A stretch of DNA of 33,970 nt, taken from NCBI GenBank assembly GCA_012517065.1, contig JAAYVR010000149.1, positions 1-33,970 of the forward strand, written 5' to 3'. This document shows, one piece after another, positions 1 to 33,970 of this stretch. This DNA comes from Verrucomicrobiota bacterium. GTDB lineage: Bacteria; Verrucomicrobiota; Verrucomicrobiia; Limisphaerales; J093. Under the pieces are notes generated by a model. It was not told the DNA's origin and ran no database searches. It saw nothing but the letters and a program-made list of their open reading frames with translations. How positions within the stretch are numbered: the first letter of the stretch is position 1; each line of letters opens with the position of its first letter. Position numbers and translations under genes: made by a program.

Positions 1-58
1 CCTCCTTGGCGTCCCGGGTACGTTTCTTTGCGGTTTCCCCAAGGGGAGGGAGGCTGCC

Positions 59-334
59 ATGGCCAAAGCCGAACAACGGGCCGAAAATCTCGAATCAGGA
101 AAGAATTTTGAACAAAGCCACTTGACAAACCACATACCCGATGTCCGTGGCGGATCGGGCGGCCTATGCGGGAGGAAGTCGGGATTGGCGAAAACCTCGT
201 CATTTCCGGATCTCTTGCTAATCAAAAAAGGCCTTGTCCAATCGATGCGCCTTTGGCAGGTTAGTGGCCGCTTTTGTTATTTCGCCTGCACGGCTGGCCG
301 CTTCAATCGACGCAGCCAGCGGGGCTTTTTTTGA
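59..334 (+). other. Leader region of atp operon with doubtful 91-aa ORF
   Basis: The first 342 nt contain no gene I can recognise. An ATG at 59 has a purine-rich stretch (GGGGAGGGAGG) at a good distance upstream and opens a 91-codon frame. The peptide has no membrane helix like AtpI/AtpZ, no recognisable domain and an irregular composition, and the frame runs through the T-tract hairpin before atpB. It may be a short gene or simply leader sequence. AtpI or AtpZ, often encoded here, was not seen. Confidence 0.15.
291..331 (+). terminator. Possible hairpin plus T-tract just before atpB
   Basis: A short inverted repeat (CCGCT at 298-302 with AGCGG at 318-322, alternatively GCTGG with CCAGC) is followed by GGC and seven T residues at 325-331. 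It ends only about 12 nt before the atpB start. It could terminate an upstream transcript or attenuate entry into the ATP synthase operon. The stems are only 5 bp with 13-15 nt loops, so this is a weak call. Confidence 0.25.
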
Positions 335-342
335 AGCACGAG

Positions 343-1266
343 ATGATGCGATCGTTCGCAGTCATAATATTGACGGTTTTGTTCTGCTGGGTTGGGTCAT
401 GCGCCACGCCAGAGGCTGAAAGCCACGAAGGCGCGGGGGCCGGCCTGCCCCAGAGCGCCGTGCCTGTTTTCGGCGAGAAATCGTTTATCACGAACTCGCT
501 GCTGTTGACGTGGCTGGTGGCGGCCGGACTGATACTTGCGGTTGGAGTTGGCATGCGGCGGCCACAACCAGTTCCGTCTGGTGCACAGAATCTCTGGGAA
601 GCGTTGATCGAAGGCTTGTACGAGTTTCTTTCGGGGATAATTGGTCCTGAACTGACACGAAAGACATTCTGGTTTTTTGCGACAGTATTTATCTTCATTC
701 TCGCAGCGAACTGGTCGGGGCTTATTCCGGGCGTGGGGACGATCGGGTGGGGTGTGCCGGATGCATCCGGGCATCTGCACCACATCAGCAGGCCGTTGTT
801 GCGAGGAGCAAATGCGGACCTGAACCTGACATTTGGGATGGCGATAATCTTTTTCGTGCTGTGGTTCTACTGGGGGTTACGGGCTAACGGCGTAGGCGGT
901 TTTTTGCTGCACATTTTTGGTCCAAAGGGCGAAACGAGCGGTTTTTTACGAATACTGTTGGTGGTAATATTTGCGGGCGTAGGGGTTATAGAAGCTGTCA
1001 CGATACTTTTCCGGCCGGTGACTTTGAGTTTCCGGCTTTACGGGAACATTTTTGCGGGCGAGAACCTTCTCGAGGCCATGGCGGGGTTGATTCAGGAACC
1101 GGCATGGGCCAGAGCGCTCGCGAGTGTTTTGATACCAATACCGTTTTATTTCCTCGAACTGCTGGTCGGTTTGGTGCAAGCGCTTGTCTTTATGCTTCTG
1201 ACGGCGGTGTTCACCTTGCTGATATGTTCGCATGACGAGGAGAAACACGAGGGAGCATCGCATTGA
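343..1266 (+). CDS. atpB: ATP synthase F0 subunit a
   Basis: Membrane subunit a of F-type ATP synthase, which forms the proton half-channels against the c-ring. The conserved block RPVTLSFRLYGNIFAGENL carries the essential arginine at about residue 231. The following LVQALVFMLLTAVFTLL helix is the usual last transmembrane segment, and about six hydrophobic segments are visible. The frame is open from a TTG at 274, but the tandem ATGs at 343/346 give a sensible start, producing 307 aa. The N-terminus (MMRSFAVIILTVLFCWVGSC) looks like a signal peptide with a lipobox-like VGSC, an N-terminal extension beyond the first channel helix. It is first in the series atpB-E-F-H-A-G. The product is certain; the start is less so. 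Confidence 0.96.
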   Translation: MMRSFAVIILTVLFCWVGSCATPEAESHEGAGAGLPQSAVPVFGEKSFITNSLLLTWLVAAGLILAVGVGMRRPQPVPSGAQNLWEALIEGLYEFLSGIIGPELTRKTFWFFATVFIFILAANWSGLIPGVGTIGWGVPDASGHLHHISRPLLRGANADLNLTFGMAIIFFVLWFYWGLRANGVGGFLLHIFGPKGETSGFLRILLVVIFAGVGVIEAVTILFRPVTLSFRLYGNIFAGENLLEAMAGLIQEPAWARALASVLIPIPFYFLELLVGLVQALVFMLLTAVFTLLICSHDEEKHEGASH

Positions 1267-1366
1267 TGCCCAAGGCCACGAGAAACGGCCATAACAAGAA
1301 CAATTTCACGCGCCGGACCGTGCCAAAGAGTGCGGGGGCGCGCGAAAAGAACGAAAGGACAGTAAT

Positions 1367-1594
1367 ATGCTGATGCCTATGTTGGCAGAGATAGCCGGCA
1401 GCCTGCATATCAGTCTAGCCTGTTTTGGGGCTGCAATCGGAGTCGGAATGATTGGCATGAAAGCTTCGGAAGCGGTCGGGCGAAACCCCGGCGCAGCGAC
1501 GAAGATTCTGGTTCAAGCCATTCTGAGCACAGCCTTTGCGGAGGGAATCGTGTTTTTCGCGATCTTCCTCGCAAAGAAAGGCGTGCACTTCTGA
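1367..1594 (+). CDS. atpE: ATP synthase F0 subunit c
   Basis: The 75-aa hairpin subunit of the c-ring. Helix 1 contains the glycine-rich GAAIGVGMIG packing motif. The polar loop reads EAVGRNPGA (RNP in place of the common RQP), and helix 2 carries the ion-binding carboxylate Glu59 in STAFAEGIVFF. The residue after the glutamate is Gly rather than Ser or Thr, and no Na+-type Gln is seen in helix 1, so proton coupling is more likely (inference). The ATG at 1367 is preceded by a GAAAGGAC ribosome-binding stretch. It sits 100 nt after atpB, the largest gap inside the operon. Confidence 0.96.
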   Translation: MLMPMLAEIAGSLHISLACFGAAIGVGMIGMKASEAVGRNPGAATKILVQAILSTAFAEGIVFFAIFLAKKGVHF

Positions 1595-1645
1595 TGATCA
1601 AGCGCAGGCGCGTCCTGCGGATGCGCCTGCCCGGTTTTTACTGCG

Positions 1646-2200
1646 ATGAACACTCTGGTAATTCTGGCTGCTGCAGAATCGGCGGGATTGCTCGACACCG
1701 CGCGCGAGGTGGGCGAGCAGTTTGGCGTCAACTGGCCCCATTTCCTTGCGCAATGCTTCAGCTTTTTGATCGTGGCTTTGTTGCTGCATCGCTTCGGCTA
1801 CCGGCCGGCGCTCCTAATGCTTGAGCAGCGCAAACAGCGCATCGCTGAAAGCCTCGCGAACGCCGAGAAAATCAAAGCCGAACTCGCCAAAACCGAAGCC
1901 GCACGCAAAGAGGTCCTTGCCCAGGCAGAAGCCCAGGCAGTCCGCATGATCGAGGAAGCTCGAAACGCGGCAAACCGGCTTCTGGAACAGGAAACGCAAA
2001 AAGCAACGTCCGCGGCTGAACAGATCATCGCCAAAGCACACGAGGCCGGTGAAGCCGAGCTGGCTCGGATGCGCGCCGAGCTGCGCCGTGAAGTTGGGCG
2101 ACTCGTGGTGGAAACCACAGCCCGCGTAACAGGCAAGGTTTTGACGCCCGAGGACCACGATCGGCTGATCGAGGAAACAAACCAACAACTGGCGGCTTGA
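1646..2200 (+). CDS. atpF: ATP synthase F0 subunit b
   Basis: Peripheral stalk subunit b, 184 aa. A single hydrophobic segment at about residues 30-50 (FLAQCFSFLIVALLLHRFGY) is followed by the family's typical long charged, Ala/Glu/Lys-rich coiled coil (about residues 58-160) that links F0 to the delta subunit on F1. The length is somewhat above E. coli b (156 aa), mainly because of about 25 residues ahead of the membrane helix. The ATG at 1646 lies 51 nt after atpE, and the gene is followed by atpH 24 nt later, as expected for translationally linked stalk subunits. Confidence 0.95.
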   Translation: MNTLVILAAAESAGLLDTAREVGEQFGVNWPHFLAQCFSFLIVALLLHRFGYRPALLMLEQRKQRIAESLANAEKIKAELAKTEAARKEVLAQAEAQAVRMIEEARNAANRLLEQETQKATSAAEQIIAKAHEAGEAELARMRAELRREVGRLVVETTARVTGKVLTPEDHDRLIEETNQQLAA

Positions 2201-2224
2201 TGAAAGGCCGCTGACCACGATCAG

Positions 2225-2617
2225 ATGCGCGTTTCCAGACAAGCCCGAGCTGCTGCCAAAGCACTGTTCCGATCCTGCCTCGTGGATGGTCGCATGGATG
2301 AAAGCCGCGTCCGCGAAGCAGTAGCAGAGCTGGTGAGACAGCGCCCGCGCGGGTATTACGACATTCTGCTCCACCTCCACCGCCTGGTGAGGCTGGAGAT
2401 CGAACGGCGAACTGCGCAAGTCGAGGCCGCGCGCCCGCTTTCAGAAGCGCAGCGGGCCAAAGTGCGCGCCAAACTCGAAGCAATCTACGGGCCCGGCCTC
2501 GAATTCATGTTCGCAGAAAACCCGTCGCTGATCGGTGGCTTGCGCGTCAAAGTTGGCAGCGACGTTTATGACGGAACCATCGCCGGCGCGCTGGCGCGGC
2601 TGGCATCGGCACTCTGA
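2225..2617 (+). CDS. atpH: ATP synthase F1 subunit delta (short form)
   Basis: OSCP/delta subunit that caps the F1 head and binds subunit b. The C-terminal signature [25 protein letters not shown] is clear and typical. At 130 aa it is shorter than the usual roughly 175-180 aa, because the N-terminal helical domain is reduced. The family's N-terminal six-helix bundle would normally begin about 40-50 residues earlier, and the ATG at 2225 lies only 24 nt after the atpF stop, so no longer version is possible without overlapping atpF. The position between atpF and atpA supports the call. Confidence 0.9.
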
Positions 2618-2637
2618 TTTGCTGCAGGATTTTCACT

Positions 2638-4170
2638 ATGAGCAATCTGCTGAAGGAAATCGAAGAAAAGATCACCGGGATAAAGACAGGCGTAGCCCGC
2701 GCGAACGTGGGCGTGGTACGTGAGATTGGCGACGGCGTCGCAAAGATAGAAGGACTCAGCGATGCCATGCTGAACGAAATGCTCGATTTCGGGGAGGGCA
2801 CGGTCGGCCTCGCACTGAACCTCGAGGAAACCGAGGTCGGCGCAATCATCCTCGGCGATTACACCCACATCAAAGAAGGCCAGGAAGTCCGCACAACCGG
2901 CAAACTGCTCCAGGTGCCGGTGGGCAAGGGGTTGCTGGGACGCGTTGTTGACGCGCTTGGCCGGCCTTTGGATGGCAAAGGACCGATCGCTGCCACAACA
3001 ACATACCCTGTCGAAAAGATTGCCCCGGGCATCATAAAGCGGCGGTCAGTCAATCAGCCCGTCCAAACTGGCATCATGGCAATCGACGCCATGATCCCGA
3101 TCGGCCGAGGCCAGCGCGAACTCATCATTGGCGATCGTTCGACCGGCAAGAGCACAATCTGCATCGATACGATCATCAACAACGCCCGATTGAACCGCGC
3201 CGCGGAAGCAGCCGGCGACCGCACCTACCGCCCCTTGTACTGCATATACGTGGCAATCGGCCAAAAACAATCCACCATCGCCCGAACAATCAGCGTCCTC
3301 GAACAGTACGAGGCTATGCCCTACACAATCGTGGTCGCTGCGCCCGCTTCAGACAGCGCATCGAACCAATACCTTGCCCCGTTCGCAGGCTGTGCCATGG
3401 GCGAGTGGTTCATGGACAATGGAATGGACGCCCTGATCGTGTACGACGACCTGTCGAAACACGCTGTTGCGTACCGCCAGGTTTCGCTCGTTCTCAGACG
3501 TCCATCCGGCCGCGAAGCTTATCCGGGCGACATTTTCTACCTTCACAGCCGCCTTCTCGAGCGTGCCGCCCGCCTCAACGAAAAAGAAGGCAACGGCTCG
3601 CTCACTGCGCTTCCAATCATAGAAACTCAGGCCGGTGACGTCTCCGCTTACATCCCAACAAACGTCATTTCAATCACAGATGGCCAGATTTTCCTCGAGA
3701 CAGACCTGTTCTATCAGGGTGTTCGGCCTGCAATCTCCGTGGGAATCTCGGTGTCCCGCGTTGGTTCGGCCGCCCAGGTCAAGGCAATGAAACAGGTCGC
3801 CGGCCGTATCAAGCTCGATCTGGCCCAATTCCGCGAGCTGGCAGCGTTTGCACAGTTTGGATCGGACCTCGACGCCAAAACGCAGGCCCAGCTCGAGCGC
3901 GGCAAACGAATCGTCGAGGTCTTCAAACAACAACAGTACCAGCCTGTCCCGGTCGAAATCCAAGTGGCAGTTCTCTGGGCTGTCCAGAACGCGTTCATGG
4001 ACGACGTGCCGGTCGAACGCATCAAGGAATTCCAAAGCCGGTTCACAGACTACCTGTCCACGCGCAAGCCGGAGCTTTTGGCGCAGATCGGACGTGAAAA
4101 GGCGCTTTCGGATCCGTTGGTGGCTGCCTTGCGTTCTGCTGCGACCGAGTTCAAGCAAACCTGGAAGTGA
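2638..4170 (+). CDS. atpA: ATP synthase F1 subunit alpha
   Basis: Non-catalytic nucleotide-binding subunit of F1, 510 aa, full length. The N-terminal beta-barrel ([21 protein letters not shown]) precedes the Walker A motif GDRSTGKS at residues 165-172, a variant of the usual GDRQTGKT with Ser in place of Gln. The [12 protein letters not shown] segment and the [38 protein letters not shown] block are hallmarks of alpha rather than beta. The ATG at 2638 follows atpH by 20 nt, and atpG begins 16 nt downstream. The gene is complete, with no sign of damage. Confidence 0.98.
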
Positions 4171-4186
4171 GGTCTGCTGACAACCA

Positions 4187-5068
4187 ATGCCCAACACACG
4201 CGACATCCGCCGTCGAATTCGCTCGGTCAAAAACACCGCGCAGTTGACCAAGGCCATGCAGATGGTGGCCTCGTCGAAAATGCGCAAGGCGCAGGAGGCT
4301 GCATTGGCCGGCCGGCCCTACGCTTCGTTGCTCACCAGAGTGCTGGCAGAGGTCTCCCAGCATACGGGCGATTTCGTCCATCCCCTGATGGAAATCAAAC
4401 CGGTCCGCCGCAGAGCCATTGTGATCGTCAGCACTGACAGGGGCCTTTGCGGCGCCTTGAACGCCAACCTTTTCCGCGAAGCCGCCAAGACGGACCCCGC
4501 CAACACCGTCTATGTCGCTGCAGGCCGAAAAGGCGCCCAATTCGTCGCGCGCACAAGACGGCAGTTGGCCGCCGAATTCTCGTACCGCGACACCCCGAGT
4601 TTCAGCGAAGCACGCGCCATCTCGAATTTTGTCCGCGACCTTTTCCTCAAGGGCGAAGTGGACGAGGTTGAAGTGCTCTACAACAATTTCATCAGCACCG
4701 TTACACAAAAACCACAGTACGCGCCGTTTCTCCCTGTCGGACAACTAACTGGTCTGACAGGTGACATCGGGGGCGAAAGCAGCGCTGTTCCCTTGGCTGC
4801 CGGAACAACCGAATTCATCTTCGAACCCGGGCCTGCGGATGTCCTCGGATCGCTCCTGCCGCACTATCTGAACTTCCTCATGTACCAATTCCTGCTCGAG
4901 GCCAAAGCAAGCGAGCACAGCGCCCGAATGGTGGCCATGAAGAACGCCACCGACAACGCCAACGAACTCATCCGCGACCTCACCCTCGAGTACAACAAGC
5001 TCCGGCAGGCCATCATCACCAAAGAACTGCTCGAAATCACAACTGCAGCCGCAAGCGTGACGTCCTAA
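4187..5068 (+). CDS. atpG: ATP synthase F1 subunit gamma
   Basis: Central rotor shaft of F1, 293 aa. The N-terminal helix (DIRRRIRSVKNTAQLTKAMQMVASSKMRKA) and the C-terminal helix (ARMVAMKNATDNANELIRDLTLEYNKLRQAIITKELLEI) are both strongly conserved and form the antiparallel coiled coil. The central Rossmann-like part includes the VSTDRGLCGALNAN signature. It is the last ATP synthase gene here. In most bacteria atpD and atpC follow directly; here 171 nt later comes galT on the same strand, so beta and epsilon must be encoded elsewhere. Confidence 0.97.
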   Translation: MPNTRDIRRRIRSVKNTAQLTKAMQMVASSKMRKAQEAALAGRPYASLLTRVLAEVSQHTGDFVHPLMEIKPVRRRAIVIVSTDRGLCGALNANLFREAAKTDPANTVYVAAGRKGAQFVARTRRQLAAEFSYRDTPSFSEARAISNFVRDLFLKGEVDEVEVLYNNFISTVTQKPQYAPFLPVGQLTGLTGDIGGESSAVPLAAGTTEFIFEPGPADVLGSLLPHYLNFLMYQFLLEAKASEHSARMVAMKNATDNANELIRDLTLEYNKLRQAIITKELLEITTAAASVTS

Positions 5069-5121
5069 CCGGCGCGAAGTGTTGGACAGCCACTTTACAG
5101 GCTTGGGAATCAGCCAGGCGG

Positions 5122-5250
5122 ATGGATATCAAGGATGCCAGCCCAGAGACATTGATGCGGTGGTTGAGAAAGCATCTGCAAGCCATGGCGGCAGCCGATT
5201 CGCTGCGTTGGAAACTTGATTCCGGAGTACCAACAACCCATGAACTTTGA
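5122..5250 (+). CDS. Possible 42-aa ORF between atpG and galT
   Basis: An ATG at 5122, preceded by AGGCGG, opens a 42-codon frame ending at TGA 5248-5250, which overlaps the start of galT by 11 nt in another frame. The peptide begins [20 protein letters not shown] and looks like a short amphipathic helix followed by a polar tail. I do not recognise it. The overlap could couple its translation to galT, or the frame could be accidental. It is the only coding potential seen in the 171-nt gap where atpD would normally begin. Confidence 0.25.
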
Positions 5251-6259
5251 TCCAGAAAAACACCCGCACCGCAGGTTTAACCCGCTGACGGGCGAATGGG
5301 TCCTCGTATCGCCGCAGCGCACACAAAGGCCATGGCAGGGACGCCATGAAAAGCCTGCCGACGCACACCGGCCCGAGTACGATCCGAATTGCTATCTCTG
5401 TCCGGGAAACAGGCGCGCCAGCGGCGCTGTCAATGAGCACTACACCGGGACTTTTGTGTTCACGAATGACTTCGCAGCCCTCGATCCGCGCACCCCTTCG
5501 GACGGGCTTTTGGGGTCGCCACTGTTCAGAAGCGAACCGGTGCGAGGCACGTGCCGGGTAATATGCTTCTCGCCCAAACATAACCTCACTTTGCCCGAAA
5601 TGCCCGAGCCTGACATACTGCGCGTTGTTCAGGTGTGGATTTCGCAGACAGCCGAGCTCCTCGAGGAATACTCGTGGGTGCAGGTTTTCGAGAACAAGGG
5701 CGAAATCATGGGGTGTTCAAACCCGCACCCACACGGACAGATTTGGGCGATGTCAACACTGCCTCATTTCGCAGAGCTGGAAGACAAACACCAGGCGGAA
5801 TGGCTGACATCACACGGCACAAACCTCCTTATTGACTACCTTGCCCGCGAGCTGGAACAGAACCGGCGCATGGTCATCGCAAACAAACATTGGGCCGCGC
5901 TCGTGCCGTATTGGGCAGTGTGGCCGTTCGAGACCCTGCTGATTCCCCGCCGACACGTGCCACGCATCACCAGCCTCACCTTCGAGGAACAGGTCGCCCT
6001 CGCCCAAATACTCAAGGGATTGCTGAAAAAGTACGACGGCCTGTTTGACGTTTCATTCCCGTACTCGATGGGATGGCATGGCGCCCCAGCCGGCGAAAAT
6101 CATGCGCCGCACTGGCAGCTTCACGCGCATTTCTATCCGCCCTTGCTGCGCTCAGCCACAGTCAAGAAGTTCATGGTTGGATTCGAAATGCTGGCCGAGC
6201 CGCAACGCGATCTCACGCCCGAGCAGGCTGCACGACGGTTGCGCGAGATCGGCGGGTGA
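5240..6259 (+). CDS. galT: Galactose-1-phosphate uridylyltransferase (GalT family)
   Basis: Leloir-pathway enzyme swapping UMP between UDP-glucose and galactose-1-phosphate; 339 aa from the ATG at 5240 (the frame is open from a TTG at 5216). The active-site histidine triad HPHGQ lies at residues 163-167, with the nucleophilic His at 165, embedded in [13 protein letters not shown]. The N-terminal CYLCPGN pair (C51, C54) matches the zinc-binding cysteines. The opening [25 protein letters not shown] is typical of the family. galK and galE are not nearby, so the gene stands alone behind the ATP synthase operon and may be co-transcribed with it. Confidence 0.94.
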
Positions 6260-6293
6260 GTCCGCGCGGCACCCAATCAAAAGCCGGACCAAT

Positions 6294-7262
6294 TCACGCG
6301 CGGGCCTGGCCACTGGGCGGCTCGAGGCCGAAGATTGTTTCGTATGCGTGAACGATCATGCCGAGAGAAATCGGCACGCTGAAGAGGACCCCAACGCAAC
6401 ACAGCAGCATGCCGAGCACGTTGACGATACCCGCCAGCAGCAGCACGGCGAACACGCGCCACCAATGCTTCTGCACCATGCGCCAACTCGTGCGCATTGC
6501 AGTCCAAAAATCAATTCCTTTGTCGATAACAAGCGGAAGCGTGAACACCCAGTTCACATTCAGCCAGATCATCGGCACAACGCACAGCAAAGCCACACAA
6601 ATGGTGGGAATGAACATTATCGGCGTTGGTTCCTGGTTCTTAACCACCGAAGGCAACAGTGTGACAAGACCCACAATCACTGCCGGCAGCATGCAAAGCG
6701 CCGCCAGCAGGCTGGGAACGATCTGGCCGAGCAAAAGGTTGAGGAAAGGCTTACCAAAACCTGCAAACACATCGCCCGGGCGAGCTGGTTTGCCTCTGTT
6801 GACCTGAATAAAAACCCAAAACAACCCTCCTACTAGCGGCCCCACGACGATCGCGTTGGCAAGTGAAAAAACCGGGCCAACAAACGGAATAGACCCCAAC
6901 AGGCCGATGCCAAACTCGATCAAAAGATAGATCAACGAGGCCACAAACAGGATGTTGAAGTTCTTTTGCAGCAGTTCCCAGCCCCGGGAAATGCACTCGT
7001 CAATGTTCAGCACGTAATCTCTGTCAAGCGGCACCTCAACAGGTTCAGTTGGAGGTCTGGACACGGACGGCCGGATGTATGGCGGATTGCTCGCCAGTGC
7101 TTCTGCGAATTCCGGCAAACTGCCAAGCTCAACCCAATCTGTTGCGCCCAACATCTGGACTTTGGTGTGTGCGTTGGCTCGTCCTTCGGCAATCCACAGG
7201 CGAATCTGATCGGCCGTTACCGGCCCGTACTCCGCGCCGTCTGCTCCGATGATCTTGTACAT
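6294..7262 (-). CDS. GYF_2/DUF4339-domain multi-pass membrane protein
   Basis: A 322-aa protein of unknown role. Residues 1-50 (YKIIGADGAEYGPVTADQIRLWIAEGR...) form a GYF_2 (DUF4339) domain, a small fold thought to bind proline-rich or other peptides. After a Pro-rich linker come about five or six hydrophobic segments (about residues 100-310), among them LFVASLIYLLIEFGIGLLGSI and MFIPTICVALLCVVPMIWL, resembling uncharacterised bacterial DUF4013/DUF975-like membrane regions. It converges on galT with 34 nt between stop codons and is divergent from the small ORF at 7298. Function unknown; probably an inner-membrane protein. Confidence 0.8.
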   Translation of the reverse strand: MYKIIGADGAEYGPVTADQIRLWIAEGRANAHTKVQMLGATDWVELGSLPEFAEALASNPPYIRPSVSRPPTEPVEVPLDRDYVLNIDECISRGWELLQKNFNILFVASLIYLLIEFGIGLLGSIPFVGPVFSLANAIVVGPLVGGLFWVFIQVNRGKPARPGDVFAGFGKPFLNLLLGQIVPSLLAALCMLPAVIVGLVTLLPSVVKNQEPTPIMFIPTICVALLCVVPMIWLNVNWVFTLPLVIDKGIDFWTAMRTSWRMVQKHWWRVFAVLLLAGIVNVLGMLLCCVGVLFSVPISLGMIVHAYETIFGLEPPSGQARA

Positions 7263-7297
7263 GATAGTGTGGCAAAGATTGGCCGTCTGGTCGCATC

Positions 7298-7516
7298 ATG
7301 ACCTTGAACAGGCCATATCGCAAGCACCAAGACGCCGCATGGCTTGATGAGGATGGTAACTGGCATGTCGGGCCACAAATCACGCGCAGAATTAGCGGCC
7401 CGGAGAAAGTTTGTTACGGATTTGGCGGGGTTTTCCTGCTCGGCTGCGGATCGTACGGGCTGATTACCACAGTGCGGCATCTCCGCCAAGACAGCCCGGC
7501 CTCAAATGAAACCTAA
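7298..7516 (+). CDS. Small single-pass membrane protein, hypothetical
   Basis: A 72-aa frame from ATG 7298, divergent from the DUF4339 gene (35 nt between starts). The first 35 residues are polar (DAAWLDEDGNWHVGPQITRR). One hydrophobic segment follows (VCYGFGGVFLLGCGSYGLI, about residues 38-56), with a short basic tail. The LDEDGNWHVGPQ stretch is vaguely reminiscent of WW/GYF-like sequences, but I do not claim homology. It ends exactly where the REP-like repeats begin (7516). No family recognised; its coding status is plausible rather than proven. Confidence 0.4.
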   Translation: MTLNRPYRKHQDAAWLDEDGNWHVGPQITRRISGPEKVCYGFGGVFLLGCGSYGLITTVRHLRQDSPASNET

Positions 7517-7656
7517 ACTCTGAGCCTGGCACTCTATTCGTCGCAGCTTGGCGTACGCTGCGGCCCGAAGCGCCAAGTGGCGGACAGCCAGCCCTGCCGA
7601 ACTCTGAGCCTGGCACTCTATTCGTCCGGCCGGCGTACGCTTTGCGCCGAAGGCGC
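7516..7656 (+). repeat. Tandem pair of REP-like GAGCCTGGCAC elements
   Basis: Two identical 27-nt copies (7516-7542 and 7600-7626), 84 nt apart, each contain CTGAGCCTGGCACTCTATTC. Each is followed by a GGCGTACGCT motif and a GC-rich inverted sequence; the second ends in a GCGCC-GAA-GGCGC hairpin at 7644-7656. They lie between the small ORF and the 3' end of the glycerate kinase gene. The remaining sequence to 7771 is GC-rich, and I see no gene in it. Confidence 0.75.
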
Positions 7657-7771
7657 TTGACGAGTCGGCCTTGGGGCAACGCCAGGGGAAACGAGGCGCG
7701 CCCCGATCTGCGCCCGACCCGAAGGAGCAACAGAGAAAATGGGCCGGGGGCCGGGGGGCCGTGGTCAGCTG

Positions 7772-8899
7772 TCACCCCTTGATCCGCCATTCGCGCGCAG
7801 TTTGCGAAGCAAGCCGGGTCAGCCACTGGCGCGGCTTTGCCATTGCTTCCTTCTGTGAAGCAAGCTCCGGAACAATCGCAAACAGCCCCGTAAAAGGCGC
7901 CGTTGAGGTCCGCGACGCGGTCACGATCCCGGCCAATCCCAAACACGGTCGGCGAAATCTTCTTGCAAGCCTTGCGACCTGGCCGACGCCCTTGCCCATT
8001 GAGAGAGTTGTTTTGTCAATGGCACCCTCGCCAGTAATCACGAGGTCCGCCTGTCTTACATGTTTCTCGAGTCCGGTGAACTTTGCAAAAAGCGCGAAAC
8101 CGGGTTCGAGTTTCCCGCCGAGAAAGGCGCAAAACCCAAAACCGAGGCCGCCAGCGGCGCCTGCTCCGGCAACCGCAGAGAGCTTGCGGTATTGAGGCGA
8201 CAGATCAGCAATGACGCGGACAAGCTTTCGAAGGCAACGTTCTGCCGGTTCGTAGTCCTGGGGTCGAATCCCCTTTTGCGGGCCGTATATTCGCGTTGCA
8301 CCGCGAGGGCCGAGAAGGGGATTGCGCACATCGACAGCAACCGTAAGTTGACCGAGGCGCAATTCTTCCTTTGGCGGTTTGACTGTCTGCAGAGCATCAA
8401 GGGATGTCCATGATCGGATGAGGCGGCCCTGGCCATCGAAAAATCGCCAGCCAAGCCCGACTGCCATTCCGAAGCCGGCATCGTTTGTTGCGCTTCCGCC
8501 TATGCCGACGAGGCACAGTTTGGGGCGGGCTTTTTCCACATCGCGCAATACTGCGGCAAGTCCGCGCGTGTCGAGATCAAACGGGTGAAACTTGCCGGGC
8601 GGGAGCTGGGCCAATCCGATGACTTCTGCTGATTCGACGATGGCCAGTTTCAGCTTCGGCACCCACCACCACGGTGCGTTGATCGGCTGGCCTGCGGCGT
8701 TTACGGTCCGGACGAAATGCGTGTCAGCGCCAAGATGTTTCCCAAGCAACTTCCCAAAACCATCTCCTCCGTCGCTTATCGGGAAAATGTCAACCTTGTC
8801 GTCCGGCCGTTGCTTCAACCATCCGCGCGCGATTGCTTCCGCAGCTTCAGAAGCGTTCAGAGTGCCTTTAAACTTGTCCGGCGCAATTAAGACCTGCAT
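7772..8899 (-). CDS. Glycerate kinase (GlxK/GarK family)
   Basis: A 375-aa enzyme of the PF02595 glycerate kinase family, which phosphorylates D-glycerate with ATP (to 2- or 3-phosphoglycerate). The N-terminal MQVLIAPDKFKGTLNASEAAEAIARG and DIFPISDGGDGF are the family's opening signature. GIGGSATNDAGFGMAVGLGWRF and AGAGAAGGLGFGFCAFLGGKLEPGF are conserved glycine-rich blocks, and VITGEGAIDKTTLSMGKGVGQVA closes the active site. The frame opens at a TTG (8905), but the ATG at 8899 has a GGAGAAAGAG ribosome-binding stretch upstream and matches the family start. The downstream neighbour is the REP pair; upstream lies the RND gene on the same strand, 54 nt away. Confidence 0.92.
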   Translation of the reverse strand: MQVLIAPDKFKGTLNASEAAEAIARGWLKQRPDDKVDIFPISDGGDGFGKLLGKHLGADTHFVRTVNAAGQPINAPWWWVPKLKLAIVESAEVIGLAQLPPGKFHPFDLDTRGLAAVLRDVEKARPKLCLVGIGGSATNDAGFGMAVGLGWRFFDGQGRLIRSWTSLDALQTVKPPKEELRLGQLTVAVDVRNPLLGPRGATRIYGPQKGIRPQDYEPAERCLRKLVRVIADLSPQYRKLSAVAGAGAAGGLGFGFCAFLGGKLEPGFALFAKFTGLEKHVRQADLVITGEGAIDKTTLSMGKGVGQVARLARRFRRPCLGLAGIVTASRTSTAPFTGLFAIVPELASQKEAMAKPRQWLTRLASQTAREWRIKG

Positions 8900-8953
8900 G
8901 ACCAATGAATCTCTTTCTCCGGTTTCCGACTGGATGAGATTGTGCGGCGCGCA

Positions 8954-11698
8954 CTACTCGGCTGATTGCCCTCGAGCAGGAGCCTGAACCATTTTTTCGG
9001 GGCCGACAATCCGCCAGCCGCGCCGCGTCAGCCAGCCAATCAGCGTGGGCAGAAATGTGAGTCCGGCGCACATGCACGCCGCCGTCCCGAATGACATCAC
9101 CAACCCGAGGCTCGAAATGCCCCGGTGTTGGGCGCTGATCAGGCTCCCGAAACCAGCGATGGTCGTCAGGGCCGACAACAACACTGCCTTACCCGTGCTA
9201 CGGGCGAGGATGCCCGGGTTTTGCTCTTCAGCAAAGCGGTTTAGTATATGAATGCCGTTGGTAACGCCCACTCCCACCACCAACGGAAGCGTCATGATGT
9301 TCGCGGGATTGAACAAGACACCCGACCACCCCATCCAACCCATGGTCCAAATGGCTCCCAGCGCAACGGGCAACAACGCCAACCCCACACAAAACACCCG
9401 CTTGAAATGGATGAAAACCAGAATAGCGATCGCGCCCAGCGCATAATATGCAGCGTCGATGTAACTCTGCCTCAACTGGGTTGTGTATTCGTAAAGCTGC
9501 ACAGGCGTGCCCGTGGCATCCGGGTCCACCGATCGTAATTCCCGCACGAATACCTCCTGGTGCGCGCGTTCCCACACATTCGATCGAGGGTTGACCTGGA
9601 TCAGATACTTTGTGCCAGATCGCCCAATAAACCTGTGCTTCAACACGGCCGGTATGTCCTCGATCCCGATAGGCGCTGTCGTGTCCTGGTTCTTGATGGC
9701 TTCAAAAGTTTCCCGCAGGTCATTCAGAAGCGCCTGCTGAAATGCCGCAAGTTTCTTCGCGCCCTCGCCCGGCTCCACTTCGCTCATCCGCTTGCGAAGG
9801 GAGATTATCGATTGCCGGATTTCACGGAGGGCCCGGGCGAGGTCCTTTTCGCCATGGTTTTCGGCTTCCTCCGCTCCAAGGCGGAAGTACGCTTGTGTCG
9901 CCAGCAACGTTCGGCGAAGCGCGGCCAAATCGACGGGTTCCCTGTCCGGCTCTGCGAAACGCAGTCCTGCAAGCCTTGATTTGATTTCGCTTATTATGGC
10001 CGCCCGCGTGCCGGGGTCACTGGCCAGATATGCTGTTAGCGAGTCAACGCCTGCGACCGACGGCAGCTTGACGACGCGGTTTTCCAGTTCGGCGGCGCGT
10101 TTCAAAGAATCAGCGATCAGAACGCCAAAAATCACTGACCTTGACGCGCCGTTGATGAGTTTATGTTCCAGAACCACTGACTGCAATCCGTCGGACTGCA
10201 TGTTCAGCAGGTTATAATCGAAACGCACGCGTGGGATCTGTGTCAAAGCCAGCACGGTCAGGGTCGCTGTTACGCCGAAAACCAATCGCGGACGTTCCAG
10301 CCACAATCGTTCAAGCCTTGCCCTGTGGTCCACCGTGGCACGGGGCTTGTGATCCAAAACGTTCTGACGCCCCCGAAGCAACAGCGCAGGCAACATCGTC
10401 ATCATCGGAACCAGACAGATCAACACCCCACAGCCGCTTATTATCCCCATTTCGCGGATGCCTTTGAAGTCGGTCAAACCCATTGCAAGAAATGCGCCAG
10501 CCACCGTGAAACTCCCGGTTACTATGCCGCGGCCGGTGTTGACGAGTGCAAGGCGGATCGAATCGTGTTCAGTGCGGCCTTTGCGGAGCTCCTCCTCGTA
10601 TCGGGTAATCAGGTGAATCCCAAAATCAATCGCCAATCCAACCAATATGGGCAGGAATGTCACCGTCAGAATGTTGAGGTGCCCAATAGCAAGCGTTGTG
10701 AATCCCACCGTGTATCCCAGTCCCACAACCAAACACAGCGTCGCCTTCAACGGCCGCCCGGTTTCCTGGTACCCGTATATGAACAACAACGCGCACAACA
10801 CCAGCGAAAGGACAGTGGCAATGACGGTGTCGTGCTGCGATTGCGCCATTTCGTCAATCTCGAGCACCGGTTCACCCGTGATCCCTGCGTTTATGCCCGG
10901 CACCTCCGCCTGTGTTTCGTGAACCAGTTCTCTCATCCGTTCAACAGCAACCGCATTGAGCCGCTCGTTCAACGCGCGCGCCGTTACAAGGTACATTCGG
11001 TTGTTTGCAAACGTTATGTACAAACTCTCTTCCGCCTCCTCGCCGCTGTCGAACATCGCGCTAACGCCCGGCGACGGCGGCGTGCCGGGCCGTGACAAGG
11101 CGTCGGCGGCAAGATCAATTATCCGATTCAGCGCTGGCAACGCCTGCACCAGCGCGTCCGTGTCGGCATCGCCTCCGCTTGCGGCCGACCTGAACTGCTG
11201 ATTAACCAATCGAAACAACGAATTGAGATTGGTCACCTGCGAAAAAACCTCGAGCATCGGACGCGACTCCTGGATTCGTTGCGACATCTCTGTCAGCACG
11301 CTGGCGTTGGTGATAAACAAAAGCGCCTTCGACCCCATCATCTTCAGGTCGCCCTTGTAGAAAACATCCGTAAAGATGTTGGTCTCCTTCTCGAGGCGCG
11401 CACCGAGTCGCTCCACAAACTGGCGGTTCTTCTCCGAATCTTCGCTCTCAGCCACAGCAACGATTTCGTCCTGCGCCGGGAATTCCTCCTTGTACCGAAG
11501 AAAGTTGCGATGATGTCTTTGTTCGGACCCGACCAGGTTGTTGCGATTGAAATCGAACTTGAGGTATTCGGCCGAGTACCAAACCGAAAGCCCAAACAGC
11601 AGGACCTGCGGGTAAATAAACAGACGCGGTCTCCTGCAGATCGCCTCCGCAAGCAGGCTCAGCAAACGGACGGTGAAAGAAGCGGCCCCGGTCTTCAT
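8954..11698 (-). CDS. MMPL/RND superfamily exporter, HpnN-like
   Basis: A 914-aa inner-membrane transporter of the RND superfamily, MMPL branch, most like the hopanoid-associated HpnN exporters. Topology follows the family: one N-terminal helix (about 25-45), a large periplasmic loop (about 50-270), five clustered helices (TVIATVLSLVLCALLFIYGY onward, including the FLPILVGLAIDFGIHLITRYEEE signature), a single helix near 450, a second loop, and a final five-helix cluster (VGVGVTNGIHILNRFAEEQ). The frame is open from GTG 11719; ATG 11698 is preferred, though neither has a clear ribosome-binding site. The 3' neighbour is glycerate kinase and the 5' neighbour is yebC, all on one strand. Hopanoid synthesis genes are not in the window, so the substrate (lipid or hopanoid) is unproven. 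Confidence 0.88.
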   Translation of the reverse strand: MKTGAASFTVRLLSLLAEAICRRPRLFIYPQVLLFGLSVWYSAEYLKFDFNRNNLVGSEQRHHRNFLRYKEEFPAQDEIVAVAESEDSEKNRQFVERLGARLEKETNIFTDVFYKGDLKMMGSKALLFITNASVLTEMSQRIQESRPMLEVFSQVTNLNSLFRLVNQQFRSAASGGDADTDALVQALPALNRIIDLAADALSRPGTPPSPGVSAMFDSGEEAEESLYITFANNRMYLVTARALNERLNAVAVERMRELVHETQAEVPGINAGITGEPVLEIDEMAQSQHDTVIATVLSLVLCALLFIYGYQETGRPLKATLCLVVGLGYTVGFTTLAIGHLNILTVTFLPILVGLAIDFGIHLITRYEEELRKGRTEHDSIRLALVNTGRGIVTGSFTVAGAFLAMGLTDFKGIREMGIISGCGVLICLVPMMTMLPALLLRGRQNVLDHKPRATVDHRARLERLWLERPRLVFGVTATLTVLALTQIPRVRFDYNLLNMQSDGLQSVVLEHKLINGASRSVIFGVLIADSLKRAAELENRVVKLPSVAGVDSLTAYLASDPGTRAAIISEIKSRLAGLRFAEPDREPVDLAALRRTLLATQAYFRLGAEEAENHGEKDLARALREIRQSIISLRKRMSEVEPGEGAKKLAAFQQALLNDLRETFEAIKNQDTTAPIGIEDIPAVLKHRFIGRSGTKYLIQVNPRSNVWERAHQEVFVRELRSVDPDATGTPVQLYEYTTQLRQSYIDAAYYALGAIAILVFIHFKRVFCVGLALLPVALGAIWTMGWMGWSGVLFNPANIMTLPLVVGVGVTNGIHILNRFAEEQNPGILARSTGKAVLLSALTTIAGFGSLISAQHRGISSLGLVMSFGTAACMCAGLTFLPTLIGWLTRRGWRIVGPEKMVQAPARGQSAE

Positions 11699-11752
11699 GC
11701 GGGCACAAGGCGATCGCACGTCCCACGCCCGTGCATGCGGCGAGCTGGCATG

Positions 11753-12490
11753 TCAGGCCGCGTCCTCAGGCAGCTCGGCATTGGTGTGGACTTCCTTGAC
11801 GTCATCGTGTTCTTCGAGTGCCTCAACCAGCGCGTTGAGTGCTTGGACACTCGCTGGATCGGTGACGGGTACTGTTTGCGCTGCCAAATAAGTGACTTCA
11901 GCGCTGGCAAACTTCAGGCCTTTTGATTCCAACTGCTTGTGCACAGCCTCAAAACTCGACGGGTCCGTAAGGATTTCATAATGGGTCGCCTCGGTCCGCA
12001 CGTCTTCGGCCCCGGCTTCCAGCGCCCATTCGAGCAGTTTGTCTTCATCCGCAGCCTCGCGCGGCAACAGCATCTGTCCCTGGCGTTTGAAAAGGCGGCT
12101 CACGGCGCCCGCTGTCGCCATTCGGCCACCGTGCTTGGTCAGCAAACTCCTGATCTCTGCCGTGGTCCGATTGCGATTGTCCGTGGTTGCTTCGACGAGT
12201 ATGGCAACGCTATTGGGGCCGAAGATTTCGTATGTGAGCTCTTCATATGCCTGGCCTCCGGTTTCGCCGGTGCCCTTCTTTATGGCGCGCTCGATGTTCT
12301 CAGACGGCATATTGGCGCTCCGGCACTTCAACAGCACCATCCTCAGGCGCGGGTTCAAGTCCGGGTCCCCGCCGCCCGACCGCGCTGCGATCATCAATTC
12401 ACGGGCGAGTTTGGCAAAAATGCGCGCGCGTTTGGCGTCAATTGCGCCTTTGAAATGCTTCAGCTTTGCCCATTTACTGTGTCCGGCCAT
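11753..12490 (-). CDS. yebC: YebC/PmpR-family protein
   Basis: A 245-aa member of the YebC/TACO1 family, described as a DNA-binding transcriptional regulator and, more recently, as a translation factor easing ribosome stalling. The diagnostic opening MAGHSKWAKLKHFKGAIDAKRARIFAKLARELMIAAR is present. Also present are NPRLRMVLLKCRSANMPSENIERAIKKGTG, the YEIFGPNSVAILVEATTDNRNRT block and GGRMATAGAVSRLFKRQG. The length matches the family (about 240-250 aa). ATG 12490 begins the family N-terminus. It lies 54 nt upstream of the RND gene on the same strand and is divergent from the GH127 gene across the triple REP array. Confidence 0.96.
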   Translation of the reverse strand: MAGHSKWAKLKHFKGAIDAKRARIFAKLARELMIAARSGGGDPDLNPRLRMVLLKCRSANMPSENIERAIKKGTGETGGQAYEELTYEIFGPNSVAILVEATTDNRNRTTAEIRSLLTKHGGRMATAGAVSRLFKRQGQMLLPREAADEDKLLEWALEAGAEDVRTEATHYEILTDPSSFEAVHKQLESKGLKFASAEVTYLAAQTVPVTDPASVQALNALVEALEEHDDVKEVHTNAELPEDAA

Positions 12491-12809
12491 AAGTGCGTAT
12501 GTGTAAACACTCTGAGATCCGGCGCCCTACGGGCGCCTGCAACGTCAGACAACCGGTGCAAAATACACCACCCAACCCGCGAATTGAATACCAAAGATTG
12601 TTTTCACTCGCCGGCAGTCGAACTTCGAGCCTGGCACCATATGCATATGCGTCTGCGACCGCAATGCGGCCGAACGAACTTTGTGCCTGGCACAATATCC
12701 ATCTGCGACCCCAAATTTCGAGCCTGGCACCATATGCATTTGTGACTCCAATGCGGCCGAGAATCCAAGGCTTCCATTTCGGTTCTGCATGCAACATTAT
12801 CGTGTCGAA
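12491..12809. other. Divergent intergenic region yebC / GH127
   Basis: This 319-nt region contains no credible gene. Its right half is filled by three REP-like units (12621-12768). The left half presumably holds the yebC promoter, but no convincing -35/-10 pair was found. The open frame that extends the GH127 gene upstream (from a TTG at 12681) runs through the repeats and yields repeat-derived peptide, so it is not taken as coding. Confidence 0.6.
12621..12768 (+). repeat. Array of three REP-like units
   Basis: There are three head-to-tail units. Units 1 (12623) and 3 (12717) share TTCGAGCCTGGCACCATATG followed by a variable step and then CAATGCGGCCGA. Unit 2 (12678) reads ACTTTGTGCCTGGCACAATA followed by CCATCTGCGACC. 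Unit 2 contains GTGCC-T-GGCAC, the perfectly symmetrical form of the core, suggesting that the GAGCC form seen elsewhere is a drifted version. The array sits directly upstream of the GH127 start. Confidence 0.75.
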
Positions 12810-15284
12810 ATGAACTCGACACGGATTGCTCATGCTTCATTGTTCGCCGCACTTATCATGGCAATTGGCGCGCGCAGTGCTGAACTCACAGTGGTCGAAA
12901 GACCCGAATCAGAACCTCCCAACACACATTATCCTGGTTCGCGTTCACCGCTGACACCGACCTCGCTCATAAAGCTTCCTGTCGGCACGGTCCGACCCGA
13001 CGGCTGGTTGCGGCGTCAGCTCGAGTTGCAAAGCCAGGGATTTCATGGGCACCTCGGTGAACTCAGCGCATTTCTCAAGAAGGACAACAACGCATGGTTA
13101 AGCGCAACCGGCGAAGGCGAGCACGGGTGGGAGGAGGTCCCTTACTGGCTGAAAGGTTTTGGTGATTGCGCCTATCTGCTGGGCGATTCCGAACAAACAG
13201 CAGAAGCTCGACTCTGGATCGAAGCCGTGCTGCGCAGCCAACGTGAGGATGGATACTTTGGACCGCGTCCCGGGCTCGGCAGTACTGTCAGCAGCACAAC
13301 CGGCAAGTATGACCTGTGGCCGAACATGATCATGCTGATGTGCCTGCAATCATACCACGAGGTCACCGGTGACAATCGCGTCCTCGATCTCATGCGCAGG
13401 TATTTCAAATGGGAACTGAGCGTGCCGGAAAACGAGTTTCTGCCGCCGTATTGGCAGAAAATACGCGCTGGCGACAATCTGTGGAGCGTTTACTGGCTTT
13501 ACAACCGAACCGGTGAACCGTGGCTACTTGACCTTGCAGAGAAGATTCACCGGCATACGGCAAACTTCACCGACGGCATTCCTGACTGGCACAACGTGAA
13601 CATGTCACAGGCGTTCGGCGGACCAACGTTTTTCTGGCTGCAATCCCGCGACCCAAAGCATCTCGTTGCTTCCGAGCGCAATTGGCAAACGATCCGACAA
13701 ATGTACGGCCAGGTGCCCGGCGGAATGTTCGGCGGCGATGAGAACTGCCGCCCGGGTTACACCGACCCGCGCCAGGCAATCGAAACCTGCGGCATGGTCG
13801 AAATGATGTTCTCTTGCGAACGTTTGTTGAACGTGACAGGAAACGCCGTCTGGGCGGACCGCACAGAAGACGTCGCCTTCAATTCCCTCCCCGCAGCGCT
13901 CACGGCTGACTTCAAAGCGCTGCGGTATTTGACCTCGCCGAATCTGATCCAATCCGATCGCGGCGACAAATGCCCCGGCGTGCAAAACTGCGGGCCAATG
14001 TTCCACTACGATCCGTACAGCCATCGGTGCTGCCAACACAACTTCGGTCACGGCTGGCCTTATCTCGTCGAACACGCATGGATGGCAACGCCGGGCAACG
14101 GCCTCGCGGCCGTCATTTACGGCCCAACAACAGTCGAGGCCATCGTCGCCAACGGCGAAAAAATCAGGATCGCCGAGCGCACACATTATCCTTTCGACGA
14201 AACCGTTGAACTGGCGTTCAGCGCGGAGAAACCGGTGCGGTTTCCGCTTTATTTGCGTGTGCCGGGTTGGTGCGCGAAACCAGCCGTCGCCATCAACGGC
14301 CAACTGCAGTCGGTATCCGCACGCCCGCTTCATTATCTGCGCATCGAGCGCGAATGGCGAAACGGCGATGTGCTGCGGTTGACGCTGCCGATGGAAGTAT
14401 CGCTCCGCACATGGACAAACAACCACAACAGTGTCTCGGTCGATCGCGGCCCGCTCACTTATTCGCTCAAGATCGGGGAGAAATGGGTTCGCGCCGGTGG
14501 CACGGATCGTTGGCCTGCATGGGAAGTCTATCCCACCACACCGTGGAACTACGGCTTGGCGCTGTCGGAAAACCCCGCGAGTTCATTTGAAGTGATCAAG
14601 AAACCATGGCCCGAAAACAATATGCCTTTCACGCCCGAAAACGCTCCTATCGAACTCCGCGCCAAGGGCCGTCGAATCATTGAATGGCAGGCTGACGAGC
14701 GCGATCTGGTCGGGCCACTCCAAGACAGCCCCGCTTTCTCTGATCAACCGCTCGAAAGCATCACACTGATCCCCATGGGCGCCGCGCGCCTCCGAATCGC
14801 GTCGTTCCCGGTCGCCAGCACTGCGGCCAACGCTCACCGCTGGATCGGACCGCCGCCTTCGCTCCCATTCAAAGCGACCGCGTCCCATTGCTGGCAGATG
14901 GACACTGTAAAAGCCCTCAAAGACCAACGATTGCCAAGCAACTCGAATGACCAAACCATCCCGCGTTTCACGTGGTGGGATCACAAGGGCACACGCGAGT
15001 GGGTCCAATACGAATTCGACGAAATCAAAAGAATCTCCGGAGTCGAAGTTTACTGGTTCGACGACACGCCCGGCGGCGGCTGCGCATTGCCGGAATCATG
15101 GACCGTCTTGTACATGGACGGCAGCGATTGGAAACCAGTCACGGGCGTGAAAATCCCCGCCATAGAACGCGACAAGTTCAATCGCGTCGAGTTCAACCCG
15201 ATTGCGACAAAAGGCCTGCGTCTGGACGTAAAACTCAAACCCAACTATTCGGCGGGCGTCCTGGAATGGAGAATAATTGAGTGA
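12810..15284 (+). CDS. GH127 beta-L-arabinofuranosidase-like secreted glycosidase (DUF1680)
   Basis: An 824-aa exported enzyme. Start chosen at ATG 12810, which gives a clean signal peptide (MNSTRIAHASLFAALIMAIGARSA). The catalytic core is the DUF1680/GH127 alpha/alpha barrel. Zinc- and catalysis-linked residues typical of Bifidobacterium HypBA1 are visible as E325-T-C327 (ETCGMVE) and H405-R-C407-C408 (HRCCQHN), in which a Cys acts as nucleophile. After about residue 540 come beta-rich domains. The last about 150 residues (KALKDQRLPSNSNDQ... to YSAGVLEWRIIE) look like a discoidin-type carbohydrate-binding domain. It probably releases L-arabinofuranose from plant glycans or glycoproteins. It overlaps the next gene in GTGA, implying co-translation. 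Confidence 0.92.
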   Translation: MNSTRIAHASLFAALIMAIGARSAELTVVERPESEPPNTHYPGSRSPLTPTSLIKLPVGTVRPDGWLRRQLELQSQGFHGHLGELSAFLKKDNNAWLSATGEGEHGWEEVPYWLKGFGDCAYLLGDSEQTAEARLWIEAVLRSQREDGYFGPRPGLGSTVSSTTGKYDLWPNMIMLMCLQSYHEVTGDNRVLDLMRRYFKWELSVPENEFLPPYWQKIRAGDNLWSVYWLYNRTGEPWLLDLAEKIHRHTANFTDGIPDWHNVNMSQAFGGPTFFWLQSRDPKHLVASERNWQTIRQMYGQVPGGMFGGDENCRPGYTDPRQAIETCGMVEMMFSCERLLNVTGNAVWADRTEDVAFNSLPAALTADFKALRYLTSPNLIQSDRGDKCPGVQNCGPMFHYDPYSHRCCQHNFGHGWPYLVEHAWMATPGNGLAAVIYGPTTVEAIVANGEKIRIAERTHYPFDETVELAFSAEKPVRFPLYLRVPGWCAKPAVAINGQLQSVSARPLHYLRIEREWRNGDVLRLTLPMEVSLRTWTNNHNSVSVDRGPLTYSLKIGEKWVRAGGTDRWPAWEVYPTTPWNYGLALSENPASSFEVIKKPWPENNMPFTPENAPIELRAKGRRIIEWQADERDLVGPLQDSPAFSDQPLESITLIPMGAARLRIASFPVASTAANAHRWIGPPPSLPFKATASHCWQMDTVKALKDQRLPSNSNDQTIPRFTWWDHKGTREWVQYEFDEIKRISGVEVYWFDDTPGGGCALPESWTVLYMDGSDWKPVTGVKIPAIERDKFNRVEFNPIATKGLRLDVKLKPNYSAGVLEWRIIE

Positions 15285-16507
15285 GACCAATTGACGCGCC
15301 ACGGACAGCAGTTGACCCGGGCAAAACATGGCGGGTCTTGTGGGCCTGCGCTGTCCTCCTGTGGTACAGCAGCATCGCTGCCGGGCAAACCTCGCCATCA
15401 CCCAGCCCGCCCACTGCCAACGCCCGTTTCACCGATGTGCCGGGGACCGTCATTGATCATTCGCCGGCGGCGTCGGGTGTGTACATCGGCTCACCTGCAT
15501 TGGCAGTTCTGCCAAATGGCGAATACATCGCGTCCCACGATCTCTTCGGCCCCGGCAGCGAGAAAAACCGAACTGACGTTTTCTCTTCGCAAGACAAGGG
15601 TCGGACATGGCGAAGAATCGCAACTGTCATCGGCCAATGGTGGTCGAGCTTGTTCTTTCATCGCGGTGCCTTGTACCTGATGGGGACAAGCCGCGAAAAC
15701 GGTTTTGCCGTTATCCGAAAATCAACCGACGGCGGTCGCACATGGACCGAACCTAAGGACGAAAACTCCGGGTTGCTGTTTGGCGACGGCCGATACCACT
15801 GCGCGCCCGTTCCAGTGGTGTCGCATGGTGGGCGTCTGTGGCGCGCGATGGAGGATGCCATGGGCCCGGACGGCTGGGGCAGGCATTTCAACTCGTTCAT
15901 GATGTCGGCCGAGGAAAACGCCGACCTGCTCCGCGCCGCTAACTGGCGATCCAGCAATCGCCTCGCAGGCAATCCCAACTGGCTTGACGGCGCGTTTGGC
16001 GGTTGGCTCGAGGGCAATGCAGTGGTCGCTCCCGATGGCACCGTCCTCAACATGCTCAGGGTCGATACCCCGGCCTGCCCAGAAAAAGCTGCCATGGTCA
16101 GAATCAGCCGCGACGGCCGCGAGGCCAGCTTCGATCCAGCCACGGGGTTCATCGATTTCCCCGGCGGCGCGAAAAAGTTCACAATCAGATTCGACCCCGA
16201 AAGCCGTCAATACTGGTGCATTGCCAGCATTGTAACTGAACCTTACAAGAGCAAAAGCAAACCAGCCAGTATCCGAAATACCCTCGCCCTGACATCCTCC
16301 CCGGACTTGCGGCGATGGGTCATCCGACGCGTTTTGCTCGAACACCCCGACACCCTCAAACATGGGTTTCAGTATGTTGATTGGCTCTTTGATGGCAGAG
16401 ACATAATTGCTGTCTGTCGGACTGCTTACGACGACGGATTGGGCGGCGCCCACAACTATCACGACGCAAATCTCCTCACCTTCCACAGGTTTGCTGATTT
16501 TCGCTGA
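15281..16507 (+). CDS. Secreted sialidase-like Asp-box propeller enzyme
   Basis: A 408-aa protein starting at GTG 15281, whose first base pairs sit inside the GH127 stop (GTGA overlap). A hydrophobic segment at residues 17-34 (WRVLWACAVLLWYSSIAA) acts as a signal peptide. Two Asp-box motifs, S-x-D-x-G-x-x-W, occur at about 103-110 (SQDKGRTW) and 148-155 (STDGGRTW), the mark of six-bladed sialidase/neuraminidase propellers. The arginine triad cannot be assigned by eye, so the substrate is open: sialic acid, a uronic acid, or a substituent on the arabinoside released by its partner. Translational coupling to GH127 suggests that they act on the same glycan. Confidence 0.85.
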   Translation: MRPIDAPRTAVDPGKTWRVLWACAVLLWYSSIAAGQTSPSPSPPTANARFTDVPGTVIDHSPAASGVYIGSPALAVLPNGEYIASHDLFGPGSEKNRTDVFSSQDKGRTWRRIATVIGQWWSSLFFHRGALYLMGTSRENGFAVIRKSTDGGRTWTEPKDENSGLLFGDGRYHCAPVPVVSHGGRLWRAMEDAMGPDGWGRHFNSFMMSAEENADLLRAANWRSSNRLAGNPNWLDGAFGGWLEGNAVVAPDGTVLNMLRVDTPACPEKAAMVRISRDGREASFDPATGFIDFPGGAKKFTIRFDPESRQYWCIASIVTEPYKSKSKPASIRNTLALTSSPDLRRWVIRRVLLEHPDTLKHGFQYVDWLFDGRDIIAVCRTAYDDGLGGAHNYHDANLLTFHRFADFR

Positions 16508-16510
16508 AAC

Positions 16511-16540
16511 TGCGAGCCTGGCACTCTATTGCATCAGACC
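16511..16540 (+). repeat. REP-like element, single copy
   Basis: The sequence TGCGAGCCTGGCACTCTATT lies 3 nt after the sialidase-like gene stop, matching the 7.5-kb and 28.0-kb copies through the TAT. It occupies the gap before the DUF2959 lipoprotein gene, and any DUF2959 start taken at 16529 would fall inside the repeat. Confidence 0.7.
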
Positions 16541-16603
16541 CGCATTCTCTTGCCCGGTGCCGGAAAGTTGACCGCTGCAGGCAAACCTGCGAGCATTCGA
16601 ACC

Positions 16604-17251
16604 ATGAAGCGTTTCTTTCTCTTCGGATTCGTCATAATGTCGCTTGTCTCTCTGACCGCATGCCGGAGTACGATGTATTCAGCATATGAAAAGGTCGGGG
16701 TTTACAAACGGGATCTTCTGAAGAAACGCGTCGCTGCCGCGCGCGACGAACAGCAAGAAGCCCAACAGGAGTTCAAAGACGCCCTCACTCGATTGAAAGA
16801 AATAACGGGTTATGACGGCGGTGAACTCGAGAAGGCTTATCGCCGATTGCAATCAGATTATGACGATGCAGCAGCCCGCGTTTCCGCAGTGCATAAAAGA
16901 ATCAAAGATGTCGAAACTGTCGCCCGCGACCTGTTCGCCGAGTGGGAAGCGGAAAACCAGCAGATCGAAACTGACTCCCTCCGGCGCATGAGCCGACAAC
17001 AGTTGACCGATACAAAGCAGCGCTACGAGGACATGTTGCGCCTGCTCAAGCGCACCGAGGCAAGCATGGACCCCGTGCTACGCAAGCTGCACGATTACGT
17101 CCTTGCACTGAAACACAGCTTGAATGCACAGGCAGTGGCCGCTCTCTCGGGCGAGTCAGCGAGAATTCAGGCGGATATCGCCCGCGTGATTGAAGACATG
17201 AACGCTTCGATCGCGCGTGCGGACGAGTTTATTCGGCAAATGCCAAAGTAA
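16604..17251 (+). CDS. DUF2959 family lipoprotein
   Basis: A 215-aa protein of the DUF2959 family, function unknown. Start chosen at ATG 16604 because MKRFFLFGFVIMSLVSLTAC is a textbook lipoprotein signal with the lipobox Cys at residue 20. The frame is open further upstream into the REP element but has no sensible start there. After CRSTMYSAYEKVGVYKRDLLKKRV the sequence is almost entirely alpha-helical and rich in Glu, Gln, Arg and Ala, probably a long coiled coil (about residues 35-200). It lies between two glycan-enzyme genes, but nothing in it suggests enzymatic activity. Perhaps a structural envelope protein. Confidence 0.85.
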   Translation: MKRFFLFGFVIMSLVSLTACRSTMYSAYEKVGVYKRDLLKKRVAAARDEQQEAQQEFKDALTRLKEITGYDGGELEKAYRRLQSDYDDAAARVSAVHKRIKDVETVARDLFAEWEAENQQIETDSLRRMSRQQLTDTKQRYEDMLRLLKRTEASMDPVLRKLHDYVLALKHSLNAQAVAALSGESARIQADIARVIEDMNASIARADEFIRQMPK

Positions 17252-17343
17252 CCCCGCCGCAGTCTCCAAATGCGAATGTTGCCGGGCCGCATTCAGCTCA
17301 AATCGCCTTGCGCCAAAATCACCGCCAATGGATGTTTCCTCTC

Positions 17344-18861
17344 ATGAAGACGACCATCAAGACAGGGCCAAGCGCAGCCACACTTCGATTCGGGCGGCTT
17401 CTGCCATGGCCGCATGAGTCCACCAAAATGACGGCATGGGTTGTGTCCATGCTCCTGATTGGATACGGTTCAACCCGCGCCAGCGAACAAATCGGTGACA
17501 GCACCCAATTCTATATCCCCAGCAACCCGAACTATACAATCGTCGATTCCGTCAGAGATTCGCTGAGGTTCACGCTATATCACACGCTCAAACCCGACGA
17601 CCGCGGTCATTTGGTCTCGATCTCGAGTTTTGTCGATCCGGAAGCAAACGTGATGGGTTGGCACGACTTCGGAAACCTTGAAGGCCCGGGCTGGGCGGCA
17701 AACGCCGTCGGCGGCGCATGGGAAATCTACCGCTGGGGCAAATTCCTAAACAGGCCGGATTGGCAAACAAAAGCACTGCAGATTCTGGATCATGTTTTGG
17801 ACTGCGGTTTCCTTGACGAGCAAACCGGCATGATCCGCGGATACAGGGAAACCACAACCGGCAAGTTCTGCCTGAATTACAAGCACAACTCCGATTGGTT
17901 CTGTCCGGGGTCAATGGCCAAAATCGCTTATCAACTCCTGATCTTCGCCGATGACCTGCCCCAAAACGACCCGCGCCGCGCCCGAATGCGAAACATGTGC
18001 GTCCGCGCTGCGGCGTGGATTGACAAAAACGTCGAACCCGTCCCCAACGGTTGGTTCCCCCGCCGCACAACGCCCGACGGCAAAGTCTGGCGCATGTCGC
18101 CAGACGGCGGACAAGACAGGTTTTGGCAGAGTTCCGCCGATGGCCTTTTCATACTGCAGCTCGATGCCGCCCTCACCGACCGTAAGCTGGCTGATTACCG
18201 CGCATCTGTCCGCCAGAAAGCCGATGTCTTCATCCGCGAAGGTGGCATCTTCGGCAGCATAAATCACGATACTTACGACCCACACGAGAACGTGGCTTAT
18301 TCGGTGGCTTTCCGCACCTTGTTACTCGCCTCACGCGTTCTCAAAGATGAAAAAATAAGGCGGTTCGCTTACGACAAGTGTCTCGCCGGTCTCGACCAGT
18401 TCAAGATGTGCGAGGACAGAAACGGCGTTGCCACCAAGGGGCTCTTGTACATGGAGAAATCATGGGACACTGCCTACCTCTGGGAGAACGCAGAAGCAGC
18501 TCTTGCACTGTTCGAAGCCGCGGCCGATGTGAAACGCCAGAATGCTAATCGAGCCAGACAGTTTGAGTTGGACGGCCTGACGATCCTGCGCGCCATTGCA
18601 AAACACCACTACGGCCCGTACGGTTTCCTGACCGAAGGCGTTGATTGGAACGATCACGTGGGTCAGCAACATCACATCAATCAGGCCAAGTACGGCGCCA
18701 TCCGTTACACCGAGCCGTTCCTAAACAACCAGCATATCGCGGAACCAACACTCTTTTACCTTGAACGTCTCGCGCGCAAGCAGACACTCGCCGCCGCCAC
18801 CCTGTGGCTCGACGCCGAGAGCAACATCATTTCCACCTCTGCACCCGGAAATTCGCGCTGA
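17344..18861 (+). CDS. Secreted alpha/alpha-barrel (six-hairpin glycosidase-like) protein
   Basis: About 505 aa. The start is uncertain: the frame opens at TTG 17308, with ATGs at 17332, 17344 and 17428. A signal-like segment MTAWVVSMLLIGYGSTRAS ends near residue 48. The mature part has repeated helix pairs with aromatic-rich turns (GWAANAVGGAWEIYRWGKFLNRPDW, HNSDWFCPGSMAKIAYQLL, DRFWQSSADGLFILQLDAAL, ENVAYSVAFRTLLLASRVL, WENAEAALALFEAA), resembling six-hairpin glycosidase folds such as GH88/GH105. No catalytic Asp pair can be assigned with confidence, and the family is not recognised. Its place next to GH127 and the sialidase-like gene supports a glycan-degrading role (inference). Its stop codon touches the intron-like remnant. 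Confidence 0.65.
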   Translation: MKTTIKTGPSAATLRFGRLLPWPHESTKMTAWVVSMLLIGYGSTRASEQIGDSTQFYIPSNPNYTIVDSVRDSLRFTLYHTLKPDDRGHLVSISSFVDPEANVMGWHDFGNLEGPGWAANAVGGAWEIYRWGKFLNRPDWQTKALQILDHVLDCGFLDEQTGMIRGYRETTTGKFCLNYKHNSDWFCPGSMAKIAYQLLIFADDLPQNDPRRARMRNMCVRAAAWIDKNVEPVPNGWFPRRTTPDGKVWRMSPDGGQDRFWQSSADGLFILQLDAALTDRKLADYRASVRQKADVFIREGGIFGSINHDTYDPHENVAYSVAFRTLLLASRVLKDEKIRRFAYDKCLAGLDQFKMCEDRNGVATKGLLYMEKSWDTAYLWENAEAALALFEAAADVKRQNANRARQFELDGLTILRAIAKHHYGPYGFLTEGVDWNDHVGQQHHINQAKYGAIRYTEPFLNNQHIAEPTLFYLERLARKQTLAAATLWLDAESNIISTSAPGNSR

Positions 18862-18968
18862 CTTGATCCGGGTAGAGCCGGTGGTCTCCCACCGACTCCC
18901 ACTGGCCTCCTCACAGACCCGTGCGAGCGGTTTTCCCCTGCCTGCCGGCAGGCAGGCGCACACGGTTC
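18862..18968 (-). ncRNA. Remnant resembling group II intron domains V and VI
   Basis: Read on the minus strand, 18968 to 18916 begins GAACCGTGTGCG and ends GGAAAACCGCTCGCACGGGTC. This fits the group II intron domain V pattern (GAGCCGTGTGCG, GAAA tetraloop, CGCACGCACGGTTC) apart from a 20-nt insertion. Then follow CTGTGAGGAGGCC and a 10-bp stem, GAGTCGGTGG-GAGA-CCACCGGCTC (18898 to 18875), and CTACCC, as in domain VI. The catalytic AGC triad appears as AAC, so it is probably dead. No intron-encoded reverse transcriptase is present. The remnant ends directly at the stop codon of the preceding gene. Confidence 0.5.
18937..18956. repeat. 20-nt perfect palindrome inserted in the intron remnant
   Basis: The arms CCTGCCTGCC and GGCAGGCAGG abut with no spacer. 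Removing the palindrome restores a domain V of about 33-34 nt, the normal size, so it looks like a later insertion into the tip of the domain V stem rather than part of it. Confidence 0.8.
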
Positions 18969-19284
18969 TTCCATTTACGGCTTCGTGCTGCCATTGCTGA
19001 CAACTACGCAAAACTCGCTTCCGGCTGGTGGTTAGCCTTTGCCGGGTGGGATTGGTTACCCACAGAGTTCCGTTAGAGAGTTTTGTGCCTTTTGAGCACG
19101 CCCCTCTCACTGGGCTTTTCATGACGCGATATGGGGACAGGCTCAAAGTTCATTGACTTGTTTGCCCGAGTTTGATTGATTACAGGTTGAAGGGCCCCAA
19201 AGGGAGCGCCAACAACGCTTCAGTGCCAGGCCATTTGGAGGGTGTGGTTTATTGAGGTTGGCGCTGAATGGTATAGTAAGTGAC
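18969..19284. other. Non-coding stretch before the EVE-nuclease gene
   Basis: These 316 nt show no credible gene. At 19128-19151, on the minus strand, lies GAACTTTGAGCCTGTCCCCA followed by TATCGC, a variant of the window's REP-like core with GTCCCC in place of GGCACC. The rest may be more of the decayed intron or the leader of the EVE-nuclease gene; no promoter could be fixed. Confidence 0.5.
19128..19151 (-). repeat. Variant REP-like element (TGTCCCC type)
   Basis: The minus-strand sequence ACTTTGAGCCTGTCCCCATA keeps the ACTTTGAGCCTG left part and the ATAT right part of the dispersed repeat, but has TCCCC instead of GCACC. It is the only copy on the minus strand. Confidence 0.5.
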
Positions 19285-20391
19285 ATGACAAAGCGGAATT
19301 ATTGGCTGGACCTATTCAGCGGCGTCACGTGGGCGGAATTCAAAGCCGCCGGGGCAAAAGTTTCGGGATTCCGCGAGTCTCGATGGAGCACTGTCCAGAA
19401 AATCAAGCCGGGCGACTACTTACTCTGCTATATGACCGGAATTTCCCGGTTCGTCGGGATACTCGAGGTGACGGACCACGCATACAGGGACAAAACGCCG
19501 ATCTGGAAGGATGAGGATTTCCCTTGTCGGTTAAGAGTAAAGATGGTCGCCGAACTTACGCCAGACACTGCCGTTCCAGTCTTGGAACTCCGGGACAAAC
19601 TGTCCTTCTTCCAGAACCTGACCAGCCCCCACGCGTGGACGGGGCACTTCCGCGCATCTCCGGTCAAGTGGGACACGGCTGACGGCGAGGCTGTCGTCGA
19701 AGCGATCCTCGAAGCAAAAGAGAATCCAACAGTACGTCCAGTCGACGAACGCAAACTCCAGTACAGACCCAAAGCGCTGAAGGCGAAGATCGGTTCTGTG
19801 ACCGTGCCGGAAAGCGAGGAAGATGAACTGTTCAAGGAGGAACCCGAGGGAAAGAAACCAAGAGAACACACTGAGATTCAGTGGTATCTCCTGAAGCTAG
19901 GATCCGACATGGGATTTGACCTGTGGGTAGCCAGAAACGACCGGAACAAGTCTTGGGATTCCAAGAAGTTCGCAGACTTTCCAAACCTGAAATCGGAACT
20001 GCCACTGCAGTTTGATGACGCGACCAATCGCACTATCGAACTCATAGACGTCCTTTGGCTCAAGGGAAACGCAATCGTCGCAGCCTTCGAAGTCGAAAGT
20101 ACGACGTCGATATACTCTGGCCTGCTGCGAATGTCCGACCTTGTGTCCATGCAACCAAATCTAACCATTCCGCTTTACTTGGTCGCACCGGACGACAAAC
20201 GCGACAAGGTCATCACTGAAGTTAATCGACCGACGTTTTCCAGGTTGTCCCCACCGCTGTCAGAAATCTGCCGATTCATTTCCTTCAGCACACTCAAAGA
20301 GCAGATCAAGGCAGTCGGGCACATGCTTAGATTCATCAAACCAGAATTCCTTGAGGAGATTTCAGAGTCTTGCGAAATAGAGGAGGTGTAA
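19285..20391 (+). CDS. EVE-domain/PD-(D/E)XK-like nuclease fusion, putative defence protein
   Basis: A 368-aa protein from ATG 19285 (the frame is open from TTG 19252). Residues 1-150 resemble an EVE/PUA-like domain (NYWLDLFSGVTWAEFKAAG... IKPGDYLLCYMTGISRFVGILEV), a fold that reads modified bases. A charged linker (about 160-195, ESEEDELFKEEPEGKKPRE) leads to a C-terminal domain with E197 (TEIQWYLLKLG), D255 (IELIDVLWLKG) and E269-x-E271 (AAFEVESTTSIYSG), which fits a PD-(D/E)XK core with the usual Lys replaced. The frame is intact, unlike the RhuM and HsdR genes downstream. A role as a modification-dependent restriction factor is inferred from the domains and location; it has not been shown. 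Confidence 0.75.
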   Translation: MTKRNYWLDLFSGVTWAEFKAAGAKVSGFRESRWSTVQKIKPGDYLLCYMTGISRFVGILEVTDHAYRDKTPIWKDEDFPCRLRVKMVAELTPDTAVPVLELRDKLSFFQNLTSPHAWTGHFRASPVKWDTADGEAVVEAILEAKENPTVRPVDERKLQYRPKALKAKIGSVTVPESEEDELFKEEPEGKKPREHTEIQWYLLKLGSDMGFDLWVARNDRNKSWDSKKFADFPNLKSELPLQFDDATNRTIELIDVLWLKGNAIVAAFEVESTTSIYSGLLRMSDLVSMQPNLTIPLYLVAPDDKRDKVITEVNRPTFSRLSPPLSEICRFISFSTLKEQIKAVGHMLRFIKPEFLEEISESCEIEEV

Positions 20392-20538
20392 ATACGTTTG
20401 AACCAGCGGCTGGCGTGTCCGGGCACCTGCATGCCGCAGACACCGGAGGAAGAGGAGCCTGAAAGCCCCGACGAGCAAGCCGCAAACGATGAACCAGAGG
20501 AGGCCAAAGACGAGGAGTCGCTCGATGCCGAAGCATAA
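20381..20538 (+). pseudogene. Acidic ORF fragment after EVE-nuclease gene
   Basis: A perfect AGGAGGTG (20381-20388) lies inside the end of the EVE-nuclease gene and is correctly spaced from a TTG at 20398. That TTG opens a 46-codon frame (ATG at 20431 also possible) ending at 20538. The last 35 residues are almost purely acidic (TPEEEEPESPDEQAANDEPE...), like the C-terminal tail of a larger protein. It overlaps the RhuM start at 20525 in another frame. I infer the 3' remnant of a gene, perhaps HsdM or HsdS, fused by deletion to its own start; a genuine small acidic protein is the alternative. Confidence 0.4.
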
Positions 20539-21213
20539 GTCATCTTCACGCAAGGAAATGCTCCGCGAACCGGCTGCCGCCTACGGCGGACTCGGCGGCG
20601 AGGTGGTTCTCTACCAGGCGCCGGACGGTACAGTAGAACTCGAGGTGCGGCTGGAGCAGGAGACGATTTGGCTGACTCAAAAGCAAATGGCCCTGCTCTT
20701 CGATACGGAACGGAGCGTGATCACCAAGCACTTGCGGAACATCTTTCAGAGCGGGGAACTGGACAGGGAGTCAGTATGTGCAATTTTTGCACATACTGCC
20801 GCAGATGGGAAAACCTATCAGACTCTGTACTACAGCCTTGATGCAATTATTTCCGTGGGCTACCGCGTCAACTCGAAGCGCGGCACGCAGTTCCGCATCT
20901 GGGCAACGCAGGTGCTGCGCGATCACATCCTCAAAGGCTACACCGTCAATGCGCGTCGGCTCGAAGAGCTGAAGCAGACGGCAACAAACGCATCGGCGCG
21001 GCGCTCTTCTTACGGTTCCTCGAGAAAAACGGCTTGCTCTATCGGTCAGACGGAACCCCGCGGATGTCCGAAGAGGCATTGGTTGCCCTAACGCTGCTCG
21101 TTGCAGAAAGCGCGTCCCGGGAAAAAGACACCATCGTTCGTTTGATAGCGTTTCTGCTGCAACGCCGCCCAGAAGATCTGGAGGAAAAACATGAAACCGA
21201 CCGACACCAGTGA
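20525..21213 (+). pseudogene. RhuM/Fic-family gene, internal deletion and frameshift
   Basis: From ATG 20525 the frame encodes the N-terminal RhuM domain (GGEVVLYQAPDGTVELEVRL, TIWLTQKQMALLFDTERSVI, VGYRVNSKRGTQFRIWATQV) up to about 20980. The reading then jumps to frame 1, where DGNKRIGAALFLRFLEKNGL to LLQRRPEDLEEKHE continues to TGA 21211-21213. DGNKR is the end of the Fic/Doc motif normally found far downstream, so the middle of the gene, including the Fic histidine, is missing. In the original frame translation ends at 21091 after a nonsense tail. The gene is commonly found within type I restriction operons, consistent with the HsdR remnant overlapping its end. Confidence 0.75.
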
Positions 21214-21609
21214 AGCCGGGCTGGAAACGCTAATCTGCCGGGCGCTGACCTCCGCATCCTGGACCAGCAGATCCGGGACACGGTCAAACAGTTCGCCCAA
21301 GTGAGCGTTACCATGGGGCACGCCGAGCATTCTGGCGACCTGCGGCGCTTCATCGAGAGCGGGAAGAAGATCGTTATCACGACGCTTCAGAAGTTCCCGT
21401 TCATCCTTGACGAAATCGGGAGCGAACATCGCGGCCGCCGTTTTGCGATAATCATCGACGAGGCGCATTCGAGTCAGGGCGGTCGCAGCACCGCAAAGAT
21501 GCATCAGGCGCTGGCGAATGCTGGAGCCAAACAGATGCGGCAGAATGTACGGACCAAACTGACAATGGAACAGGAACAGTTGATGGAAGCACTCAGGTTG
21601 CGGATTTGA
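21191..21609 (+). pseudogene. hsdR: Type I restriction subunit HsdR, two-part remnant
   Basis: ATG 21191 begins MKPTDTSEAGLETLICRALT, a typical HsdR N-terminus. After about 20 codons the homology jumps into another frame at about 21246, giving LRILDQQIRDTVKQFAQVSV, GHAEHSGDLRRFIESGKKIV, TTLQKFPFILDEIGSEHRGR and the Walker B/DEAH motif IIIDEAHSSQGG. The match stops after KMHQALANAGA, and a foreign or out-of-place tail runs to TGA 21609. The N-terminal nuclease domain, Walker A and the whole C-terminal half (about 80 percent of the gene) are lost. The start overlaps the RhuM remnant by 23 nt. No HsdM or HsdS is recognisable. Confidence 0.8.
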
Positions 21610-21747
21610 CCCATGGTTTTAGGGGATAGGGTTTGGGTTTGCAACCGACTGCGTATCAGCTACATCGCATGCTCGCCGAAATTAATTCGTAAATTCGGGT
21701 TCAGCTGCAAATTGCCGCCCGAAAAGTTCAATGAAGTCGTCGGTAAA

Positions 21748-24582
21748 CTAACCACCCTGCTTCCCGTTAACCTGAAATGAATATCGCCCCGGCCCAAGCC
21801 GCACCGGCAGACGGTCGCCGGATACAGGCAAAAGGCTAACCCCACTTGCAGTCGAAATCGGCCGGCCGCCTTCTCTGACCGATTCTGCCCTTGTGGTGGG
21901 GAGGAAGAGTGTTGCTTTCGTGTTCGGTGGGACCACAACCCGCAGCTCCAAGTCGCCGTCCGTGTTGCGGCGCCAGTCGCTCTCGATTGGACCGTAGGGC
22001 GACACAAACCTGCATTTTACCCACTCCAAAGGCGTCGTATTCCAAATGCCGGGACGAATGACGAAGTCTTTGTAACCCTGGCCGCCACTGCCCGGCCGGA
22101 TGCCCGCAAGCCCCTCGACAAACCACGTCCCGACATGAAGGTATGAACTGTGGCACAGCGACAGTTTGCCTTCCCAATCCTCCCAAAGTGTCGTTGCGCC
22201 ATTCCGCAGCATGTGAATCCAGCCGGGATAATCCTCCTTGGTCACCATCTCGTACATCAGGTCCGGGCGCCCTTGCTCGATCAGGCACTTCACAATGAAC
22301 GACCCGCCAGTAATTCCGCCCCAAAAATGGCCTTTGCGGTTGACCAGAATCTCCTTCTCGAGTCGGTCCAGAACTGCTGTCCGAACTTCCTCCGGCGGCA
22401 CACCGGTCAACAGGGCAATCGCCAGATACGCCTGGTACCCGTTGACATATGAGTGTTCCGCCGGCACATAGAACTCGCGATGAATCGCCGAACGCACTTC
22501 GGCAGCGCGGCGGCGGTATTTCTCGGCGAGATCAGTTTGTCCCAAAGCGGCTGCAATTCGCGATGCTGTCTCGAGGTTGTAAACCCAGTAACAATTGTTG
22601 AAAAACAAAGTCTCGCGCGTGTCGCCGTTCACGCCTTCCGCGCCCGGCCACAACCAGTCGCCGAGAAAATCCCACTCACCGCCCCAACGCCTCAGAAGGT
22701 TGTCCTTTGCCTTGGTTTCGAGGAACGCCAGCCATTTCTCGATGGTTGGGAGGCTTTCCTCGAGGATTCTGCGGTCGCCATACCGCCTGAAAATCTCCCA
22801 AGGCAACGTCACACAATACCCGCTCCATCCCGGTCCGCCGCCGCCCCAATAGGTCGGCGCAGTGTACGGCAGGTTGCCAGGCTCGATCTTTTTGCCAGAT
22901 CCAGCCTCGCCTTCTTTGCGGCCTATGCCCCATGCGGCTTCTTTGCCTTGCACGTCGCGCCAGTCCTCGGCCCATTTGGTGTAAAATGCGCCGAGAGCGA
23001 AGTGATCGAGCGCGGTCTCGGTTGTCGCATGTGCGTCGCCGCCATAACCCATCCGTTCGCGCTGTGGGCAGTCCACCACGTACCCGCCCAGACTGAGGTT
23101 TTCAAAGGTCCAAACGACGGCGTCATGAACCCGGTTGAGCCACGTGTTAGAACATTCAAACTGCGTGACCGGGGCGTAATCGGTCCTGATCAACCACGCC
23201 TTGAAATCCTCGAGCCTTGGTTTTTGGCGTAGTCCTTCGATCTGAATCCATCGCCCGACGCCATAGTTAAACCGGTTTTTGAACACGCCCTTGCCGGATT
23301 GGCCGACAACGTAGTAACTGTGCAGGCGATGGGTCATCGGCTGCTCTTTGCGCTCGGACCACTTGAACTCGATCACGTCACCGGGCTGGCCTTCAATCTT
23401 TGCCTCGACCCAGCCGGCAAAGTTCTTTCCGAAATCGACGCGATAGACGCCCGGCTGCGGTTCCTCCACTTTGACGGGCCGCAGTTCACAGACGGGCCGG
23501 TTCGGTTCAACCTTTTGCGCGGACAGGATCAGCTTGGGACTGAAGACGGCCACCGGTTGCCACGACGAATCGTCCAGCGTTACCTCGCACCAGTTTGGAA
23601 TCTCGCGACTGGCGTCGTATCGTTCGCCGCCGAAGTTGGTGAAATCCCAGACGCCAATCAGTGTGTTCGGGCTCGGATGCCATTTCCACTGATCGTCGGT
23701 GGTAATCCGAGTTGACCTTCCATTGCCGAATTCAATGTCGGCCTGTGCAAGCACAATGGGCGCAGCAGGTTTGTCTGACGTCTGGTAAGGAGGAAAAATG
23801 GACCATGAGGTGCCCAGCCAAAGCCCGATCACATTTGTTCCGCGCCGGAGCAACTCGGCAATGTCATAGGTCACATAGCGCGCGCGTTTTGTGTGATCCG
23901 TTGTGCATGGGGCGAGCACGCCATCACCCACACGCTTTCCGTTCACGTAAAGTTCATGGTATCCCACCGACGCCACATGAATGATTGCGCGTTTGGGGGC
24001 TGCATCAAGCACGAAGACCCGCCGCAACCATGGGTCAGGCATCGTGTTGTCCGGCGGCGGCCAACCTTGTTTTCGAACAAACGATTGCCCTGTGCCGATC
24101 CATTTTGCCGACCAGTCCGCAGGATCGAGTATGCCGGCCGTCCAACGCGCCGGTTTGCTCCATGGGCTGAGCGCGCCGCGTTCATCACGTACGCGGACTT
24201 TCCAGTGGCATTCCTGATTCGATCTGAGCGGGTTGCCTCCATAGACCACATGCTGCGAATCGTCGGACTCGACCATGCCCGAATCCCAAAGGTCTCCCTT
24301 GTCACGTCGCAGAATCTCAGGACTGCTGGCGACCAAAATCCTGTAACCCGTCTGGCGCTGGCCTCTGGCCGTCGGTTGTGTGGGGACCAAAACCCAGCTC
24401 AACCGAGGCTTGGCTACGTCAATCCCGATCGGATTCTCCAAGTACTCGCACTTCAGATTTGTCGGCGCAACCGATGCCGCGTTGGCCACTGCAAACAGAA
24501 CCGCAACTGTCACGGCCAACAGCGTGTGTACGGCCCGGCTTCGGCACGAATTCCCGGTGCGCAGACTTGACTTGCCTGACAA
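21748..24582 (-). CDS. Secreted alpha-L-rhamnosidase (GH78)
   Basis: A roughly 944-aa exported glycosidase removing terminal alpha-L-rhamnose from plant glycans or glycosides. Domain order fits bacterial GH78: an N-terminal fibronectin-like domain (PTNLKCEYLENPIGIDVAKPRLSW), a carbohydrate-binding/lectin-like domain (about 140-420), the alpha/alpha-barrel catalytic domain with CPQRERMGYGGDAHATTETAL and GGEWDFLGDWLWPGAEG, and a C-terminal beta domain. The frame is open to 24738 but has no ATG before the signal segment. I prefer TTG 24582, preceded by AGAGAG, giving MSGKSSLRTGNSCRSRAVHT and then the hydrophobic LLAVTVAVLFAVANA. It is downstream of the WD40 gene on the same strand, 210 nt away. 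Confidence 0.92.
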   Translation of the reverse strand: MSGKSSLRTGNSCRSRAVHTLLAVTVAVLFAVANAASVAPTNLKCEYLENPIGIDVAKPRLSWVLVPTQPTARGQRQTGYRILVASSPEILRRDKGDLWDSGMVESDDSQHVVYGGNPLRSNQECHWKVRVRDERGALSPWSKPARWTAGILDPADWSAKWIGTGQSFVRKQGWPPPDNTMPDPWLRRVFVLDAAPKRAIIHVASVGYHELYVNGKRVGDGVLAPCTTDHTKRARYVTYDIAELLRRGTNVIGLWLGTSWSIFPPYQTSDKPAAPIVLAQADIEFGNGRSTRITTDDQWKWHPSPNTLIGVWDFTNFGGERYDASREIPNWCEVTLDDSSWQPVAVFSPKLILSAQKVEPNRPVCELRPVKVEEPQPGVYRVDFGKNFAGWVEAKIEGQPGDVIEFKWSERKEQPMTHRLHSYYVVGQSGKGVFKNRFNYGVGRWIQIEGLRQKPRLEDFKAWLIRTDYAPVTQFECSNTWLNRVHDAVVWTFENLSLGGYVVDCPQRERMGYGGDAHATTETALDHFALGAFYTKWAEDWRDVQGKEAAWGIGRKEGEAGSGKKIEPGNLPYTAPTYWGGGGPGWSGYCVTLPWEIFRRYGDRRILEESLPTIEKWLAFLETKAKDNLLRRWGGEWDFLGDWLWPGAEGVNGDTRETLFFNNCYWVYNLETASRIAAALGQTDLAEKYRRRAAEVRSAIHREFYVPAEHSYVNGYQAYLAIALLTGVPPEEVRTAVLDRLEKEILVNRKGHFWGGITGGSFIVKCLIEQGRPDLMYEMVTKEDYPGWIHMLRNGATTLWEDWEGKLSLCHSSYLHVGTWFVEGLAGIRPGSGGQGYKDFVIRPGIWNTTPLEWVKCRFVSPYGPIESDWRRNTDGDLELRVVVPPNTKATLFLPTTRAESVREGGRPISTASGVSLLPVSGDRLPVRLGPGRYSFQVNGKQGG

Positions 24583-24792
24583 AGGAGAGCCGATCTCTCT
24601 GCACTGCGACTGTGCTGTTACGGCCGGCTTTATGGAGACGTTTGATTCCGGATTGGAACTGTTTTCCTCGCAATAGGTGGGTCTGTCCAAAAGACGGATA
24701 GGGCGCGCTGTTTTCACGCCGCAAGTCTGCCACACCAAAACCCGATTGAAAAGCTTGTGTGTATCCCGGGGGTGGCCGGTGAGATTGCCAAG

Positions 24793-27783
24793 CTAAGGCT
24801 GGCGGACTCGATAGAATCGCTTCTGAACCTCGCCGAGTGTGTCTTGCACCAGTGTTGTATCCCCCGTCCTTGCGTAGGTTCCCAATGGCCGCCAAACCCC
24901 AAGGTCATCCGAAATCTCAACAGTGAATCTGTCTCCGCCGGGACAGAAAACGGCCATCTCGATGTGTCCCGGCACGATCATCTCTATGCGATCGACACGC
25001 ACCATCTGAGGTGGCTGCACCGGGTTGCGGGCAACGGCGAACGTGCCGTTATCGCCGCCGTACGCGAAGAGCTTCCCGTCCGTAGAAAATGCCACTGCAG
25101 TCGAACCCGATGTTTCCTGGTCGAACACCGCGGCAACACCCCATGACCCAGTTGACCAAAGGCGTACTGTGTTATCATCCCCGCACGAAAGCAGCACGCC
25201 GCCATCGGGAGATACAGCAATGCTTCTGACCCTTGCCACGTGCCCTGTCAGCGAGTGCAACAGGCTCCCATCGGCAGCGTTCCACTCTTTTATCAATCCG
25301 TCGTCGCCGGCGGACAACAGTTTACTACCAGTTGGCCCGAAAACGAGCGATGTGACCTCCGCCCGGTGTGCCGTCCACGACCGAACCTCAGTCCCGTCTT
25401 CGACTTTCCAAAGCCGAACCTGAGCTTCCTGGCCCCCGGATGCAATTAGAGTCCCATCCCGTGAAAACGCCACTGAAAACACCGCTCCCGTCAGCCCCGT
25501 AATCTTCCGAACGAGACTCCAATCGCTTCGCCGCCACAAACAAACCGTCCTGTCCGTCCCGGCCGAAGCGAGCAACGACCCGTCCGCCGAGAACGCGGTT
25601 GTGAAAACGTAACCGGAATGCCCTGCAAGGACCTTGATGGGCTCGCCCGTTTCGGGGTCCCAGATTCGCACGGTGCCGTCACCTCCGCCTGAGGCCAACA
25701 CTTTTCCGTCCGGCGAGTACGCGATCGAGAACACGTACTGGGCATGTCCAACAAGCGTCCGCTTGAGCGCGCCGGTCGCACTCTCCCAAAGTTTGATCGT
25801 GCCATCATCGCTGCATGACGCCAGGACGCTGTTGTCAGGCGAAAAGGCAAGGCCCTCGCACCAACCCGTGTGCCGGAAGATTTCGAGAGGTTGCATGCCG
25901 CTGCCGGTTGCCCATGTGGCAAGAAGCGTTCCGTCAGGCCGCCAAAGCCGCACTGTGAAATCATCACTGCCCGAGATGATTCGCCGGCCGTCAGGTGAAA
26001 AAACTGCAGACCGCACGTAATCCGTGTGCCCTTCGAGAGTGCTGACCGCCGCCCCGTCCGACACACGCCAAACCCGGACAGTTCCATCGTCGCTGGCCGA
26101 GACCAACAGCGTGCCGTCGGGTGAAAAAGACACCGACTCGACCACGTCAACATGGCCAGTCAAAGTCCGGATCACCGCGCCGGTCGCAGGGTTCCACAGG
26201 CGGATTGTCCGATCCTTGCTGCACGATGCCAAAACAGACCCGTCCGGCGCAAATGCAACACCGGTAACTGCACCTGTGTGGCCGCTGAGCGTTCTCGCCA
26301 GTGAGCCGTCTGACGCATTCCACAGATTGATCGTGGTGTCTTCGCTTCCCGAGGCGAGAAGCGTGCCGTTCTTGTTGAAAGCGACCGCGTTAACAGAACC
26401 TGCGTGCCCGCTCAAAGTCCGCACCAGATTGCCGTTCGAAACCTGCCACAGCTTCAAGGTCTTGTCGTCGCTCGCCGAAGCCAGCAAAGCCCCGTCTGGC
26501 GAGAAAGCCACCGACTCGACCCAATCCGTATGTCCCTTGAGAATCCGCACCATGGTGCCGTCCGAGGCGCGCCACAGCCTGATTTCGTTGTCGTCGTCGC
26601 CGGCGGCAAGCAGCGTGCCATCGGGCGAAAACGCGACACACTCGACGTCGTTTGAATGTATGAAACTGCGGATCATGCGGCCGCGGGCGACATCCCACAA
26701 AATCACAACGTCATCCCAGCCTGCTGAAGCCGCCAAACTTCCGTCCGGTGAAAACGTCACTTCCGCAACTGTGTCTTCATGGCCGCCCACGGAAAAATCG
26801 TCAGGCACTTCCCAGAGCTTGACAGTCATGTCGTCGGACCCTGACACGAGCCATTGGCCGTCCTGTGAGAAAGCAAGGCCGGGAATACCGCCGTGGTGCC
26901 CGGTGATTGTCGCAAGAGGCTCGCCATCTGCGACACGCCACACAATGATGCTCTCATCGAACTCGCCCCCGCCGCCGGCGATATACTGCCCATCCGCACT
27001 GAAGGCAACTGACAACACCCAATCCCCGTGCCCCGTCAAGGTTCTAACCAGCACGCCGGTGGCCACGTCCCACAACCTGACCTCGTTGTTGTCATCGCCA
27101 GCGGCCAACAAACTGCCATCGGGCGAGAACGCCACACATTCAACGTCGTTCGTATGCGTCAGCGTGCGCGCCAAAGTTCCCGCCGGGACATTCCAAACCT
27201 TGACCGTTCCATCCCAACTGCCCGAAGCGAGATAAGCGCTGTTTGGAGAAAATGCGACTCTGGAAACCACGTCGTTATGAGCTGCTATCTTCTGCAGGGG
27301 AGTCCAATCAGATACCTGCCACAGGATCACCGTGGAATCGTCGCTCCCGCTGGCAAGGTATTTGCCGTCGGGCGAGAATGCCACTCCGCGAACCCAATCG
27401 GTGTGTCCTTCGAGTGTCGCTAGCAATTCACCGTCACTGGCACGCCATATCCGCACCTCATTGTTGTCGTCACCGGCAGCTATCATGCTCCCGTCGGGTG
27501 AAAACGCTACGCTCTCGACGTCTTCAAGATGGGCAAAGCTGCGCACAAGATTGCCCGTTGGAAGTGACCAAAGCTTAACTGTGTCATCAAAGCTCGAGGA
27601 TGCGATGAGTTTGCTATCGGGCGAAAACGCAACAGCGGTTACACTGTCAGAATGGGCGCCTTTCCTCCACACAATGTCGGGACTGCCCTGCCCAACAGCC
27701 GAGCCGTGCAGATAACAAATCGACAGACAGGACAAAACCAGCGCCAGCCCCGGCATGTTCCGCCGCAATATAAGAATGTTCAT
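24793..27783 (-). CDS. Secreted giant WD40 protein, 21 blades
   Basis: A 996-aa protein with a signal peptide (MNILILRRNMPGLALVLSCLSICYLHGSAVGQ). About 21 consecutive WD40 repeats run from residue about 42 to 900, each with the pattern H-x(4)-V-x(2)-V-A-F-S-P-D-G and ending in LW. Twenty-one equals three seven-bladed propellers. The last about 70 residues (VDRIEMIVPGHIEMAVFCPG... to QKRFYRVRQP) form a small beta domain with the FYRVR ending frequent in exported verrucomicrobial proteins. Blades 2, 5 and 9 share GDDNNEVR or GDDDNEIR and are followed by DWV-type blades, showing duplication of multi-blade blocks. No enzymatic domain is seen; it is probably a secreted or surface scaffold. Confidence 0.93.
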   Translation of the reverse strand: MNILILRRNMPGLALVLSCLSICYLHGSAVGQGSPDIVWRKGAHSDSVTAVAFSPDSKLIASSSFDDTVKLWSLPTGNLVRSFAHLEDVESVAFSPDGSMIAAGDDNNEVRIWRASDGELLATLEGHTDWVRGVAFSPDGKYLASGSDDSTVILWQVSDWTPLQKIAAHNDVVSRVAFSPNSAYLASGSWDGTVKVWNVPAGTLARTLTHTNDVECVAFSPDGSLLAAGDDNNEVRLWDVATGVLVRTLTGHGDWVLSVAFSADGQYIAGGGGEFDESIIVWRVADGEPLATITGHHGGIPGLAFSQDGQWLVSGSDDMTVKLWEVPDDFSVGGHEDTVAEVTFSPDGSLAASAGWDDVVILWDVARGRMIRSFIHSNDVECVAFSPDGTLLAAGDDDNEIRLWRASDGTMVRILKGHTDWVESVAFSPDGALLASASDDKTLKLWQVSNGNLVRTLSGHAGSVNAVAFNKNGTLLASGSEDTTINLWNASDGSLARTLSGHTGAVTGVAFAPDGSVLASCSKDRTIRLWNPATGAVIRTLTGHVDVVESVSFSPDGTLLVSASDDGTVRVWRVSDGAAVSTLEGHTDYVRSAVFSPDGRRIISGSDDFTVRLWRPDGTLLATWATGSGMQPLEIFRHTGWCEGLAFSPDNSVLASCSDDGTIKLWESATGALKRTLVGHAQYVFSIAYSPDGKVLASGGGDGTVRIWDPETGEPIKVLAGHSGYVFTTAFSADGSLLASAGTDRTVCLWRRSDWSLVRKITGLTGAVFSVAFSRDGTLIASGGQEAQVRLWKVEDGTEVRSWTAHRAEVTSLVFGPTGSKLLSAGDDGLIKEWNAADGSLLHSLTGHVARVRSIAVSPDGGVLLSCGDDNTVRLWSTGSWGVAAVFDQETSGSTAVAFSTDGKLFAYGGDNGTFAVARNPVQPPQMVRVDRIEMIVPGHIEMAVFCPGGDRFTVEISDDLGVWRPLGTYARTGDTTLVQDTLGEVQKRFYRVRQP

Positions 27784-28268
27784 GTTAGTCTTGTATGCAT
27801 TTAGCTTGCCAGACCTGAGTCAGAAGGCGCTATTGCCACACAGCAACCGCCAAAACCGGGTTGTGGACCCCTCTGTTGCGGCATTGCAACAAGTCGATTG
27901 GGGTTCTCCAAGCCCAAGACCAGCGTTTGAAACCATCCGCGGCTTCTTATCCCTGCCAATGCTGGAACTGTCAAGCCGGAGTTCCGGTGCTTCGGTGCCC
28001 CGCCGGTTGTCTGGCGCGGCTGTCGGGTTGCATATCGAGCCTGGCACTCTATTGACCGTGGCGCTTTGTTGCGTCGCAAAAAAGCCCCACCGCATATCAA
28101 GCCTGACACTCTATCAGACCGTGGCCGGATACCGAGCCTGGCACTTTATCTTGCGTCCTTCTTGGATGCGCGCGCCTGCCGGCTGACGTGTACTGGATCA
28201 ATTCTTTTGGCAGCGCGATCCGTTGCCAAGCAACGGATTAGCGAGGCGGGCAAGGCACCTGGCCCGGT
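27784..28268. other. Intergenic region between WD40 and DUF5009 genes
   Basis: This 485-nt region holds no credible gene. It contains the WD40 gene's upstream sequence near 27784-28030 and three REP-like copies at 28033-28153. Short open frames here are repeat-derived, encoding peptides such as VPGSI. Confidence 0.6.
28033..28153 (+). repeat. Three REP-like elements in series
   Basis: Copy 1 (28033) reads TATCGAGCCTGGCACTCTAT, copy 2 (28095) reads TATCAAGCCTGACACTCTAT, and copy 3 (28131) reads ACCGAGCCTGGCACTTTATC. Copies 1 and 2 are preceded by CATAT and followed by a GACCGTGG motif, showing that the repeated unit is longer than the core. Copy 2 carries A for G substitutions in the core. 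All have the same orientation as the 7.5-kb and 16.5-kb copies. Confidence 0.75.
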
Positions 28269-29555
28269 TCAAACGCGCAGAAAAACCTTCTTTCGGTAGA
28301 GAAAGTTCACGAACCAGAACATCAACAGCAGCCCTACAATGCTCACGAGCATGTCACCTGTCCCCTTCAGCACGTGCTCGTTGAGGTAGATCTGAACATC
28401 CCCGCCGGCCAGACGCGCAGCCAGTTTCCTGAACCCCCCAAGGAAATTGCTCGCAAGATATACGGTGATCGAGTTCATCCCGATCCAAACAAATGGCTGG
28501 CACCACCACTGAACCTTCAACACGTCCACGACAAGATAGAACACCCCAAGCAAAACCGCGCTGTACCCCCCGGCAACCAGCACATAAGATGACGTCCAGA
28601 TTTTCTTGATCACCGGAAACAGAGGATTCCACAACCACCCAAGCGCCGCCGCGCCAACACCGCAGGCAATTAGCAGCGTCACTTTCCGCGATTGGCTCAC
28701 CGTGGAATCGTTCAGCAAAAGCCCGGCAAACACGCCCAACAGGCATGTCACCACGGCCGGCAACGTGCTCAGTATGCCCTCCGGGTCATAAAAAACGTCG
28801 TATTTTCTTCCCGGGAGATATTTGAAATCGAAATGATTCGCCAAATTCAGCCCTTGTTCGAATTTGCCGGTTACGCGATTTGTGGTGGCATTGAACAGCT
28901 TCACCGCTGTTGCCCACGCCGCGCTGTCCTTGATCGCTGACGGATTTCCCGGCTCTCTTAACAGTGCCGCACCCTTCGAGTCGCCCAACCGTTCCGCAAG
29001 CGCTGCCAAATGCTGCTTCTCGAGCCGAATGTCGCGCACCGGAATCAGCGCAAGCGCTGCCCAGTAACCCAGCAGTATTGCCAGAGCGACAACCGCCAGC
29101 GCACGCGGTTTCAAGAAACAATACAAGAGCCCGGCAAACAGGTACGCCAATGCGATCCGATTCAATACGCCCATGAGCCTAATATCCGGCCACTGACTGC
29201 TCAGGCCGCCGTAGTAAATGATCCCAAGGATAAAAAGCACCACGCCACGGCGGATCACCCGCTTCACCGCTGCTCCACGCCCCGCTTGCGCAATTATCCG
29301 ATTCAGCGAAAAAACCAACGACACCCCCGCCATGAAGACGAACAACGGAAAAATCAAATCGTAAAACCTGAACCCTTCCCACTCGACGTGTTCGAGCTGC
29401 CGGGCAAGAAACTGGACCGGCTTCGAAGGGCTCATCCGATTCAACGCCCAAACAAGCGACTCCGCCCCTATGATCCAGAACATGTCGAACCCGCGGAGCG
29501 CGTCAAGGGACATCAACCGTTGGGGAGCAGAGGTGGAATCAGAGGTTTCACTCAT
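28269..29555 (-). CDS. DUF5009 / heparan-alpha-glucosaminide N-acetyltransferase-like membrane protein
   Basis: A 428-aa multi-pass membrane protein related to HGSNAT and bacterial NagX. The signature RLMSLDALRGFDMFWIIGAE at the N-terminus, followed by HVEWEGFRFYDLIFPLFVFMAGVSL, is characteristic of this acyltransferase-3-like family. About ten hydrophobic segments follow, ending in WFVNFLYRKKVF. The frame opens at 29597, but ATG 29555 (MSETSDSTSAPQRLMSLDAL) is the better start, because the upstream extension contains prolines and no start context. The family is thought to acetylate amino or hydroxyl groups of sugars across the membrane. It is divergent from the Gfo/Idh/MocA gene across a REP element. 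Confidence 0.85.
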   Translation of the reverse strand: MSETSDSTSAPQRLMSLDALRGFDMFWIIGAESLVWALNRMSPSKPVQFLARQLEHVEWEGFRFYDLIFPLFVFMAGVSLVFSLNRIIAQAGRGAAVKRVIRRGVVLFILGIIYYGGLSSQWPDIRLMGVLNRIALAYLFAGLLYCFLKPRALAVVALAILLGYWAALALIPVRDIRLEKQHLAALAERLGDSKGAALLREPGNPSAIKDSAAWATAVKLFNATTNRVTGKFEQGLNLANHFDFKYLPGRKYDVFYDPEGILSTLPAVVTCLLGVFAGLLLNDSTVSQSRKVTLLIACGVGAAALGWLWNPLFPVIKKIWTSSYVLVAGGYSAVLLGVFYLVVDVLKVQWWCQPFVWIGMNSITVYLASNFLGGFRKLAARLAGGDVQIYLNEHVLKGTGDMLVSIVGLLLMFWFVNFLYRKKVFLRV

Positions 29556-29606
29556 GGTAACAGGTGGCCGAACATCTATGGGAAACCACGGCCCCAATCA
29601 AGAAAA

Positions 29607-29635
29607 AAGATCGAGCCTGGCACTTTGGCACTTTG
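29607..29635 (+). repeat. REP-like element, single copy
   Basis: The sequence GATCGAGCCTGGCACTTTGG is followed by a direct duplication, CACTTTGG CACTTTGG. It lies between the divergent DUF5009 and oxidoreductase genes, and the right-hand TAT of the consensus is replaced here. Confidence 0.6.
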
Positions 29636-29763
29636 GTTTGCGCCGTTTTTTGGCGACAGCGGCTGAGGGATTTGCCAAACTGGCTTTACACTTGTTGTCG
29701 GCACAGCCAAAAGAAATCTTGATGAGCTGACGAGACCAACAATCAGGAGCACAGTCATATCTT

Positions 29764-31092
29764 ATGAACGGCGCAAACAAAATGACACTCACCCGGCGTG
29801 ATTTCCTTCAACGAACAGCAATTGCGGCCGGCGCAGTCGGATTGCCCTGCATCATCCCGTCTTCTGCCCTTGGCCGCGGAGGATCGGTCGCGCCCAGCGA
29901 ACGAATCGTCATGGGTGGCATCGGCATGGGCGGCCGGGGTTCATACGATCTGGGCTGGATATTGACAGAACCGGATGTGCAGTGGGTCGCAGTCTGCGAC
30001 CCCGTCAAGGGCAGGCGCGAAGCCGCAAAGAATGTTGTGGACAAGAAATATGGTAACACCGATTGCGCCGCTTATTCCGACATGCGCCAGTTGCTGTCGG
30101 AACGGACAGACGTGGACGCGGTGTTGATTGCGACTGGCGATCGCTGGCACGCGCTTGCCTCGGTGCTCGCAATGCGCGCAGGCAAAGACGTTTATTGCGA
30201 AAAACCTGCCTGTTTGACCATGGCCGAGGGCCAGATGGTCGTTGAAACCGCCCGCAGATACGGCCGTGTTTATCAAACCGGCGCTCAACGCCTCAGCGAA
30301 GCAAATCATGTCTTTGCGATTGAAATGGCCCGGACAGGCCGGCTTGGCAAGGTGCACACCGTCTATGCCGATGTCCGCTGGCGGGATGGAATGCGCCACG
30401 ACTGGCTCCCCGCTGAGCCGGAGCCGCCAAAGAGCGAAGTTGATTGGGACTGCTGGCTTGGCCCGTGTCCATGGCGTCCCTACAACAGCGCCTATGTGAA
30501 TGGTGGAGGCTGGTATCACTTCTACGATTTCGCGACCGACGTCGCAATGTGGGGAGCGCACACCGTTGCACAGGCCCTGGCCGGACTTGACATGTCCGAC
30601 GTTGACACGATCGAGTTCGAATACGCCGGGCCCGACGCAACCATGGTGACGCATTTGTCAAATGGCGTTAAGCTCGTGCTGTTTCGTGTGCCTGGCTCAG
30701 TGTGGGAACCCTGCGAATACTGGCATGGCGCATGTGGCGAACGATTCGACGGCCCGGAAGGTTGGGCCGCGGCCGCTGACGGTTATTCGCGGCCGGATGT
30801 GTCGTCCCCGTCGCTGTTGCGTGAATACAGAAAAGTTCTCGCCGAGTACGTGGCTCGAACGCAGCGGCCGTTGAACCACGTGCGCGATTTCCTCGATTGC
30901 GTCAGATCACGGAGACCCACCGTCGCCAACCCCGAGGTGATGTACAGATCAATGATCATCTGCCTCGCAGCGGACATTTGCGAGCAACTGAAACGCAACC
31001 TGAAATTCGATCTGCGGAAAGCCGAGTTTATCGGCGACCCTCAGGCCAACCGCATGCGCTCACGCGCAATGCGTCCACCCTACACATTCTGA
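29764..31092 (+). CDS. Tat-exported Gfo/Idh/MocA family oxidoreductase
   Basis: A 442-aa NAD(P)-dependent sugar oxidoreductase. The N-terminus carries a twin-arginine signal (LTRRDFLQRTAIAAGAVGLP, R11-R12) with an ATG at 29764 (29782 possible). The Rossmann motif IVMGGIGMGGRG follows, and the family catalytic-loop motif EKP is at residues 146-148 (DVYCEKPACLTMAEGQ). The C-terminal half (WDCWLGPCPWRPYNSAYVNGGGWYHFYDFATDVAMWGAH) matches the PVC-type Gfo/Idh/MocA proteins. It probably oxidises the C3 hydroxyl of glycosides in the periplasm to 3-keto sugars, which the next gene product would cleave (inference). It lies 80 nt upstream of the DUF1080 gene on the same strand. Confidence 0.9.
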   Translation: MNGANKMTLTRRDFLQRTAIAAGAVGLPCIIPSSALGRGGSVAPSERIVMGGIGMGGRGSYDLGWILTEPDVQWVAVCDPVKGRREAAKNVVDKKYGNTDCAAYSDMRQLLSERTDVDAVLIATGDRWHALASVLAMRAGKDVYCEKPACLTMAEGQMVVETARRYGRVYQTGAQRLSEANHVFAIEMARTGRLGKVHTVYADVRWRDGMRHDWLPAEPEPPKSEVDWDCWLGPCPWRPYNSAYVNGGGWYHFYDFATDVAMWGAHTVAQALAGLDMSDVDTIEFEYAGPDATMVTHLSNGVKLVLFRVPGSVWEPCEYWHGACGERFDGPEGWAAAADGYSRPDVSSPSLLREYRKVLAEYVARTQRPLNHVRDFLDCVRSRRPTVANPEVMYRSMIICLAADICEQLKRNLKFDLRKAEFIGDPQANRMRSRAMRPPYTF

Positions 31093-31172
31093 GCCTTGAA
31101 TCACATCGAACCAGGAAATCTCATCGGCCTCCCTCAGATATACCGATACATCCAAATCCGGGCTAACACACC

Positions 31173-33668
31173 ATGAAAAAACTTCTAATTGCAGTCTTGA
31201 TCCTGACGTTTAACGCGTTCGCGCAGGAAGACAAAGCTCTGGCTGTTCTCAGGTCAGATGCTTCGTTGAAAGAAAAGGCCGAGGCATGCCGCGAGCTGGC
31301 GCGCGTGGGCACCGGCAAATCTGTGCCTACACTCGCTCAGATGCTTGCTGACGAGTCGTTGTCGCAAATGGCCCGGCACGCACTCGAACAAATACCGGAC
31401 CCATCTGCAAACGCCGCGCTACGCGATTCGCTTGGCAAGGTCAAGGGGCGGCTGCTGATGGGTGTGATCCACAGTCTTGGCGTCAGGAAAGACACCGAAG
31501 CCGTGCAGCCATTGAGCCGGTTCTTGGCAGATCCGGACCCGGATGTGGCTGATGCGGCCGCGCGTGCATTGGGCAGCATTGGAGCACCATCCGCGCCAGT
31601 GCTCGAAAAAGCTCTCACGCAAGGCGCCACCGCCAACAAATCGGCCATCATGGAAGGATTATTCAGGTGCGCGGAGTCAATGTCTGCCAGCGAAGCTGCC
31701 AGAATCTACGACAAGATTCGGGATTTGCCCGATCTGCCGCACCAGGTGCGTGTCGCAGCTTTGCGGGGTCTGGTTAGGTGCCGCGGCGCCGAAACCGTCC
31801 CTTTGCTCATCGAAACACTGAAAACCGAATCTTACGTGTCAGCAGCCAATGCGATAAGGATGCTGGCTGAAATACCCGGACAGGAAGTGACCAAAGTGCT
31901 GGTCGCAGAACTCGGCAGAGCAAAACCAGATGTGCAAACCCTGCTGCTGCATGCGCTCGGTAATCGGGGTGATTGGACCGTGAGCGCAGCGTTGGTGCCG
32001 TTGGCAAAGGATGGACCCGCAAACGTGCGCGTGGCGGCAATTCGCAGCCTCGTTCAACTCGGCGCGCCAGCTTCAATTCCTGTGTTGGTCGATCTGGCCA
32101 AGGACCCGGCACCGGACGTGTCGAACGCAGCCCTGGCAGGGCTCACAGGCTTTCCAACCAAAGAGGCCGACGAAGCAATGCTGGCTCTCCTTGAAGAGAA
32201 AAACACAAAGCTGCGTCTTTCGGCCATCGACGCCGTTGCTCAGCGCCGCGTGAAAGCAGCAATACCGGCATTGATCAAGATCGCCGTCGAAGCTGACACC
32301 GATGTCGCAGGTCCGAGTTTCCAGGCGCTTGGCGAATTGGCCGAAGAAAACGACGTCCCTTCGGTGGTCGGCGCGCTGGTTCAAACCCGGGCCATTGCCG
32401 CCGCCGAAACCGCTTTGGCCGCAATCTGCGCCAGACAATCTGATCGGACAGGCTGTGCGAATTCGGTGTTGAGCGGCCTCGCGAAGGCACAGAGCGAACC
32501 GAAACTCGCGCTGCTGCGCGTCCTTGGAACCATCGGCGGCACGAAAGCGCTCGATGCAATCCGCGCAGCCGCGCAGGAATCCGACGCCGCAGTCCGAGAA
32601 ACGGCGCTTCGTGTGCTGTGCGACTGGCCGACGGCGGACGTTCTGCCTGACCTCGAGCAAATCGCGAAGGCTTCTGATGACACAAAGTTCAAGATACTCG
32701 CCCGTCGGGCTCAGCTTCGGTTGATCCCCACTCAAAACGCACCCGATACCCAGAAGGTCTCACAATTGAAAGAAATCATGGCCTCGGTCGAACGGCAGGA
32801 GGAAAAACGGCTCGCATTGGCTGCGCTGGCCAACATTCACACTGAAGACTCGCTCCAAGTGGTGAACCAATACCTCGCCGCCGAGGGACTGAACGAAGAA
32901 GCCGGCGACGCTGCCGTCTCAATCGCCGAACAAATCGTCGCAAGCCATCCAGCCACGGTCGCTGCCGCAATCAAAATGGTCAGAACCAACAATAAGAAGC
33001 TCGCCGACCGCGCCCAGCAGGTGCTGACACGCGCCGAAGCCGCAGCGCGTGAACAGGGTTTCAAGCCAATTTTCAATGGCAGAGACCTCTCCGGCTGGGA
33101 CGGAAAACCCGGTTGGTGGAAAGTCGAAGATGGCGCTCTCACAGCCGAAAGCACCCCAGACAAACCATGCAAAGCACCCAACTACCTGATCTGGCGCGGC
33201 GGGCAACCCGCAGACTTCGAATTGCTGGCAGATTTCAAACTCAGCACCGAAGGCAATTCAGGTATTCAAATCAGGTCCGAGGAACGTCCTGACTGGGACA
33301 CGTTTGGTTACCAAGCCGACATGACCGGGAACGGCGAGTTGATCGGTTTCATTTATCATCACAGCCGTGGTCTGGTTGCCGGTCGCGGCGAAAAAGTAGT
33401 GTTCGCTCCCGATGGAACGAAAACGATTGAACGAATCGGTGACGCAGCCGAACTGCTCAAGCACTTCAGGCAAGGTGACTGGAACACGTACCGCATCGTG
33501 TGCCGCGGCAACGATATTGCATTGTACTTGAACGGTGTGCTGATGTGTCAGGTCACCGATCACTCAACTCAGGCGGCTGCAAAGGGAATCATCGCGCTCC
33601 AAATGCATCCCGGACCGCCCATGAAAGTGCAGTTCAAAAACATTCGCCTCAGGGACTTGTCAAGGTAG
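31173..33668 (+). CDS. Secreted HEAT-repeat + DUF1080 (3-keto-glycoside hydrolase-like) protein
   Basis: An 831-aa protein with a signal peptide (MKKLLIAVLILTFNAFA). Residues about 20-620 are tandem HEAT repeats: helix pairs such as LRSDASLKEKAEACRELARV, PDPDVADAAARALGSIG and PANVRVAAIRSLVQLGAPAS. Residues 630-831 form a DUF1080 domain (GFKPIFNGRDLSGWDGKPGW... GNSGIQIRS... LYLNGVLMCQVTDHS... GIIALQMHPGPPMKVQFKNIRLRDL), a lectin-like jelly roll now linked to hydrolysis of 3-keto-disaccharides. The HEAT array probably acts as a scaffold. Following the Tat oxidoreductase by 80 nt, it fits as the second step of a 3-keto-glycoside pathway. The start ATG 31173 matches the signal peptide. Confidence 0.9.
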   Translation: MKKLLIAVLILTFNAFAQEDKALAVLRSDASLKEKAEACRELARVGTGKSVPTLAQMLADESLSQMARHALEQIPDPSANAALRDSLGKVKGRLLMGVIHSLGVRKDTEAVQPLSRFLADPDPDVADAAARALGSIGAPSAPVLEKALTQGATANKSAIMEGLFRCAESMSASEAARIYDKIRDLPDLPHQVRVAALRGLVRCRGAETVPLLIETLKTESYVSAANAIRMLAEIPGQEVTKVLVAELGRAKPDVQTLLLHALGNRGDWTVSAALVPLAKDGPANVRVAAIRSLVQLGAPASIPVLVDLAKDPAPDVSNAALAGLTGFPTKEADEAMLALLEEKNTKLRLSAIDAVAQRRVKAAIPALIKIAVEADTDVAGPSFQALGELAEENDVPSVVGALVQTRAIAAAETALAAICARQSDRTGCANSVLSGLAKAQSEPKLALLRVLGTIGGTKALDAIRAAAQESDAAVRETALRVLCDWPTADVLPDLEQIAKASDDTKFKILARRAQLRLIPTQNAPDTQKVSQLKEIMASVERQEEKRLALAALANIHTEDSLQVVNQYLAAEGLNEEAGDAAVSIAEQIVASHPATVAAAIKMVRTNNKKLADRAQQVLTRAEAAAREQGFKPIFNGRDLSGWDGKPGWWKVEDGALTAESTPDKPCKAPNYLIWRGGQPADFELLADFKLSTEGNSGIQIRSEERPDWDTFGYQADMTGNGELIGFIYHHSRGLVAGRGEKVVFAPDGTKTIERIGDAAELLKHFRQGDWNTYRIVCRGNDIALYLNGVLMCQVTDHSTQAAAKGIIALQMHPGPPMKVQFKNIRLRDLSR

Positions 33669-33689
33669 CCCGTGCCGTCCCTGGCCCGC

Positions 33690-33799
33690 ATATTTCCCAG
33701 CCCGGCGTAGCCGGAACCAAATTCGCCTGACGCGCAACGCCCCCCCGGCTCCTCCGCCTCCATAATGCGGGCTCTCAGCCACGCCGGGCTGCGAAATAT
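33690..33799. repeat. Long inverted repeat downstream of the DUF1080 gene
   Basis: The 18-nt arms 33690-33707 (ATATTTCCCAGCCCGGCG) and 33782-33799 (CGCCGGGCTGCGAAATAT) are inverted with a single mismatch, enclosing 74 nt of GC-rich sequence without a gene. They could form a large stem-loop or be the ends of a small non-autonomous element. The flanks show no clear target-site duplication. Confidence 0.7.
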
Positions 33800-33898
33800 C
33801 TGCTGCGACTCCGTCGCAAGGAAGAGCGCGCTGATCCCAATGGTTTCTCACGCGCTGCCACGGATGCAGCGGGCGTTGGTAGGCGCGAAGCGCTTGGA

Positions 33899-33925
33899 GT
33901 GCGGCAGCTTGCTGCCGCTTTGTTT
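33899..33925 (+). terminator. Stable CUUG hairpin with T-rich tail
   Basis: GCGGCAG (33901-33907), loop CTTG, CTGCCGC (33912-33918), then TTTGTTT. This 7-bp GC-rich stem with a CUUG tetraloop could be an intrinsic terminator on the + strand. It is 232 nt after the DUF1080 stop, and similar hairpins may be repeats in this genome. Confidence 0.45.
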
Positions 33926-33937
33926 CTATGCCCAAAC

Positions 33938-33963
33938 AACGTGCCTGGAACCATATCCGCATG
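33938..33963 (+). repeat. REP-like element at the right edge
   Basis: The sequence AACGTGCCTGGAACCATATC, followed by CGCATGAC, preserves GTGCCTGG and CCATAT of the 12.6-kb units, with A for C in the core. The window ends 7 nt later, so the unit may be longer. Confidence 0.55.
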
Positions 33964-33970
33964 ACACCGA

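Follow-up and report, generated by a model that had tools for sequence, protein, structure and literature searches.

A Tat-type Gfo/Idh/MocA oxidoreductase gene beside a HEAT-DUF1080 gene in a Verrucomicrobiota bacterium: a candidate periplasmic module

In a 33,970-nucleotide stretch of Verrucomicrobiota DNA (hereafter the window) we analyzed a gene pair encoding a Tat-type oxidoreductase of the Gfo/Idh/MocA family, P0001, and a predicted secreted protein, P0002, in which a HEAT superhelix is fused to a C-terminal DUF1080 domain. The initial annotation saw no known role for the HEAT scaffold. Among the matches listed in 40 genomes, 78 of 91 related HEAT genes have a Gfo gene directly upstream (the full set comprises at least 91). 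The HEAT part is probably a working part rather than an idle appendage, because it is the usual neighbor of this Gfo family whether DUF1080 is present or not. We give an even chance to the proposal that the pair forms a periplasmic module of a Gfo 3-dehydrogenase, a HEAT docking arm and a DUF1080 eliminase/hydratase, here fused to the arm. The new element is the HEAT part as partner of the Gfo protein; the 3-keto-glycoside enzyme pair itself is of known kind, and a description of Gfo-HEAT pairing was not found in the literature searched.

The gene pair and its setting

The genes for P0001 (29764..31092, + strand, 442 aa; nearest solved relative the glucoside 3-dehydrogenase AL3) and P0002 (31173..33668, + strand, 831 aa) lie on one strand with 80 bp between them. 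Their ORF positions were exactly those first reported, and the ORFs together with matches to TIGR01409, PF01408 and PF06439 agree with the description of a Tat-type Gfo/Idh/MocA gene followed by a gene for a secreted protein with C-terminal DUF1080. The pair is found again in a congeneric genome (97% and 90% identity), and at eight more loci in other PVC bacteria (L167-L169, L171-L174, L183) a full-length HEAT-DUF1080 gene, 46–57% identical over the best segment, comes after a Gfo gene, so the arrangement is no accident. Full-length HEAT-DUF1080 relatives in Kiritimatiellae, Akkermansiaceae, Lentisphaerae, Phycisphaerae and a Sumerlaeota bin rule out that the fusion is peculiar to the source genus. 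Prevalence in the phylum was 5/387 genomes at E 1e-90, a strict cut-off that undercounts plain HEAT pairs.

Genes downstream of P0002 are out of view, because the contig ends 302 bp past its stop codon. No PF01261 match was found on the contig up to that end; the same genome has 37 elsewhere, one of them fused to a related DUF1080 (L011), and an AP_endonuc_2 gene is present in the related clusters L170 and L171. A promoter and terminator scan gave signal no higher than in shuffled sequence. The window also holds GH78, GH127 and NagX-like genes outside the transcription unit of the pair, the GH78 rhamnosidase gene being on the opposite strand with two other genes in between. Deducing a substrate from these three was dropped for that reason.

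Linkage of Gfo, HEAT and DUF1080 genes

The analysis shows the parts and how they fold, as well as their linkage and repeated fusion. Thirteen of the 91 HEAT genes (again among the matches listed) were unpaired in that count, and six of these were inspected: three had a more distant Gfo gene directly upstream (L161, L163, L070), one had such a gene directly downstream (L164) and two had none (L162, L165). In the source genome itself, 7 of 11 HEAT_2 ORFs are directly downstream of a Gfo gene (chance ~4e-11, assuming 4,700 genes). Seen from the other side, the next gene is a plain HEAT gene for 60 of 130 Gfo entries. Of 32 loci with a DUF1080 ≥60% identical to the P0002 domain, 26 had a Gfo gene in the same-strand chain, as against 1 of 26 loci with DUF1080 <45% identical; for the closer relatives, this lends support to the annotated link between DUF1080 and the Gfo step.

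The three parts occur in several arrangements. The fusion order HEAT-DUF1080 was seen in the window and at L166-L169, L171-L174, L183, L077 and L078, and the order DUF1080-HEAT at L185 and L192; HEAT and DUF1080 are separate adjacent genes at L170, L175, L178 and L188, and at L164 a ThuA-HEAT fusion lies beside the Gfo gene. The HEAT tree leaves the number of fusions uncertain: it fits repeated fusion as well as a single ancient HEAT-DUF1080 fusion with splits later on, and only the reversed order calls for an event of its own. The distances among Gfo proteins and those among HEAT proteins are correlated (r 0.825, against no more than 0.09 in shuffles), which joint duplication of a gene pair would produce as well. 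The linkage might therefore reflect shared ancestry, with one pair spread by duplication and no functional dependence. We regard this as highly improbable: both fusion orders are hard to reach by descent alone, one Gfo clade is paired with HEATs from different lineages of the HEAT tree, and HEAT is also paired with ThuA. That related bacteria keep the three parts together in many arrangements suggests that the HEAT arm joins both enzymes in a single working unit.

P0002 begins with a putative Sec signal sequence, judged by eye (residues 1-18; 31173..31226, + strand; MKKLLIAVLILTFNAFAQ). The HEAT superhelix that follows, delimited by Pfam and the predicted structure (residues 19-627; 31227..33053, + strand), has 37 helices and ~18 HEAT-type repeats (HEAT_2 E 4.6e-44). 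In the AlphaFold model (mean pLDDT 94.1) the 37 helices are followed by a beta jelly roll, and with a pTM of 0.61 it is uncertain where DUF1080 sits with respect to the helix. Conserved HEAT positions are C39, R105, Q255, R358 and W485, three of them near-invariant among the listed HEAT matches (C39 88/91, R358 90/91, W485 82/91). C39, R68, R105 and D107 make up a conserved patch in the N-terminal part of HEAT. P0002 lacks CxxCH, which rules out a cytochrome-type HEAT protein, and a defence role was rejected as the PADLOC matches were to generic HEAT models.

Other Gfo-partner HEATs carry PA14-like, FG-GAP or F5/8C tails where P0002 has DUF1080. Twenty-two have a tail with the motif 'SDDGxKVWLNG', the profile of which is unrelated to DUF1080 (hhalign probability 3.9); on this value, reading the ~190-aa tails in other Gfo-linked HEAT proteins as divergent DUF1080 was rejected. 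In the longer FG-GAP tails, their match is to the N-terminal portion (E ~1e-64 to 1e-69), which Pfam weakly assigns to PA14.

An alternative is that HEAT serves for display or as a spacer only, for example through binding to components of the cell surface or envelope, with Gfo and DUF1080 proteins as independent diffusible enzymes of the 3-keto pathway and the gene order reflecting nothing but co-regulation. This would fit the loci where DUF1080 stands alone beside Gfo orthologues without HEAT (L073, L177, L179, L180, L184), and the finding that the next gene downstream is neither HEAT nor DUF1080 in 10 of 27 members of the P0001 clade. However, HEAT without DUF1080 still follows Gfo in the 60 entries mentioned above, and near-invariant residues along the helix would be superfluous in a spacer, so we think this unlikely. 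Weighing against the docking proposal, all nine P0001 orthologues at 76–82% identity (9/9) among the 40 relatives lacked a HEAT neighbor, so that the Gfo protein is apparently workable without HEAT, or with a HEAT protein encoded elsewhere.

The DUF1080 domain and the oxidoreductase

The DUF1080 domain, defined by Pfam and fold match, spans residues 629-827 of P0002 (33057..33653, + strand). It matches the full PF06439 domain (3keto-disac_hyd, DUF1080; profile positions 1-187) with E 1.4e-35 and 123.5 bits against a gathering cut-off of 26.8, and an NCBIfam scan of the domain gave zero model matches. Its fold is that of the 3-keto-glycoside eliminase/hydratases, with Z scores of 20.2 (9fbe), 19.1 (8tda, BT2157) and 18.9 (8rr2) and rmsd of 2.0–2.2 over 171–172 residues; 9fbe is an eliminase/hydratase with 2-hydroxy-3-keto-glucal. 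The family had been called a 3-keto-disaccharide hydrolase family, where 'hydrolase' is a net description, because the titles of solved relatives name an eliminase/hydratase or a 2-hydroxy-3-keto-glucal hydratase.

Within the P0002 DUF1080 subfamily, Arg701 (33273..33275, + strand) is kept in 93/94 domains, His812 of the QxHxGPPM motif (33606..33608, + strand) in 94/94, and in the GYQAD motif (residues 712-716; 33306..33320, + strand) G712 and Q714 each in 94/94 and D716 in 93/94. The Gln (Q714) and the Q-x-H His (H812) belong to motifs common to the PDB relatives. At the position of Gly712, the BT2157-type proteins 8rr2, 3nmb, 3h3l, 3hbk and the second domain of 4jqt have the Glu of the E-Y/F-Q-x-L/I-D motif. 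Family membership stands as annotated, the fold is shared and the Gln and His are kept, but on its aligned residues the domain is placed outside the BT2157 subfamily.

The loss of this Glu would also suit a carbohydrate-binding module, with the HEAT-Gfo pair acting on something other than a 3-keto-glycoside. CBM66, a binding module, has the same fold (Z 17.9), and the 22 HEAT proteins noted above have a tail unrelated to DUF1080. Yet R701, Q714, D716, H812 and others are conserved in 93–94 of 94 diverged domains, and binding modules rarely conserve so many polar residues. DUF1080 is also fused to enzymes: to ThuA in either order (L209, L211, L216) and to AP_endonuc_2 (L011). On balance a binding role seems improbable, and we retain the eliminase/hydratase reading.

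P0001 belongs to Gfo/Idh/MocA by its NAD-binding domain (PF01408 2.1e-16, 61.1 bits against a cut-off of 24) and also matches PF19051 (1.6e-15). Its twin-arginine motif TRRDFL (RRDFL at 29794..29808, + strand) scored 24.9 bits with TIGR01409, cut-off 16.7, and a pattern search found an RR/RK-type motif in 124/130 Gfo relatives. The best PDB match, by sequence and by the predicted structure (pLDDT 92.9) alike, was AL3 (8tdf/8tdh). Lys147 of the EKP motif (30202..30204, + strand) and His266 (30559..30561, + strand) are invariant in 130/130 Gfo proteins. In the Gfo alignment, the residue four ahead of this His is Met262 (30547..30549, + strand), with Met in 27/27 of the P0001 clade, whereas 73 of 103 other Gfo proteins have Asp or Glu and AL3 (8tdf) has Asp. 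We take the roles in the Asp-x-x-x-His arrangement of Gfo/Idh/MocA dehydrogenases, with an acid four residues before the catalytic His, to be as in inositol dehydrogenase. NF058561, the NCBIfam equivalog for BT_2158 glycoside 3-dehydrogenase, gave P0001 134.2 bits against a cut-off of 750, over residues 10-278 only. The annotated C3 oxidation route would agree with AL3 as nearest PDB match and less well with Met262 and this low score. Given Met262 in the Gfo clade and Gly712 in DUF1080, activity is not transferable from the characterized relatives.

Met262 could mean that the P0001 clade has become a subunit for regulation or substrate binding, or a GH109-like NAD-using hydrolase, with oxidation left to two further Gfo types, B and C. 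These occur in 11/11 genomes with type A and share its cluster in L170, L171 and L173. Against this, Lys147 and His266 are invariant, the NAD-binding fold is intact, and the 76–82% identity of P0001 orthologues across genera and families fits an active enzyme. We therefore judge a non-dehydrogenase role quite unlikely and continue with P0001 as a candidate 3-dehydrogenase.

A proposed module and its known relatives

As an alternative to classical glycosidases the 3-keto-glycoside route is recent, and the HEAT-arm idea addresses how unstable keto intermediates and cofactor are handled outside the cytoplasm. We infer enzymatic activity on a glycoside substrate, docking and channelling. The Tat-exported dehydrogenase, with tightly held NAD(P), would oxidize a glycoside at C3, and the same or a paired dehydrogenase would reduce the 3-keto-sugar, so that free periplasmic cofactor would be unnecessary. 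The HEAT arm would dock the dehydrogenase and keep it close to the DUF1080 site, allowing the reactive intermediate to be passed on. If the arm does tie dehydrogenase to eliminase/hydratase, it would serve as a scaffold for enzyme assembly in the periplasm.

More tentatively, and at somewhat below an even chance, a dedicated family of periplasmic HEAT superhelices may provide modular docking arms for Tat-exported sugar dehydrogenases of PVC bacteria, with a separate partner for each dehydrogenase type. Enzymes for the second 3-keto-sugar step (DUF1080, ThuA) or glycan-binding domains could plug in at either HEAT end, giving an assembled metabolon in the periplasm in which glycosides would be cleaved via oxidation, elimination, hydration and reduction. 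If true, this would account for many unannotated HEAT genes in Verrucomicrobiota and relatives, and the three Gfo types, together with the HEAT lineages that go with each, would form testable pairs for deglycosylation chemistry.

The closest known systems are in Bacteroidota, where a Nature 2024 paper reportedly defined the BT2156-BT2159 / Alistipes AL1-AL3 3-keto-glycoside pathway. As proposed for P0001-P0002, an exported glycoside 3-dehydrogenase of the Gfo/Idh/MocA family works there alongside a DUF1080 protein, and proteins of these systems rank first among PDB matches of P0001 and near the top for the P0002 DUF1080 domain. Unlike them, P0002 has a HEAT arm, one conserved position is altered in the P0002 DUF1080 subfamily and one in the P0001 clade, and the pair has no visible adjoining AP_endonuc_2 gene as in BT2156-BT2159, the downstream side lying beyond the contig end. 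In excerpts of the sources, BT2158 is described as a periplasmic glycoside 3-dehydrogenase (PMC11300592) and BT2156-58 are annotated as isomerase/epimerase, DUF1080 and Gfo (PMC10434189).

The Caulobacter system, as excerpted from PMC9007349, has LacABC with the DUF1080 protein CCNA_01705, a putative 3'-ketolactose hydrolase. As proposed for P0001-P0002, periplasmic C3 oxidation is followed by a DUF1080 protein; in that text, however, the oxidase comes from another family than P0001 and HEAT does not appear. In Agrobacterium, the excerpted account of AtOGE, AtHYD and Gfo (PMC10628242) gives oxidation, beta-elimination and hydration, and a reduction step carried out by a Gfo oxidoreductase, with an eliminase and hydratase that are putative sugar phosphate isomerases, not DUF1080 proteins, and that appear there without HEAT. 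The Thermogutta endo-xanthanase THTE_1561 (23.7 kDa) is, like P0002, a DUF1080 protein, and is described in passages of PMC5673643 and PMC10881899 as acting on a glycan as a direct endo-glucanase with no prior oxidation.

The gene pair and its surroundings

Profile matches confirmed both open reading frames of the initial annotation, a Tat-type Gfo/Idh/MocA (Gfo) gene followed by one for a secreted protein with a C-terminal DUF1080 domain. The first gene of the pair (29764-31092, +) encodes P0001, a 442 aa Gfo protein with the Tat motif TRRDFL, and the second (31173-33668, +), 80 bp further on, encodes P0002, 831 aa long, in which a Sec-like leader precedes the HEAT repeats and a PF06439 (DUF1080) domain forms the C-terminal part. 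The gene for a NagX-like membrane acyltransferase (28269-29597; 296.8 bits, under the model cut-off of 480) is divergent from that of P0001, and the contig stops 302 bp past the P0002 gene. The window's own genome (5.26 Mb, 298 contigs) holds 67 P0001 matches and 20 PF06439 stretches, 19 of them above cut-off.

Elsewhere in the window, a GH78 alpha-L-rhamnosidase (21748-24738) adjoins a 996-aa protein of about 20 highly regular WD40 repeats (24793-27783, -; WD40 9.9e-225). A GH127 beta-L-arabinofuranosidase-like protein (12681-15284, +) overlaps by 4 bp with a weak BNR-repeat protein (15281-16507, +), and these two genes are a possible plant-glycan unit.

Predicted structures, active-site residues and proposed route

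The P0001 model (pLDDT 92.9) had as its top PDB fold matches the Alistipes glucoside 3-dehydrogenase AL3, free (8tdf, E 2.3e-20) and with trehalose (8tdh, 3.9e-20); AL3 was also the top PDB match by sequence profile (4.9e-40). Residues 19-831 of P0002 were modeled (pLDDT 94.1, pTM 0.61) as 37 helices followed by a jelly roll, which matched 4jqt (BT3469, Z 22.9), 9fbe (a 3-keto-glycoside eliminase/hydratase with 2-hydroxy-3-keto-glucal, Z 20.2), 8tda (BT2157, a Bacteroidota DUF1080 protein, Z 19.1) and CBM66 (Z 17.9). The DUF1080 domain could be a binding module.

We compared 94 DUF1080 domains collected by similarity to P0002, so that the counts describe the P0002 subfamily. R701 (93/94), Q714 (94/94), D716 (93/94) and H812 (94/94) are conserved there, and P0002 has each of them. 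G712 (94/94) replaces the Glu of the E-Y/F-Q motif in BT2157-like chains. Among 130 Gfo proteins K147 and H266 were invariant. All 27 members of the P0001 clade, which is monophyletic (support 0.891), have Met four residues before H266, a position where 73 of the 103 others have Asp or Glu. From these alignments, P0001 and the DUF1080 domain both seem to be functional representatives of their folds, but each has a change specific to its clade, so that the activity of neither can be inferred from sequence; Gly712 and the Met before His may mean altered chemistry.

The known route, as described in PMC10628242, runs from C3 oxidation through beta-elimination to a 2-hydroxy-3-keto-glycal and hydration to reduction by a Gfo oxidoreductase; two further sources describe the Gfo protein BT2158 as a periplasmic glycoside 3-dehydrogenase (PMC11300592) and DUF1080 proteins as adjoining C3 oxidases (PMC9007349). 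By this scheme P0001 would oxidize a glycoside at C3, the DUF1080 domain would carry out elimination and then hydration, and P0001 or a paired Gfo would reduce the 3-keto sugar. The 3-keto pathway is already known, and the HEAT-linked form seems to be new; the literature searched, weak evidence with few subscription papers, paired HEAT repeats with Gfo/Idh/MocA or DUF1080 only in an unrelated co-mention in a transcriptome table.

Linkage of the HEAT arm to Gfo

Forty related genomes were searched with P0002, and Gfo matches were found independently with P0001. Among the 91 HEAT matches listed, 78 lay directly downstream of a Gfo match on the same strand. By identity to P0001, a listed HEAT match came directly downstream of 2/2 Gfo matches at >=90%, 0/9 at 70-90%, 17/18 at 55-70%, 22/23 at 45-55%, 33/42 at 40-45% and 4/50 below 40%; among the matches listed in these genomes, the nine at 70-90%, orthologs of type A (the P0001 type), thus had no HEAT neighbor. 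The window's own genome has 11 HEAT_2-matching ORFs, and 7 of them come directly after a Gfo match. In the same genome, the gene directly after one Gfo-HEAT pair encodes a sulfatase fused to HEAT repeats (L067:2143-4110, -), a further case of an enzyme with a HEAT arm.

Four HEAT positions lying far apart were near-invariant in the matches listed (C39 88/91, R105 87/91, R358 90/91, W485 82/91). Gfo and HEAT distance matrices correlated at 0.825 (maximum in 1000 shuffles 0.09), which shows paired inheritance, not contact. Since the arm comes after Gfo whether DUF1080 is present or not, and fusions join it both to DUF1080 and to ThuA, our preferred interpretation is that it would serve as a docking scaffold; the nine type A orthologs that lack a HEAT neighbor count against this.

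Gene clusters and domain combinations

Among the 76 loci that we obtained by scanning named genomes, type A Gfo is followed by HEAT-DUF1080 in L166-L169, by DUF1080 alone in L177, L179, L180 and L184, by HEAT alone in L175, L178 and L188, and by a reversed DUF1080-HEAT in L185; a second reversed fusion is L192. The several HEAT-DUF1080 fusions could stem from one fusion, later split. A bigger cluster at Akkermansiaceae and Kiritimatiellae loci runs from Gfo type C through HEAT and DUF1080, fused (HEAT-DUF1080) or separate, to Gfo type B, HEAT and finally a third Gfo, which is type A in L170, L171 and L173 and another type in L174 and L183; L170 and L171 additionally carry an AP_endonuc_2 gene. 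Types B and C occurred in all 11 type A genomes among the 40 relatives (p 6e-7, only indicative because the genomes are related). With flanks cut by contig ends, the same-strand chain around DUF1080 included Gfo in 26/32 and HEAT in 18/32 loci at >=60% identity to P0002, 7/18 and 1/18 at 45-60%, and 1/26 and 0/26 below 45%.

Most of the 83 HEAT proteins of relatives end with repeats; DUF1080 was found on three (L071, L077, L078), an SDDGxKVWLNG-motif tail on 22, a longer FG-GAP tail on three and a ThuA-HEAT-F5/8C architecture in one. The last (L164:1047-4619, 1191 aa) lies directly upstream of a Gfo gene; the ThuA family has a part in 3-keto-trehalose metabolism. In the Gfo-partner HEAT proteins L145, L153 and L159 (~1200 aa), FG-GAP repeats (checked in L145) accompany an SDDGxKVWLNG domain of ~190 aa. 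This domain, which had no Pfam name in the proteins scanned, also ends some 22 other HEAT proteins. Other fusion partners of DUF1080 were AP_endonuc_2, GH27, cytochrome c and, in both orders, ThuA. One 511-aa frame of the window's own genome (L011, contig C79:37424-38791) joins a TIM barrel of the AP_endonuc_2 family with a DUF1080 domain that shares 44% identity with the P0002 domain, and may thus combine an eliminase/hydratase pair in a single chain.
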